A stretch of 64,000 nucleotides of DNA, from the NCBI GenBank assembly GCA_019316985.1, contig CP079215.1:2046001-2110000 (forward strand), written 5' to 3'. Source of the stretch: Paraniabella defluvii. Its GTDB lineage: Bacteria > Bacteroidota > Bacteroidia > Chitinophagales > Chitinophagaceae. Position numbers and translations under genes: made by a program. A model generated the notes under the pieces. That model worked only from the letters and a program-made list of their open reading frames with translations, did not search any database and was not told the DNA's origin. Of this stretch, positions 1 to 64,000 are shown one piece after another (the first letter of the stretch is position 1; the number at the start of each line of letters is the position of its first letter).

Positions 1-9
1 GCAAATAAA

Positions 10-614
10 ATGAACTACCTGGCTCATGCATACCTGTCTTTTGGTAATGAAGAGATCTTACTGGGCAACATGATCAGTGATTTTGTCAAGGGAAAGAAGC
101 AATTTCTTTATCCACCGGTAGTGCACAAGGGCATTTTACTGCATAGGGCTATAGACGATTTCACAGATACCCACCAGGTAACGCGGCAGGCAAAAACAGT
201 TTTTAAAAGTGAGTATGGGTTATATAGCGGCGCTTTTATTGATGTGGTATATGATCATTTTCTGGCAACAGAAAAAACAATATTTGCCAGCAACGATGAG
301 CTGTACCGCTTCTCCCAAACAACATACAGCCAGTTAGAGCGGCTACGCAGCGAAATGCCCTCGAACTTTGAGCAAATGTTTTACTATATGCAATCCCAAA
401 ACTGGTTGTATGGATATCATACCCGGCAAGGTATTTACCGAAGTTTTGGAGGATTAGTAAAAGAGCCGCATATTTGCAGGATAGTGGTCCGGCTGCGAAA
501 ATTTTTGACGAACATTATACGTTTTTGCAGCGTTGCTTTGAAGCATTCTGGGAGGAGTTGAGATCTTTTGCCTTTGATAAGATGCAACAGTTGTTATCAG
601 ATCATCTTGCCTGA
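10..614 (+). CDS. ACP phosphodiesterase family protein (DUF479)
   Basis: The start MNYLAHAYLSF and the following GNMISDFVKG and HR-x-ID-x-FTD motifs are typical of the DUF479 / AcpH family, which removes the phosphopantetheine arm from acyl carrier protein; the histidines and aspartates are probable metal ligands. The frame breaks near 460-465 in a run of A; adding one A gives a normal C-terminus rich in aromatic residues (FLQRCFEAFWEEL) that ends at 612-614, about 200 residues in all, the usual length. Cytoplasmic. It is upstream of two DUF2911 genes with no visible functional link. Family assignment is fairly sure; activity is inferred from the family. Confidence 0.82.
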
Positions 615-662
615 TTATAATACAATCAGCTGCAATGAATATCGCCAAAATAAAAAAGAAAC

Positions 663-1223
663 ATGAAAAAGTGGTTGTTTTTAATAGCGTGCGCCATAGC
701 AGGCGTACACGCTGCCAATGCCCAGCAATGGGCGCCTATAGATAAATCGCCTCTTGACCAGGTTTATTTTCCTATAGACTATCCGTCACTAAAGGTGAAA
801 GGAACAAAAGAGCCCTTAAGAATGCGCGTTATTTACAGCCGGCCCAATAAAAGCAACCGCCAGATCTTTGGTTCTGAAATAGTTCCTTATGGTAAAGTGT
901 GGCGGCTGGGCGCAAATGAGGCAACTGAGCTCGACTTGTTTACAGATGCAAAAATCGGCGGGAAGAAAGTGCCGGCCGGTCGGTACACCCTGTACGCCCT
1001 GGTTAATGAGAAGAACTGGACGTTCATCATCAATAAAGAAACGGATACCTGGGGTGCATTTAAGTATGATGCTGCAAAAGATGTTTGCCGCGTAACGGTT
1101 CCTGTTGAAAGAATGGATAAGCCTATTGAATCATTAACCATCGATCTTGAAAAAGCAGGAACCGGCGTAAATCTTGTAGCCGGCTGGGATACTGTTTCTG
1201 CAACATTACCATTCTTATTTTAA
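663..1223 (+). CDS. Secreted DUF2911 protein
   Basis: An intact 186-residue protein with an N-terminal signal peptide (MKKWLFLIACAIAGVHAANA, cleavage expected after ANA). The mature part carries the DUF2911 hallmarks: MRVIYSRPNK near residue 57, GKVWRLGANEATEL near residue 80, and PAGRYTLYALV near residue 105. DUF2911 proteins are common, secreted or lipidated, and of unknown function in Bacteroidota. The next gene is a paralogue in the same orientation, so the pair is a tandem duplication. There are no frame breaks here, so it is a good reference for repairing its neighbour. Confidence 0.9.
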   Translation: MKKWLFLIACAIAGVHAANAQQWAPIDKSPLDQVYFPIDYPSLKVKGTKEPLRMRVIYSRPNKSNRQIFGSEIVPYGKVWRLGANEATELDLFTDAKIGGKKVPAGRYTLYALVNEKNWTFIINKETDTWGAFKYDAAKDVCRVTVPVERMDKPIESLTIDLEKAGTGVNLVAGWDTVSATLPFLF

Positions 1224-1242
1224 TACATATTATAACAATTAC

Positions 1243-1900
1243 ATGACTGTGCTTTATAGGTGTTTTCTGGTTTCCTCAGTTGCAGCAATGCTGCTTGGGG
1301 TTGTAAAGAAAAACCCACTCAATCTACCACCAACTCAACTCCTCAACATTCGGGATCTGATTCAGCCGGGCATCAGGCCAACCCGCCCGTAATAGAGGAT
1401 AATAATATCTATGCTGATGTAGACATTTCACCAATGGACATGAGCTATTTTCCTTCTAAATATCCCCAGCAGAAAATAGCTGATCCTAAAACGCCACCCC
1501 GGTAATGCGGGTTATTTACAGCCGGCCCCATTTGCAGGGACGTAAGCTATTCGAAGAAATTCTTAAATATGGTCAAACCTGGAGGCTGGGCGCGAATGAA
1601 GCAACAGAGTTAGATGTTTTTCAACCGGTAACTATCGGGAATAAAAAGCTGCCGGTTGGCAGATATACCCTCTATGCCATTCCCAAAGCCGGCTACTGGA
1701 CTATTGCCGTTAATAACGACCTGGATTTATGGGGCCTGAAACAGGACGTTTCCAAAGACCTGTTAAGAGTAGAAGTACCGGTTACTTATTACAACCCGGT
1801 AATGGAGTACTTTACAATGGTTTTTGAAAAGTCTGATACAGGGGCTAACCTTATTATAGCCTGGGATGATGCGCTGGTGAAACTTCCCATAACCATTTAA
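1243..1900 (+). CDS. DUF2911 lipoprotein (tandem paralogue)
   Basis: This is the second DUF2911 copy, sharing MRVIYSRP, TWRLGANEATEL and PVGRYTLYAIP with the gene before it. It needs two repairs: one G in the GGGG run near 1298, which creates a lipobox (LLGG followed by CKEKPT), and one C in the CCCC run near 1499, which joins the linker to the DUF2911 domain. With these the product is a lipoprotein with a Ser/Thr/Asn/Pro-rich linker of about 60 residues before the domain, so it is probably anchored to the outer membrane while its neighbour is soluble. The start at 1243 is chosen because it gives the signal peptide. Function unknown. Confidence 0.82.
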
Positions 1901-1974
1901 TACCCGTATAAAATAAAAAGGAGAAGATAAGAATACCCCCTCCGTTGTTTTACATGAGAAAATTTTAATTCGGT

Positions 1975-2426
1975 TTATTTGTCGCCTCTTTTATACTTTG
2001 ACACCACCTCTGTTTCGCCAACACTGTTAGCGTTAACATGTGTATAGTTTTTATCGTCTCTTAAAACGATCCTGTAAGTCACACCGTTTTTGTTGGATAC
2101 TTCTGTAACTCCCCAGATTTCATTATTCTTAAATTCTTTTTTACAGCATACAGAACGTTTGAAGGCAATTCCTCTTCTTTATAATAGCGGATGGTTTGTA
2201 TCAGGTTTCCTTTGGCATCCAGCAGCGCGCGGGTTTTAATATTGTTATCGCCTACAAAATAGGCCTCAAAATGTTTCCCTGTATTGCTCCAGCTTACATT
2301 ATAGGCTTCTTTAAATATCTGGCTAAACGTTTTAAGTACCATTTCGTTAGCGGGCTCTACCGAACCGGCAAAAGCGCTGCCTGTAAGGGCCAGGATAAAA
2401 GCGGCGGAAAGAATTAAGTTTTTCAT
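1975..2426 (-). CDS. Secreted PepSY-like protein
   Basis: Start chosen at MKNLILSAAFILALTGSAFAG, a clear signal peptide; the longer in-frame upstream extension has no such signal. The mature part resembles the small secreted PepSY-like proteins common in Chitinophagaceae: NEMVLKTFSQIFKEAYNVSW, then a stretch around DNNIKTRALLDAKGNL and TIRYYKEEELP. The frame breaks near 2143 in a run of A; adding one A extends the protein with EIWGVTEVSNKNGVTYRIVL and a basic C-terminus ending at 1975-1977, about 150 residues. It is periplasmic or surface exposed. Function unknown; PepSY-like folds often inhibit or chaperone partner enzymes, which is only a family-level hint. Confidence 0.75.
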
Positions 2427-2576
2427 TTTATTAAGTTTAATTGTTTTGAGTTGTGTTATCGTATTTGTGTTACAAACATACATCCGGTAGTCACCATCCA
2501 TCAAGCGCATATGGGTCAACCACCCTAAAACCTCCGGTGAATGACGGTTTTTTACTGCCAAACTCACCTTAGCCAT

Positions 2577-2975
2577 GCAACCCTTCTGTGCTTCAACGGC
2601 GCTTTAACAGGGTAAAGATATCTGCCGCCGCCTCGCTTTAGCAAGTGAATATTGATCAACGGCAAGCTGTTTTGTGTTAAATAATTTTAACTAATGGACT
2701 AATTGATTGAAAATTATCAATGAATGGTCGAAAAATCATTTAAGCGGTAAACTTCGCAGCAAGGTATTACAGGGTGATAAGCATCGTTTTAGGACGAACG
2801 GCAAGCAACTACGAAGTTTTTCATAGATTGATTGAGATCAAGAAGGGGTTCCTGGTTTTTGTGGGTTATCGTTTTATAAACAACGGTTAAGGCTGCCGGT
2901 AAGATAACATTCGTTATTTTCTTTTTACTTTGCGGAAGGCCGGTTGCCGCTACGGCTTATATAAAACAAGTAAGT
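2577..2975. other. Intergenic region, no gene seen
   Basis: About 400 bases between divergent genes. No open frame of convincing composition, no RNA gene and no clear palindrome were found. It should hold the divergent promoters; a partial match to the -7 box (TACTTTG) lies just before the downstream PLP enzyme. Confidence 0.5.
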
Positions 2976-4114
2976 ATGAAACTAAATACCAGGATCATCC
3001 ATGCTGGTGTGGAACCGGATCCATCCACAGGAGCTATTATGACACCCATATTCCAGACCTCAACCTATGTACAGGAGGGACCTAATGAACATAAAGGCTA
3101 CGATTATTCACGGGCCGGCAATCCTACCCGTACAGCGCTGGAAACCGCTTTTGCGGCGTTGGAAAATGCAAGGCACGGACTGGCTTTCAGCAGCGGTGTG
3201 GCAGCTACTGATGCGGTGGTACGTTTACTGAAGCCGGGAGATGAAGTTATTGCCGCCAACGATATGTATGGAGGTACCTATCGGCTATTTTCTAAATTAT
3301 GGGCCGATTTTGGTATAAAATTCATTTATACCGACACTACCCAAACGTCTAATATCAGGGCGGCCATTACCAGCCACACCAAAATGATTTGGGTAGAAAC
3401 GCCAACAAATCCGCTGATGAATATTACGGATATTGAAGCCGCCGCATCCATCGCCAGGAAGCCAATGCTTTACTGGTAGTGGATAACACATTTGCATCAC
3501 CCTATTTGCAAAACCCGTTAGATCTTGGTGCCGATATTGTGATGCACTCAGCTACCAAATATCTGGGAGGGCATAGCGATGTTATTATGGGCGCATTAAT
3601 GATGAATGATGACGGATTACGGGAAAAGTTGTTCTTTATCCAAAAAAGCAGTGGCGCAGTACCCGGCCCTGTAGATTGCTTTTTAGTGTTAAGAGGTATT
3701 AAAACGTTGCATGTTCGTATGCAGCGCCATTGTGAAAATGGTAAAAAGTGGCGGCATTCCTGTCGGGGCATCCGAAGGTAAAAAAAAGTATACTGGTGCG
3801 GATTTGAAGATAACAGCGGCTATGCGGTTGCACGAAAACAAATGCGTGATTTTGGAGGAATGATGAGCTTTGAGCTGGCAGACGAGTCGGTTGATGCCGC
3901 TGTAAAGGTTTTAAAAGGAACCAGGATTATAGCGCTGGCAGAAAGCCTGGGCGGAGTAGAGTCGTTAATCAATCATCCGGCTACTATGACCCATGCGTCT
4001 GTACCGCGCGAAGAAAGAATAAAAAACGGGCTCAGCGATTCGTTGATCCGGTTGAGTATAGGAATTGAGGATGCAGACGACCTGATCGATGATCTGAAGC
4101 AGGCGATCGGCTAA
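2976..4114 (+). CDS. Cystathionine gamma-synthase/lyase family PLP enzyme
   Basis: A Cys/Met metabolism PLP-dependent transsulfuration enzyme. The N-terminus MKLNTRIIHAGVEPDPSTGA, the YDYSRAGNPTR motif, the FSSGVAA segment and the PLP-lysine motif SATKYLGGHSD (Lys near 3559) are all present, followed by the C-terminal domain with ESLGGVESLINHPATMTH and the final RLSIGIEDADDLIDDL. Full length is about 380 residues, as expected. Frame breaks lie near 3458, 3735 and 3780. The family includes gamma-synthases, beta- and gamma-lyases; the VESLI-NHPA region cannot separate these by eye. Cytoplasmic. A GC-rich hairpin follows the gene and may be its terminator. Confidence 0.9.
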
Positions 4115-4140
4115 ATGATCATCAGCTGCAGAATGATATA

Positions 4141-4171
4141 AAGCCTGGCAGATTCAAAATCTGTCAGGCTC
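4141..4171 (+). terminator. Hairpin after PLP enzyme gene
   Basis: AGCCTG-g-CAGAT and ATCTG-t-CAGGCT form a long stem broken by one mismatch with a short A-rich loop. There is no strong T-run, so termination is likely but not certain. Confidence 0.5.
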
Positions 4172-4234
4172 TATGGTAAGCGATTGTTTTATCGAAATAC
4201 AGCCGCCTATTATTAAACAATACCAATAAACACT

Positions 4235-4884
4235 ATGGAAAGTATTTTTGAAGAGATTGAACAATACCAATATTTAACTGACAGGGAAATATTTTCAAAG
4301 ATCTGGTTTTCACCACGAACGGTTTTTAAATACGTCCTCTACCGAAATTATGATAAATATGTAACGGCTCTGTTGATACTGGGTGGGGTATCAAGGGCTT
4401 TTGGCAAGGCGGCCGATAAGGGTATGGGAGATACAATGTCACTTTGGGGTATAATTGGACTTTGCGTTTTTGTGGGAGGGTGGTAGGATGGTTTATTTCC
4501 GGCATTTACGCGGGTTTAATTAACTGGACGGGCAAATGGCTTAAGGGCCAGGGCAATGCAAAATCTATTTTAAACGTTATGGCCTATGCATACATACCAT
4601 CTATACTTTCACTGGTCCTTCTGGTTCCGGAATTAAGTATTTATGGAGTTGAAGTATTTAAAACAGGCGGAGATATCATAAGCGCCGGGATATCTTCCAA
4701 TATACTGTTTTACAGTGCTCTGATTTTAGAAGTGATTTTAGGGATATGGACAGTAGTACTGCTTATCATCGGTGTTGCAGAAGCGCAAAAGTTTTCGATA
4801 GGAAAATCTATTGTGAATTTACTTCTTCCCATTCTTATCATTTTCCTGCCTCTTCTGCTTTTAGGTATTTTCCTGCCTAAGTAG
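4235..4884 (+). CDS. Yip1-family integral membrane protein
   Basis: The N-terminus (ESIFEEIEQYQYLTDREIF, then IWFSPRTVFKYVL) and the following five or so hydrophobic segments match bacterial YIP1 family proteins, which are inner membrane proteins of unknown role. Membrane segments lie at about residues 45-60, 72-95, 125-145, 165-190 and 200-215. A single frame break near 4478 in the GGG of gtgggaggg separates the first segment from the rest; one added base gives a continuous protein of about 216 residues. It stands alone between the PLP enzyme and the Fic gene. Confidence 0.75.
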
Positions 4885-4980
4885 CAACCGGAACGGTGAA
4901 AACAAACGGCCCCTGGCTACTAAATGGCGATGCACTTAATAGGTTAAAATAACTATATTCGCTAAAATTTGCCGGTTTTT

Positions 4981-6255
4981 ATGCAAAATATGGAGCAGCT
5001 GAACCAGAACAATAATGCTTTACGAAAACTGATCTCTAATCTCAATAACAATTATGTTCATTGGGAAAAGTTTAAAGACATGCAAATCCCGGAGCCTGAT
5101 TACCGGATGGATATATGGGCCAAAGTACTTGCCGAGCGGGAACAGGGGTTTTACCGGCGGCTGTCTTTTTCGTCGATAGAAATAAAATGGTGGATCAGCA
5201 ATGCCCTTGAGGCTCAATTGCACCAGCTGGATATAGGACTGGCAGGCGGCCGCGACTTTCACGTGCTGCTGGAGCCCCGGCAGGTGCACCGGCATAAAAC
5301 AAACGCGCTTTTAGAGGAGAGCATCAGCTCGGCGCAGCTGGCCGGCATAACAGTGTCTAAAAAAGCAGCAAAAGAAATGCTGCTTAAAAAGCGTGCGCCG
5401 CAGGATGTTGCGGAGCAGGTTTGCATCAATATTTTTAAAGCGCTCCAGCTGGCCTACGCAAAAAAGACGAAGATCTTAAAGAGGCTTTATTCTTGCAGTT
5501 CCATCAAATATTAACAAGAGACACGATAAAGCTAAAGGGAATAGGGCAATATCGTACCAATAATAAAGTCGATGTATCTGCGGTAGATATGTCTGCAGCG
5601 TATAAGCCGGCCGACGTAACGCTTATCCCGGAAATAGTTGAGCAGTTAATAAGGTTTTATAATAATGATGCAGAACCGTTTTTTATACACCCGTTGGTAA
5701 AAGCCGGTCTTATTCATTATATCATTACAACGGTACGCCCTTTTAAAGACGGTAACGGTCGTATTGCCAGGCTACTGTCGCAAATGTATTTATTTAAAAG
5801 GGTTACTGGGTCACGGAGTTTCTGTCGGTATCCAATGTCATTTCCAAATTCAGACAACAGTACCATAAAACATTCTCGCAGGTACAAAGCGATGAAAATA
5901 ATACGGGGTATTTCCTGCAGTTTTATATTCAGTCTGTTCAGATGGCATTCAAATCGCTGCGGGATTTTGCTTTACGTATCTCCAGGAAAGGGTGGAAAAG
6001 CCTGTACAGAAAATACCGGGCTATAATGAGCGTCAAACTTCTGTACTGCAATGGCTGAAAGAAGACGGCTCGAAGGTGGTAACGATACGCGAGCTGCGTT
6101 CGGTATACGGCATATCTAAAGAAACGGCCCGTACAGACCTTACCGCGCTGGTTGAAAAAGGATGGATCAAATACTACCATATCAATAAAAAAACCTACGC
6201 TTTTGTAAAGGATGATAGATTTGATGAACAGGCTGCTGCGTTGCAAACAATGTAA
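4981..6255 (+). CDS. Fic family protein with altered catalytic and inhibitory motifs
   Basis: Repaired length is about 425 residues: N-terminal helical region, inhibitory helix, Fic core, then a C-terminal winged helix (IRELRSVYGISKETARTDL, then LVEKGWI). Fic enzymes usually attach AMP to a protein hydroxyl group using HPFxDGNGRxxR. Here the motif reads RPFKDGNGRIAR, so the catalytic His is Arg (codon CGC at 5736-5738). The inhibitory helix, normally SSQ-(I/L)-EG, reads SAQLAG, so the inhibitory Glu is Ala (near 5341). Frame breaks lie near 5490, 5800 and 5990. The ATG at 4981 is preferred to an upstream TTG. It may be a non-enzymatic, DNA-binding Fic relative; that role is inference. Confidence 0.82.
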
Positions 6256-6281
6256 CTCACAGCTATACAAAAAAGCAGATT

Positions 6282-7071
6282 TTGAAAGTAATTGAAGGAG
6301 AGCTGAAAGAATTCCTGGACAAAAAAGTTGAACAATACGAAAAACCTGACTTCATAAAGGATGATCCTATTTGTATACCCCATCGCTTTTCCCAAAAACA
6401 GGATATTGAAATAGCCGGCTTTTTGCAGCCATCCTGGCATGGGGCAACCGTAAAAGCATCATCAGCTCCTGTAACAGGCTTCTCGCAGGCATGGACAATG
6501 CCCCTACGATTTTATACTGAACTTTGAAGAACAGGATCTAAAGCCGTTTTTGGGTTTCGCCCATCGCACGTTTAATGCTACCGACCTGTTTCACTTTCTC
6601 GACTTCCTGCAATACCATTATAAAGTTTCAGGGCACAATCTCTTGAAACAGCTTTTTCAAAACACCTGAAAAAACAGACCCCGATGTAGAGCCGGCCCTG
6701 GTTAGTTTTTACAATTCGTTTTTTGATGAAGATATTTTCCCAGATTATCCCAGGCGTACGAGAAAGCATATAGCCACACCGTTTAAAAAATCTGCCTGTG
6801 TAAGGCTCAATATGTTTTTGCGCTGGATGGTAAGAGGTGCTGTTAAAGGAGTGGACTTTGGTATCTGGAAAAGCATAAAGCCTTCGCAGCTCGTTTGCCC
6901 GCTGGATGTGCATGTAGCCCGCGTTGCCAAACATTTTAACTTGCTGCAACGGCCCGGCAACGACTGGCTGGCGGCAAAGAGCTTACCCAAAACCTGAAAT
7001 TGCTTGATGCGAAAGACCCGGTTAAATATGATTTCGCGTTATTCGGGTTAGGGGTTGTAGAGAAGTTTTGA
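6282..7071 (+). CDS. TIGR02757 family protein
   Basis: Recognisable segments in order are FIKDDPICIPHRFSQKQDIE, IAGFLAA-type, AWGNRKSIISSCNRLL, MDNAPYDFIL, FAHRTFNATDLFHFL, RRTRKHIATPFKKSACVRLN, MFLRWMVR, GVDFGIWKSI, QLVCPLDVHVARVA and the C-terminal VKYDFALFGLGVVEKF. These match the conserved Bacteroidota family TIGR02757, about 250 residues, whose role is not established; the PLDVHVARVA segment recalls helix-hairpin-helix DNA glycosylases. Frame breaks near 6425, 6500, 6655 and 6985. The start is a TTG; no better ATG is seen. Confidence 0.8.
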
Positions 7072-7084
7072 GATCAGAGCAAAA

Positions 7085-7105
7085 AAATCCGCCAGCAGCG
7101 GATTT
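7085..7105. terminator. Bidirectional terminator hairpin
   Basis: AAATCCGC, five-base loop, GCGGATTT. The perfect 8-bp stem with A/T flanks lies between two convergent genes, so it can serve both strands. Confidence 0.75.
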
Positions 7106-7131
7106 GTATAAATAGATTGTTGAAAATTTAT

Positions 7132-7795
7132 TTATTTCTTGCCAAACATCAGCTCCTGTACCTTTTCTTTATCCTCTTTCTCCTTTTTAAGATCGAACAT
7201 GGTGCCGAAAACGTGGTCCCAGATGGTGCTGCTTACGCCAAAGCCTTTATGCTCGTCTTTGTAATGGTGCAAATGGTGATTACGCCAAAGCCCTTTCATC
7301 CATTTAAACGGAGGGTTCCAGGCATGAATGGCATAATGCATGGTGCCATAAAGTAGGTATCCCAACATAAAGCCAGGGAAGAACATAAAAGCATAGCGGC
7401 CTAATACAAGGTAAAACAGGCTGAATAAAACGGATGCTATAATAATGCTTGGAACCGGTGGCATAAATAAGCGCTGCCTGTCTCTCGGATAATGATGGTG
7501 ATTACCATGCATTACATAGGCTATTTTTTTGCAGTAGGGTTATCGCTTACCCAGTGAAAAATGAAACGATGCGCTATATATTCAAAAAACGACCAGAAAA
7601 AAATACCACAAAAAAGATAAGGAATACATAACCTACTGAAAAATTAAGAGTAGTAGCGCTGTAATACAACAAATAAGAAATGACAGGGATATAAATACCC
7701 CAGATAACCAAGGGATGCGTTTTAGTCAGCATCTCCAGGTAATCATTCTTAAAAAGCCTTGCTTGTCCTTTATTATGAATTTTTTCAAACTTCAT
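7132..7795 (-). CDS. Fatty acid hydroxylase / sterol desaturase family protein
   Basis: A membrane di-iron enzyme. Histidine clusters HGNHHHYPRD and NHHLHHYKDE, plus an AHRFIFHW-type cluster restored by frame repair near 7560, give the eight-histidine pattern of the family; hydrophobic segments lie before and between them. The closest known types are fatty acid 2-hydroxylases acting on the acyl chain of sphingolipids, which Bacteroidota make. Start chosen at MKFEKIHNKGQARLF. Length about 220 residues, usual for bacterial forms. Family is sure, substrate is inferred. Confidence 0.85.
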
Positions 7796-7948
7796 GCGGT
7801 AAAAATAAAACAAAATTGAAAAATGCTCAAAGCACCTGCGCCTCAAAATATCCTATACATCAGTATTGCCTGCAAAAATGATGCAAATCAATGATGTTCA
7901 AAACAAACGAATGGATAAAAAGTTGTCTTTAACCGGGTCAAAAACTAA

Positions 7949-9190
7949 TTAATCATACTTCAGTTTCCATTGGCTCAGGTCGGGCTTTGTACTCCTTTTC
8001 CGTTTTAGCTCGTATTCATAAATCTTTTCTCCGATTTCTCTGAAGAATGGATAACCTGTTTCGGTATACTCGTATTTATTATCATTAAGCACTTCGTCTT
8101 TATTTACATAAATGCAGGCGCTTAGCATAAACTCTATGTTGTTCTTAAAGTCAACGATATAGCAAACATCGGTCAGGAATCCATGGCTCCAGCCGGTTTT
8201 ATTAAAGCTGCGGATATATTCGGGTATTTTTGCCTGCCGTCTTTAAAGAAAAAGAACTTGGTGTAGCTGTCAAAAATTCCGTAGTATCATACTGCGGATA
8301 CCCGCTTTCAGAAGGTTTTTCTGACATATATTGATAAAGTTTCCGGTAATCATCTTCAGTCAAATCAAACCGCCTGGTTTTAGGAACCGAAGACGGAAAC
8401 AAAACCGATTGCATCATTTGCTGCAAATCGGTCAATGTGGCTTTGTTATGCATTGTAAAATCGTAGGGAGCGTTTACCAGTTCATCGTCCTGGTCAAGGT
8501 GTGCTTTACCAATGAGAATTTTTTTGCTAAAATCGAAGGCCGCATTACTCACTGCGGGTTCCTGGGTATAGACGGTTTTACCATTTTCCTGGAAACGGAT
8601 AGCATTGGTATGACGATTTTCTTCCGGCGTCATTTTTACAAATCTTCGTGTAATACGCATATTTGTATAACCCTTTTTCCAAAGCGTTTCATTTAAATAT
8701 TGCTGACCACAGAACTCATACAAACGGTTATAGGCATCGTTGTCGCTCACCACAAATATTTTCTTTACATACTGGTTGATACTGGGTAGCCCGGTAGGAG
8801 ACGTAGTATCGGCATGCACCGCGGTCTGGCCGCTGTAATTGCTGTCGGTGAGCATTGCCGTATACTTGTCAATTCCTTTGTTTTTAAGGAATTTATTTTT
8901 TCCAATGCGGTTAAAGCGGTGGGTAATTTCACCATAGATGCCGGATAGAAATAAGTCTCTTTGTCGACATTGAGATAATAGTTGGTGAACTTGGGCAGGT
9001 TTTCTATATTCCGGTCTATTTTAGTATAAATAATCTGGTATTTGAAGGTGTCGGGTTGGTCTAAAACCCGGGTCAATAATGGAGATGCGTTCTGCCTTAA
9101 AAAGTTCTCCAGCCATTTGCTGTTTTTTGTTTGCCCCTGCGCCATGGTTAAAAAGATGAATAATAAACCGGTAAGTTCAAGCTTTTTCAT
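7949..9190 (-). CDS. Secreted serine hydrolase, class A beta-lactamase fold
   Basis: Signal peptide MKKLELTGLLFIFLTMAQGQ. The three active-site motifs of the class A beta-lactamase / DD-peptidase fold are present: SMVK (S-x-x-K) within YPASMVKLPTAL, SDN within VSDNDAYNRLYEF, and KTG within NKTGWSHGF. About 410 residues, longer than true class A beta-lactamases, with an extended middle region that includes MRITRRFVKM and a long C-terminal tail. Frame breaks near 8885 and 8225. It is periplasmic. It belongs to the beta-lactamase2 type serine hydrolases, often of unknown substrate; drug resistance should not be assumed. Confidence 0.83.
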
Positions 9191-9312
9191 CTGCAAAAGT
9201 TAAATCAGAATCTTCAAATCATCCGGAAATGTTTCTCCCGGTCGGTTACACGGCGGTTCCCGGTGCGCAAATAAAAAGTTGCGGGGAGAAATTTCAAATA
9301 CCAAATAGCCAT

Positions 9313-9320
9313 TACCTTTG
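9313..9320 (+). promoter_or_regulatory. Probable -7 box for gcvT
   Basis: TACCTTTG fits the Bacteroidota TAnnTTTG -7 element, about 100 bases before the gcvT start. The leader has no glycine riboswitch pattern that I can recognise. Confidence 0.55.
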
Positions 9321-9419
9321 GCCCGCAAAAAGTTATATGAAGGTTGCATCCGGGAAATAATGCCCCGGCATGCAGGTCCTTTGCCGTTCGCTGGTTATAA
9401 GACGTATTAAAATAAATAA

Positions 9420-10501
9420 ATGAAACAGACTCCTTTTACACAGAAACACATTGCCCTGGGTGCAAAAATGGCCGAATTTGCCGGCTACAATATGCCAATA
9501 AGCTATAGCGGCATTAATGAAGAACACCATACCGTAAGAAAAAATGCAGGTGTTTTTGATGTTAGCCACATGGGCGAATTTATTTTAAAAGGAGAGAACG
9601 CCTTAGCCTTAATACAAAAAGTAACAACCAACGATGCGGCAAAGTTAAAAACGGCCAGGCTCAATACAGTACATTCACCAACGAGCAGGGAGGTATTGTG
9701 GACGATCTGATCGTTTATTGTATCGAAGAAAATAACGTATATATGCTGGTAGTGAATGCTGCCAACATCGATAAAGACTGGAACTGGGTATCTCAGCATA
9801 ATACCGATAATGTGGAGATGCACAATATTTCCGAAAAAACGGCGCTATTGGCCATCCAGGGTCCGCAGGCAACGGCTATTTTACAACCACTTACAGATAT
9901 CGATATCTTAAATCTCAAATATTACACGTTTGCAAAAGGAAATTTTGCCGGGGTTCCTAATGTTTTGGTAAGCGCTACAGGGTATACCGGGGCGGGAGGC
10001 GTAGAAATATACTTCGAGGATAAAGAAGGTGCTGCCGAAAAATCTGGAACGCCATTTTTGAAGTGGGCACACCCAAAGGCTTAAAGCCCATCGGGTTGGC
10101 CGCACGCGATACCCTGCGACTGGAAATGGGATATAGCTTATATGGTAACGACCTGGATGATACCACGAGCCCTTTAGAAGCGGGTTTGGGTTGGGTAACC
10201 AAGTTCACCAAAGACTTCACGGCAAAAGAATTGCTCCAGCAGCAAAAAGCAGAAGGTGTAAAGCGCCGCCTGGTGGGTTTTGAGCTGGCCGATAAAGGCA
10301 TCCCGTCATGGTTATGAAATTGTAGATGAAGCCGGCAACAATATTGGCGTGGTTACATCAGGTACCCAATCTCCCACCCTTGGAAAAGCAATTGGCCTTG
10401 GTTATGTGCAAACCGCTAAAGCTGCTATCGGCTCTGATATTTTTATTAAAGTGCGCGATAAACAACTGGCGGCTACAATAGTTAAAATGCCTTTTGTTTA
10501 A
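9420..10501 (+). CDS. gcvT: Glycine cleavage system T protein (aminomethyltransferase)
   Basis: The T protein moves the aminomethyl carbon from lipoyl-H protein to tetrahydrofolate, releasing ammonia. Signature segments are [74 protein letters not shown] (family usual GYTGExG; the Glu is Ala here), [30 protein letters not shown] and the C-terminal [20 protein letters not shown]. Length about 360 residues, normal. Frame breaks near 9658, 10045 and 10305. It is directly followed by comB on the same strand, about 100 bases away. Confidence 0.92.
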
Positions 10502-10600
10502 AAAACAGGCTGCAAACGTACAACACGGGTATCGAATCAAAAGATTCGTGCCTGTCCGTCCGCACAGGCCGGGCATTTGCGGCACAATGTCTTAAATATA

Positions 10601-11343
10601 ATGTTTCAAAACCTACTCTTTATACCTCTTTGTCTCCGGCGCTTTTGCATTTATACGATGTAAAAGACACGGTTGTTGTTGTGATTGATGTTTTTCGTGC
10701 TACTTCCACTATCGCTTCTGCGCTGCACAACGGTGCTCAATATATCATCCCCGTGGATGCTGTGCCCAAGGCTGTTGAAATGAGCCGCGAAGTGGGCGGC
10801 ATTGCCGCCGGGGAGCGCGACGGTAAGTTGGCGGAGGGTTTGAGCCATGGCAATTCTCCTTTGGAGTATACCAGAGATTTTATTGAAAATAAGATACTTG
10901 TACTCACTACCACTAACGGAACCAAATTGCTGCATATGGCATTGGCTAATGGTGCAGACGATATTATTACCGGTTCATTTCCCAACCTGAGCTCGGTTTG
11001 TAATTATCTTGTCAGGCAAAACAAAAACGTGATTCTCGCATGCGCGGGATGGAAAGACCGCTTCAATATAGAGGATACATTGTTTGCGGGGGCGGTGATT
11101 GATAAAGTAAAAGATCGTTTCACTATTCATTGCGACAGCTCCTTAATGGCGCATGATCTTTACACGCAAAACCAATCCAACCTTTTAAAATTCGCAGAGA
11201 ACCTTACGCATTACCATCGCCTGGTCAATCGTTTCGGCTATATTGACGATATTGAGTTTTGCCTGACGCCTGATGTGGCCGATGTATTGCCCCTGTATAA
11301 AGAAGAAAACTGGTGCGGGGCTAAATCGTCGCATAGCCGGTAA
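10601..11343 (+). CDS. comB: 2-phosphosulfolactate phosphatase family protein
   Basis: The ComB family hydrolyses 2-phosphosulfolactate, a step to coenzyme M in archaea and to sulfolactate-type products in bacteria. Segments YTSLSPALLHLYD, IDVFRATSTIASAL, GERDGKLAEGLSHGNSPLEY, LTTTNGTKLLH, CAGWKDRFNIEDTLFAG and FCLTPDVADVLPLY are all typical. The start is inferred: ATG at 10601 followed by one missing A in the AAAA run gives MFQKPTLYTSLSPA, matching the usual N-terminus; without repair the reading frame has only alternative starts. About 247 residues. Confidence 0.85.
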
Positions 11344-11352
11344 GCTCAGGTT

Positions 11353-11913
11353 TTAGTACCGGGGTTGGATGGGGTTCGGCAGCGGCAGCGGATATTCTTT
11401 GGCAGATCTGTAACACCTGATAATTCGGCCTACAGTTATTCCTATTGGAGGAAGTATCAGAAAGTTCCCGCGAAGCGTTGTACCGTTTTGCGAGAACAAA
11501 GATGCAAAGTTATCAAACACGTCAAATTCATCAACAGCATCTTTAATAAACTCGCTTTTTACCATAAAAGGAAAAATTAAATTTCCACTAAACTTTTTGC
11601 CTTTGCATATTGACAAATTTCATTTAAATCAATTTTAGGAAGCACTCTTTTCAACTCTTCTTTTTGCCAGCCGGGCGCGCTGTCCGTAAAAAAGCCCTGT
11701 TGCAGTTATACTTATCGTTTATTTGAAATACCAGCAGGGCTTGTGTGAAAGGCGCTGTATCATTCGTATGAGAAGCAAAGGCATTAAATTTCCTCATCAG
11801 GCTATGGGTAAATCTGGCGATGTTAACATTTGTCTGCGACAAGCTAGATTGACTAATATGAAACAGTAATAGAAAAAGAAGAAAGCTTTTTTAAGAGGGC
11901 TAACAGTTCTCAT
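11353..11913 (-). CDS. Secreted hypothetical protein
   Basis: Not a family I recognise. With one base added in a T/A run near 11889 the protein begins MRTVSPLKKSFLLFLLLFHI, a good signal peptide, then FTHSLMRKFNAFASHTND, ALLVFQINDKYNCNRAFFTD and GWQKEELKRVLPKIDLNEI. A further break near 11600 can lead either to a short end or, more naturally, into FSGNLIFPFMVKSEFIKDAV and a hydrophobic GNFLILPPIGITVGRII end, about 185 residues. The pattern of alternating hydrophobic strands suggests a small beta-rich secreted protein. A -7 box lies upstream. Confidence 0.55.
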
Positions 11914-11965
11914 TATGCATCTTTAAATATAAGATGCTCCATATGATTTTTTTCACAAAAACGTA

Positions 11966-11973
11966 CAAAGATA
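11966..11973 (-). promoter_or_regulatory. Probable -7 box, minus strand
   Basis: Minus-strand TATCTTTG, about 53 bases before the start of the secreted hypothetical protein. Confidence 0.5.
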
Positions 11974-12046
11974 CGGCTTTCTTTTCAGCTCTTTTCCGGA
12001 AATAAAATATTCATCAAAACCTATGGAAAAGCGGAAATCTTTCTTT

Positions 12047-12054
12047 TATTTTTG
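12047..12054 (+). promoter_or_regulatory. Probable -7 box for the helicase gene
   Basis: TATTTTTG fits TAnnTTTG and leaves a leader of about 120 bases before the SNF2 helicase start. Confidence 0.45.
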
Positions 12055-12178
12055 CCGATTGTCCCATTTGCACGGCGTAGCCGCAAGGATCGCTTAACAG
12101 TCCTCCGGCTACTAAAAATACTGGTAGAAACGGGTACAATACAAATAAAGACGACCCTATAAATTAAAAGAACAAGTT

Positions 12179-15100
12179 TTGGCATTACCCCATATTTTAA
12201 AACACGTTTATACCAACGGAACAGATGAAGTGATCAGGCGCGGAAAGAAAACCCATGCTTTGGGTTTCGTGGAACTGGTGGAGTTTGATAAATTAACCGG
12301 GAATATTGTTTTCCGGGTAAAAGATGATACCTACAGCAGTTTCTACAAAGTGTATATTCAAAAATATAGCGACCCTAAACAGATATCGCTTCGCTGTACC
12401 TGCCCTTACAACCTGGGAGACATTTGTAAGCATGAAGTGGCTTCCCTGTTTCAGTTACAGGAATTGCTGGACAAAGGACAATTGGGCGATGAGGAAGTAT
12501 ACTACGATCAGCGACATACCGTTGTTAAACTGCGCAATTTCGACCTTCGCTCTCTGCGGGCGCTTTGCAGCAGCGAGAGCTTCAATGACGCAGAAAAATT
12601 TCTTCAGAAAAAAAAAGGCGAAAATTATATCAGCTAAGGATGAAACGGTAAAAGCTAATGTGGCGTTGCCCGATAAAGATTATACGGTTGTTATTAGAAA
12701 GAATGATGAAAGGAATTTCGATACCAGTTGTGAGTATGAAGATACCGAGTTCCCGCTTTGTTTGCCCAAGGTTATCGTATTTATGCAGCTGATCAGGCAA
12801 CATGGCGCTGATTATTTCGACACTATTCGCAACCGGGATGTTGAAAAGAATAAGTTACTCGAAGCATATGGTTATTCATTGGCCGATGACCTGAAAGGCA
12901 AATTTGAATTTGTATTTAAAGACGGGAAACCGTTTTTGCGGGTACTGGACAGCAAGATCAAAAGGGTGAACACGCCGGGCGCGCTGGCGCCTAAGCCGGC
13001 TGCGGTTCAGCAGGCAACGGAAACAGCTGCCGAGGCCGATGTTGCGGTGGAAGCTGCTCAGCACTCAGCCACCCGCCTGGGCTTTGTCTTTAACTTTAAT
13101 AAAAAAACATACCCCTATTTTTCAATCGACACCGTAATTGGTGAGGCAAATGAAGATCAGAACAGTTTTGCCGGCAAAGTAGAAGTGCTCGATATTGCCA
13201 AGTATATCGATACAACCAATTACGATCCGGCGGATGTAGCCTTGCTCAATAATGTAAGAAAGCTCCAGGATTCGGAATTAAAAAAATATATCATCCGCAA
13301 TACGCCGTTTACCGATTCGCTGGAAGAGCCTGCCCTCACGGGTGAGCTGGATGAGGAGCAAAAAAGCTGGCGAACGAATATTTGCTGCCACGGATTAAAA
13401 AATTGCTGGCAGACGGCGGAGAAAATACGCTGGCATTTATATTACCGGCCGGTAAAAATTCATAACGCAAAACCTTCAAAGCGTTGATGCAATGGATACC
13501 CCGGCTGCTATCGAGTTTTTTATAGATAAGAGCGGCGATGCGTTTATCTGTGAATGCCTGGTACGTACTCGGGGAATGGTGCACGGGATAGAGGAGAACG
13601 AAGCGCCTACTTCATTGGTTTACCTGTATAACCACCAGCTGTTTGCTATGCCTGATGCGGATACCGTAACATTGGTGCAGCCTTTTACGGCTGATGGAAA
13701 AATTACCATGTCGTTGGAAGAGTGGCCCCTGAAATTGCATGAATTTATTCTTCCGCTTTCCAGGGACTATAAAACAGATTTCGATCCTTCACTTTTACAA
13801 ACGATCAAGGGCGCCGAACCCGAGGTAAAGCTGTTTTTAACAGAACGGGGCGATTACCTGGTTTTCCGGCCTGTATTTTCCTATAAAGGGCATGAAACCA
13901 GCGCTTCCGGCAAACCTGTTATGTTAATTCCGGAAGGCGGCAAGGTGCTGGCCATCCATCGCAACAAGGACAAAGAGGAGGCCTTTGTACAGCGGCTGCA
14001 AAACCTGCATTCTAATTTCGTGGTAAATGAAGAAGACGGAACCCTGGCCTTAAAGGGTGTTGAAATATTAAAAGAAAACTGGTTCTTTTTGTTTGTAGAT
14101 GCCATGAAGGAAATGCAGGTACCCGTATTCGGGCATGAAGCGCTGCGTAATTTCCGTTTTAATACAGCCAAACCGCAAACCAAGATCTTTATCAGCAGTA
14201 ATACCGATTGGTTTGATGCCAAAGTGGATATTATGTTTGGAGAGCAAAAAGTATCTATCGCTGAAGTAAAACGGGCGCTTGCGGCAAAGCAGCAATATGT
14301 GCAGCTAAATGACGGAACCCTGGGTATTTTACCAGATGAATGGTTGAAGAAATACGCCTTACTGTTCAGGGTAGGCGAGGGCAGCAACAATAAATTAAAG
14401 CTTTCCCAGTATCATAAGAATGTAATAGATGAACTTTTCGAATTAAAAAACGAGGAGGAGCTGCAGTTTGAGTTAGAAGAAAAATATAACCGGCTTAAAG
14501 ATTTTGAAAAGATCTATGAAGTAGATGCCCCGGAACACCTGCAGCCTATTTTGCGGCCTTACCAGCTGGCAGGATTCCAATGGCTGAACTACCTGCAACA
14601 TATAAACTGGGGCGGTATCCTCGCCGATGACATGGGTCTTGGTAAAACCATACAGGCTTTATCTTTCCTGCAACATTATAAGAACAATCATCCCGATATG
14701 AAGGCGTTGGTAGTTTGTCCTACCACGCTGATCTATAACTGGGAGAATGAGATTAAGAAATTCACACCTGGTATAACGTACTGCATTCATCATGGCAGTA
14801 CCCGAACCAGGAGCTCCGATGAAATTATGAAGCACGATATCACCATCACAACCTATGGTACGCTGAGAAGTGATATCAAGCTTTTCCTGAATGTAAAATT
14901 TGATTACCTGGTACTGGATGAAAGCCAGGCCATAAAAAACCCCGCCAGTAAAGTAACCCGGGCAGCATCTTTATTAAACTCCAAGCACCGCTTATGCATG
15001 AGTGGTACGCCTTTGCAGAATAACACATTTGATATTTATGCCCAGATGAACTTTTTAAACCCCGGTATGCTGGGCAGCATGGAGTTCTTCAGGCAGGAAT

Positions 15101-15937
15101 TTGCCATCCCAATCGACAAGCTGGGAGAACAGGAAAGAAAGGAGCACCTTAGAAAGATCCTGTATCCGTTTATTTTACGCCGTACCAAAGAGCAGGTTGC
15201 AAAAGATCTGCCCGAAAAACAGGAAATGATCCTTTGGTGTGAAATGGGCGATGAGCAACGCCGTATTTATGATGCATACAGGAACGATTACCGCGATAAG
15301 ATCTAGGTACCATAGATAACCAGGGACTGGGCAAATCTCAATTAACCATCTTGCAGGGCTTGATGAAACTGCGCCAGATCTGCGACTCCCCGGCGATTCT
15401 GAATGAAGAGGATGTTTTTGAAAATCACTCTATCAAAATTGAAGAGCTGGCAAGGGAGATCACCGAAGACATGAGCGATCATAAGGCGCTGGTTTTTTCG
15501 CAGTTCCTGGGTATGCTGGGATTAATTCGCCAGAAACTGGATGAGCTGGGCGTGAAATACGAATACTTTGATGGTAGCACCTCTGCCCCGACCGGGAAAA
15601 AGCGATACAGAATTTCCAGAAGAACGATGAAGTACGGGTATTCCTGATTTCGCTGAAAGCAGGAGGTGTGGGTTTAAACCTTACCGCGGCCGATTATGTA
15701 TACATTGTAGACCCTTGGTGGAACCCGGCAGTAGAGCAGCAGGCAATAGACCGTACACACCGCATCGGCCAAACCAAGAATATTTTTGCCTACAGGATGA
15801 TCTGTAAAGACACGATCGAGGATAAAATATTAAAGCTGCAGGAAAAGAAAAAAGCGTTGGCTAAAGACCTGATCTCTGATGAATCGGGGTTTGTGAAGTC
15901 GTTGACCAAAGAAGATGTAGAGTATTTATTTAGCTAA
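12179..15937 (+). CDS. SWIM zinc finger SNF2/DEAD-like helicase
   Basis: About 1250 residues after repair. Order: a SWIM zinc finger near residue 80 (C-x-C then CKH in [17 protein letters not shown]), a long middle domain of unknown fold with a Pro/Ala linker, then the SNF2 ATPase core near 14550-15900. Core motifs seen: [21 protein letters not shown] (Walker A), [10 protein letters not shown] (Walker B), [52 protein letters not shown]. Such proteins are DNA translocases thought to remodel protein-DNA or RNA polymerase complexes. Frame breaks near 12620, 13380, 13460, 15305, 15590 and 15640. Starts with TTG; cytoplasmic. Confidence 0.92.
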
Positions 15938-15966
15938 TACGTTTGCTAATAACGAGTAAATTTTTA

Positions 15967-16343
15967 ATGGGAGAACTCTCCGACATAAAGCAAAGTATTT
16001 TTGACGAAAAGCCTGCTAAAAAGTGCTTAACAGACAAAAATGCGGTGATAGCGTTAGTTTTTAGCTGTTTTGTGATGGCTATTATTGTTTACAAGGTAAC
16101 TCCCGTTCGGGAAGGCATAACTGATCTGTGGGGCAATAATCCATCTGCCAGGGAGATTCGCGCTAGCGTCATTAAAACGCTGTTTATTTTCTTTCCCATT
16201 GTATCTTTCTTTCTCGGTTTTTTGGTAAGTCTCATTCCTTACAAACAAAAACGCTATAGGAAAAATATCTTTCATTTTTATTGCTCACGTTATTGGGAGT
16301 GTATACCGTTATACTTGTTTTGAGAATAATATCTTTGTTATGA
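15967..16343 (+). CDS. Small two- or three-pass membrane protein
   Basis: MGELSDIKQSIFDEK leads to a first membrane segment (VIALVFSCFVMAIIVY), an outside loop, a second segment (LFIFFPIVSFFLGFLVSLI), and after a one-base repair near 16262 a third (YLSFLLLTLLGVYTVILVL). The repaired stop overlaps the next start as ATGA at 16340, which supports the repair and translational coupling. About 125 residues. No family recognised. Confidence 0.65.
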
Positions 16344-16614
16344 AATTCCGTCGTCTAATCTCTTTGCTAATTATAGCTGCTATTTTGATTGCCTTCTTTA
16401 CTAATCCGAAGGAGGTTGATTTTAACAGGTTTATTCAGCCGGCTGCCGGACGAGCAAGCTCCCCTCCACTGGTGGAGTATGAAAGCAAACTGATTTACTC
16501 CAATGCTACGGTAACTTATTTTAACCCCGTATCTGAACAAGGCAAAGGGTGGCTGCGGCCAGCAAAGAAAAATATATCGGCCTATTTGGCCGGTTCTGGC
16601 GCGTTAATAACTAG
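16340..16614 (+). CDS. Small membrane-anchored protein, DUF4359-like
   Basis: MKFRRLISLLIIAAILIAFFTNPKEVDFNRFI is one membrane segment (residues 5-21) followed by a DFNRFIQ motif. With one base added near 16548 the C-terminus reads KEKYIGLFGRFWRVNN, in keeping with DUF4359-type proteins (FFTNP start, YIGLFGRFW end). About 92 residues, coupled to the preceding membrane protein by an ATGA overlap, so they are likely a functional pair. Role unknown. Its end overlaps that of the convergent TPR gene. Confidence 0.6.
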
Positions 16615-17326
16615 CGGCACTTTTTAATGATCTTTTGAGAGGGCTGGTAATAGGCGCTGCCCTCACTTACCTTTTCAGCAAACCCTAATGCTTCCGGCTT
16701 TCGGTTGAGCTTATAAGCGGATAAGGCGGCAAAGAATGCCGCGTCTTCTTTATAAGCGGATGTGCCTTCCGAAACAGGCTTTAATACAGCTAGGGCGTCA
16801 TTATATTTTTCTGTCTTTACCAGGGCAACGCCATAAAAGAATTGTGCGGTAGCATCTTCAGCATCTGCTAAAGCCTGTTCCTTCAACAAGGGCAAAGCTT
16901 CCTTATATTTTCCTTCGTTAAACAACCGGGCCCCTTTATTGGATAAGTCTTCCGATCCCTAACCACGGCCTGCGGCATATCGGGAATAGGGTAGTGCTCT
17001 ATCCCCGCGGGCAAAGAGAGGTAAATAATAAATATTGCTGCCGCAGCAATCGCGGCCACCAGGTATTTTTTGATCGATACAACCTTTGCTTTTTGAATAT
17101 TTTCTTTTTGGAAATGCTGCTGTGTAAGTGGCGCCAGTATTTGCTTCAGGTCGGTAATACCCGATGAGCTACCGATATGACGTTTCAGTATATCATCGGC
17201 TTTTAACCAGTCTTCATAATCCTGTTTCAATTGGTTGTTTGCTTGTAACTCCAATTCAAAGGCAGCACGCTCGGGCCCGCTCATCCAGCCCTCCGTATAA
17301 GCTTCTATTTTTTCAAAATTGCTCAT
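16611..17326 (-). CDS. Membrane TPR protein, probable sigma factor partner
   Basis: The N-terminus MSNFEKIEAYTEGWMSGPER with AAFELELQANNQLKQDYEDW resembles the cytoplasmic N-terminal part of Bacteroidota anti-sigma-like proteins. One membrane segment (YLVAAIAAAAIFIIYLSLPA) follows near residue 90, then a periplasmic part with tetratricopeptide-like repeats (LFNEGKYKEALPLLKEQALA, then AQFFYGVALVKTEKYNDALA, then AFFAALSAYKLNRKPEALGF). A one-base break near 16965 joins the two halves. The start overlaps the stop of the sigma factor gene upstream by ATGA, so the two are co-translated. Role as membrane-bound regulator of that sigma factor is inference. Confidence 0.75.
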
Positions 17327-17884
17327 GCTGCATGATTTTTGTTGTTTCTTACCAATGATATCAGCTCTGCCATACAAAGAGACTTTTTCTTCCGCAGGTA
17401 GGCATAACTTACACCCAGTTCCCCGGCCAGCTGCTGTTGGGACTTGTTGGCATAACTGCCTATGATGATCTCGCGGCACCGGTCGCTTATTTTCTGAAGC
17501 ATAGCCACCACCATTTCTTCCTTTTCCAAAGTGTCGGCGTAAAGCGCAGCGGCTTCGTCATCTTTGCTGGCTACCAGGGTATATCCCTCATCAACCGGGT
17601 TTGTTACCCCATGCCGTTTATTTTTTTCTGCCTGGTTAATCCATTTCCTTTTACAGATCAGCAGTAGAAAGGCTTCCAGCGGGCAGGTGAGGGTGAAGTC
17701 TTTATTTTGAGCCAGCTTGTATACATCAATAATCGATTCCTGGAAAATGTCGCCGGCTTCCTCCATACTGGCGCCTTTCGACAATAAAAATTTTTGATAC
17801 CAGGTGCGAAATTCCGGTATATATCTTCAATTCGGGAGAATCGTGCTGCCTGAGGGCGTCAATATATTGTTGATCGGCGTGCAA
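17323..17884 (-). CDS. ECF-like RNA polymerase sigma factor
   Basis: Region 2: WYQKFLLSKGASMEEAGDIF followed by QESIIDVYKLA. Region 4: KISDRCREIIIGSYANKSQQ then QLAGELGVSYAYLRKKKSLC, a clear helix-turn-helix. The N-terminus is restored by one added base near 17826 and starts at a TTG (LHADQQYIDALRQHD), right after an in-frame stop. About 187 residues, usual for ECF factors. It is translationally coupled to the TPR membrane protein and divergent from the PKD/CHAT genes, so it may control that transcript. Confidence 0.85.
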
Positions 17885-17991
17885 GAGGCTGGTTTATAAG
17901 AAGCTAATGTAGGAAAATTCTTTTCTGTAATAATAATTAAATAAATTTAGGCAGCCATTAAAACCGGGGTAACAAAATGTGTCTCTCCCTG

Positions 17992-19990
17992 ATGTACTGG
18001 AAAAACTGCCGGCGTGAAATATTTTTATACTTTTTTTCTTACTGATTTTTTCTTTTACTGTTATCGCCCAACAGGCCGACAGCACCATTATTGCAACAAC
18101 CGACAGCAGTAATAAGGTCTCCTTTTCCATAAAATTGCCTGCGCTTACCCAGATACCGGGAGCGCCCGCGCCGTTTTATACTTATCTATGGGATTTTGGA
18201 GATGGCCACTTCAGTACCGCCGAAAGCCCGCAGCACCTATATGCAAAAGCAGATACTTATGAAGTAATGCTATATGCTGTTAATAATTATGATGACGGGC
18301 GAAAGCCGCAACGCAAAACACAAAAGATACAGGTCAATAAACCGGCGCCTGTAAAAGATAATGTGGCATCCGTTGCAGAAAGAGAGTTTTTTAAGGCCAA
18401 TGGCGTGTTTGAGCTGAAGTATAATTGTATGGCCAAACCCAATGATACCATGGTGCTCATTGTTGGGTGGAAGAATACTGAAGCGCAGCAGCAAAAAGGT
18501 CGCCTATACCTGATGTTGAATGAAAAGCTGTTTGATCAAACCTGTTTTGATACCTCAGGTTTCAGATCCTACAATAGCGCGGCGCCCCTAATGGCGTTTA
18601 CAAAAGCGGAGGAAATGCCTTCGCTGCAAAACGATCTTTTGATCACTGAAAGTGGCAGCCCGGCCTCTAACTTTCCCGTAAGCGTGAAAGCCGCAGCAGC
18701 AACAGCACTGTTTTCCAGCACCATTTCGCTCTATAAAAATGTGTATAGCACACCTGTAACAGAAACCCCGCCGGAGACGCCCGGTTTTCTTTCTTGCAAT
18801 TGCATGTAACGCCTGAAATGATCAAAGACACGAATGCCACGCTTACCATAACAGGTGTATATGTTCCGGAAAAGGGCAAACCTGTTATGCATAAGCTCAG
18901 CGTTCCCGTGGTAAACTCACACGATCCGAACAAAATGAATATTAAGGAGGACGCATCAGCTATCGCTTTTTAAAAAAACATAAACCTTTAAATTATAAAG
19001 TTCGTTTTCAGAACAATGGCAAAGGCCCTGCCAGGAAAATTGCATTAGATATGACAATGGCTGATGTTTTAAACCCCGGTACGATACAAGTTACAGATAT
19101 GTCGCCTTTTTGCCCGCCCTGCGATAGCCTGGCAAAAGAAAAGCGGGGATGCTGGGAGCTGGTTAAAAATGAAAAAGGCGCCGTATTTACATTCCACGGA
19201 ATTTACCTGGCCGGAACCGGTCAGAAAGGGGTAGAGGATAAGGACAGCACCAAAGGTTTCCTCGAGTTTAGCATTGTTACACGCAAAAAGCTGGAGAATA
19301 AACCCTTTAAATCCCGAACCGCGATCTACTTCGATAAAAACGAACCGGTGATTACCAACCATGCCACCGGCCGGTTTAAAAAAGCCCTTCTCCCATTTTT
19401 ATGGCCGGCTATGAAAATGCTTTTAGCTCAGGCGCCACCGCCAGTAATGGTATTGTTACCGGTGTGGGTATCGCCCCGTTAGCGCCGTATCGCCCTTACC
19501 TGCAGGTAGAGCTGTATTACAAGCAGGGGCTGAAAACCACGGGCGCTAATGTTATCGGTATAGAGCGGCCCGGAATTATCAGGATAAGTGACCGGCAGGA
19601 GTATGCGTATAAAACTTTCGATTCTGCCCAAACACATGCAATAAGCCAGTTAAGGCTGGTGCCGCTACAGTTGCGTTATAATATCGGCAACTACTTTTCC
19701 GTGGGGCCGGGGCCGCAGTAACGGCAGATATCGGTGGAAAGATCGAATCGGAAAATACTTACCATATTACAGGAGCAAACGGGGTGTCTGCAGACCCCTA
19801 CAAAACAAAACAGACAGAAGATATTAAGGCCTTTAGTAACTGGCGCTTTCAGCCTTTTGTGGATTTGCAGTTGGGAAAAGTAAAGCTCGGCCCCACCTGG
19901 GATTCCGGTATTACCACTATGGCAAAAACAATAGTTTGGGATATATATATGCAGGATGGCGTTTTTAATTCAATCAACCCGTTATTGTAA
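17992..19990 (+). CDS. Secreted PKD-domain protein
   Basis: Signal segment EIFLYFFFLLIFSFTVIAQQ after one T is added near 18040; ATG at 17992 or 17977 are both possible. A PKD domain follows at about residues 45-110 (FYTYLWDFGDGHFSTAES, then HLYAKADTYEVMLYAVN). Later parts are beta-rich, with a DUF11-like stretch (KPLNYKVRFQNNGKGPARKI) that contains a CPPC motif (SPFCPPCDSL), and a C-terminal domain that looks like a small outer-membrane or beta-barrel unit (SVGPG, DLQLGKVKLGPTWDSGI). About 660 residues. Frame breaks near 18780, 18955, 19385 and 19710. Its end overlaps the CHAT gene by 35 bases. Probably exported; binding role inferred. Confidence 0.72.
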
Positions 19991-22576
19991 GCCAGCGCTG
20001 TTGATCCTTTTGGCAGCGTTAGCAATATTGTTGTCTGGTAATGCCGCCCTGCAGCCGTCCGGGTCTGCAGCTGTTTATGACGATCTGAAAGCAAAAGATT
20101 CTTTACTGGGTTATATCAATTATGCTTTTGATGCGTTGGACCAGGATCCTGCCTTGGTTAATAAAGCCGACTCCGTATTCAATAATATATGGCGGCAGCC
20201 GGCTTCTTATCATGAAAAGCTGGGCTACTATCAATTGCTTATCAATATCGGGTATCATTTACTGCAAAGCAGGCAAATAAGAGCTTCTACCGGGTGGTAT
20301 GAAAAAGCCTTGCTGTTTTACCAGCAAAATAAAAGCCACCCCGCCTGGCCGAAGAAATGGAGTATGAGGAATATGTGGGCAAGCCTTTGGGAAATAATTA
20401 TACACGGATAGGTGATTTCAGCAAGGCAATTGCCATACAGCAGTTAGTTATAACGTCGGCAAAAGAAGAGAACAGGCGCCAAATGCTTCCGGGTTTGTAC
20501 GCCAACCTGGCTACCACGTATTTTTATATGCGGGATTACCGGCAGGTTCATGCTATTATTAACCTGGCGATTGGTAGCCTGAGCTCCCCTTCACAAAGCA
20601 TTGCCGCCTTGTTATATAACCTGAAAACAGAGGCATACCTGGAAAAAGGGCAAACAGACAGTGCCACCCACTGGAACCGGAAAGCCTTAATGGTCCCTCC
20701 ATCTGGTAACACTACCTGGCGGCACGCGGCGTTAACTAACAAGGCGCGTATTTTAAATACTTATAACAGGTATTCGGAAGCGCTTTCCTATCTGCAACTG
20801 GCCTGGGACACCGGGAATGCGTCTGTAGAAGATAAAGCACGGCTATCGAACGAAATTGCGGTTGATCTTTTCAAATTGGGACAGCCAGGCCTGTGCAGGG
20901 ACTGGTTTACACAAACATTGAGTTTTTTAAAACGGACTCCCTGAACCTGTATCCCGACTATAATGTAACAACGGCTATGTTTGGGCTTGCGCTCTGCTAT
21001 GAAGCGCAACAACACATAGATAGCAGTTCTTACTGGTGCACACAGGCTGTTTTAAATGACTACTATACCCAGCAGCTTATTGACCCCTGGTTATACAGCA
21101 AAAGCAACATCTATTCTAACGAAGCGCAAACCAACAGCGCCATAGCAATGCACCATCATTGGTTTGAGGCTACTCGTAATGAGAGCTTTTTATGGAAGGC
21201 GTTATGGATGACAGAACTATCGAAGGGGCGCAAGCTCATGTATGAGCAGCAGCGGAGCCGGGCCTGGCAGGAAGGCGCCGCCTTAAATACAGCGAATCTC
21301 AGCGAGCTGCGTAACAACTATCTTTTGCTTGCACAAGCTGTTTCTCCGAACGAAAAAGAGCTGATAAAGGAAAGAATTAACCGGAAAGAGTATGAGCTTA
21401 GTTTGAAAGGCGGCCGTTTTTCACAATCATTATCTGCGCCGTCTTTTAGTGAGTTTAAAAACCAGGTAAACGAAAGCCGTAAAATCAATAATTTGATCAG
21501 CTATCATCATACAAGCCAGGGGCTATACATAATAAAAGCAGACCGAAAAGGTCTTTCGGGTTTTGTTGACTCCACTATCAGAGATTTACAGGACATCAGC
21601 GATTTTGCCAACCAATACTTTTACTCGGGTCCAAGGTCTTTTAGTAATAACCCCGAACCTATTTTAAAACCTCTTATTCCATTCTTAAAAGTATTTACCC
21701 TGGAAGATCATTCCGGGTGGTGATTTTATTATCTCGCCTTCAGGGGCTTACATGAGCTCCCTTTCGAAGCGCTGTCCACCCATGAAAACGGGGGCGCTTA
21801 TTTTGGCGTGCAGCATGCGATTACTTACCAGTTTTCCCTGCTGCAGCTTACCGCTCGGGGCAAAGATCAAACCTCGGGTATTCATGTTTTTAGCTTTGAG
21901 AATGATTATCTGGGGTTCCCCGCCCTGCCATCTACCCAAAAAGAGGCAGACTATCTGCAAAGACAGTTTAAATGTACTTACAGCAGCGCAACAGCTACAA
22001 CCGACAGCGCTTTTTATCATTCTTTGCAGGAGCGTAATATTATACACCTGGCGTCTCACGCTGTAGCAGGAGATAGTACGCAGCAGCCTTTTATTGTGCT
22101 GCAAAAGAAATTGTACCTGGGGCAGCTTCAATACAATATTGCCAACTGCCCGTTAATTGTGCTCTCCGCCTGTGAAACAGGCAAGGGAGCACGCCAGCAT
22201 AATGAAGGAATCATGAGTCTGGGCCGGGCGTTTATCGGTACCGGGGTAGGCGGCGCTCTGTCTACCCGCTGGGAAGTAGATGATGCGGCAACCGCAGACT
22301 TAACCCGGCTTTTTAAGGAGCTTAAAGAGGTTCATTTACCCGCAAAGGCCTTACAGAGAGCCCGCGCTGCATATTTAAAAACAACACCGCTGTTGCCAGT
22401 CAAAATCCCTGGCTCTGGGCCGCACTGCTGTACCAGGAAAAAATCACCCGGTCCTGCTCCAAAACAAAGAGCCTGGTTGCTACCGGTATCTTATAGCCTT
22501 GGCGGTTATAGCGGCGGTTGTTGCTGTTTTTTCCCTGCTGAAAAGAAAATATAAAAGATTTCCAATTATGGGGTAA
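19956..22576 (+). CDS. CHAT-domain (caspase-like) protein with TPR region
   Basis: Signal peptide or anchor (ALLILLAALAILLSGNAAL), a long helical TPR-like region (YANLATTYFYMRDYRQVHAI, ALSYLQLAWDTGNASVEDKA), then a CHAT protease domain. The catalytic pair is visible: His in IIHLASHA (codon at 22057-22059) and Cys in LSACETGKG (codon at 22171-22173), with GVGGALSTRWEVDD after it. The C-terminus, restored by one base near 22492, is a membrane segment (VATGILIALAVIAAVVAVFS) plus a basic tail. About 870 residues, so the protease domain would face the periplasm. Frame breaks near 20355, 20920, 21718 and 22385. CHAT proteins often cut partner proteins in stress or defence systems. Confidence 0.88.
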
Positions 22577-22637
22577 CAATTGTTTCTGGTGCCGGATATA
22601 CCTGTAAACAAGTTTAAAAACATAAAACCCCATAGTT

Positions 22638-23708
22638 ATGAAAAAGATATTATTACCCCTGGCACTAGCTACTGCAACCATTTTAGCTTTGGTTTCCTGT
22701 AAGAAGAATGATAACCCTGCTATTCCTGTTGGTGATGACCGGGCATCGGCCCGCATGATGCAGGCTTTTTCGAAAAGCATGCGCCACAAACAGAAACATT
22801 CAATCTTGATGCTGCGGCAGGCGGCACTATTACTTTAAAAAGCGGTACAAAAATCACTTTCCCGGCCAATGCTTTTGTTAAGCCCGATGGGTCTCCGGTT
22901 GCGGGAGCGGTAACGGTTAGTGCCAAAGATATTTTAAAAGCCAGCGATATGATACTGGCGAATAAACCAACCGTTACCTCTTCGGGCCAAATGCTGGAAT
23001 CTTTTGGTGAGATCATCGTAAACGCCAGCAAAATGATACGGCGCTGCGCATAAATCCTGCGGTAGTGCAGCGGCCACCAACTGTAATGGTACCAGTGGGT
23101 ACAGCTACCGGGGCCAAACGCGAGGCGCCTATGTGGGAGGGAGATACAACAGTTTCTTACACCAATAATGGCTATAACCATGACAATCAGCCTACATCTG
23201 TAACCATTCAGTATTCGGTATCTAAAGGCATCGACTGGAGCCAGATCCCGGGTTGGGGAGCTGTTAATGGCGGTACTACTATTTTTCCGCTTGATGCTTT
23301 GGGCCAGTGGAGAAATTGTGATGCACTATACAATGATCCTAATCCTAAAACAACGGTACTGGGATATTTTGGCGATAAGTTCAACGGGCAAACCGGTTCG
23401 GCAGGTCAAACGCCCAGCATGTTGTTCTTTAAAAAGCAGGAACGAATACATTGATCAATTATTCGGTGATGATATTAAACCCCGCCCCGGTAAAGAAGGT
23501 TTTTAAGCTACCAGAATTCAATGCCCATAGGCACTTCGGGTACTTTTTTAGCAATGAGTGCAAAAGAGGGGAAGTTTTATGCGGAAATGAGAGATGTGAC
23601 GTTTGGAGCGCCCCGGCTGGAAAAGATTTTATCTCTTATAATTTTTCACTCACCGAGGTTTCAGAAACCCAACTTTTAAATCTCATCAACCAAATTAATA
23701 CCAAGTAG
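22638..23708 (+). CDS. Lipoprotein downstream of the CHAT gene
   Basis: Lipobox ILALVSCKKND. The mature part has ITLKSGTKITFPANAFVKPDG, a pattern seen in Bacteroidota surface lipoproteins with a ZU5/carboxypeptidase-regulatory-like beta-sandwich (KITFPANAF, VSAKDILKASDMILANKPT, MLESFGEIIVNAS). The C-terminal part ends in MRDVTFGAP and SYNFSLTEVSETQLLNLINQ. About 355 residues. Frame breaks near 22790, 23035, 23440, 23520 and 23615. It lies 61 bases after the CHAT gene on the same strand and probably belongs to that module. Confidence 0.75.
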
Positions 23709-23751
23709 CATCTAACCTTTAAATCCCGCAAAAGAAAGGGTTGTTAACGGC

Positions 23752-23776
23752 AGCCCTTTTGCGTTGTAAAAGGGCT
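23752..23776. terminator. Hairpin between lipoprotein gene and small RNA A
   Basis: AGCCCTTTT, seven-base loop, AAAAGGGCT. A 9-bp perfect stem. It could end the lipoprotein transcript; the T-run lies on the other strand, so the direction is unclear. Confidence 0.5.
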
Positions 23777-23782
23777 AAAAAG

Positions 23783-23911
23783 AAAAAGGTCCTTCCGTAG
23801 AAACGGACTGACCTCTAACGATTGCTTGCCATATGAAAAATCTTCGAAAAATCTAGTTCATGTCGCTCTTCACTGTTTCCGTTCCTCTGTAATAACCCCT
23901 TTGTGTTATTG
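23783..23911 (-). ncRNA. Small RNA copy A
   Basis: Minus-strand gene, about 129 nt. The -7 box TAATTTTG lies at 23917-23924. The RNA starts with a stem-loop (GUA..AUAAC with GUUAUUAC), then a U-rich linker (AGATTTTTCGAAGATTTTTC), a conserved core ATGGCAAGCAATCGTTAGAGG-like, and a Rho-independent terminator at 23787-23814 (AGGTC-AG-TCCGT, loop TTCT, ACGGA-AG-GACCT) followed by five T. The core and terminator are identical in all four copies. Confidence 0.8.
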
Positions 23912-24149
23912 TTACACAAAATTAATTGACAAAACGACAAATATAAAAGCAACTTGTTGATAGTTATCTTACCTCCAAAGGGCATTAGTTCCCCTACAAT
24001 CCTTTACCATGCTGTATTTCAAAGAAAGTTTTAAAAGACAGCCAACTACAAAAAACGATTTAGCTGATATAAAAATGGAACATTATCAGATCAGCCTGTT
24101 TGGGATTTGCAGGGAACTATGGGTTTAAGTAACAGAACAGCCTAAAAAG

Positions 24150-24278
24150 AAAAAGGTCCTTCCGTAGAAACGGACTGACCTCTAACGATTGCTTGCCATA
24201 TGAAAAATCTTCGAAAAATCTAGTTTATGTCGCTCTTCACGTTTTCCTTTCCTCTGTAATAACCCCTTAGTGTTATTC
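24150..24278 (-). ncRNA. Small RNA copy B
   Basis: Same layout as copy A and nearly the same length. The -7 box TATTTTTG is at 24284-24291, the 5' stem-loop uses AATAAC with GTTATT, and the terminator hairpin is at 24154-24181. Sequence similarity to copy A extends upstream of the promoter (shared TTTGTCGTT region), so the duplicated unit includes the promoter. Confidence 0.8.
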
Positions 24279-24489
24279 TGATACAAAAATAATTGCAGTA
24301 ACGACAAATACAAAAGCAAATAACTTGCCATTTAATTGTATTCAACCCCTATAAATTTGCCCGGGCCCTTTATAGTAAAGGGTTTCAGCCGTTTTTTTGC
24401 AGTACGCCCAAGGGTATAAATAAACCCCAATACAATTGTAAAAGCCGGGTTATTAAAACTGTGGCGCAATGCCGGAGCATCTTTAAATG

Positions 24490-24585
24490 AAAAAGGTCCT
24501 TCCGTAGAAACGGACTGACCTCTAACGATTGCTTGCCATATGAAAAAAACTTAAAATCTAATTCTTTTAGAAGCTTTTCGCTTCC
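24490..24585 (-). ncRNA. Small RNA copy C (short form)
   Basis: About 96 nt. The -7 box TATCTTTG is at 24591-24598 and the terminator hairpin at 24494-24521. The 5' part has diverged: the stem-loop is a different sequence (GAAGC-gaaa-AGCTTC), and the linker is shortened. The core and terminator are unchanged. This pattern, a changed 5' arm with kept structure and a fixed 3' half, argues for a functional RNA. Confidence 0.78.
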
Positions 24586-24839
24586 TGATACAAAGATAGA
24601 TTACAAAAAGTGGTCCGAATAATAAGTTAATGTTAATATTCTCACCGCAAAAGCTGGTAAAATAGTATCAAGTGCCCACTGGAGCTGCATTACAGCTGAT
24701 TTTCATTGTTACTTCCAAACACCTCTAAATCATCAGTGTAATTGATTTGAAACAAGTATTTTTTGACTTTTTATCAACACCTTTTAAAAAAGTTTAAAAA
24801 AAGTTAATCGGTATATAAAATAATTATACCTTAGCGAAC

Positions 24840-24986
24840 CTTTATATCAGGAAAACGAACCGGGTGTAAAGAGAAACTCCTCCTAAGCGTAGCAGGTGTT
24901 TTTAAAAGACCTCTAATTGATTGCCTCTAACGATTGCCGGCCATGTGCTGATTTAAAATTTTGATCCGGGTTTTCCCGGATTTTTT
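24840..24986 (+). ncRNA. Plus-strand RNA complementary to the small RNA core
   Basis: A possible -7 box TACCTTAG (24827-24834, one mismatch) and a strong Rho-independent terminator (ATCCGGG, TTTT, CCCGGAT at 24964-24981, then TTTTTT) define about 147 nt. Inside lie two adjacent sites matching the plus strand of the small RNA repeats: a close copy GACCTCTAATTGATTGC (24909-24925) and CCTCTAACGATTGC (24924-24937) followed by GCCAT. The second gives a 14-base perfect complement to each of the four minus-strand RNAs, with a further GCCA after a two-base gap. A role as sponge or decoy is inference. Confidence 0.62.
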
Positions 24987-25011
24987 ATTGGCCACCCAAA
25001 AGCTTTTAATT

Positions 25012-25142
25012 AAAAAGGTCCTTCCGTAGAAACGGACTGACCTCTAACGATTGCTTGCCATATGAAAAATCTTCGAAAAATCTATTTGAAGTCCTTCTGC
25101 ACTACATCTCTCCGCTCCGGTCAATAACCGTATGTGTTATTG
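25012..25142 (-). ncRNA. Small RNA copy D
   Basis: About 131 nt. The -7 box TAAATTTG is at 25148-25155. The 5' stem is a perfect 7-bp pair (CAATAAC with GTTATTG), which differs from copies A and B by paired changes. Core and terminator (25016-25043) match the other copies exactly. The linker-5' region is the most divergent of the three long copies. Confidence 0.8.
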
Positions 25143-25160
25143 TTACACAAATTTAAGCCA

Positions 25161-25473
25161 TATAAATACGGTTATAAAACCAAGTTGCAACATCTTTTTC
25201 CTTTTCCAAATACCTATAATAGCCCTGGAGTTCGCTCTGGTAAAGGCTTTCAGGCGATGAAGCATATTATATCCAAGCATATAAATCAATGCTCAGCCAG
25301 CTGGTTAAACCCGTTTTTTTCTCTTTTTTATAGCAGGGGCAGGGCCTGTAATAAAATATTCGGTGTAATCAGGCGTTTATAAAGTATGGATCTCTGACTG
25401 GTAAGATCACGACTGGTTTCCTTAACATTTTCTTGTAATTCGGAATTATTCTAATATCAGTAGATTTGTAATT
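25161..25473. other. Intergenic region before MerR gene
   Basis: About 310 bases with no convincing gene; the one open frame across it has no signal, motif or sensible composition. It should hold the promoter of the MerR-type gene. Confidence 0.4.
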
Positions 25474-26231
25474 ATGGCGAAGACTACTTCTCAATCTCAG
25501 GGTTCATTTTCCTTTTTCGATGAAATGGATAAGGTTGATCCATTGCCACAGCCTAAAAAGCATGTACTAAGGCCGCCAGCCCAGATTGAAGTGGTGGAAG
25601 ATGAAAAAACAGCCTTTGAAAAGGTAGAGGAAGCGCTTCCTGTAGCGGAACAGCCGGAGCCCAATGCTGCAGAACAGATTGAGGTGGCCGCAGACACGGC
25701 TGTGGAAGAGGCGCCTGAAGATGATTTGGAGGAACAGGTTGAAACGGAAGGTGGCGCTGCGGAATTTTCCGGCGAGGATAAAGTGCGCACGGGAGAAAAA
25801 ACGGTTGTTGGCCTGCAAATGACGTATTACAGGATAGAAGGAGTCCGAGAGGACGTAAATCAGTGAAGGAGCATAGCCTGGCAGCCGAAATGATTGAAAT
25901 GCCGGGAGACGATGTATTATATGCGAAGCAGTATTACAGCATGGGAGAAGTTACCGCTATGTTTAAAGAAAATCATTCATTGATCCGCTACTGGGAAAGT
26001 GAGTTTGATATTTTGAAACCAAAGAAAAATGGTAAGGGAGATCGCTTTTTCAGACCTGTAGATGTAAAAAATCTTTACCTGATATATGATCTGTTGCGCA
26101 GGCGGAAATTTACTATTGAAGGAGCCCGCGACTACCTGAAGAACAATAAAAAGGCCGACGAAAAATTTGCTGCGGTGCAGTCTCTGGAAAAAATAAAGGC
26201 CTTTTTCCTGGAGCTCAAAGCATCCCTTTGA
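25474..26231 (+). CDS. MerR-type transcriptional regulator with acidic N-terminal tail
   Basis: The N-terminal 100 residues are an acidic, Glu/Ala/Pro-rich, probably disordered tail (EVVEDEKTAFEKVEEALPVA and so on). After a break near 25800 a basic RGRKS stretch leads into the DNA-binding domain: YYSMGEVTAMFKENHSLIRY, WESEFDILKPKKNGKGDRFF, RPVDVKNLYLIYDLLRRRKF and TIEGARDYLKNN. This is a MerR helix-turn-helix plus wing, then a short helix for pairing. The Chitinophagaceae family with this tail plus RGRKS layout is about 250-300 residues, in line with the repaired 253. Target genes are unknown. Confidence 0.8.
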
Positions 26232-26383
26232 TTTTTTAAAGGCTGGTGCAGGGGCTTATGATTTATTCTACCAATCTTTCATTTTTATTATTAAGGTATA
26301 CTAAACCAACTCTTAGTTATACTGTTACTTATTACCGGCAGAAAGCCTGTACTCAAATATAAATCTTCTATAAACTATAATTC

Positions 26384-26896
26384 ATGAGGAAACTAACCCT
26401 ATTCTTCTTTTCTCTTATGTTGTTAAATAGGTCTCAGGCACAGTCCTTCGAAGCCGTTAAGGATCGCACCGGAAAAAAAGCTGCTGAAGGGGTTTGTAAC
26501 AGACAGCCTGCTGAGGGCAGACTCAACTGAGTTTAAATGGTTTGCAGAAAATGAAAATATGTATCATCCTGCAGCCGCAGTGGTACAGCGTTTCAGCGCT
26601 CAGAAAGACAGTGTTGCTTTTATGGTTTTTTTCGGTACCTGGTGCCCCGACTCGCACTACGTAGTTCCCGCTTTTACAAGATACTGGGAGAAGCTGGCGT
26701 TGATAAAAAAAGGGTTACACTGTTTGCGCTGGACAGAACTAAAAAGGATGCGGCACATTTTGCCACTAATTTCAATGTGCAGCACGTACCTACCATCATT
26801 ATTTTAAAAAACGGTAAAGAAACCGGCAGGGTGGTGGAGTATGGCGTCACCGGTAAGTTTGATGAGGAGCTGGCCAAAGCTCTAAGCACGAACTGA
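26384..26896 (+). CDS. Secreted thioredoxin-fold protein with CPDS motif
   Basis: Signal peptide MRKLTLFFFSLMLLNRSQAQ. The thioredoxin fold shows at FMVFFGTWCPDSHYVVPAF, the cis-Pro region HVPTIIILKNGKETGR, and the last strand-helix VEYGVTGKFDEELAKAL. The usual CxxC is CPDS here, so only the first Cys is left, a form seen in some Bacteroidota thioredoxin-like proteins and not suited to classic disulfide reduction. About 170 residues. Frame breaks near 26475 and 26690. Periplasmic. Confidence 0.8.
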
Positions 26897-27990
26897 TCAG
26901 GCAGCCGGAGGGTTTACAACGCTGATGCTGGTTGTTTTGCCTGAAGCGTCTACACCTATATCTTCCATCAACCGGAGTATAGCCAGATTTACCCCTTGTT
27001 TCACCTGGTTATACCGGGCGATATTTTTAGGCTCTGTATAATAATCACCCGTAATAATGAGCGCGTTAGATGTTATTTCGGTCAGAAAAAGGTTGAAATT
27101 CTGGATGTCTGGTTGGGTGAGAATTTTTCTGATGCCGTCCAGCAATTCATTTACCTTATCCGGGGCTGTATCCACGCCAATTTCAAGCCTTAGATCAGCG
27201 CGACGCTGCGTTCGGTTGCTTAAATTGTCCAGCACACTATCTACCATTTGTTTATTGGGAACCGTAATATAAGTTTTTGCATCTGTACGGATGCGCGTGC
27301 TTCGCAGGCCTATTTTTCAACTACGCCGCTAAAACTGTTTACTTTAACCGCGTCTCCGGTTTGAAAAGGTTTGTCAAAGAAAATAATAAACGAGGCAATG
27401 AGGTTTTCAAGGCTTTCTTTGAGCGCCAATGCTATAGCAGCACCTACAATGCTTAACCCCGTAACCAGCCCTTTAACATCATAATTAAAAGTATATTTCA
27501 GGATCATCAGTCCGCCAATTAACCCGATCACCACCTTAATAAAATCCTTGAAGAAGAACACCAGTTGATGATTAGCCTGGTCTCCGCTTTGCATATAGCG
27601 GTCTTTTATCAAAAGAACCACGAAATCCATCGATTTGATCAGGAAACGGAAAAAGGTAACAATCATCAGCGTTGTGCCGATCATACGGAGTAACTCCTTA
27701 ATCCCGATCTTATACACTTTAAAGTCTAACGCAGCAGGAAAGGTAAGCCGGTCAAGCGCCACCAAGGTAATCAGTACTGCAATAAACAGCCCTAACGGTT
27801 TGGCAATAAGATTTTTGAATATAGACGGGTCTATGTTTTTATAGCGGCTTTTAATAAGGTAGGCGAAGAAAGATGCTATATAATGAGCAATATACCGCTT
27901 AAACAAAAACCCCAAAAAAATGATAACGGCTACTATCAGGTAGCTTTGCAGTGTATTATCCAGGTATACCTGTTGTAAAAAATCCCTCAT
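26897..27990 (-). CDS. MscS-type mechanosensitive channel
   Basis: Three or four membrane segments (SYLIVAVIIFLGFLF, LGLFIAVLITLVALD, LMIVTFFRFLIK, VVIGLIGGLMIL), then the pore helix region LVTGLSIVGAAIALALKESL and the beta domain IIFFDKPFQTGDAVKVNSFS, GVVEKIGLRSTRIRTDAKTY, ITVPNKQMVDSVLDNLS. These are the defining parts of the MscS family, which open under membrane tension to release solutes. One frame break near 27313. About 365 residues. Inner membrane. Confidence 0.9.
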
Positions 27991-28062
27991 CTGATCAATA
28001 TAAAAATTAATTCAAAAGTAAAAAGGTATTTGTATCGGCAACCCAATATCTTTTTTCAAACA

Positions 28063-28070
28063 TACCTTTG
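28063..28070 (+). promoter_or_regulatory. Probable -7 box for the aryl polyene operon
   Basis: TACCTTTG fits TAnnTTTG, 20 bases before the first gene of the pigment operon. Confidence 0.6.
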
Positions 28071-28089
28071 CGCCCAAATCTAGCGTACA

Positions 28090-28964
28090 ATGGCAGAATG
28101 GGAAGGTAAATCCAAGGGTAATAAAACCGGATATGGAATTTTTATTGCGGTTTAAAAAAACTGGGCGTGCTTCCTGCCTATATATTGCTGCTGTTTGTTG
28201 CGGCGTATTATTTTCTGTTTAGTCGTACATCGTCCCGGCATATATGGTATTATTTAAGGCACCGGCTCGGCTTTTCGGCAACGAAATCTTTGGTAAGCCT
28301 GTATCAAAACTACTATTGGTTTGGACAGGCGCTTATCGACCGTATTGTGATGATGGCAGGGATACCGAACCGTTTTACGTTTAATTTCGACGGGGAGCAA
28401 TACCTGCACGAAATGGTTGCCGGGGGCAAAGGTGGATTGCTTTTAAGCGCTCATGTGGGAAACTGGGAAATTGCAGGCCACTTGTTGAAAAGGCTGAACA
28501 CCCGGATCAATATTGTGATGTTTGATGGGGAGCACCAGCAACTGAAACAATACCTTGAAAATACAACAGGCCGGCGCAACGCCAACATCATCGTTATAAG
28601 AGACAATATTTCTCATATTTATGAAATTATGGAGGCGCTCAATAATAATGAGCTGGTATGCATGCATTCTGACCGGTTTTTACCGGGTAACAAAACGTTG
28701 CCTGCCGAATTTTTAGGAAAATATGCTCATTTTCCCCAAGGCCCGTTTGCCCTGGCCACCCGCTTGAACGTGCCTGTAACTTTTGTTTTTGCATTAAAGG
28801 AATCGCTTTTTCATTATCATTTTTTTGCAACAAAAAGTGTTGTTTACAGAGATGAGCCCCACACTTCATCTGAAAAAGTGTTGGAAGCCTTTGTAAAAGC
28901 TATGACAGAAAAGGTAAAGTTGTATCCAACGCAGTGGTATAATTATTACGATTTCTGGAAATAG
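28090..28964 (+). CDS. Lysophospholipid acyltransferase family protein (LpxL/HtrB-like)
   Basis: The repaired N-terminus (MAEWEGKSKGNKTGYGIFIA then VLKKLGVLPAYILLLFVAAY, break near 28153) has one membrane segment. The acyltransferase motif HVGNWE lies in LLLSAHVGNWEIAGHLLKRL, a H-x4-E type as in LpxL; later QGPFALATRLNVPVTFVFAL fits block III-IV. About 290 residues. First gene of the run to 36489. In flexirubin/aryl polyene gene sets such enzymes are thought to put the polyene on its lipid or alkylresorcinol partner; the acceptor here is inferred. Confidence 0.82.
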
Positions 28965-29021
28965 GTATACCCGCACATAGTCGGTAAGTTTCCTTACTTT
29001 TAACGCCATTAATAAAGCGCC

Positions 29022-29433
29022 GTGAGCATTTCAAAAGCATATTGCCCTATATTCCCCAAAGAGCACCCTTTGTGATGATCGATACATTGAGTCGTGCGAC
29101 GAAACCGGGGCATCCACAACATTCGAGGTAAAAGCAGATAACCTTTTCGTGGAAAACGGAACTTTAAAGGAGCCGGCATTGATCGAAAATATTGCCCAAA
29201 CTGCAGCTGCGCGTATGGGTTATATCTGTCAGCAGGAGCAAAAACCGGTACCTGTTGGTTTTATTGGCGCAGTACAACACCTGAAAATCAGTAACCTCCC
29301 TAAAATTGGTGATACACTTACAACTGCTATTACGGTAAAGAACCAGATATTTAACGCGACTATTATTGAAGGGGCCATTTCGGTAAATGGAACCTACCTG
29401 GTTTCCTGCGAAATGAAAATATTTATTTCCTAA
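29022..29433 (+). CDS. Hotdog-fold protein, dehydratase subunit type (no His)
   Basis: FabZ-like hotdog fold: YIPQRAPFVMIDTL, then after a break near 29085 TTFEVKADNLFVENGTLKEP and ALIENIAQTAAA. The FabZ Glu (in ALIENIAQ) is kept but the usual GHFP histidine segment is absent (VENGTL instead). Aryl polyene sets carry such ApeP-like proteins. It may need a second subunit with a His; the hotdog gene at 55086 has one. The start is uncertain (GTG at 29022 with a probable nearby break). About 137 residues. Confidence 0.72.
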
Positions 29434-29452
29434 AATAACTAAAAGAGAAACA

Positions 29453-30083
29453 ATGAAATCGCAATTATTATGGTTATTGATGTTTTTAATGTTGGGTGTT
29501 ACTGCTACATCTCAAACCTTGTCGGAGGTATTAAATAATACCGAAACGCCTATTTTTTATTATGGCATTGATTTTACGAAGGCCAGGTTAATGGGCGACG
29601 ACCTAATGCCAATCCGAGGGATATTGTGGAGCGCCAGTTTGCCGGGATCAACGCGCTTATCATTAACGAATATAAGAAGTATGATGTAGCCGCCGCTTTC
29701 CGGAGATCTGAGCTTCAAAACGATTTAAGCTATACTGATAAAAGAAATGAGAAAGCCGATCCTGATAAGTTATTGTCAACCAATTCTGAAGATTTTAACC
29801 GGCTTACTGAAAAAGATATCCAGACGTTGATCAGTGGTTTTAACGGGGCTCAAAGCCGGGAACCGGTCTTGTATTTGTGGTAGAAGGAATGAGTAAAACT
29901 AAAAAGGCCCTGTCTCTTTGGGTTACGCTTTTCGACATAAAAACACGCAAAGTGCTAATGACCAGGCGCATGGAAGGTGCATTAGGATCCGGCTTCAGTT
30001 TCAGGAACTATTGGGCCACCGGGTTCAAAAAAATAATCGATCAGATTGAAAAATCTGAGTACAAGAAATGGAAGTCCAACTAA
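29453..30083 (+). CDS. Secreted protein of the aryl polyene operon
   Basis: Signal peptide MKSQLLWLLMFLMLGVTATS. The rest is a small alpha/beta protein: TETPIFYYGIDFTKARLMGD, IVERQFAGINALIINEYKKY, and near the end LWVTLFDIKTRKVLMTRRME. No catalytic motif seen. Frame breaks near 29608 and 29866; about 208 residues. The stop overlaps the next start (TAATG), so it is translated together with the thioesterase. Periplasmic; may help move or hold the pigment, which is inference. Confidence 0.6.
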
Positions 30084-30504
30084 TGAAAACACTTAGCCAT
30101 ACCATAGAAGTATTAATTCGTTTTAACGAGGCTGATCCCCTCGGTATTGTATGGCATGGCCATTATATTCGCTATTTTGAAGATGGCCGCGAGGCATTTG
30201 GCAAACAGCATGGTATAGGCTATATGGACTTTTTCAATGAAAATGTTGTGGTGCCCATTGTTCATGCGGAATGCAATTACAAGAAGTCGCTCAAATTTGG
30301 CGACACGGTAGTATAGAATCTACTTACCATCCTTGTGAAGCGGCCAAAATAATATTCAATTACCGTTTATTTAAAAAGCTGGACGGAAGCCTGGTAGCAA
30401 CAGGCACTACTACGCAGGTATTTTTAGATAAAGACACACAAACCTTATTGTTAAACAATCCTCCGTTTTTCCTGGAATGGAAAAAACAACTACAATTAGC
30501 GTAG
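30083..30504 (+). CDS. Acyl-CoA/ACP thioesterase, 4HBT type
   Basis: Hotdog thioesterase with the 4-hydroxybenzoyl-CoA thioesterase signature: RFNEADPLGIVWHGHYIRYF, then EDGREAFGKQHG. Asp in EAD and the H-x-x-Y following are as expected. About 140 residues, one break near 30300 before the second strand (IFNYRLFKKLDGSLVATGTT). Likely frees a polyene or aryl acid from its carrier. The ATG at 30083 is chosen because it overlaps the upstream stop. Confidence 0.83.
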
Positions 30505-30606
30505 CTTTTAAAAAGGTGTTATGAGCTTGGCATAAAAAAATATTCATGTCTTTGTACCATATAAAAATGAATAGGTTTTATGTAGAATACCACCTGACCA
30601 TAAGAA

Positions 30607-31753
30607 ATGGATAAAAATGAACAGATGAAAAGGGTTTTCCTGATTTCGGATAATATTGTTTCTCCGTTTGCACTTTCTTCCCGGGAAAATTTTATGCAGG
30701 TAACCAGCGGGGGCAGCAATATAAAGCGGCATGAAGCGGGAACAAGGAGCCCCCAGGCATTTTACGGCGCTTTGTTTGCAGATGATTTCTGGCAGCAATA
30801 CACCATTGATTCTTTTACAAAGTTCGAGTCGCTATTGGCATTGTCGATCAAAGACGCTTTAAACCGGGCCGGCATCCGCGCGGTCGATAACAAAACCGGC
30901 CTCATCATTTCTTCTACTAAGGGCAACATCAGCTTGCTGGAGGAAAACGAAATATCCTCTTCTTAAAAAAGGATATCAGCCTGGGCTCGTCTGCTCAAAA
31001 AATTGCCGGTCATTTTGGTTTTGCCTCTAAGCCTGTAATTGTTTCCCATGCCTGCATTTCAGGCCTGGTAGCGCTTATCACGGCGAAAAGGATGTTGCAG
31101 GCGGGGCTTTACGAAAATATTGTTGTTGCCGGTGCCGACATTATCAGCCGGTTTATTTTATCCGGTTTTCAGTCTTTCCAGGCAGTTAGTGATGAGCCTT
31201 GCCGTCCTTTTGATGCGGCAAGAAAAGGAATAAACCTGGGCGAAGCCGCCGCTACCATGATCCTTTCCGTTCATCAGCCGGCTGAAAGTGCCACAGAACT
31301 CAAGGGTGGGGGTATCAGTAACGATGCCAATCATATATCAGGTCCGTCGAGAACCGGTCAGGAGCTGTATATGGCCATACAGCAGGCCATGGGCGAGGCA
31401 AAAGTTAAACCGGAACAAATAGATTTTGTATCGTTACACGGAACTGCAACTTTGTACAACGACGATATGGAAAGCAAAGCGGTGAACCTGGCCGGCCTTC
31501 AATCTGTGCCGGTAAACAGTCTCAAAGGCTATTATGGCCATACTTTAGGCGCTGCGGGGTTGGTGGAAAGCGTGATTAGCGTACACGGGTTGAGCAAAAA
31601 CACGATCATTCCCACCAAAGGTTTTGCAATACCCGGTACCGCCGAAAATATAAACGTTTGCAGTACCTTGCAGCACGCCGAGCTGAAGACCTGTCTTAAA
31701 ACGGCGTCGGGCTTTGGGGTTGTAATGCGGCAGTGGTATGGGAAAAAGCGTAA
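30607..31753 (+). CDS. Beta-ketoacyl-ACP synthase (KS 1)
   Basis: Condensing enzyme of the FabB/FabF type. Catalytic residues Cys (SHACISGL), His (SLHGTATLYNDD) and His (YYGHTLGAAG) are in place; the C-terminus ends ASGFGGCNAAVVWEKA after one G is added near 31716. About 380 residues. The other break is near 30955. It would extend the polyene chain in an ACP-dependent way. The N-terminal VFLISDNIVSPFAL is a divergent start for the family. Confidence 0.88.
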
Positions 31754-31873
31754 TACGGTGTTTTAATGCTACCGGTATTTCTGGTCATTATACAATAAAA
31801 ACAAATATATTGAATCCGGATAGGGGTGCTTAATGCAGCTCCTGCGAAAACAAAAGAAACATAAACCAAATAA

Positions 31874-32952
31874 ATGACGAATTTTTACGCCAAAGACAAA
31901 AAATCGGCGATAGATGCGAAGCATCATGCACAGGTGATTGCACATGGCCCGATAGTATTTCAGGTAGCCCGGTTATTAAGAGATAAGGGAATACTAAAAG
32001 TGATAGAAGAGAACAGAGCAGGCATCACACTTTCGGGTATTGTGGAAAAGACAAAGATTGCTGAATACGGCGTTAGAGTGCTATTGGAGGCAGGCTTGGG
32101 AATGGAAATGGTGACTGTGGATGAAGGCGGCAGATATTATTTAGCCAAAACCGGCTATTTTATTTTGCATGATCCGCTTACGAATGTGAATATGAATTTC
32201 GTGCAGGACATTTGCTATAAGGGTTTGTTTCATCTGGAAGAAGCAATTGATACCGGCAAACCGGCCGGGCTGAAAGAGCTGGGCAACTGGAGTACGGTAT
32301 ATGAGGGACTTTCTCAATTACAGCCGCAGCAGCAAAAAAGCTGGTTCGAGTACGATCACTTTTTTTCTGACATTGCTTTTCCTTTGGTGCTAAAACATAT
32401 CTACAAGCCGGAGAACCATATAAAAAAGTTGCTGGAAATTGGCGGAAATACGGGAAAATGGGCGCTGGCATCCACTAAATTCGATCCGGATGTACGTATT
32501 ACTATAGTAGATCTCCCGGGGCAGGCAGCCATGGCCAAAAAAATATTGAAGACCTGGGCCTGGCAGATCGCGTAGACTTCTATCCCGCCAACGTATTAGA
32601 TGAATCGGTACAATTTCCTCCCGGTTATGACGCGGTTTGGATGAGCCAGTTCCTGGACTGTTTTTCGGAGGATGAAATTGTTTCAATAATGAAGCGTTGC
32701 GGGCGGGCTTTAAATGAAGAGGAGCCATCTACATTTTAGAGCGCGTTTTGGGATAATCAACGTTTTGAAACGGCCGCTTTTTGTATTCAGCAGTTATCCA
32801 TCTACTTTACAGCCATAGCCAACGGCAACAGCCAGATGTATGATAGCCGTGTGTTTAAAAAAGCCATCGACAGAGCAGGGTTTGATATTGTGGAAGAAAC
32901 AAGCGGTATCGGGCTAAGCCATACCCTGTTAAAATGTAAGAAGCGCAAATAA
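31874..32952 (+). CDS. SAM-dependent O-methyltransferase-like protein
   Basis: Helical N-terminal domain (AHGPIVFQVARLLRDKGILK, winged-helix-like) then a Rossmann methyltransferase domain with motif I LLEIGGNTGKWALA and an acidic motif II (ITIVDLPGQ), later SQFLDCFSEDEIVSIMKR. This is the layout of plant-type and antibiotic-type O-methyltransferases that dimerise through the N-terminus. Frame breaks near 32545 and 32720; about 358 residues. In flexirubin sets a methyltransferase may modify the aryl head group. Confidence 0.85.
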
Positions 32953-33060
32953 TTGATCTGGTGCCTGTAGCAACAGGGGTTCAATACGTAACACAACAGA
33001 TCTGTCTGTACAGAACATAAAATATCGAACTTTAAAATTTTATAAACTCAAACGCATTTT

Positions 33061-34329
33061 ATGCAACCCGAAAAAGTAGACGTTCTTGTCATTGGTGCCG
33101 GTCCGGCCGGTACAGTAGCTGCATCCATTGTAAACCAGGCTGGCTATAAGGTTAAAATTGTGGAGAAGCAAGAGTTTCCGCGATTTGTTATCGGAGAAAG
33201 CCTGCTGCCGCGCTGTATGGAGGCATTGGAAGAGGCAAAATTTTTAGATGCAGTGAAGGCAAGGGGCTACCAGCAAAAAAACGGTGCTAAGTTTGAAAAA
33301 AAGGCAAGATCTGTAACTACTTTTTTAATGACCAGTTTACGGACGGCTGGGGATGGACCTGGCAGGTGCCACGTGCCGACTTCGACCATACGCTGGCAAA
33401 AACCGTGGAAAGCCAGGGTGTTCCGGTAGAATATCAAACCGGTGTTACCGGCATTCATTTTAATCCCGACGGCACTTCCACCACCACTGTGGAAGACAAA
33501 GACGGTAATAAAAGAGAAATATTTGCACGTTTTATTATCGACGGAAGCGGGTACGGACGTGTAATACCTAAGCTGTTTGGAATGGAGCGCCCGTCTAACC
33601 TGCCTCCGCGTAAAGCAGTATTTACGCACCTGGTTGATACCAAACGGTCTATGGATGATGAGCCGGATCGCATTACCATTATTGTACATGATAAAGCAGT
33701 ATGGATATGGGTTATTCCTTTTTCTACAGGGATCACTTCTGTAGGATTTGTGGCTGATCCCGGTTTTTTTGAGCAGTTCACCGGAACGCAGGAAGAGATC
33801 ATGCGCGCGCTGATTGCGTCGCAGCCATATATAGCAGAGCGAATGAAAGAGGCCGAATATGTATTTGAGCCCAGGGTATTACAGTCTTGGTCGTCAACAA
33901 CCGACAAATTTTATGGAGACGGGTTTGTATTGACGGGTAATGTAACCGAATTTTTAGATCCTGTATTTTCTTCAGGCGTTACGCTGGCTACGGTATCCAG
34001 CCAGATAGCAGGTAAGCTGGTAGTGAAAAAACTACGGGGAGAAGCCGTGGATTGGAATAAGGAGTATATGGATATCATGATGCAGGGAGTGAACACTTTC
34101 CGCAGTTATGTAATGGCCTGGTATGAGGGCACTTTGGATACCGTCTTTTTGCCGACGACCAGGACCCGAGATCAAACGTAAAATATGTTCGGTATTGGCA
34201 GGTTATGTTTGGGATTTAGAGAATGATTATGTTAAAAATCATGACACTGCATTGAGGAAGCTCGCTAAAACCATCCATTTAAGGGACAGTATCACTTACA
34301 TTAATAACGGGTTTAAAGATCCTGAGTAG
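33061..34329 (+). CDS. Flavin-dependent halogenase-like monooxygenase
   Basis: FAD-binding GAGPAGT near the start, then EKQEFPRFVIGESLLPRCME and QQKNGAKF. The signature WxWxIP of flavin halogenases is present as WIWVIP (33702-33719), with TGNVTEFLDPVFSSGVTLA later in the family manner. About 420 residues; breaks near 33325 and 34150. In a pigment set it is a candidate for chlorinating (or hydroxylating) the aryl ring, consistent with known chlorinated flexirubins. Whether it is a true halogenase cannot be told by motif alone. Confidence 0.82.
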
Positions 34330-34337
34330 TCTATAAC

Positions 34338-34949
34338 TTGGAACAACAGGATATATATATATCGGGCAGCGTTTGTATTAGCAGGAAAGAGGTTAGATCC
34401 GGCGATGCAATTGTATTGGAGCCGGGGCACGACGGGAACTTTTTTTCAGACATTTATGAAAAGCTGGATATCAATTATCCAAAGTTTTTTAAAATGGATG
34501 CGCTTTGCAAGCTGGGTATTGCCGCCGCACATGTTTTATTGGATGGGTTTGATAAAAGCATGTACCAGCCAGGCGAAATTGGTATTGTTTTATCGAACCG
34601 TAGCGGCAGTATAGAAGCAGATATTAATTACTACGAGTCGTCGAAAACCTTCCCAAGTCCGTCATTGTTTGTTTATACTTTACCCAATATTGTTATTGGA
34701 GAAATAAGTATAAGATATGGATTCAAGGGCGAGAATGCCTTCTTTATCAGTGAAGAATTCGACCCGGAGTGGACCGTATTTTATGTGAATAACCTGATGC
34801 AGCACCAGGGAATTAAAGCCTGTATATGCGGGTGGGTAGATGTTGAAGACGGAGCGCTGGATGCCCGGTTCTTTTTAGTGGAGAAAGGAAAAGAGAATGG
34901 CATTAACTTTACCGCCGATAGTTTAAAGCAGGGATGCGCAGCCGGGTAA
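34338..34949 (+). CDS. Short ketosynthase-like protein without catalytic residues
   Basis: 203 residues, intact, TTG start. Resembles the N-terminal half of a ketosynthase (KMDALCKLGIAAAHVLLDGF, GEIGIVLSNRSGSIEADINY, PSLFVYTLPNIVIGEISIRY), but the catalytic Cys site is replaced (NAFFISEEFDPEWTVFYVNN) and the second half is missing. Such short proteins sit beside ACP and KS in Bacteroidota flexirubin sets. It is 9 bases after the halogenase-like gene and before ACP; a partner or chain-length role is inference. Confidence 0.75.
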   Translation: MEQQDIYISGSVCISRKEVRSGDAIVLEPGHDGNFFSDIYEKLDINYPKFFKMDALCKLGIAAAHVLLDGFDKSMYQPGEIGIVLSNRSGSIEADINYYESSKTFPSPSLFVYTLPNIVIGEISIRYGFKGENAFFISEEFDPEWTVFYVNNLMQHQGIKACICGWVDVEDGALDARFFLVEKGKENGINFTADSLKQGCAAG

Positions 34950-35026
34950 AACAACAGGTGCATGAGTGAAACCTTGTATCAGAAAGAAAATGGCTGTGAA
35001 CAGTAAAACTTACTAAAGAATTTTTG

Positions 35027-35299
35027 ATGGATAAGAAAGAGTTAATATATCAGTTAAAGCAACAAATCATAAAGCAATTAAATCTTGCCGGAAAAACACC
35101 GGAAGATATCCGGGACGACGATCCGCTTTTTGTAGAAGGGTTGGGTCTTGATTCGATAGATGCCCTGGAGCTGATTGTATTGCTGCAGCAGGAATACAAT
35201 ATCAAGCTAAAAAGTGCGGAAGAAGGACAAACCATTTTTCGTTCGGTAGCCACTATGGCCGATTATATTTTAGAACAACAAGCCGGCGCTGCTAACTAA
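35027..35299 (+). CDS. Acyl carrier protein
   Basis: About 90 residues, intact. The phosphopantetheine site is GLDSIDALEL, with the Ser in the DSxxALE context. Acidic helices as usual. The stop overlaps the KS start (TAATG at 35297-35301). It carries the growing polyene chain for the nearby ketosynthases. Confidence 0.92.
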   Translation: MDKKELIYQLKQQIIKQLNLAGKTPEDIRDDDPLFVEGLGLDSIDALELIVLLQQEYNIKLKSAEEGQTIFRSVATMADYILEQQAGAAN

Positions 35300-36489
35300 T
35301 GTCATCGCGCGTTTATATATCTGGTGTTGGCGTAATATCCGCCATTGGGAACAATGTTGCAGAAAACATTGAGGCGCTGGTTTCCGGTAAAGCAGGGATG
35401 CAGGGCATGCAGCGGCTGCAATCTGCTCACAGGGATAGCTTGCCCGTAGCCGAAGTGAAATTGAGTAACGGGGAGCTTGCAGCCCTTACGGGTTTGCCCG
35501 TACACACCAGCCGGACCGCTCTTTTAAGCACGGCCGCAGCCCGCGAGGCATTAACGGCTTCCGGTATAAATATAAACAACTGGCGTACCGGTTTTATTTC
35601 GGCCAACTCCGTGGGAGGCATGGATAAAACAGAAGATTTTTTTGAGTATTTTTTAAAAGATAGCGGTAGCGGGCATTTGCGCGAAGTGGTTAATCACGAA
35701 TGTGGCGCCGTAACTGAAGTTGCAGCAGATGCTTTAGGAATAAAAGACTTTGTTACTACCGTTAGCACGGCCTGCTCTTCCTCTGCCAACAGTATTTTTT
35801 TGGGTGCCCGGTTGATACGCCAGAACAAACTGGACGTGGTGATAGCCGGGGCACGGATGCCTTGGCCCGTTTTACGCTGAATGGATTTAATACGCTGATG
35901 ATACTGGACAGTGAATATTGCCAGCCCTTCGACGACAACCGCAGGGGATTAAATCTGGGAGAGGGCGCCGGCTACGTTGTACTGGTCTCTGAAACGGTAG
36001 CGCAAACGCTGCAAAAAAACCGGCTGTAGCCATTACCGGATGGGCTAATGCCAACGATGCCCATCATCAAACGGCTTCTTCGCCCGACGGGAAGGGTAAT
36101 TGGCTGGCCATGAGCCAGGCATTGGCCAAAGCAGGATTAAAGCCTGGCGACATTAGTTATATAAACCTGCATGGTACAGGAACCAACAACAATGATATAG
36201 CGGAAGGTACCGCTATTAAAACATTGTTTGAAGGCGCATATCCCGATATGAGCTCCACCAAATCGTTTACCGGCCATACCCTGGGCGCAAGCGGCGGAAT
36301 TGAGGCCGTTTATCAACTATTGCTATTGAAAAAGGCATCGTGTTTCCCAATCTGCGCTTGCAAACCCCTATGAAAGAGCTTCCTTTTGCACCGGTAACAA
36401 ACCTGCTGTATAAAGACATCCAACATGTAATGTCTAACTCTTTCGGCTTTGGCGGAAACTGTTCTTCTTTAGTGTTCAGCAAGGTTTAA
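35299..36489 (+). CDS. Beta-ketoacyl-ACP synthase II-like (KS 2)
   Basis: FabF-like: YISGVGVISAIGNNVAENIE start, Cys in TVSTACSSSANSIFLGARL, His in NLHGTGTNNNDIAEG, His in FTGHTLGASGGIEAVYQLLL, and end MSNSFGFGGNCSSLVFSKV. All three catalytic residues are seen. Frame breaks near 35860, 36025 and 36335; about 397 residues. It is translationally coupled to ACP and ends the operon-like run. Confidence 0.92.
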
Positions 36490-36705
36490 TTTATGGGTAC
36501 AAACAGCCCGCGTTTTACCATATGCACGGATCCGTGTTTTTATGATAACTTAAAATATGCGTATATCGATAGCCGTTTTCTCAGATTATAACACGGAACG
36601 CATGGAAAAGAATAAACATTAGTCCATATACCTGCCCGAGGAAAACCGGGGGTAAAAATATTTCCTGTGAAATATTTGGCTGGGAAATAGAAAAATCGTT
36701 TTTTC

Positions 36706-36721
36706 GCTTAAACGAATAAGC
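36706..36721. promoter_or_regulatory. Probable LacI-type operator 1
   Basis: GCTTAAACGAATAAGC, an imperfect 16-bp palindrome centred on CG, closely related to sites at 40640 and 46735. Upstream of an orphan-domain gene and the first GH172 gene. Confidence 0.65.
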
Positions 36722-36758
36722 AGCCATTTTTCCGACTTGTAAATTTTTGAGTAGCTAA

Positions 36759-37339
36759 GTGCGCCAAATACGTATCAGTAGCGCTTGCCCGGAGTTTAAC
36801 GAACCGTACCTGTATTTGGATGGATGGAACGGCCTTACCAGCCCTGCCGCTAACACAACCATTGCCTACTTAAGAAATAAAGACGGAGCGCTAACCCCGG
36901 TAGGGCTTACCATAACGGAAGGATTTAATAATATGAACCCGGATGGAGAGAAAACAACAACAACCATACTGAATATGCCCAGTTCTGTTTCCGGATCTTC
37001 TTATTATGGAAATACCAAGGCGGCGTTCGGTAGTGTGCTGGTAAAACAAAGTGTTATTCGGCTGTCAGGCCTCAACCGCGATCATTATTACGGAATATGC
37101 TTTTTTTTGGATCAAGGGGCGGTACGTCTGAGGGACGGCAAACAAAGTACATTGCCAAAGGCCAAAATACAGTAACGGTGAACCTGATGACAGGGTCCAA
37201 TAAAACAAATGTTGCCTGTGCCGAAAACATTGCACCAGACCCGGAAGGAAATATATACATAACGATAACAGCAGGCGATTTGAATAATAATGCCACGGGG
37301 TTTTATTATTTAAATGCCCTGAGAATACAACAGCAATAA
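36759..37339 (+). pseudogene. Orphan C-terminal beta domain, probably truncated
   Basis: The whole frame encodes only a beta-rich domain common at the C-terminus of Bacteroidota esterases and glycosidases: YLYLDGWNGLTSP, TPVGLTITEGFNNMNPDG, LNMPSSVSGSSYYGNTKAAF, VIRLSGLNRDHYYGICFFGS, AGDLNNNATGFYYLNALRIQ. There is no signal peptide or catalytic domain before it, and the 270 bases upstream hold only the operator. One break near 37110. I call it a remnant of a longer secreted enzyme or an orphan domain gene. Confidence 0.6.
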
Positions 37340-37482
37340 TGACTAAAAAGAGGGGTATCTTTTGGGCAATTAATCGGATATGAAAATCTTTATAACACGC
37401 ACCTGTTTCTCTTTGCAAAAGAGATTGATGCTATAGGTCAGAAAATGTAACAAATTTGAATAAAAATATGATGTTGTTAGCA

Positions 37483-39380
37483 ATGATAAAAAGAGTGTCC
37501 TTATTGCAGCCGTTTTGATTGCCGGAATACCGTGCGCGGCGCAGACTATAGTCAATTTTCAAACAGAGCTAAGGCGCTTGTCCGATATTAGCCTCTTGCC
37601 CCGGTACGTGGAAGGCACAGTAGTTAAACAGGTTTCCTCTTATGATCGTACCGGAGGTAACGACGATGGTTTCAGTGGAAAATACTCGTTTATCAGAAAG
37701 GAAAAAGAAGGGCTTGTTATATTTGATGCACAGGGAAGCGGCGTTATTGAGCGGATATGGACACCCACACCAACCAATGATACGTTGGATTTTTACTTCG
37801 ATGGTAGCAGCAGGCCCGGTTTAAGTATAAAGTTCAATGATCTTTTTTCCGGAAAAGTGGAGCCATTCTTAAAGCCTTTGGTAGATGCTTATATGGTAGG
37901 AGGATATTACAGTTACGTTCCCATTCCCTATGCCAAAGGCTGTAAAATAGTTTTCCGGGGCGAAAAGATTATGTTTCACCAGGTACAGTACCGTGAGTAT
38001 GACAAAACCTATAAAATAGAGACATTCAACCCTGCTGCGTCGGCAGCTCACAAAAGCCTTTTACATAAGGTGGTTAACCTGTGGAGCAATAAAAACCGGG
38101 CGATTGATAATTTTAAGCACCCAGGAATTAAAACAATAGAAAATCAAATTGAATTGCTCCCGGGCGCATCAGCAACGATTGCACGCCTATCCTCCGGTGG
38201 CAGAATCACGGGCATAGAGCTCGATCCTTCAGAAGTTTTTAACGGTTTATACAAACAGGCCGACATAAAAATAACCTGGGATAATGAACCCACGCCGGCT
38301 GTGCATATTCCTGTCGCCGACTTTTTCGGGTATGCTTTCGGAGAGCGTGCCATGGAGAGCTTATTAATAGGAGCAACCAATGGTAAACTGTACTGCTATT
38401 TCCCGATGCCCTTTGACAAAAATGCAACCATATCACTGGAATACAGGAAGTCTGATGAGATACGGCAGAAGCCCTTGCGCCTGAGAACCCTTGTTCATTA
38501 TACCGCTCAGAAGAAAGCGGCTAATGAAGGCCGGTTTTATGCAAAATGGTACCACGATGAGCCGGTTAACGGGCAATCGTATGTTTTCCTGGAAGGGCAG
38601 GGCAGGGGCCATTACGTAGGAACCATCCTGCAGGCACAGGGAAGAGATTATAATAATTTTACTGAATTCTTTGAAGGAGATGATCAAACCTACATCGATG
38701 GTGAACTGAGGCTTCACGGAACGGGAAGCGAAGATTATTTCAACGGCGGCTGGTACGCGCAGCCGGGAGGCTGGACGGAAAGGGCTGGCGCGGCACTGAG
38801 CGGCTGCACCAGCTACTCTATTCCTTTGAGCCGAACCGGCGGGTACCGGTTTTTTCTCTGCGATAAAATGCCGTTCACGAAGGAAATCAGGCATACCATT
38901 GAACATGGCCCTGTCAATAATCGCCCGGTAAGCTATTCTTCGGTGGCGATGTACTACGCAGATAAAGCCATAGCGGTTAGCGAAGCGCCGTCCAACAGGT
39001 TAGCAAAAGTATTTGTTCCGGATACGGTTACTTTTTACACTAACTTTTTAAGGCATATTACCTATAACGGAGGTATTGATTTTAAAGACGGCCATGCTAC
39101 TGTGAAAGATGCCGACAACAGCAGCGTAGCCATTAATGTTAACGAAGTTCCGGATGGCAGGTATGCAATGTACCTGAATAAGCTGGATGCTGCCACCAAC
39201 AGGATAGCGGTTCGTATTTCGGATGTAACAAAAATATATGACTGGCGCACGGTTGATTTGCAGCAGGGCAGAAAAGACGCAGAAATTTATCTCGGAGATG
39301 TGGAGATTGCACACAATACGGTACCGGTAGTGCCGGTAAATATTATGTTCCGGTCAGACGCTCCCCGGGCTTACTTTTAA
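37483..39380 (+). CDS. GH172 (DUF2961) family glycosidase, long form
   Basis: Signal peptide from MIKRVSLLIAAVLIAGIPCA-type start (one base added near 37502). The DUF2961 domain shows as DAQGSGVIERIWTPTPTNDT, VPIPYAKGCKIVFRG, GRGHYVGTILQAQG and the GTGSEDYFNGGWYAQPGG motif (38729-ish), then C-terminal beta domains. About 632 residues. GH172 enzymes act on alpha-linked D-fructofuranose or D-arabinofuranose residues. Located in a LacI-controlled region next to a shorter GH172. Periplasmic or secreted. Confidence 0.88.
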
Positions 39381-39522
39381 CCGCATTATACTGCGAAAAA
39401 AATAAACGGGCGATGCTTAAAGCCGGAAGTATGCAGGGTAAAGCTTTTCAAGATATATGCATTGGAAGCGTATGCCCGGGCAGGGGGTTGCGGCCTGAAT
39501 GCGATGGCAGGTTATTAACCCG

Positions 39523-39530
39523 TATTTTTG
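39523..39530 (+). promoter_or_regulatory. Probable -7 box for the LacI gene
   Basis: TATTTTTG fits TAnnTTTG, about 50 bases before the regulator start. Confidence 0.5.
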
Positions 39531-39580
39531 ACACAGTAATCGGGGTTTAGGGATAATAGCAGCGAAACAGGAAAAAATAT

Positions 39581-40593
39581 ATGACTAAAAGAGTTTCAAT
39601 AAAAGATATTGCTGAAAAAGTAGGTGTTTCAACAGCACTGGTTTCTTATGTATTGAACGGTAAAGAGCGGGAAGCAAGAGTTGGGGAGGAAATAGCCGGT
39701 AAAGTACGAAAGGTTGCTGCTGAAATGAATTACCAGCCCAATTTGATTGCAAGGGGTTAAAGTTTGGGCGAACCAACACCATCGGGCTGATTGTGGCAGA
39801 TATATCGAACCCTTTTTGCTACGCTGGCCCGTAGCATAGAACTGGAAGCGCAGAAGAACGGCTATACCGTGCTTTTCGGAAGCAGCGATGAGCAGCTGGA
39901 CAAATCTCAAAACCTGATCAATACTTTTTTAAACCGGCAGGTAGACGGCCTGATTATTACACCTGTAGCGGGTTCGCAATCGCAGATTGAGGAATTGAAA
40001 GCTAAAGGGGTAAAGTTTGTGCTGATGGACCGGGGTTTAAAGACGTGGAAACCAATGTGGTGGTTACAGATAATCATGAAGCCATGTATAGCGCCGTAAA
40101 GCTTTTAACGCAAAAGGGCTATCGCAAAATTGGAATGATCGCTTACGATACGCCGCTGACGCATATGCAGGACAGGATACAGGGCTATAAAGACGCGCTG
40201 AAAGAGGCCGGCATAAGGTTCAGATCCGGATGGTTGAAAAAAGTGCCCTATCTTAACTATAAAGAGCATGTAGCAGAAGCTATTGCGCAAATGCTTAAAA
40301 ACGGGGAAGAAGTGGAGGCGCTTGTGTTTGCCACCAACAGCATTTCTGTGCAGGCATTAAAAATTATTCATGCCAGGGGCATTAAAGTGCCTGACGACCT
40401 GAGAATTATTAGTTTTGATGAGAGCGATGCTTTTGAGTTCTTCTATGCTACCATCACCTATATCAAGCAAAACCTGAATGAGATCAGCGAGAAGGCGGTT
40501 CAGGTGCTGATCAAAAATATAAATGCGGCTGTTCCTAAAACCGCCAGGGTAATAGTACCTTCCTCTATTGTTTTAGGCGAAAGCAGTAAATAA
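39581..40593 (+). CDS. LacI-family transcriptional regulator
   Basis: N-terminal helix-turn-helix MTKRVSIKDIAEKVGVSTAL, then VSYVLNGKE and the hinge NYQPNLIARGLKFGRT; periplasmic-binding-protein fold with TIGLIVADISNPF, RQVDGLIITPVAGSQSQIEE, KFVLMDRGL, VPDDLRIISFDESDAFEF and end IVLGESSK. Frame breaks near 39757, 39812 and 40035; about 340 residues. It lies inside the sugar-use locus between two GH172 genes, and three similar palindromes nearby are its likely operators. Effector probably the sugar handled by the locus. Confidence 0.92.
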
Positions 40594-40632
40594 AAAACTG
40601 TAACAAAAATTGGTGAATTAATATTAATCATG

Positions 40633-40655
40633 TACGTTTGCTTAAACGTATAAGC
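40633..40655. promoter_or_regulatory. Promoter box overlapping LacI-type operator 2
   Basis: The -7 box TACGTTTG (40633-40640) touches the palindrome GCTTAAACGTATAAGC (40640-40655). The operator would cover the transcription start, so a bound repressor would block the short-form GH172 gene and those after it. Confidence 0.72.
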
Positions 40656-40687
40656 AAGCTAAAAATCCCTTTTCAAAAACAAGCCAT

Positions 40688-41840
40688 ATGAAGAAGATTT
40701 TATTGGTATTAGCGATTGTGATTACTGCAGGCGCCGTAAGTGCGCAGCAGGGAAAATTTAACGGCCTGGATATGACCCTGGGTAACCTTTCCCGGTTATC
40801 CGATGCCAAACCCGTTCTATAAGTCCGGAAAACTTTACCGGTGAAAAGGCAAAGGCGCCCTGGCCGACCCGGTTAAAGATAAAGGCAAACGCAATGTGGC
40901 CAATGCCGCCAACGAAGCAAGAGACCTCGGTAAAGGATGGAAAGTAAATCCTTTTGTTATTATTGAGCCGGGTGAAACTTTTACCATGGCCGATATTACA
41001 GGGCCGGGAGCCGTGCAGCACATCTGGATGACCCCTACCGGTAATTTTAACCTGTCAATTTTCAGGGTTTATTACGACGGGGAGTCCGAAGCCTCCATAG
41101 AAAGTCCTGTAGGTCCGTTTTTCGGTATTGCGTGGAATGAGTTTTCACCCCTCAATTCGCTGGCTATGACAGTGAACCCCGGCAGCGCTTTTAACAGCTA
41201 TTGGAAAATGCCCTTCCGTAAAAACATAAAGATCACTATGCAAAACACCGATAGCCAGCCTATGCGCCTTTATTACCAGGTAGACTATACGCTTACCGAT
41301 GTGGGCGAAGATGAAGCCTATTTTCACGCACAATACAGGCGTAGCAAACCTAATTTAACCTCGTTGCATACTATACTCGATGGGGTAAGAGGCAAAGGGC
41401 ATTATGTAGGCACCTATATGGGTGTAGGCGTAACCAACAACGGCTGGTGGGGAGAAGGCGAGATTAAGTTTTTCATGGACGGCGACAAAGAAAATGCAAC
41501 GATTGTAGGTACCGGTACCGAAGATTATTTCTGTGGCTCCTATAACTTTGAGAACAAGCGTACCCGCCAATACCAGGAGTATTCCACCGCTTACGCAGGT
41601 TTGCACCAGGTATTAAAACCCGATGGACTATATGGTTCGCAAATGCGTTTTGGCATGTATCGCTGGCATATTATGGACCCCATCAGGTTTGATAAAGACC
41701 TTAAAGTGACCATACAGGACCTGGGCTGGAAGTCGGGCGGACGATACCTGCCACAGCATTCAGATATTATTACAGTGGCTTACTGGTATCAGACTGAACC
41801 CCATCAGAAGTTCCCAAACTTCCTGATGCCGGTGTATTGA
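40688..41840 (+). CDS. GH172 (DUF2961) family glycosidase, short form
   Basis: Signal peptide MKKILLVLAIVITAGAVSAQ. The classic DUF2961 core: NGLDMTLGNLSRLSDAK, FTMADITGPGAVQHIWMTP, FRVYYDGESEASIESPVGPF, GKGHYVGTYMGVGVTNNGWW, GEGEIKFFMDGDKENATIVG and GTGTEDYFCGSYNFE. About 384 residues, the size of characterised GH172 enzymes. One or two breaks near 40820-40850. Substrate either D-fructofuranose or D-arabinofuranose linkages; see the hunt section. Confidence 0.9.
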
Positions 41841-41861
41841 AGTGAACTAAAAACCCCGCTT

Positions 41862-41885
41862 GTTTAAGTAACTACTATCTTAAAC
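41862..41885. promoter_or_regulatory. Inverted repeat GTTTAAG-N10-CTTAAAC
   Basis: 7-bp arms with ten bases between, in the gap before the DUF6786 gene. It shares the TTTAAG core with the operators but has a different spacing. It could be a weak regulator site or a small hairpin. Confidence 0.35.
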
Positions 41886-41909
41886 ACATATGAAATAAAA
41901 TATAAAATA

Positions 41910-43179
41910 ATGATACAACGTGCCTTCCTCTTCCTGTTAGCCGGAACCTGCTTATTTTCCTGCAACAGCGAATCAAAACCGGATGATTCTTCAAAAGACA
42001 GCACTGCAGAAAACACTACAATGACGCAACATAATAAAGGCAGTTTTGGTTACGATGTTAATTTTCTGCAACAGAAAGACAGTTCCCTGATTGTTCTAAA
42101 AAGTGAAGACGGGCAAAGCCAGGTTCTTGTTTCGCCCAGGTACCAGGCCAAGGTTTTTACGTCATCCGCCAACGGGCTCAACGGCAAAAGCTTCGGATGG
42201 GTAAATTACAAAGCGTTTGACGGGCCTGTTGATGCGCATATGAATGCATATGGCGGCGAAGACCGTTTGTGGCTGGGGCCGGAAGGCGGGGTATTCTCAC
42301 TGTATTTAGCCAGGGGCCAAAATGGAATTCGCCAATTGGAAAACCCCTGCGCCGATAGATACAGAGGCATGGGCGCTTGAATCTTCGGATGCTGCTACGG
42401 TAGTATTGAGCAAGAACATGACGCTTACCAACTATGCCGGCACTGTTTTGGAGATACAGGCCTATCGCTCTGTATCGCTGATAGCTCCCCAGGACATCAA
42501 TGCCGACCTGGGCATTGAGTTACCACAGGATACAAAGTCGGTTGCATTCCGCACCAGTAACAGCCTTACCAATAAAGGACAAAATACCTGGGACGAAAAA
42601 ACGGGAGCGCCCTGCATGTGGAACCTGGATATGTTTACCCCTTCCGAAGCATGTACCATCGTGATCCCCTACAATAATACAGCAAACGGTAAAGTAGCCA
42701 CAACCGATTATTTCGGAGAGATCGCTAAAGACCGGATCAATTATAATAATGGCATTTTATATTTTAAAGCAGACGGAAAATCGCGCGGTAAATTAGGGAT
42801 TCCCCCTGCAAGGGTAAAAAATATAGCGGGCAGCTACGACGGGGTAGATAATATACTTACTATCGTAAAATACGATATCAATCCTTCTGGTAAATACTTA
42901 AATCAGGAATGGCGCACAGACAGAGCTCCCTTCAGCGGAGACGCCATGAATGCTTATAACGACGGACCTCTGGAAGACGGCACGCAGATGGGGCCTTTTT
43001 ATGAAATTGAAAGCGTGTCTCCCGCAGCTTTTTTAAAGCCGGGAGAAAAGCTAACGCACAACCACAATGTGTATCATTTCACCGGGAATAAAACGGCATT
43101 AAGCCAAATAGCCAAGAAAGTATTAGGAGTGTCGGTGGAAGAAATCGAAAAAGTATTTAAAAATAATTATGGCAGTTAA
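41910..43179 (+). CDS. DUF6786 family lipoprotein
   Basis: Lipobox region FLLAGTCLFSCNSESK, then a Ser/Asp-rich linker. Main domain: VLVSPRYQAKVFTSSANGLN, GKSFGWVNYKAF, AYGGEDRLWLGPEGG, FRTSNSLTNKG, WNLDMFTPSEACTIVIPYNN, GPFYEIESVSPAAFLKPGEK, LTHNHNVYHFTGNK. These are the signature pieces of DUF6786, a Bacteroidota family with an aldose-epimerase-like beta-sandwich; binding or epimerising a sugar is an inference from fold. One break near 42320. About 420 residues; overlaps FucI by 11 bases. Confidence 0.82.
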
Positions 43180-44974
43180 AACGAAAAAGAAAAGCAACAG
43201 TTATCCCAAAATTGGTATCCGGCCAATCATTGACGGCAGATTGGGAGGTATCAGGAGTCACTGGAAGATACAACCATGAATATGGCAAAAGCTGTAGCTG
43301 CGTTATATGCAAAAGAATTGAGGTACCCGGATGGCTCGCCTGTAGAATGTGTAATTGCCGATACAACCATAGGAGGAGTAAAGGAAGCAGCGGCCTGCGC
43401 TGAAAAATTTGCCGCCAGCAATGTAGGCGTTTCATTATCGGTTACGCCCTGCTGGTGCTACGGGTCTGAAACAATGGATATGAACCCGCTGCTGCCTAAA
43501 GCTATTTGGGGATTTAATGGCACCGAGCGTCCGGGAGCTGTATACCTGGCTGCTACATTAGCAGCGCATAACCAGAAGGGGTTGCCCTGTTTCGGTATTT
43601 ACGGGAAAGATGTACAGGACATGGGCGACACAACCATTCCTGATGATGTAAGGGGCAAGCTGCTGAATTTTGCCCGTGCAGGCCTGGCAGTTGCTATTAT
43701 GAAGGGACAGTCTTACCTGGCCATTGGTTCGGTATCTATGGGTATTGCGGGGTCTATCGTGGATCCACAGTTTTTCCAAGAATACCTGGGGATGCGTAAC
43801 GAATATGTAGACTCTTCAGAAATTCTAAGAAGAATACAACTGAATATATTTGACCAGGAAGAATACAAAAAGCGATAGCCTGGGTAAAACAAAATTGCAA
43901 AGAAGGTAAAGATTATAACCGGAAGGAAAAAATAAAATCCAGAAAGGAAAAGGATAAGGACTGGGAGTTTGTAACCAAAATGACCATGATCATCCGCGAT
44001 CTGATGGAAGGAAACCCGAAGCTGGCCGAAATGGGCTTTGCAGAAGAAGGGCAGGGGCATAATGCACTCGTATCCGGCTTCCAGGGGCAGCGCCAGTGGA
44101 CGGATTTTTACCTGACGGAGATTTTTCGGAAGCTATTTTGAATTCGTCGTTTGACTGGAACGGTATTCGTCGCCCCTATATGGTAGCAACAGAAAATGAT
44201 TGCTATAACGGCGTGTCGATGTTGTTTAATTACCTGCTTACCAATACCGCACAGATCTTTGCGGATGTGCGTACTTACTGGAGTCCTGAAGCTACGGAGC
44301 GTGTGTCGGGCTGGAAGCCCGACGGACGGGCGGCTAATGGCTTTATACACCTGATTAATTCGGGCTCTGCCACACTTGACGGCACAGGGCAGCAAACCAG
44401 GAACGGAAAGCCAGCCATGAAGCCTTTCTGGGAAATAAAAGAGAAAGAAGCGGCAGCCTGCCTGGCAGCCACCACCTGGAGCCCTTCTAACCGGGACTAC
44501 ATGCGCGGCGGCGGGTATTCTTCTACTTTTTTAACCAGGGGAGAAATGCCTGTTACTATGTGTCGCCTTAATCTGATTAAAGGGCAGGGGCCGGTATTGC
44601 AGATAGCTGAAGGGTTTACGATCGACCTTCCCGAGGAGGTACATAGTATTTTAAACGAACGTACCGACCGCATCTGGCCTACTACCTGGTTTGTGCCCAA
44701 TCTTACCGGTGAAGGACCATTTAAGGACGTATATTCGGTGATGGCCAATTGGGGAGCCAACCATGGTGCCATCAGCTATGGACATATCGGCGACCAGTTA
44801 ATTACCCTGGCTTCCATGTTGCGGATACCTGTGGCCATGCATAATGTAAACCCCGACGCCATATTCCGCCCTTCTGCATGGGGCGCTTTTGGTATGGATG
44901 GAGAAGGAGCTGATTACAGGGCTTGCCAGGTTTACGGCCCCTGTATAAGTAATGCCGGTGCAACTATTGAATAG
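43169..44974 (+). CDS. fucI: L-fucose isomerase
   Basis: Converts L-fucose to L-fuculose, and also D-arabinose to D-ribulose, with Mn2+. Segments: [104 protein letters not shown], later [84 protein letters not shown]. Frame breaks near 43255, 43870, 44090 and 44120; about 600 residues, as expected. Confidence 0.94.
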
Positions 44975-45015
44975 CAGGATGCTGTAATGATCAAAAACCA
45001 TGAATATAAGATCCC

Positions 45016-45051
45016 GGGTTGTAAAGGCGGCGATAGCTGTCTTTACAACCC
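45016..45051. terminator. Hairpin after fucI
   Basis: GGGTTGTAAAG and CTTTACAACCC form an 11-bp perfect stem with a 14-base loop. No T-run follows, so it may slow or stop transcription or protect the 3' end. Confidence 0.5.
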
Positions 45052-45141
45052 TTACTGTAAATGGCCGGTTTGAATTACATAAGAAGGAAGGCTTAATGGC
45101 TAAAGTGTTCGGCAAATGATGTAACATATTCTTAATGAGCC

Positions 45142-45149
45142 TATCTTTG
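45142..45149 (+). promoter_or_regulatory. Probable -7 box for fucP
   Basis: TATCTTTG fits TAnnTTTG, with a 150-base leader before the permease start. The gap from 45052 to 45305 otherwise holds only a 26-codon frame from 45180 with no feature of interest. Confidence 0.45.
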
Positions 45150-45305
45150 AAAGGATAAAAGTATAAACAGATTCTTGTCATGAAAAAATATTGCCATCGT
45201 TCCACTACACACCGTTTTTGTTTGATTCAGTCAAAACAACAATACTGTATATTTATTTAGTCTTGTCAGCCAGTAAAACGTTCATACAATCTTACACAAT
45301 TTAAT

Positions 45306-46606
45306 ATGAGTAATAAAAAATCGCTTTTTGTTAAAGACGGTGTTAATTATGCTGCGCCTTTTGCAGCGATAAGCGCATTATTTTTTCTATGGGGCATAGC
45401 GCATGGATTGCTTGATGCTTTGGACAAAAATTTCCAGGATATGCTGCATTTAAAAAAGTGGCAATCAAGTTTAATACAGTTTCATTTATACGGAGCCTAT
45501 GCAGCTATGGCCATACCTGCAGGCTTATTCATGAAAAAATACGGGTATAAGAAAGGCGTTATATTTGGGCTGCTTCTTTTTGCCTGCGGGGCTTTGATAG
45601 CAGCGGCTACGGCTCCGGCACAGTCTTTCGTATTATTTTTACTTTGCCTGCTCATTATCGGCTGTGGCCTTGCCACGCTTGAAACGGCGGCCAATCCGTA
45701 CACCACAAAACTGGGTCCGCCCGAAACGGCAGAACGCAGGATCAATTTTTCCCAGTCTTTCAATGGCCTGGCCTGGACGATTGGCCCATTGATCGCTATT
45801 TATATTTACGGCAATCGAAGCCATGTTGAAGGCGAAAAGATGATGTCTATTGTGTTGCCTTTCGCGTTGATTGGCCTGGCGGTGCTGATGGTGGCATTTA
45901 TCTTTAAACGCCTGAAGCTTCCTGAAATTACTGAAGAAGATGAGAATGCCGCTCACGGTGCTCATCATGTTTCAACAACCCCGGGAGAAGTAATGGAAGT
46001 ATCGGACCCCTCCGATTCGAGATATATTACGAAGAAGCCTTTATGGCAAAACCGGCATTTTAAATTAGGGGTTATTGCGCAGGCCTGCTATGTTGGAGCG
46101 CAAACGGGTGTTTTCAGCTACCTCATTAATTTCCTTACCGATGATAAGGATATGCATATGGAGCCTCGATTTGATGTAGCAGACGGTCCTTATTTTTTAT
46201 CAATAGGCTTTGCACTGTTTATGATCGGGAGGATATCCGGCAGCGCCATGATGAAATATTTTAAACCCACCAAATTGTTGGCATTTTATGCCCTTGCAGT
46301 ATGTATTTTATTACCGGTGATAGGGGCTGAAATTGGATGGCCATCCGTAATCGCCCTTTATGGTGTGTTCTTTTTATGTCTATTATGTTCCCTACGATCT
46401 TCGCATTGGCCATTAAAAGCCTGGGCCCGCAAACAAAGCGGGGAGCGGCTTTTCTGGTGATGTCGGTTGCCGGTGGCGCCGTCTTCCCCCTGCTAATGGG
46501 AGCTGTAGCCGATACTTACGGGATGGCCACGGGCTTTTTAGTGCCGATTCCTCTTTTTATCTTTATTTTATATTACGCCGTTAACGGGCATAAAATAAGA
46601 GGTTGA
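45306..46606 (+). CDS. fucP: L-fucose:H+ symporter family permease
   Basis: MFS permease of the FucP type. Segments: FFLWGIAHGLLDALDKNFQD, FHLYGAYAAMAIPAGLFMKK, IIGCGLATLETAANPYTTKL, NFSQSFNGLAWTIGPLIAIY, IAQACYVGAQTGVFSYLINF, FMIGRISGSAMMKYF and after one base added near 46370 FFMSIMFPTIFALAIKSLGP, then VMSVAGGAVFPLLMG. The NxxDxN/ETAANPY motifs fit FucP. Twelve membrane segments, about 435 residues. Carries L-fucose or related sugars across the inner membrane; in the same locus as FucI. Confidence 0.9.
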
Positions 46607-46734
46607 TTAGATCGTAACAGAGCCGCCATAGAAGTAAAGTAATAAAATGAGGCGGCCTGTTTAATATAAAGATGGATTCATTTTTCCGGTACGGTTCAGG
46701 ATATAAAACACGAGAAGGATCCAAGAAGGTGTTT

Positions 46735-46750
46735 GCTTAATCGATTAAGC
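46735..46750. promoter_or_regulatory. Probable LacI-type operator 3
   Basis: GCTTAATCGATTAAGC, a perfect 16-bp palindrome, 98 bases before the secreted six-hairpin-type gene and same core (GCTTAA..CG..TAAGC) as the other two sites. Confidence 0.68.
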
Positions 46751-46847
46751 TTTTAGAGATTTGCTTTTGCTCTCTGATAATACCGGCGCCGATAAACTCC
46801 GTAAGTAGTTTCGGTATTTGAAAAACGGGTTATTTAAAATCTTGCCA

Positions 46848-48910
46848 ATGATCAACCGGCTTTTTCACTTATTGATAGTATTGCTGTTCATTCAAAAATG
46901 GACGCCAAAGGCATCAACAACCTGCCGAAAGAGCTGGCGCCCTTTGTAAAAGAAGTGCATATTAATACAATCAACGGAACCAAGGCAGCGCTTTCGTTTA
47001 AAATGGTGTCGAAAAGCCTGGTGCATGTTTCTGTTGTATGGAAGCTGAATAATCCTGTTGCGCAGGATAGCGCAGCTATAAAGATTACGCCGGCCTTTGC
47101 TCCCGGTTTTCATTGGTCGCCGCATCTTACTCCAAACAATAACAGCATTATAGCGCAGCATGTGTTCAGGGCGCCGGCCATATTAATGTCCGATAAGCAC
47201 AAGTTACTGGTAATGATTCCAGACCTGGATTTATTGAAAAAGGAAGCCCTGTTCCCTGGTATATGGACATGAATGCCCCGCAGAACTACCTGGAACTGGG
47301 TATGTCCAAAAGCAGGGTAGAAGAACATGTGCTGTATGTAAGGGATAAGGGAGCTGTTTTTCCGGCAGGCGAAGTGAGGCTGGGTTTTTATTTAATGGTT
47401 TCGAACAGGAGCGAAGATATACAGAATCCATGGCGAAGCCCCTGCAGTTGATGTGGAATAAATGGGGCGCTCCACTTTACCGGACAGGCGAACCATTGCA
47501 TCAGCCCGATCTGGAGCCTTATGTAAAACAAACCTACAACTGGGCATTTAATAATTGGAGACCGGCGGTTTGGCAAGAGTTCGAACTCAACGGTAAAAAG
47601 GTAGGAGCCCCCGTGTTTATTGTAAACGTAACACAAAGTCCTAATTACCGCGCCCCGGTTGATGAGCGGGAATTCCGGTCTGTCTGGAACCAGGCATGGT
47701 TTCATTCATTAAGATCAGCCCAGGGCTTATACCGGTACGCTAAACGAACGGATAACGATACGCTAAAGCAACTGGCATTAAAAACAAAAGAGCTGGCACT
47801 CTCCTTTCCGCAACAACGTGGACTCTTTAAAAGCGTGATTGCTACAGAAATGGAGGAAGTAACAATAGATGGGAAAAAGTACCACCGGTCAAAAGGGTGG
47901 GAAACAAAGTATTTTGGAAACTCCAACCGTAATCCGTTTACCTGGGATGCAAGGCAGTCGCCCTACCATATTGCAGATATGAGCTACACTGCTTACTGGA
48001 TGATGGTTTGGTACGAGGAGCTTGAAAAAGATGAACGATTGGTAAACTATGCCCGGTCTTATGCCGATGCATTGCTGGCCTTGCAGGATAAGGAAGGGTT
48101 TTCCCTGCCTGGCTTGGTATAGATACCTACCGGCCCATGGGGTACCTCGATCAATCGCCGGAAACCAGCCTTTCCGTTACGCTACTGTTAAAAATGTTTA
48201 AACATACGGGTAACAAGGCATACCTGGCCGCAGCTCAAAAAGCTTTGGATGCTGTAGCCAGGAAGATCATTCCTGTAGGACAGTGGGAAGATTTCGAAAC
48301 CTACTGGTCGTGCAGCAGGGTGGGGAGCAAAGACTGGGTGGGTAAAAAAATACCGCGCAATAATATGTTCAAGCAAAATAATTTTTGTATTTACTGGACA
48401 GCGGAAGCCTTGTTGGAAATGTATAAAGCAACCGGTAATAAATTATACCTGCAAAAGGGTCGGCGCACGCTGGACGAATTGCTGATGTATCAGGCCACCT
48501 GGCAGCCTCCGTATATGGCTATACGCACCCTGGGCGGCTTTGGCGTGATGAATGCAGACGGCGAATGGAATGACTCCCGCCAGTGTTTATTCGCCGGCCT
48601 TATAATTGAATACGGAAAACTATTGAAAAACACTGAATATATTCAAAGAGGGCTCTCGGCTTTACGGGCTTCTTTCACTATGATGTATACGCCGCTTAAC
48701 CCGCAAACCACCAGGCAATGGCAGGCGCGGTGGCCTTTTTCGGTCAGGAAGATTATGGTTTCATGATGGAAAATTACGGACATGGGGGCGAAACCAACGA
48801 TTCGGGTTGGGCATCGGAGAGTTTACCATTTATGACTGGGGAACGGTGCGGCTGCGGAAGCCTATAACCGGCTGCTTGATAAATACGGAGCTCCTATTTT
48901 CAGCAATTAA
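46848..48910 (+). CDS. Secreted protein with probable (alpha/alpha)6 barrel
   Basis: Signal segment MINRLFHLLIVLLFIQKW. The N-terminal part is beta-rich (LPKELAPFVKEVHINTINGT, HWSPHLTPNNNSIIAQHVFR), the rest helical with repeated hairpins (NQAWFHSLRSAQGLYRYAKR, SYTAYWMMVWYEELEKDERL, NNFCIYWTAEALLEMYKATG, LAAAQKALDAVARKIIPVGQ). That layout is typical of six-hairpin glycosidases or lyases. Acidic candidates include EWNDSRQ. I cannot assign a family. Frame breaks near 46905, 47243, 47440, 48112, 48735 and 48845. About 685 residues; operator upstream. Confidence 0.65.
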
Positions 48911-48964
48911 TTAGTGCAGGATTGTAGATCAACCTGATTATTCACCACCGCTAAAAGAAATATC

Positions 48965-51498
48965 GTGGCCAACAGAAGATCTTTCCTAAAAAAATGAGCG
49001 CCGGCAGTATTGCGGCATTTATGACGCCTGGATTGCAGTCGCAGCAAGATAACAACCATCCCGTTGAAAAGAAGCAAAGCTTCCCGAGCGCGGAAAGTGG
49101 CCGGCTATACCAGGAGATCGGCTAAACAGGGTTGCTTTTCCGCTTGGGGAATAGGTGCCGGCATGTTTTGTGTTGAAGGCACAGGTGCTATATCGCATAT
49201 GTCTGTAAGAAACAATCCTGAAATGTTTTTTGAGCCGGCGATGTTTGCCGCATTGAGCATAAAAGGCAGCACCGGCATAACCAGGGTATTGGAAGGGCCC
49301 GTTCCACAATGGAAAAAATTTGGCCAGCGAGATGCAGGCCTGGGGGTACAGGTGGCGCTACCTGGGGACTGCCCAGGTTCAAAAAAGCATCGTTCGGGGT
49401 GAAGTTTCCGTTTGCTACCATTTCATTGTACGATGACAGTATGCCGGTAAAAGCAACGATTAAAGCCTGGAGCCCTTTTATCCCCGGCGATGAAGATCAT
49501 TCGGCCATGCCGCTGGCAGGCATGGAATATGTTTTTGAAAATATAAGTGCAAAAACTATCGACGGAACGTTTTCTTATAACAGCCGGAATTTCATGAGCC
49601 AGGGAGAAGTTGTCAATACCATTAAACCCATTAAAAACGGGTTTACACTTTCATCATCCGGCTCCGAAAAGTTCCCGGAAAGGCAGGGCGATTTTGCAAT
49701 ATTTACCGATGCTGACAATACCATTGTAGATCATTGTTGGTTCAGAGGCGGCTGGTTCGACGGGCTCACCATGATATGGAATCAACTGGAAAGCGGTACA
49801 GCTTCGGCTAATTCTCCTGTAGAGAAAGATGCACCCGGCGCATCGCTGTTTGTTCCGTTTAGTTTAAAGCCGGGGAAAAGAAAACCATTAAACTGTTCAT
49901 GTGCTGGTATGTACCTAATACCAAACTTCAGTTGGGAGAAATCGACCCTCAGTTTAAAAAGAAGATAGAGCAAGATCCTCTTCTGCAGTTTCATAAACCA
50001 TGGTACAGCAGCAGGTTTTCCAATATTAACGAAGTCGCTGATTTCTGGAGATCAAATTACGGAGCGTTGAATAGGAAGACCCAATTATTTACAGCGGCCT
50101 TTTATAATAGCACGCTTCCTTCAGAAGTGTTGGATGCAGTAGCGGCTAATCTTACTATTCTGAAATCGCCAACGGTACTGAGGCAGTATGATGGCCGGTT
50201 CTGGACATGGGAGGGATGCGGCGATAATTGGGGCAGTTGTCATGGATCATGCACGCATGTATGGAATTATGCGCAGGCCGTGCCTCATCTGTTCCCGGCA
50301 TTGGAACGTCGCTGCTGCGCGAAACGGAGTTCAATGAAAACCAGAATGCCGAAGGGCACCAGGTATTCCGGGCCAATTTACCTATTTCGCCAACTACCCA
50401 TCATTTCCATTCAGCTGCAGACGGGCAGCTGGGCGGTATTATGAAAGTATACAGGGACTGGAGGATTTCGGGAGACGATCAATGGGTGCGCAATCTTTAT
50501 CCTAAAGTAAAAAGGAGTATCGACTACTGTATCAAAACATGGGACCCCGATAGGAAAGGTGTTATTGAAGAGCCGCATCACAATACCTATGATATTGAGT
50601 TTTGGGGACCAACCGGCTTTGCCACTACTTTTTACCTGGGGCTTTACATGCAATAATAACAATAGGCAGGCATATGAAAGAAGATATGACGGCATATGAA
50701 AAATTATTGCAACAAGGGAAAAGCTACCTCGAAACAAAATTGTTCAACGGGGAATACTTTATCCAGGACATCCAGTACGAGCATTTGAAAGCAGCGAATC
50801 CGGCCACAGCCCAATCTTTTGGAGGAAGCTATTCGGATGAAGCCATAGCATTATTAAAAAAGAAGGCCCCAAATACCAGTATGGAAAAGGTTGTTTATCT
50901 GATGGCGTACTGGGCTCCTGGCTGGCTGTTATGTGCGGATTAGAAGATATAGTAGATGCTACAAAGATAGCCAGCCATTTGCGCTCTGTTTATAACTATA
51001 ACCTTAAAGAAAATCTTACTGAACACAGTAATCCGCAGCCCACTTTTGCTCTTGGCAGCGACGGGGTTTATTGCTTTGTACCTGGCCGAAAGAAGGAAAG
51101 CTCTCTTTACCTTTTGTTTACAGTAATGAAGTGTGGACGGGAATTGAATACCAGGTTGCCTCACATTTGATGAGAATGGGAGAAGTTGAGAAAGGCTTAG
51201 ATATAGTAAGGGCCTGCAGAGCGCGCTATGATGGTACCGTTCGAAACCCCTTTAACGAATATGAGTGTGGGCATTGGTACGCAAGAGCCTTATCCAGCTA
51301 CGGGCTGATACGGGCTCACCGGGGTGCAATATGACGCGGTTACGAAAACGCTTTATGTTGATTCCCAAATAGGAGACTTTGTTTCCTTTATTGCTACCGC
51401 CACCGGTTTTGGCAACGTTGTATAAAAACAAAAAGATAGTGGTAAATGTGGCATATGGTAAAATACCTGTTGACCGGTTCGCGGTAAAGAATAGCTGA
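48965..51498 (+). CDS. GH116 (GBA2-like) glycoside hydrolase with Tat signal
   Basis: The N-terminus has a twin-arginine signal (NRRSFLKKMSAGSIAAF), so it is exported folded. Then VAFPLGGIGAGMFCVEGTGA after a break near 49085 (beta domain), and the catalytic helical domain with TWEGCGDNWGSCHGSCTHVW, HNTYDIEFWGPTG (contains the probable nucleophile Glu), VWTGIEYQVASHLM and NEYECGHWYARALSSYGL. These are GBA2/GH116 hallmarks; members cut beta-glucosides, beta-xylosides and similar. At least six frame breaks (49085, 49350, 49865, 50310, 50648, 50925, 51095 and near 51415). About 840 residues. Confidence 0.87.
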
Positions 51499-51619
51499 TC
51501 GATATCACCCCGATATCGGCAGGCTAAGACAGCATTTATTTTGATGCCGGTATAGGGCTTCCTGCAACGTTTTAATGCACTATGCAGAAGAATTAGCATA
51601 CACATCCCACTATTAAACT

Positions 51620-51653
51620 AAAAGCCTTCTGAAATACTTCAGAAGGCTTTTTA
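51620..51653. terminator. Bidirectional terminator
   Basis: AAAAGCCTTCTGAA, loop ATAC, TTCAGAAGGCTTTTT: a 14-bp perfect stem with A and T flanks, between the convergent GH116 and trpB genes. Confidence 0.9.
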
Positions 51654-51675
51654 ATAGAATTAAGCCATAGTATAG

Positions 51676-53038
51676 CTAAGCAATAACAGGAGTATCCAGC
51701 TCCTTTAATGATTTTTGGATATCTGCATCTGTTAGTTCATGCCGTACAATTTTGCCTTCAAAGTAATCCTGGTAAGCTTTCATATCAAAATTACCATGGC
51801 CGCACAAGTTGAACAGGATCGTTTCGCTTTTACCTTCACGTTTGCAGCGCTCCGCTTCCTTGATGGCAGTGGCAATGCCATGCGTTGCTTCCGGGGCCGG
51901 TATAATACCTTCTGCTTTGGCAAACCTGATACCGGCTTCAAAAACCTCCAGGTTGTCGTGCGCGCTGGCTTCTATCAGCCCGTCTTTTAATAACTGGCTG
52001 ACGATAGCTCCTGCACCGTGGTAGCGAAGCCCGCCCGCATGTATAGGAGCCGGAACAAAATTATGACCTAAAGTATACATGGGTAAAAGCGGCGTCATAC
52101 CTACCGTATCTCCGAAATCATATCGGAATACACCTCTTGTCAATTTAGGACAGGACGTGGGCTCGCTGGCAATACACCGGATCTTTTACCTTCTTCAAGA
52201 TTTAATCTAAGGAAAGGGAACGATAACCCCGCAAAGTTGGAGCCGCCGCCAAAAGGAGCAATAACTACATCAGGCAGGTCTCCGGCTTTTTCCAGTTGCT
52301 TTTGAGCTTCCAGCCCGATGATTGTTTGATGTAACAGCACATGGTTCAATACACTCCCTAAAGCATATTTTGTATCCTCCCGCTGAGCCGCCATCTCCAC
52401 CGCTTCTGAAATAGCAATACCCAAAGAGCCCGGGCTATTAGGATCCTGGGCAAGGATCTTGCGACCGGCTTCTGTGAGGTTGCTGGGAGAGGGGATCACT
52501 TTTGCGCCCCAGGTATTCATCATAATTTTCCGGTAAGGCTTATGCTCAAAAGAAAGCTTTACCATGTACACTTCACATTCTATATTAAATATATTGCAGG
52601 CAAAGCTTAATGCGCTTCCCCATTGACCCGCACCTGTTTCGGTGGTAATGCGCTTCACGCCTTCTTTCATATTATAATATGCCTGTGGAATAGCTGTATT
52701 AGGCTTGTGAGAGCCCGCAGGGCTTACCCTTCGTATTTATAGTAAATTTTAGCCGGTGTATCCAGCGCTTTCTCCAATTCGTAGGCCCGGTACAAGGGTG
52801 TAGGTCGCCACAGGCTGTAAATATTTCTTACTTCATCAGGGATCGTGATCCATTTTTCGGTAGAAACCTCCTGCTTAATCAATTCCTGCGGAAACAGTGG
52901 CGCCAGGGCTTCCGGACCAATAGGCTCTTTTGTACCCGGATGTAATGGCGGTAACGGCTTATTGGGCATATCGGCAACTATATTGTACCATTGTTCAGGG
53001 ATTTCCTGCTCCGAAAGGGTAATTTTTCTTGTTTTCAT
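51676..53038 (-). CDS. trpB: Tryptophan synthase beta chain, TrpB2 type
   Basis: Joins indole and serine to make tryptophan; PLP enzyme. The N-terminal extension and [20 protein letters not shown], the PLP-lysine motif [11 protein letters not shown] (seen across a break near 52728), [52 protein letters not shown], and end [14 protein letters not shown] mark the TrpB2 form, about 455 residues, longer than TrpB1. Breaks near 52145 and 52728. It stands alone with no trpA nearby, so indole salvage is the likely role. Confidence 0.9.
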
Positions 53039-53319
53039 TTAAGAAATCGTTTTTGTTTGGTATATCCCTCAATGTACATGAAATTTTTCATTCATAAAAT
53101 AATACAAAGCAGGGAAAATTTATATAAGATCGTTAAAGGCGATGATAGAAGGCTGGCGTTTTTTCGGGATGATAAAGCCAGAGTCGGTAGATGATCTTTC
53201 GTAATCTTAACGTGTAAAGGCGAGGGGAACCGCGGGAAGTTGATCCACTTTTTTGATATACATTCGCAGATATCAATATTTCATGACCCATAGTACCATC
53301 ATTAAGCGTAGCCGATCCT

Positions 53320-54327
53320 GTGTATATACTTTCAGCGGAAGCAGTATCGCCGCAGGCTTCTTTCGAGCAAATGCTGGAGACGCCTCAAAACTATACCGGC
53401 GATCAGTTACATTGTATTGAGCCGGATTATACCCGTTATGTAGATGCAAAGCTCATACGCCGCATGAGCCGTATTATTAAAATGGGCGTAGCCGCAGCTT
53501 CAGAAGCTTTAGCCCACGCCGGTGTTCAAATGCCTGATGCGATAGTAACCGGCACGGCGTACGGTTGCCTGGCCGATACCGACCAGTTTTTAACCCGATT
53601 GGTTGAGTTTAAAGAAACACTGTTGTCTCCCACCGCGTTTATACAATCCACCCATAATACCGTGGCAGCACAAATAGCGCTGATGCTTCAATGTCACAAC
53701 TATAATAATACTTATGTACACAGGGGCTCATCATTTGAGGCGGCTTTAACAGATGCGGTATCGCTGCTGGAAGAAGGTGATGCGCAAAGGGTATTGGTGG
53801 GCGCTGCAGATGAAAAAACAGAAAAAGTCATGCTATTTTAAAACGGTTCGGTTTATATAAAAAAGAAGGACAGAGTTTACAATTACCCCTGAGCAATAGT
53901 AAAGGTACTATGGCAGGAGACGGCGCTGCTTTTTTGTAGTAAGCAAAGAATCCGTCAATGCTTTGGCGCAGTTATCAGGTTTTAAGAACTATTATAAACC
54001 CGGAAAACCGGCAGCTGACCTTATTGAAAGCTTTTTAACAGAACAGGGCGTTGCGCTAAACGATATAGACCTGGTAATTACAGGTAATAACGGGGATGTT
54101 AGAGAGGACAAACATTATCTTGACTTAGCAGGGCGGGTGGACCCGGAAAGGCTCACCACATTCAAGCAGTACTGTGGTGAGTATCCGACTGCATCTGCCT
54201 TTGCGTTATGGATGGCGGGGCATTTATTAAAAAGGGGTCTTTTAACAATAAGCCGGTCAGGCAGCTCCTCGTTTACAATAACTACCAGTTAAGTTACCCC
54301 TCGCTTTATTTATTGAAAGCATGCTAA
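53320..54327 (+). CDS. Ketosynthase-like chain length factor (CLF-like 1)
   Basis: Similar to the ketosynthase fold but without the catalytic triad. IEPDYTRYVDAKLIRRMSRI, IKMGVAAASEALAHAGV, AIVTGTAYGCLADTDQFLTR, LLSPTAFIQSTHNTVAAQIA; where ketosynthases have the Cys nucleophile this has NNTYVHRGSSFEAALTDAV, and the GH of the second His site is GE (CGEYPTASAFALWMAG). Aryl polyene sets have such CLF-like partners of an active KS. GTG start, possibly incomplete at the N-terminus. Breaks near 53830, 53935 and 54240. Its end overlaps the next start by seven bases. Confidence 0.78.
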
Positions 54328-55096
54328 CGTTCAGGAGTGCGAATATCGCTTTTGGGGTATTGCTACTGATACTGCTGGTATTGGATATGCAATACAAGGT
54401 CCCGGCTCTTTTCTACATCCTGCTTGTTTTTTTCTACTCACTGGCACTTTTCTATGGAAGTTACTTTGTGCAGTCTCAATTTTATATGAAAACCGTTTGC
54501 AAGGCGGATACTGCAGAGAAAAAAATAGCCTTAACCTTCGACGATGGACCTTTGAATAGCTACACTCCACAGTTATTGTCGGTATTGAGCAACCACAATG
54601 TAATGGCCACTTTTTTTTGTATCGGTAAAAATGCTGCAACCCATACAGCCTTGCTAAGGCAGGTACATCAGCAGGGACATATTATAGGATCACATAGCTT
54701 CAGTCATGGCCTGTGGTTTGACCTGCTTTCTGCAAAAAAGATGGAAGCAGACCTGCAGCAGGCGCATGCCGTATTTAAAAAGGAACTTGATTGCAATATA
54801 AAATGGTTCCGGCCGCCTTATGGAGTAACCAATCCTAATCTTAAAAAAGCGGTGGAACGCATGGGTTATACTGCCATAGGCTGGAATGTACGTTCGATGG
54901 ATACGGTAGCAAAAGATGAGCAGGGTTTGCTAAAAAACTAAAGCAGTCGCTGAAGCCCGGAGCCGTCTTTTTATTTCATGATACTATGGCTATAACCGTA
55001 AAGGTTTTGCCAGATTTTATCATTTATGCACAGCAACAGGGATATGAGATTGCACCACTCGATAAACTACTAAATTTGCAGCCTTATGCTGATTGA
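54321..55096 (+). CDS. Membrane-anchored polysaccharide deacetylase family protein
   Basis: Two N-terminal membrane segments (IAFGVLLLILLVLDM, LFYILLVFFYSLALFYGSYF), then a NodB-homology domain: ALTFDDGPLNSYTPQLL (DDGP motif), HIIGSHSFSHG (H-x3-H metal site), WFRPPYGVTNPNL, GYTAIGWNVRSMDT, VFLFHDTM. About 258 residues, one break near 54935. CE4 fold: cuts acetyl groups off sugars. Genes of this type occur within flexirubin sets of Bacteroidota, where a possible role is removal of an acyl group or other hydrolysis; inference. Confidence 0.85.
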
Positions 55097-55450
55097 AAAT
55101 CTTTACCAACTGGATAGTTTTAATGATGATGCACAGAAAGCAGTAGCATCAGTAACCCTGAATGCTCATCATAAAATTTTCGAGGACATTTTCCGGGACA
55201 ACCCGTTTTGCCGGGTGTGTGCCAGCTGCAAATAGTAAAAGAGTTGCTGGAAAGAGCTACCGGGCAAAAGCTTTTTCTTTCAGAAGCGGCTAACTGCAAG
55301 TTTTTGCAAATGATCGATCCAACGCAAACGAATGTGCTTGTTATTACGATCGATTATAAAACGGAAGAAGAAACGATAACCTGCAATGCGGTTATTAAAA
55401 GCGGGGATGCTGTTTACTTAAAGATGAACAGCAAATTTTTAATATCGTAA
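55086..55450 (+). CDS. Hotdog-fold dehydratase subunit type (His, no Glu)
   Basis: FabZ-like: LYQLDSFNDDAQKAVASVTL, then after one G is added near 55188 HKIFEGHFPGQPVLPGVCQL, QIVKELLERATGQKLFLSEA, CKFLQMIDPTQTNVLVITID. The FabZ catalytic His in GHFP is kept while the Glu position (PGVxxxE) is Gln (PGVCQLQ). The other hotdog protein, at 29022, keeps the Glu and lacks the His. Overlaps the deacetylase gene by 11 bases. About 121 residues. Confidence 0.8.
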
Positions 55451-55848
55451 TTGTTTTGGGCCTTGATATTTACCATGTAAAACTCGTGCTGCCAAGCGCA
55501 TCAACGCTTGATTATCTTTTCGTAAAAGATTTTGAAAGCAATCCTTCTTTTTAGAACCGTATACAGAATTTATCACAAATGTTGGAGTGTTACCTGATGT
55601 GGGTCAGGTTATTTACTATGAGGAAAAGGGATGTCAGCGAAAAGGGTTGCACCAGGCTTTTTGAAAGCTTTTGAAAACGGTAAACTCTATTTTCGAAAAG
55701 AGGATATTGTAAGAGCAAAAGCTTTTTGAAAGTAGATAACCCCGTTTCGCAGTTACTTTTGGAACAACGGTTTCAACGGGATTTTATTGACAATTTTGTA
55801 GAAGGGGAAAGTATCTTTTTGCTGACTGGTAAAGCTGCTATTTCTTAA
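55451..55848 (+). CDS. Unknown gene, heavily frame-broken
   Basis: Adding one base near 55556, 55628 and 55726 gives one open frame with natural composition: VIVLGLDIYHVKLVLPSAST, LDYLFVKDFESNPSFLEPYT, EFITNVGVLPDVGQVIYYEE, RVAPGFLKAFENGKLYFRKE, LLEQRFQRDFIDNFVEGESI and a final FLLTGKAAIS. About 130 residues. I found no start codon and know no such family. It directly follows the hotdog gene and its end overlaps the TetR gene by 11 bases. Confidence 0.45.
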
Positions 55849-56425
55849 TTCCACCAATGAGGTGAACTACCATATTATCTTCCATTTCCTGGGCGGTGTG
55901 CGACTTAGCGCTTCTTTGCCAGAACTCCAGTCCGCGAACGGAAGAAAGAATATTTAATACCACTACATAAGGCATTAAAGACTTCAGCTCTCCTTTTTGA
56001 ATGCCTGCTTCTACAATGGCTTCCATTCGTTTAACATAGTCGCGGCGGTTGGTTGCAAACTGTACCAGCTTATCGCCCTCCAGGTGCATCCACTGGCTTA
56101 CCATAACCGAGTATTCCTCGAAACGATTCATCATCATTTTGGTATGAAACCGGATCAAAGACTCAATTTTTTCTAACGAAGTACTGTTCGACTTTTCCAG
56201 GTCGTCGAGGTGGGTCTTGCATTCCTCTGATACGCTATCAACAATCTCTTCCAGTATCTGCGCTTTCGATTGTATATGATTATACAAACTGGCAGCTTCT
56301 ATGCCAATCTTCTCGGCAAGATCACGCATAGAGCTGGCAGCAAAACCTTTTTCCCGGAACATTGCTGCCGCGGTAGTAAGAATAAGCTCCTTCTTTGCCG
56401 ATTTTTTTCTTGCCATCATACCCAT
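55838..56425 (-). CDS. TetR/AcrR-family transcriptional regulator
   Basis: 195 residues, intact. HTH: KELILTTAAAMFREKGFAAS, SMRDLAEKIGIEAASLYNHI, QSKAQILEEIV, then a helical ligand domain with MMMNRFEEYSVMVSQWMHLE. Downstream of a Zn-dehydrogenase and an aldo/keto reductase on the same strand, 65 bases away, so it may control them or the aryl polyene genes beside it. Confidence 0.9.
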   Translation of the reverse strand: MGMMARKKSAKKELILTTAAAMFREKGFAASSMRDLAEKIGIEAASLYNHIQSKAQILEEIVDSVSEECKTHLDDLEKSNSTSLEKIESLIRFHTKMMMNRFEEYSVMVSQWMHLEGDKLVQFATNRRDYVKRMEAIVEAGIQKGELKSLMPYVVVLNILSSVRGLEFWQRSAKSHTAQEMEDNMVVHLIGGIKK

Positions 56426-56490
56426 AGATCAAAACTATGTTATTTTATTGTAATCTTCTCAAAACTCCTCAGGCCAGGCACGTGTTTTCG

Positions 56491-57532
56491 TCAATGCTCC
56501 AACCGGATATAAACAGGAGCCTGCAGGTGAACCATTGCCTTAATTACTCCTGTTTTAGGGTCAAGCCATGATTCAAAATGATCCTTTACTGCATCAAACG
56601 GAACGGTATGCGTTATATAAGTTTTGGGGTTTACCAGCCCGGCCTTCATACTTTTGATCACGTGTTCAAAGTCTTCACGCGTTGCATTTCTGCTGCTCAT
56701 CAAGGTTGTTTCTCTTTTATGAAACTCGGGGTGACTAAAAGAAAAGGGTTCTTTTGCAATCCTATCAACACATAGTTACCACCATGTGCCAGGTAGTGAA
56801 TCGCATTATTAATAGCTTTAAGGTTCCCGGTAGCGTCTATCACTGCCGTAGGCATATCTCCTTCCGTAATTTCTTTTAGCTGGTCGGCTACGTTACTGTC
56901 CATCGCATTTACAGCCGCATGCACATTAAGGTGTTCGCGGCAAAATGCCAAACGGGATTCATTTACATCCAGCGCAATTACTTTGGCTCCTGCTATGCGG
57001 GCAAACTCCATCGTTCCCAAACCTATAGGGCCGGCGCCTATTACCAGTACATAATCGCCAGGCTGCACATTGGCACGTCTTACACCGTGTGCGCCAATGG
57101 CGAGGGGTTCTACCAGCGCCAACTCATCAAAGCTCAGGCCTTCGCCATGCAAAAGATATTGGGAGGAACAGAAATATACTCCTTCATACCTCCGTCTATA
57201 TGTACGCCGAATACTTTAATATCAGTGCAACAGTTGGGTTTGCCCCTGCGACAGGCAATGCAGATACCGCAGCTGAAATAGGGAATAACCGAAACGGCTT
57301 CTCCTGTTTCAAAGCCGGGAGCATTATCAAAATCAACCAGTTCGCCCGAAAGCTCGTGACCCAGGATACGCGGATAATTAAAAAACGGCTGGGTACCCTC
57401 GTAAGCGTGAAGATCGGTGCCGCAAATACCAATTCTTTTTATTTTGATCAACGCGTGATTGGCCTGCAGTTCCGGTTGAGGAATGTCTCCATACTCAAAC
57501 CGGCCGGGTAACGTACATATCAATGTTTTCAT
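56491..57532 (-). CDS. Zinc-binding alcohol dehydrogenase (MDR family)
   Basis: Segments GICGTDLHAYEGTQPFFNYP, RILGHELSGELVD (catalytic zinc ligands Cys, His, Glu), the structural zinc cluster CGICIACRRGKPNCC, and Rossmann VLVIGAGPIGLGTMEFARIA. C-terminal end SSRNATREDFEHVIKSMKAG after break near 56702; other break near 57143. About 346 residues. Known relatives oxidise L-threonine, sorbitol or L-fucose-type sugars. It lies 3 bases after the aldo/keto reductase gene; the pair may be a sugar oxidation route. Confidence 0.87.
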
Positions 57533-57535
57533 CTT

Positions 57536-58548
57536 CTATAAGTGCGGGTAATTATTGTCTATAAGTTGTTCTTCTTTCATTTGCTGCCAGAATGCAGCGG
57601 GGATTTCGGCATTGGCCATCTCTAGGTTATGTTGCACTCTCTTTGGATTACTGCTGTTTAAGGCGATACTTTTTACGCCCGGAACATGCAGGCCAAAATA
57701 AATAGCGGCGGCCGCCGGTTCAACATTATATTCGGTACACAAGCTGTTAAACCTGTCTCGCCAGTTGTAATAATGCTTATGTTCAGGGTTATTGCGATCG
57801 AGCTGTGTATAATTAAAATAATCGCTCCCCATTAAAAAACCACCATGAAAAACGGCAGAATTGATCACGGATATATTTTGCTCGTGCAGGCTGGATACAA
57901 AGTCAACCAGCTCTTTAGGATGATGGTAGATGGTATAGCTATTGGCAATCATCACCCAGTCTAACGGTACATCTTTAGCTATTTTTTCTATAGATCGCCA
58001 GTCCTTGGCTCCAATGCCCACACCGGCAACAACGCCTTTATTCTTTAGGTCCGTCAACGCCCTGTAAGCTTCCAGTATATCATCATATCTTTTTCGTAGT
58101 CGCTCTCATTGGTAGCTGCAGCAAGGTACTCATCCGGATCGTGAACAGATACCAGCTGAGCTGCATAATCGCCCAGCAATTCGTTCCCTTCCTCAAAGCA
58201 TCGGAGTATACCATCATAGCTTATTTGCTGCTCTGCATCATGCTTCAGGTTATGCCATATACCTTTTTCAAAAGTAGGCTCTGGTGTAACAAGTGGTTTT
58301 CGTACCCATGCCAGCTTATTGCTGATCAATACCTGGTTTTTTTGTATCCTCAGGTCCTTTAAACATTTTCCAAGAGATTCCAGCGCCAGTCCAGCGCCAT
58401 ATTTTCCGGCACTGTCAAACAATGGTGTGCTTTCCGAAGCCTGGATATAAGCGTTTACAATTGCCCGCTTCTCCTCATGTGCCATTTCCTTATAAAGATT
58501 TCCCAATAAGCTGGTTCCGGAAATCACTTTGGGTAGTTGTAGCTGCAT
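57536..58548 (-). CDS. Aldo/keto reductase (D-threo-aldose dehydrogenase-like)
   Basis: LPKVISGTSLLGNLYKEM start; FDSAGKYGAGLALESLGKCL (Asp/Tyr catalytic), VLISNKLAWVRKPL (Lys), LVSVHDPDEYL (His) in place. Later GVVAGVGIGAKDWRSIEKIA, SVINSAVFHGGFLMGSDYFN, SIALNSSNPKRVQHNLEMAN. Relatives oxidise L-fucose or D-arabinose at C1 to a lactone. One break near 58085; about 338 residues. The locus carries FucI elsewhere, so this could be a second, oxidative route for the same sugars. Confidence 0.87.
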
Positions 58549-58738
58549 ATATTGACGAAATAAGAATTTTTATCAAGCGTATTGCTTATTAATAAAGGGG
58601 CATAAAGATAAATGCATTCTTTTATTGAACATAACATTCACTAAATAAAAGCGTTTTTGTAACAAATACAGGTTTAATTTGCAGGAAGTGGCTGCTCAAA
58701 AGATCGCTTGTTAAATAAAGGGTTTAAATATAAAACAT

Positions 58739-59532
58739 ATGAAAACAAAACTGGTATGCATATTAGCAATAGGTTTATGTGTTTTGGGTGTACAGGAGCT
58801 TTATGCCCAATCTTTCGATTCTTATGAAAAACATTGGTACATTAAAAATAACGACACTCTTCCTTACCGGCTTTTATTGCCGCAGGGATATCAAAAAGGA
58901 AAAAAATACCCACTGGTGATTTTTTTACACGGGGCAGGAGAAAGAGGAAACGACAATGAAAAGCAGCTGACCCACGGGGAGCCTTGTTCATTAAGGAGGA
59001 AAACAGGAAGAACTATCCGGCAATAGTGGTATTTCCCCAGTGCAGTCAAAGATCATACTGGAGCAATGTTAAAATAGCAGGCAGCGGCAGTAACCGGGTT
59101 TTTGAATTTGCCAATGGCGGCACACCTACTTTCCCTATGCAGTTGCTAATAGAGCTGATGGCAGACCTCCGCTCCAGGTATGGTATCAGGCAACAGCAGG
59201 TATATATTATGGGACTTAGCATGGGTGGTATGGGCACTTTTGAGCTGGTAAACCGGCTGCCGCAAACATTTGCTGCTGCAATACCTATTTGCGGTGGTGC
59301 CAGCACGGCTACAGCGCCTAATCTTAAAGGAACAAAATGGTGGGTTTTTCACGGAGGAAAGGATGATATAGTATTACCCCGTTATTCGGAGGAAATGGTT
59401 GCGGCCATGAAAAAGAACAAGGTGCATGTTAAGTTTACATTATTTCCGGAGGCCAACCATAATAGCTGGGATGCCACATTTGCTGAGCCGGGGTTATTAA
59501 ACTGGCTGTTCAGCCAGAGCAGAAGCCGTTGA
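58739..59532 (+). CDS. Secreted esterase / prolyl oligopeptidase-like hydrolase
   Basis: Signal MKTKLVCILAIGLCVLGVQE. Alpha/beta hydrolase: YPLVIFLHGAGERGNDNEKQ, YIMGLSMGGMGTFELVNRLP (Ser nucleophile in GLSMGG), WWVFHGGKDDIVLPRYSEEM (Asp), FPEANHNSWDATFAEPGLL (His). Typical of CE1-like/PHB-depolymerase type secreted esterases of Bacteroidota. One break near 58979. About 265 residues. Confidence 0.87.
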
Positions 59533-59740
59533 AAGTTATTACCGTGTTGTTAATTTTAAAAAGCAATCCGTTGGGTTATATTAAAAACCTGTTATTTTGG
59601 TGAGCAGGCAAAAACTTTTTAAGTAAATTTGTTATTATCCTAAGCCGGTATATAATTTGCTATAAATCAATACCCGTTGCCTTAAAACGAATGCGTTACG
59701 GCTGGCTTGAAAATAATGATATTGGAAAAATTTTATTGGA

Positions 59741-59954
59741 ATGAAGAAGTCTACATATAGCTTAATTGGATTAGTGTTATTAGGTGTTGCTGCAACTACT
59801 GTAACACAGTGTAATGTGTAAAGTGCGGAACAAAAGATTGCAGCGCCGCCTCATGGACGCCGCCAATGAGGGATATGAGACGGCTCACGATATTATTTAT
59901 CCGGATAATTATTCCCGTAACGATAAAAAGCTCCGTTACGGGCCTGTATTTTAA
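59741..59954 (+). CDS. Small lipoprotein-like protein
   Basis: MKKSTYSLIGLVLLGVAATT then VTQCNV; the Cys near residue 24 could be a lipobox though the context is weak. One break near 59821; the repaired end reads RRLMDAANEGYETAHDIIYP and stops at 59952-59954. About 70 residues. Followed by 88 bases and then the phosphoesterase gene. No function known. Confidence 0.5.
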
Positions 59955-60042
59955 CACATCGGGCATGTAGCCGGAAACCCCTGCAGGCAGCCGATACCCT
60001 CCGCTTTATTACTATTACAAGGCTATTGCTACATTTGCAGCC

Positions 60043-61162
60043 ATGCGCAAATTCTTTCAATATTTGCTACGAAGACCGATACTTTGGCTATCCGACAGGT
60101 TTTCGTCGAGGCCCGATAAAGAAAGGATTTATAATGCCCTTAGCAAATTGTATGAGGATATTATGAACGATCCCGGCAAAAGGGGCGCGTTATATCCTTG
60201 AGCGATTTTGAAGGTCGCTTTATTATTTTCTCCGATCAACACAAAGGCAACCGCAACGGAGCCGATGATTTTGCTGTAGCTGAGGCCAGTTATCTGTCTG
60301 CGCTGGAATATTATGAAAATAACAATTTTTGCCTGGTTAACCTGGGCGACTGCGAAGAGCTTTGGGAAAACCTGTTCTGGCAGGTAAAAAAGGCATATAA
60401 GAAAACGTTTGAGCTCGAAGGAAGATTCCTTTCGAAAAATGCCTTTATCAAAATCTTCGGTAATCATGACCTCTATTGGGCCAATGATCCTTTAGCTTCT
60501 TTTGAGCTCGAAAACATCTACAACCAAAAAGTGAAGGTTTATGAAGGGGTTGTTCTTACAACCGAAATAAACGGCCAGCCGTTACAGATATTATGCACGC
60601 ATGGGCATCAGGGAGATGCTAATAGTGACGGGAATTGGTTCACAAAATTTTTATAGCCCGCATATGGGCGCCCTTACAGGCTTACCTGCGCATCAATCCC
60701 AATGAGCCTTCAAATAATATATACAAGAAAACACTGCACAATGAAATAATGTATGAGTGGAGCGCCACTCAAAAGAACATGATGCTGATAACCGGCCATA
60801 CCCATCAGCCGGTTTTTGAATCACTTACTCATATAGAGCGATTGCACCGGCAGCTAAGGTTCGCAGAATCACATAAAGATGAAGCGCTGATCGCGAAAAT
60901 TAATGAGGAGGTAAAAAGCTATCAGAAACGGTTTGACACCTTACAGGAAGACTACGCTACTATAAAACCTACTTACTTTAATACAGGCTGCTGCTGTTTT
61001 TCAGATGGAGATATTACCGGAATAGAAATAGAAAACGGTTTTATCCGGCTCATTAAATGGCAGAATAAAACCGCTGGTACGTCAAGAATTATATTGGAAG
61101 AAAAGGCGCTGGCCGATCTGGTTTCCGATACCGACGATAAAGAACGCCCCGCTAAAAAATAA
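60043..61162 (+). CDS. Calcineurin-like metallophosphoesterase
   Basis: Metal motifs in order: FSDQHKG (D-x-H), LGDCEE (GD), FGNHDLYW (GNHD), CTHGHQGD and LITGHTHQPVF (GHTH). N-terminal segment MRKFFQYLLRRPILWLSDRF from 60043 is joined by one added base near 60197. Second break near 60655. About 370 residues. A Lys/Glu helical insertion (ERLHRQLRFAESHKDEALIA) is unusual. Substrate unknown. Confidence 0.88.
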
Positions 61163-61727
61163 AATTGGCTAAAGATTTACCCGCTTTGGCATAGGCTTCA
61201 GAAATACGCCAGGCGGTATCAAAGTCAACGCCCATAGCATCACGGCCCGGTGCATTTTCTACATTTATTACGGCAACAATATTATTGCGGTTACCGGTTT
61301 CAACAATAGTTGCTGTGCCGTTGATATAAGCGTTCTTTCTCCATGCGCCCACATTAAACCCCGGCTCAATAAACGTAGTATGAAAGATCAGTGTATACTT
61401 TGCGTTCTTTTCATTCTTCAATCCGCTTTTTCACCAAACTGTTCCAGGAACTGGGGTTCATATGCCCTTGCACGGTCGCCTTTCCAGTCCGTTGCCCATT
61501 TATCGCCTTTACCCGCTTCTTTTTTGTTATAGTCCTCCGTTTTTTTAGCTATATACTCGTCTTCATTTTTAAATTTTCCTACGGCAAGACCGTCATACTT
61601 AAACTCGATGTTAATGCTTTTTCTGCCTTCAGCGGTGAAAAATCACCTTGTGTTTTTTTGATTTTTGTGCAGCGCCCGCCAGGGATATAAAGAGGCTGGC
61701 TGCCATCAACAGTTGCTTTGTTTGCAT
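61152..61727 (-). CDS. Secreted hypothetical protein
   Basis: Signal MQTKQLLMAASLFISLAGAA. After two repairs (near 61640 and 61430) it reads FSPLKAEKSINIEFKYDGLA, VGKFKNEDEYIAKKTEDYNK, PQFLEQFGEKADLKNEKNAK, YTLIFHTTFIEPGFNVGAWR, and end RISEAYAKAGKSLANFIF. About 190 residues. A Bacteroidota-type conserved secreted protein of unknown function. Its end overlaps the phosphoesterase end by 11 bases (convergent). Confidence 0.62.
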
Positions 61728-61813
61728 TGGATTTTATTTAGGGGTTAAAAATAATAATGCACAAAAATAAACCGGGGCCGGTATCAAAAATGCAGGGAAA
61801 TATTAAAATAATG

Positions 61814-62837
61814 CTACCCGGATATTAATATAAAGCTGTGTTGCCTGCCCTGGTATTGGTTGTAAAGAATTACCTGGTTGATTTGTTTAAGATTATGTTC
61901 GTTCTTATAAAAATGTGCAGGTAAGCTTTGGTTTTTCAAAGCATAGCAGGCCAGCCACAAGGCAAACGATGAAGAAGTAGGGTATTCTCCTGTGAGATGT
62001 TTAAACCGTACTACGGGAATGGATGAACCGATGGCAAACTCACAGGTAGCATATACCGGCAGAAACCTGTTGTCGCCGTTTTCGCCGCTAACAAATAAAG
62101 TGTGATTCGTATCGCCTTCACAGGCGCTCAAAAAGCGTTTGAACCTCGACTCAATATATTCTTTGTCAGTGCTTTCAAAAGCCTCTACAGCTTCTACGCA
62201 GCCCCAGGCTCCGGCAGCAGCGGTGTTTACCAGAAACATGGCAGCGCCTTCCCTGCTATTGTGCCGGGCGCATCTATACCGTAAAGATCTTCGTTCGATT
62301 TAGTTTTATCATACCAGCCGGCCAGGTAATCAATATTGTAATTGTAGGAAGAAATCTCGTCTACTCCGCCAACCAGGTATTGATGGTCCGGCTTTTCAGA
62401 AAGGCTCATTTTTGCATCTATCAACGCATTTTCAAATGCCAGCCCGTTATGAACATGGGTAGCGTTATACGACCTGTTTTTGGTAAGCAGGCTTAATTGC
62501 CCAGCAATAGCATTAGGGGTGCTTTGCACAAAGTTGGCAGGCGTTAGCAATCCTCGTCGTAGTCCACGATCTGGTTTAAAAACCGGATACAATCTTCCAT
62601 CCCCGTTAGCGGTACCAACAATTATGCCGTCTGTTTTTCTGTCTTTAATTAAAGGTAATCCTGCGCCGATACCCATTCGCACCGCTTTGCTCATACGGCG
62701 CAGCATAGCAGGGGCACGCCCTGCAACTGCGGCTCTATTGCCAGTAATTTTCCCTCAACAGAAGCATTTATTGTTTCTAAGTCAACAGCACCGTTGGTTT
62801 GCTGTGGCGAAATACAAATGTGTTGATGGATGTACAT
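61814..62837 (-). CDS. Ketosynthase-like chain length factor (CLF-like 2)
   Basis: Start MYIHQHICISPQQ, then IEPQLQGVP, RRMSKAVRMGIGAGLPLI, LTPANFVQSTPNAIAGQLSL. In place of the Cys nucleophile it has THVHNGLAFENALIDAKM, and the second His site is GEYPTSSSFALWLA rather than GH. A paralogue of the protein at 53320. It sits just downstream of an active KS on the same strand. About 340 residues, breaks near 62720 and 62240. Confidence 0.82.
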
Positions 62838-62902
62838 ATGCAATGGTTAATTGAGAAATTTATGTGGTTGTGACCGGAAAATATCCGGTAAAAGCCACTG
62901 CT

Positions 62903-64000
62903 TTATATTTTAGAGAAAATCAGGGAAGTGCAATTGCCTCCAAATCCAAACGAATTAGACATGACGTGGTTTAAGCTCCTTTGTTCATATTGCATTACCG
63001 GTTTAAGGCCGGTAGTGGCAATAGGTTCGTTAAAATGCAGGGAGGGGTACACTTCCTGGTGCTGTAAATTTAAGATGCTATAAACTGCTTCAACAGCCCC
63101 GCTGCGCCCAGCGTATGACCTGTGTAAGATTTGGTGCTGGCAAAAGCCGGTGGCCGATCAAACAAGCGAAGCATGGCGGCGCTCTCCGTTTCGTCGTTAT
63201 TTTCGGTTGCCGTGCCATGTGCATTAATAAAGTCGATATCTCCTGGCTGTAAACCTGCCGTTTCCAGTGCCTTTTTCATGCTCCAGTAAGGGCCGTCGCC
63301 TTCCGGCGAAGTGGAGGAGGGATGAAAGGCATCATTGCTGTTGCCATATCCTTTCACTTCGGCGTATATTTTTTTCAGCGGCATCTTCTTCCCGCTCTAA
63401 AACCAGGAATGCTGCGCCTTCACCGAGATTCAGCCCTTTCCTTTCCAGATCAAAAGGCCTGCAGGGCTCTCCGGCTAATATCATAAGTGCATTAAAGCCA
63501 TTCACTGTGTACTTGGAGAGGCTGTCTACCCCCGGCAATTACTTTTTAGCTAGCCCGTTTTTTAATAGTCTGGCGCCATACATAATGGCGTTGGCGGAGG
63601 AAGAGCAAGCGGTATTAAATGTGTTGGTAATGCCTCCTATATTGAAATAGCGCCGTAAAAAACTGGTATTAGCACTGTTAGAATAAGAGGTCAGGTAGGG
63701 CGAATTGCTGGTACCGGTAGCGTTGGCATCTGCATACATTTCGTCTGTCAGGCACATTCCGCCAACAGTACTGCCTCCAATAAGAGCGGTGGTGCTGTCT
63801 GTCAATTCGTTTTCGGAAAGCAGCGCATCGTCAATAGCCTGCTTTGCAGCATGTAGGGCTAAGATATCTGTTCTGGTGGTAATATGACTTCCAATGCCCA
63901 GCCTTTCCGCCAGGAATGCTGTTGCATGGTTAATTTCGCCAAATGGTAATTGCGCTGTATACCTGCTATTGAAAAAGCGGGCTTTACCAATACCGGTTCT
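62903..64000 (-). CDS. Beta-ketoacyl-ACP synthase (KS 3), runs off the window
   Basis: FabF-like. Start not in the window. Cys in TFNTACSSSANAIMYGARLL, LNLGEGAAFLVLEREEDA, His in NAHGTATENNDETE, His in YTGHTLGAAG, end MSNSFGFGGNCTSLIFSKI. All catalytic residues seen. Breaks near 63085, 63380 and 63540. It is paired with CLF-like 2 directly downstream, suggesting one condensing unit. Very similar to KS 2 at 35299 (same ACSSSAN and GHTLGA motifs and C-terminus). Confidence 0.9.

Follow-up and report, generated by a model that had tools for sequence, protein, structure and literature searches.

A multicopy family of candidate small RNAs, probably restricted to Chitinophagaceae, whose constant core shows excess complementarity to start regions of SusC-type genes in two genomes

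Spot 42 of the enterobacteria and Vibrionaceae is a single-copy, Hfq-dependent RNA that pairs near the translation starts of catabolic and uptake mRNAs. For Bacteroides, the FopS/GibS small RNAs have been described, FopS being a family of 14 paralogues that carry one common seed and a terminator, are preceded by canonical Bacteroides sigma promoters and include one member derived from a 3′UTR (PMC11697453; PMC7366714). According to these descriptions, the seed is the single-stranded 5′ end of an RNA of about 65–70 nt, the RNAs target the start codons of SusC-type mRNAs (PMC11697453), no obvious Hfq is present in Bacteroides and the RRM protein RbpB binds the FopS RNAs (PMC11697453; PMC7366714). 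A further small RNA of the Bacteroidota, Rfp18 of Flavobacterium, is described as conserved in the genus, and its third stem-loop is the part by which it is predicted to base-pair with mRNAs encoding metalloproteases and adhesins (PMC9723704).

Here, we analyzed a window of 64,000 nucleotides from Paraniabella defluvii, the minus strand of which carries four tandem copies of a candidate small RNA that differs from all three systems in one or more respects. With FopS it shares the existence of many siblings, the single seed and the terminator, and SusC start codons may be targets here as well. RRM_1 proteins, the type to which RbpB is assigned in the FopS descriptions, are present in the window genome. 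On the other hand, the seed abuts the terminator and lies 3′ of a variable 5′ arm in a predicted RNA of 96–131 nt, the predicted targets extend beyond SusC, and matches to the covariance model R1 described below occur only in the window's family in the samples searched, whereas FopS is reported for Bacteroidaceae in the descriptions cited above. Because the seed is located at the opposite end of the RNA, we do not file the family as a member of FopS; by analogy it would work like FopS and would be set apart by the layout of the RNA, a comparison drawn from descriptions of FopS rather than from its letters. The likeness to Spot 42 consists in catabolic and uptake mRNAs that are predicted to be paired near their translation starts, while the difference lies in the many copies found here and in the absence of an Hfq match over the Pfam cut-off in any of 59 genomes, among which a single match fell below it (genome G019). 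Rfp18 resembles the family as a conserved RNA of the Bacteroidota whose predicted target mRNAs are functionally related; it is not called multicopy in the description drawn on here, whereas the RNA family described here is.

All four copies (A–D, Table 1) are identical over 53 bases, CATATGGCAAGCAATCGTTAGAGGTCAGTCCGTTTCTACGGAAGGACCTTTTT, as evident from the reading of the strand and from a genome scan in which the reversed pattern gave no match, and the tandem copies with an identical 3′ part that had been noted in the preliminary description are therefore borne out. A fifth genomic copy with one mismatch is located about 150 kb from the array (G000:C1:2220529-2220581, G000 being the window genome itself). 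Table 1 also lists a further, degenerate core that had been overlooked in the preliminary description; this variant occurs in two other genomes of the same genus (G003 and G012) and adjoins a symmetrical hairpin, TCCGGGAAAACCCGGA. No frame of at least 60 codons extends over the array apart from one on the plus strand (25134-25382), which shares positions with copy D at its promoter end, and neither tRNA nor tmRNA genes are found in the window. Rfam yielded no match in the window at gathering score, and a permissive search of positions 23500-25500 returned eight matches that were all far under the cut-offs (E 0.7-8.8; best 20.6 bits as compared to a cut-off of 54). The core letters were found in no open-licence PMC paper, in agreement with the earlier statement that no known family was recognized, and a search of the openly accessible literature gave, among the papers listed, no relevant report on small RNAs of the Chitinophagaceae.

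Table 1. Positions of the array features in the window
Feature	Position	Strand	Sequence	Basis or remark
sRNA copy A	23783..23911	(-)		predicted transcript ~129 nt, start inferred from box
Copy A, 53 identical bases (core + Rho-independent terminator)	23783..23835	(-)		genome scan
Promoter box of copy A	23917..23924	(-)	TAATTTTG	strand reading
sRNA copy B	24150..24278	(-)		predicted ~129 nt
Copy B, 53 identical bases	24150..24202	(-)		genome scan
Promoter box of copy B	24284..24291	(-)	TATTTTTG	strand reading
sRNA copy C	24490..24585	(-)		predicted ~96 nt, differing 5′ arm
Copy C, 53 identical bases	24490..24542	(-)		genome scan
Promoter box of copy C	24591..24598	(-)	TATCTTTG	strand reading
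Degenerate core, then second core-like motif	24924..24947	(-)	ATGGCCGGCAATCGTTAGAGG	own box/terminator: none by eye
sRNA copy D	25012..25142	(-)		predicted ~131 nt
Copy D, 53 identical bases	25012..25064	(-)		genome scan
Promoter box of copy D	25148..25155	(-)	TAAATTTG	strand reading

With regard to its distribution, the 21-base core was detected with at most two mismatches in 30 of 59 relatives, namely in 17/17 genomes of the genus including the window genome and in 13/19 other genomes of the same family, while none of the 23 genomes from other families of the order contained it. The covariance model R1, comprising core and terminator, matched 101 of the 147 genomes that represent the window's family, with one to ten matches per positive genome, the window genome itself having five copies. 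The search of Bacteroidota genomes proposed in the preliminary description returned 63 positives in an order sample of 298 genomes and 11 in a phylum sample of 395, which may or may not include Bacteroidaceae, and all positives listed belong to the window's family. Within that family, four genomes of genus g7 (G022, G277, G281 and G293) were devoid of R1 matches. R1 is nearly a sequence model, as RNAalifold gave a meaningless structure of six pairs for 24 aligned core-terminator sequences because terminators of unequal length were misaligned, and divergent relatives beyond the family could escape it. An exact scan of named genomes with the core found at least 119 stretches; among the 80 matches listed, 58 carry titles naming Chitinophagaceae or genera that we take to belong to this family (Niabella, Niastella, Segetibacter, Hydrotalea, Sediminibacterium, Flavihumibacter, Terrimonas and others) and 22 are labelled otherwise (Bacteroidetes, Chitinophagales, Sphingobacteriales, Flavobacterium, Pedobacter, Flavipsychrobacter). 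The RNA family is multicopy and, in the samples searched, probably restricted to the Chitinophagaceae.

The constant part consists of GCAAGCAATCGTTA following TTTTCATAT and is located directly ahead of the terminator. As the core served as search word for a set of 165 copies, its conservation among these is a consequence of their selection; the adjoining TTTTCAT is kept at 95-99% in the same copies, the hairpin behind the core varies, and GCAAGCAATCGTTA is what remains constant once 19 diverged copies detected with the model are included. Each of the four predicted structures of the window copies contains the terminator hairpin, which also co-varies across the family, consistent with the Rho-independent terminator noted earlier: in nine sequences, all from one of several length classes (25 nt), 97% of the cells are paired and five of eight pairs are altered on both sides, the covariation score being reached by 0/500 shuffles and the number of both-side changes by 10/500, while the number of pair types is not in excess (345/500 shuffles reach it). 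In the 5′ arm, the predicted folds of copies A, B and D contain the stem AATAAC/GTTATT, and since its pairs are the same in all three, the paired changes between A and D asserted in the preliminary description find no support. The different hairpin attributed to copy C can be drawn by eye (GAAGC-GAAAA-GCTTC) and is missing from the predicted minimum-energy fold. The core is partly open in the predicted folds, with a mean unpaired fraction of 0.41-0.62 in A–D and of 0.72 in the fifth copy, while UUUUUCAUAU is mostly paired in A–D (0.20-0.50 unpaired). The conserved function seems to reside in the core, adjacent to the terminator, rather than in the 5′ stem-loops.

A TAnnTTTG box is present ahead of each window copy at the four positions given for it previously. 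Among 156 of the 165 family copies that remained after a filter had removed nine, 78 have such a box at -160 to -30 of the core, as compared to 5% of shuffled upstream sequences. In a transcription map of Flavobacterium, the motif is given as the sigma-A consensus (PMC9723704). Some relatives of copy C (L014, L015, L016, L021 and L023) are very short, with only about 31 nt from box to core, and by eye show a possible hairpin AAGTTA/TAACTT in place of GAAGC/GCTTC. As copies occur both in tandem and scattered within a genome, a mobile or selfish REP-like repeat devoid of regulatory function could be envisaged, but such an element would not be expected to bring along promoter boxes, co-varying terminators and a constant core with changing flanks, nor similar arrays of two longer copies and one short one in several species of the genus, and we regard this origin as scarcely credible. 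The preliminary description had named a mobile repeat without kept structure as the outcome speaking against a duplicated functional RNA family, and the data do not show such a repeat. The core kept amid changing surroundings, the enriched boxes and the co-varying terminator support the interpretation as a duplicated functional RNA family, and the absence of an Rfam match at gathering score in the window supports its position outside known families. The original observation as a whole is partly confirmed.

The core also contains a short frame, ATGGCAAGCAATCGTTAG (MASNR), the stop codon of which is kept as TAG or, in the diverged copies, mostly as TAA, as would be expected for a translated peptide. 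However, ATG is replaced by ATA in four of the 19 diverged copies (L207, L211, L215 and L224), synonymous changes in GCAAGCAATCGT are absent from all 19, and TTTTCAT ahead of the frame is equally conserved. A peptide would, moreover, leave the complements at start codons described in the following unexplained, and its translation is highly improbable.

The complement of the core, CCTCTAACGATTGCTTGCCATATGAAAAA, reads as AACGATTGC followed by a start codon and an MK-type continuation. Because of this resemblance to a translation start region and because FopS acts at SusC start codons, leaders of SusC genes (TIGR04056, positions -60 to +25 relative to the first ATG of the frame) were hybridized in silico with the core using RNAduplex and compared with 200 dinucleotide-shuffled cores. 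For G003, of the same genus, 50 leaders from 56 matches gave z -3.5 (0/200 shuffles as low), the initial 30 loci having a mean duplex energy of -14.17 as opposed to -11.96 for shuffled cores (0/200), and for G031, representing a second genus, 50 leaders from 57 rows gave z -3.7 (0/200). G277, a genome of the same family without R1 match, showed no such effect (49 usable of 50 leaders taken from 56; z -0.2, 81/200). The value for the window genome was z -1.9 (7/200) with 17 usable leaders of 26 tried, this low yield being due to broken SusC genes in the assembly. These SusC genes are fragmented, with 83 matches of which many are partial vs. 56 mostly full-length ones in G003, and the assembly, for which a completeness of 72% is given, looks rich in frameshift errors. 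No excess was apparent at the starts of other genes, of which 200 out of 554 in the named loci were taken (z +0.6, 41/60 shuffles equally low), or for the wrong strand (z +1.0 to +1.7). When the 14-nt word alone was tested on 30 leaders each, 0/300, 27/300 and 162/300 shuffles were as low for G003, G031 and G277, respectively, so that the effect of the word by itself is weak in G031. The SusC-start effect is modest, amounting to 2.0-2.3 kcal/mol in the mean. SusC starts exceed the expected complementarity to the core in the two sRNA-bearing genomes G003 and G031 and not in G277.

A scan of all 147 genomes of the family with the pattern AACGATTGCTN{0,5}ATGA, which was picked after the SusC sites had been seen and shares one site of G031 with the preceding test, detected 153 sites as compared to 22 for the reversed pattern, a few overlapping matches entering these counts twice. 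The 101 genomes with R1 match accounted for 133 sites (reversed 18) and the 46 without for 20 (reversed 4), a difference significant in raw counts unscaled for genome size (Mann-Whitney p 4e-6). We read 90 sites, 30 loci and 60 further ones in list order, leaving out overlapping repeats and one site at a contig end; 89 could be placed, L366 being the exception. Frames of at least 100 codons open at 43 of the 89 and not at the other 46, as compared to a baseline of 15.9% for ATGA occurrences across the named loci. Such long frames follow 42/81 sites in R1-positive genomes and 1/8 in R1-negative ones, and in the latter single case the methionine is internal, since the Pfam match starts at profile position 104. 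Read as a DNA or translation signal in its own right, AACGATTGCT near start codons would occur irrespective of the RNAs, which would carry its complement for some other reason. That sites outnumber their reversed control in R1-negative genomes as well agrees with this idea, but the unremarkable SusC starts of G277 and the scarcity of true gene starts among the eight sites read in R1-negative genomes do not, and we consider it very unlikely.

Based on a Pfam scan of 42 of the 43 long frames, 38 of the 89 sites are credible gene starts, some of them homologues or orthologues of each other (e.g., L369/L398, L403/L405 and L432/L433). Thirty-one are transport or catabolic genes according to a reading of Pfam names, nine of these being of SusC/SusD type. 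They comprise eight SusC-type receptors and one SusD; five MFS transporters, two SSF and two SBF symporters, one aquaporin-type, one acetate-permease type and one periplasmic sugar-binding type protein; one PfkB kinase and one xylose-isomerase-like barrel (under the Pfam cut-off); one GH20, one arabinofuranosidase, one sialate-esterase type and one Gfo/Idh/MocA protein; and one each of PhyH, acyl-CoA dehydrogenase, CoA transferase and arginase. Outside the 31 are two AraC regulators and five others (redoxin, DnaJ, HGSNAT-like, metallo-hydrolase and PSCyt). L397 and L406 were dropped as gene starts as they have no Pfam family, L436 as it lay outside the Pfam scan, its first 70 residues being equal to those of L406, and L437 and L439 as their Pfam match begins inside the domain. 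Duplex energies of the 38 credible sites range from -14.2 to -24.9. The strongest duplexes near genes of the window fall on putative frames and were left out of the evaluation. In the window genome, the site at the gene for a sodium:bile-acid-type (SBF) symporter, located at G000:C1:5512783-5512799, covers the start codon with -22.9 kcal/mol, and the same site with the same energy is found in G003.

Building on the computed conservation, the lineage restriction in the samples searched, the complementarity excess at SusC starts and the gene classes at the sites, we propose, at a probability of roughly 70%, that the copies are sibling trans-acting sRNAs with their own promoters and terminators that pair at mRNA starts and thereby repress carbon uptake and catabolism. 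Transcription of each sRNA would begin at its own promoter and end at its own terminator. In the cell, the constant stretch UUUUCAUAU-GGCAAGCAAUCGUUA would pair with the translation start region of the mRNA, UUUUCAU binding the start codon together with the A's behind it (AUGAAAA), and AGCAAUCGUU binding the AACGAUUGCU that immediately precedes the start codon. Ribosomes would thereby be kept from entering mRNAs that encode SusC/SusD glycan importers, sugar transporters and catabolic enzymes, and the RNAs would probably switch sugar uptake and breakdown genes off, repression being the direction that we infer. The presence of several copies may allow dosage effects or separate control by each promoter, with nutrient status as the presumed signal. 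A compensatory change between seed and target could not be shown because the seed hardly changes.

Not all family members conform to the window copies. At least one core-like motif in addition to the core occurs in the 5′ part of 41 of the 156 copies when a loose pattern is applied, L110, L112, L113, L119, L123 and L133 carrying such motifs near the 5′ end (e.g., CATACGGCAGGCAATCGTTAAAATAGGCAAGTCGTCAGAGGTC in L123), and these copies are possibly multi-seed RNAs. The same motifs, together with the very high conservation of the word and the two to three RRM_1 proteins per genome in G000, G003, G031 and G277, would also be in line with the core as binding site for an RNA-binding protein, e.g., of the RRM type, that is titrated by the RNAs as sponges while mRNA pairing is secondary. 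This is unlikely in our view: RRM proteins are likewise encoded in G277, which is devoid of the RNA, and titration predicts neither the gene classes at the sites nor that SusC starts are enriched for the complement instead of the word as such, with no such enrichment in G277. Thirty-five of the 156 copies are situated within 150 bases after a frame ending in repeats rich in D, T, K and A such as DTTKK (e.g., L013, L048, L117, L121 and L127). GCTTGC, which is complementary to the GCAAGC of the core, lies upstream of the core in 15 of these 35, in 0/78 boxed copies and in 1/43 others (shuffled expectation 1.5%), and in 10 of the 15 it pairs with the core in the predicted fold. This antiseed could shield the core or act as a sponge. 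It is conceivable, albeit rather doubtful, that one near-invariant word constitutes a family-wide code for carbon uptake, in which the sRNAs carry the word, mRNAs for importers, transporters and catabolic enzymes the complementary sequence over their start codon, and 3′ regions of DTTKK-protein mRNAs the word again, often along with an antiseed (GCUUGC) that would shield it or sponge the sister RNAs, such that expression of that protein would tune the whole regulon.

The Chitinophagaceae are a large group of polymer degraders. If the proposed pairing holds true, the RNAs would control carbohydrate use globally, at the post-transcriptional level, in this group, and a design as in FopS, with siblings that act through one seed on SusC start codons, would exist in another lineage with another RNA layout. 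Catabolite control in these bacteria, in which Hfq was not detected, would then become directly testable via a few named sites.
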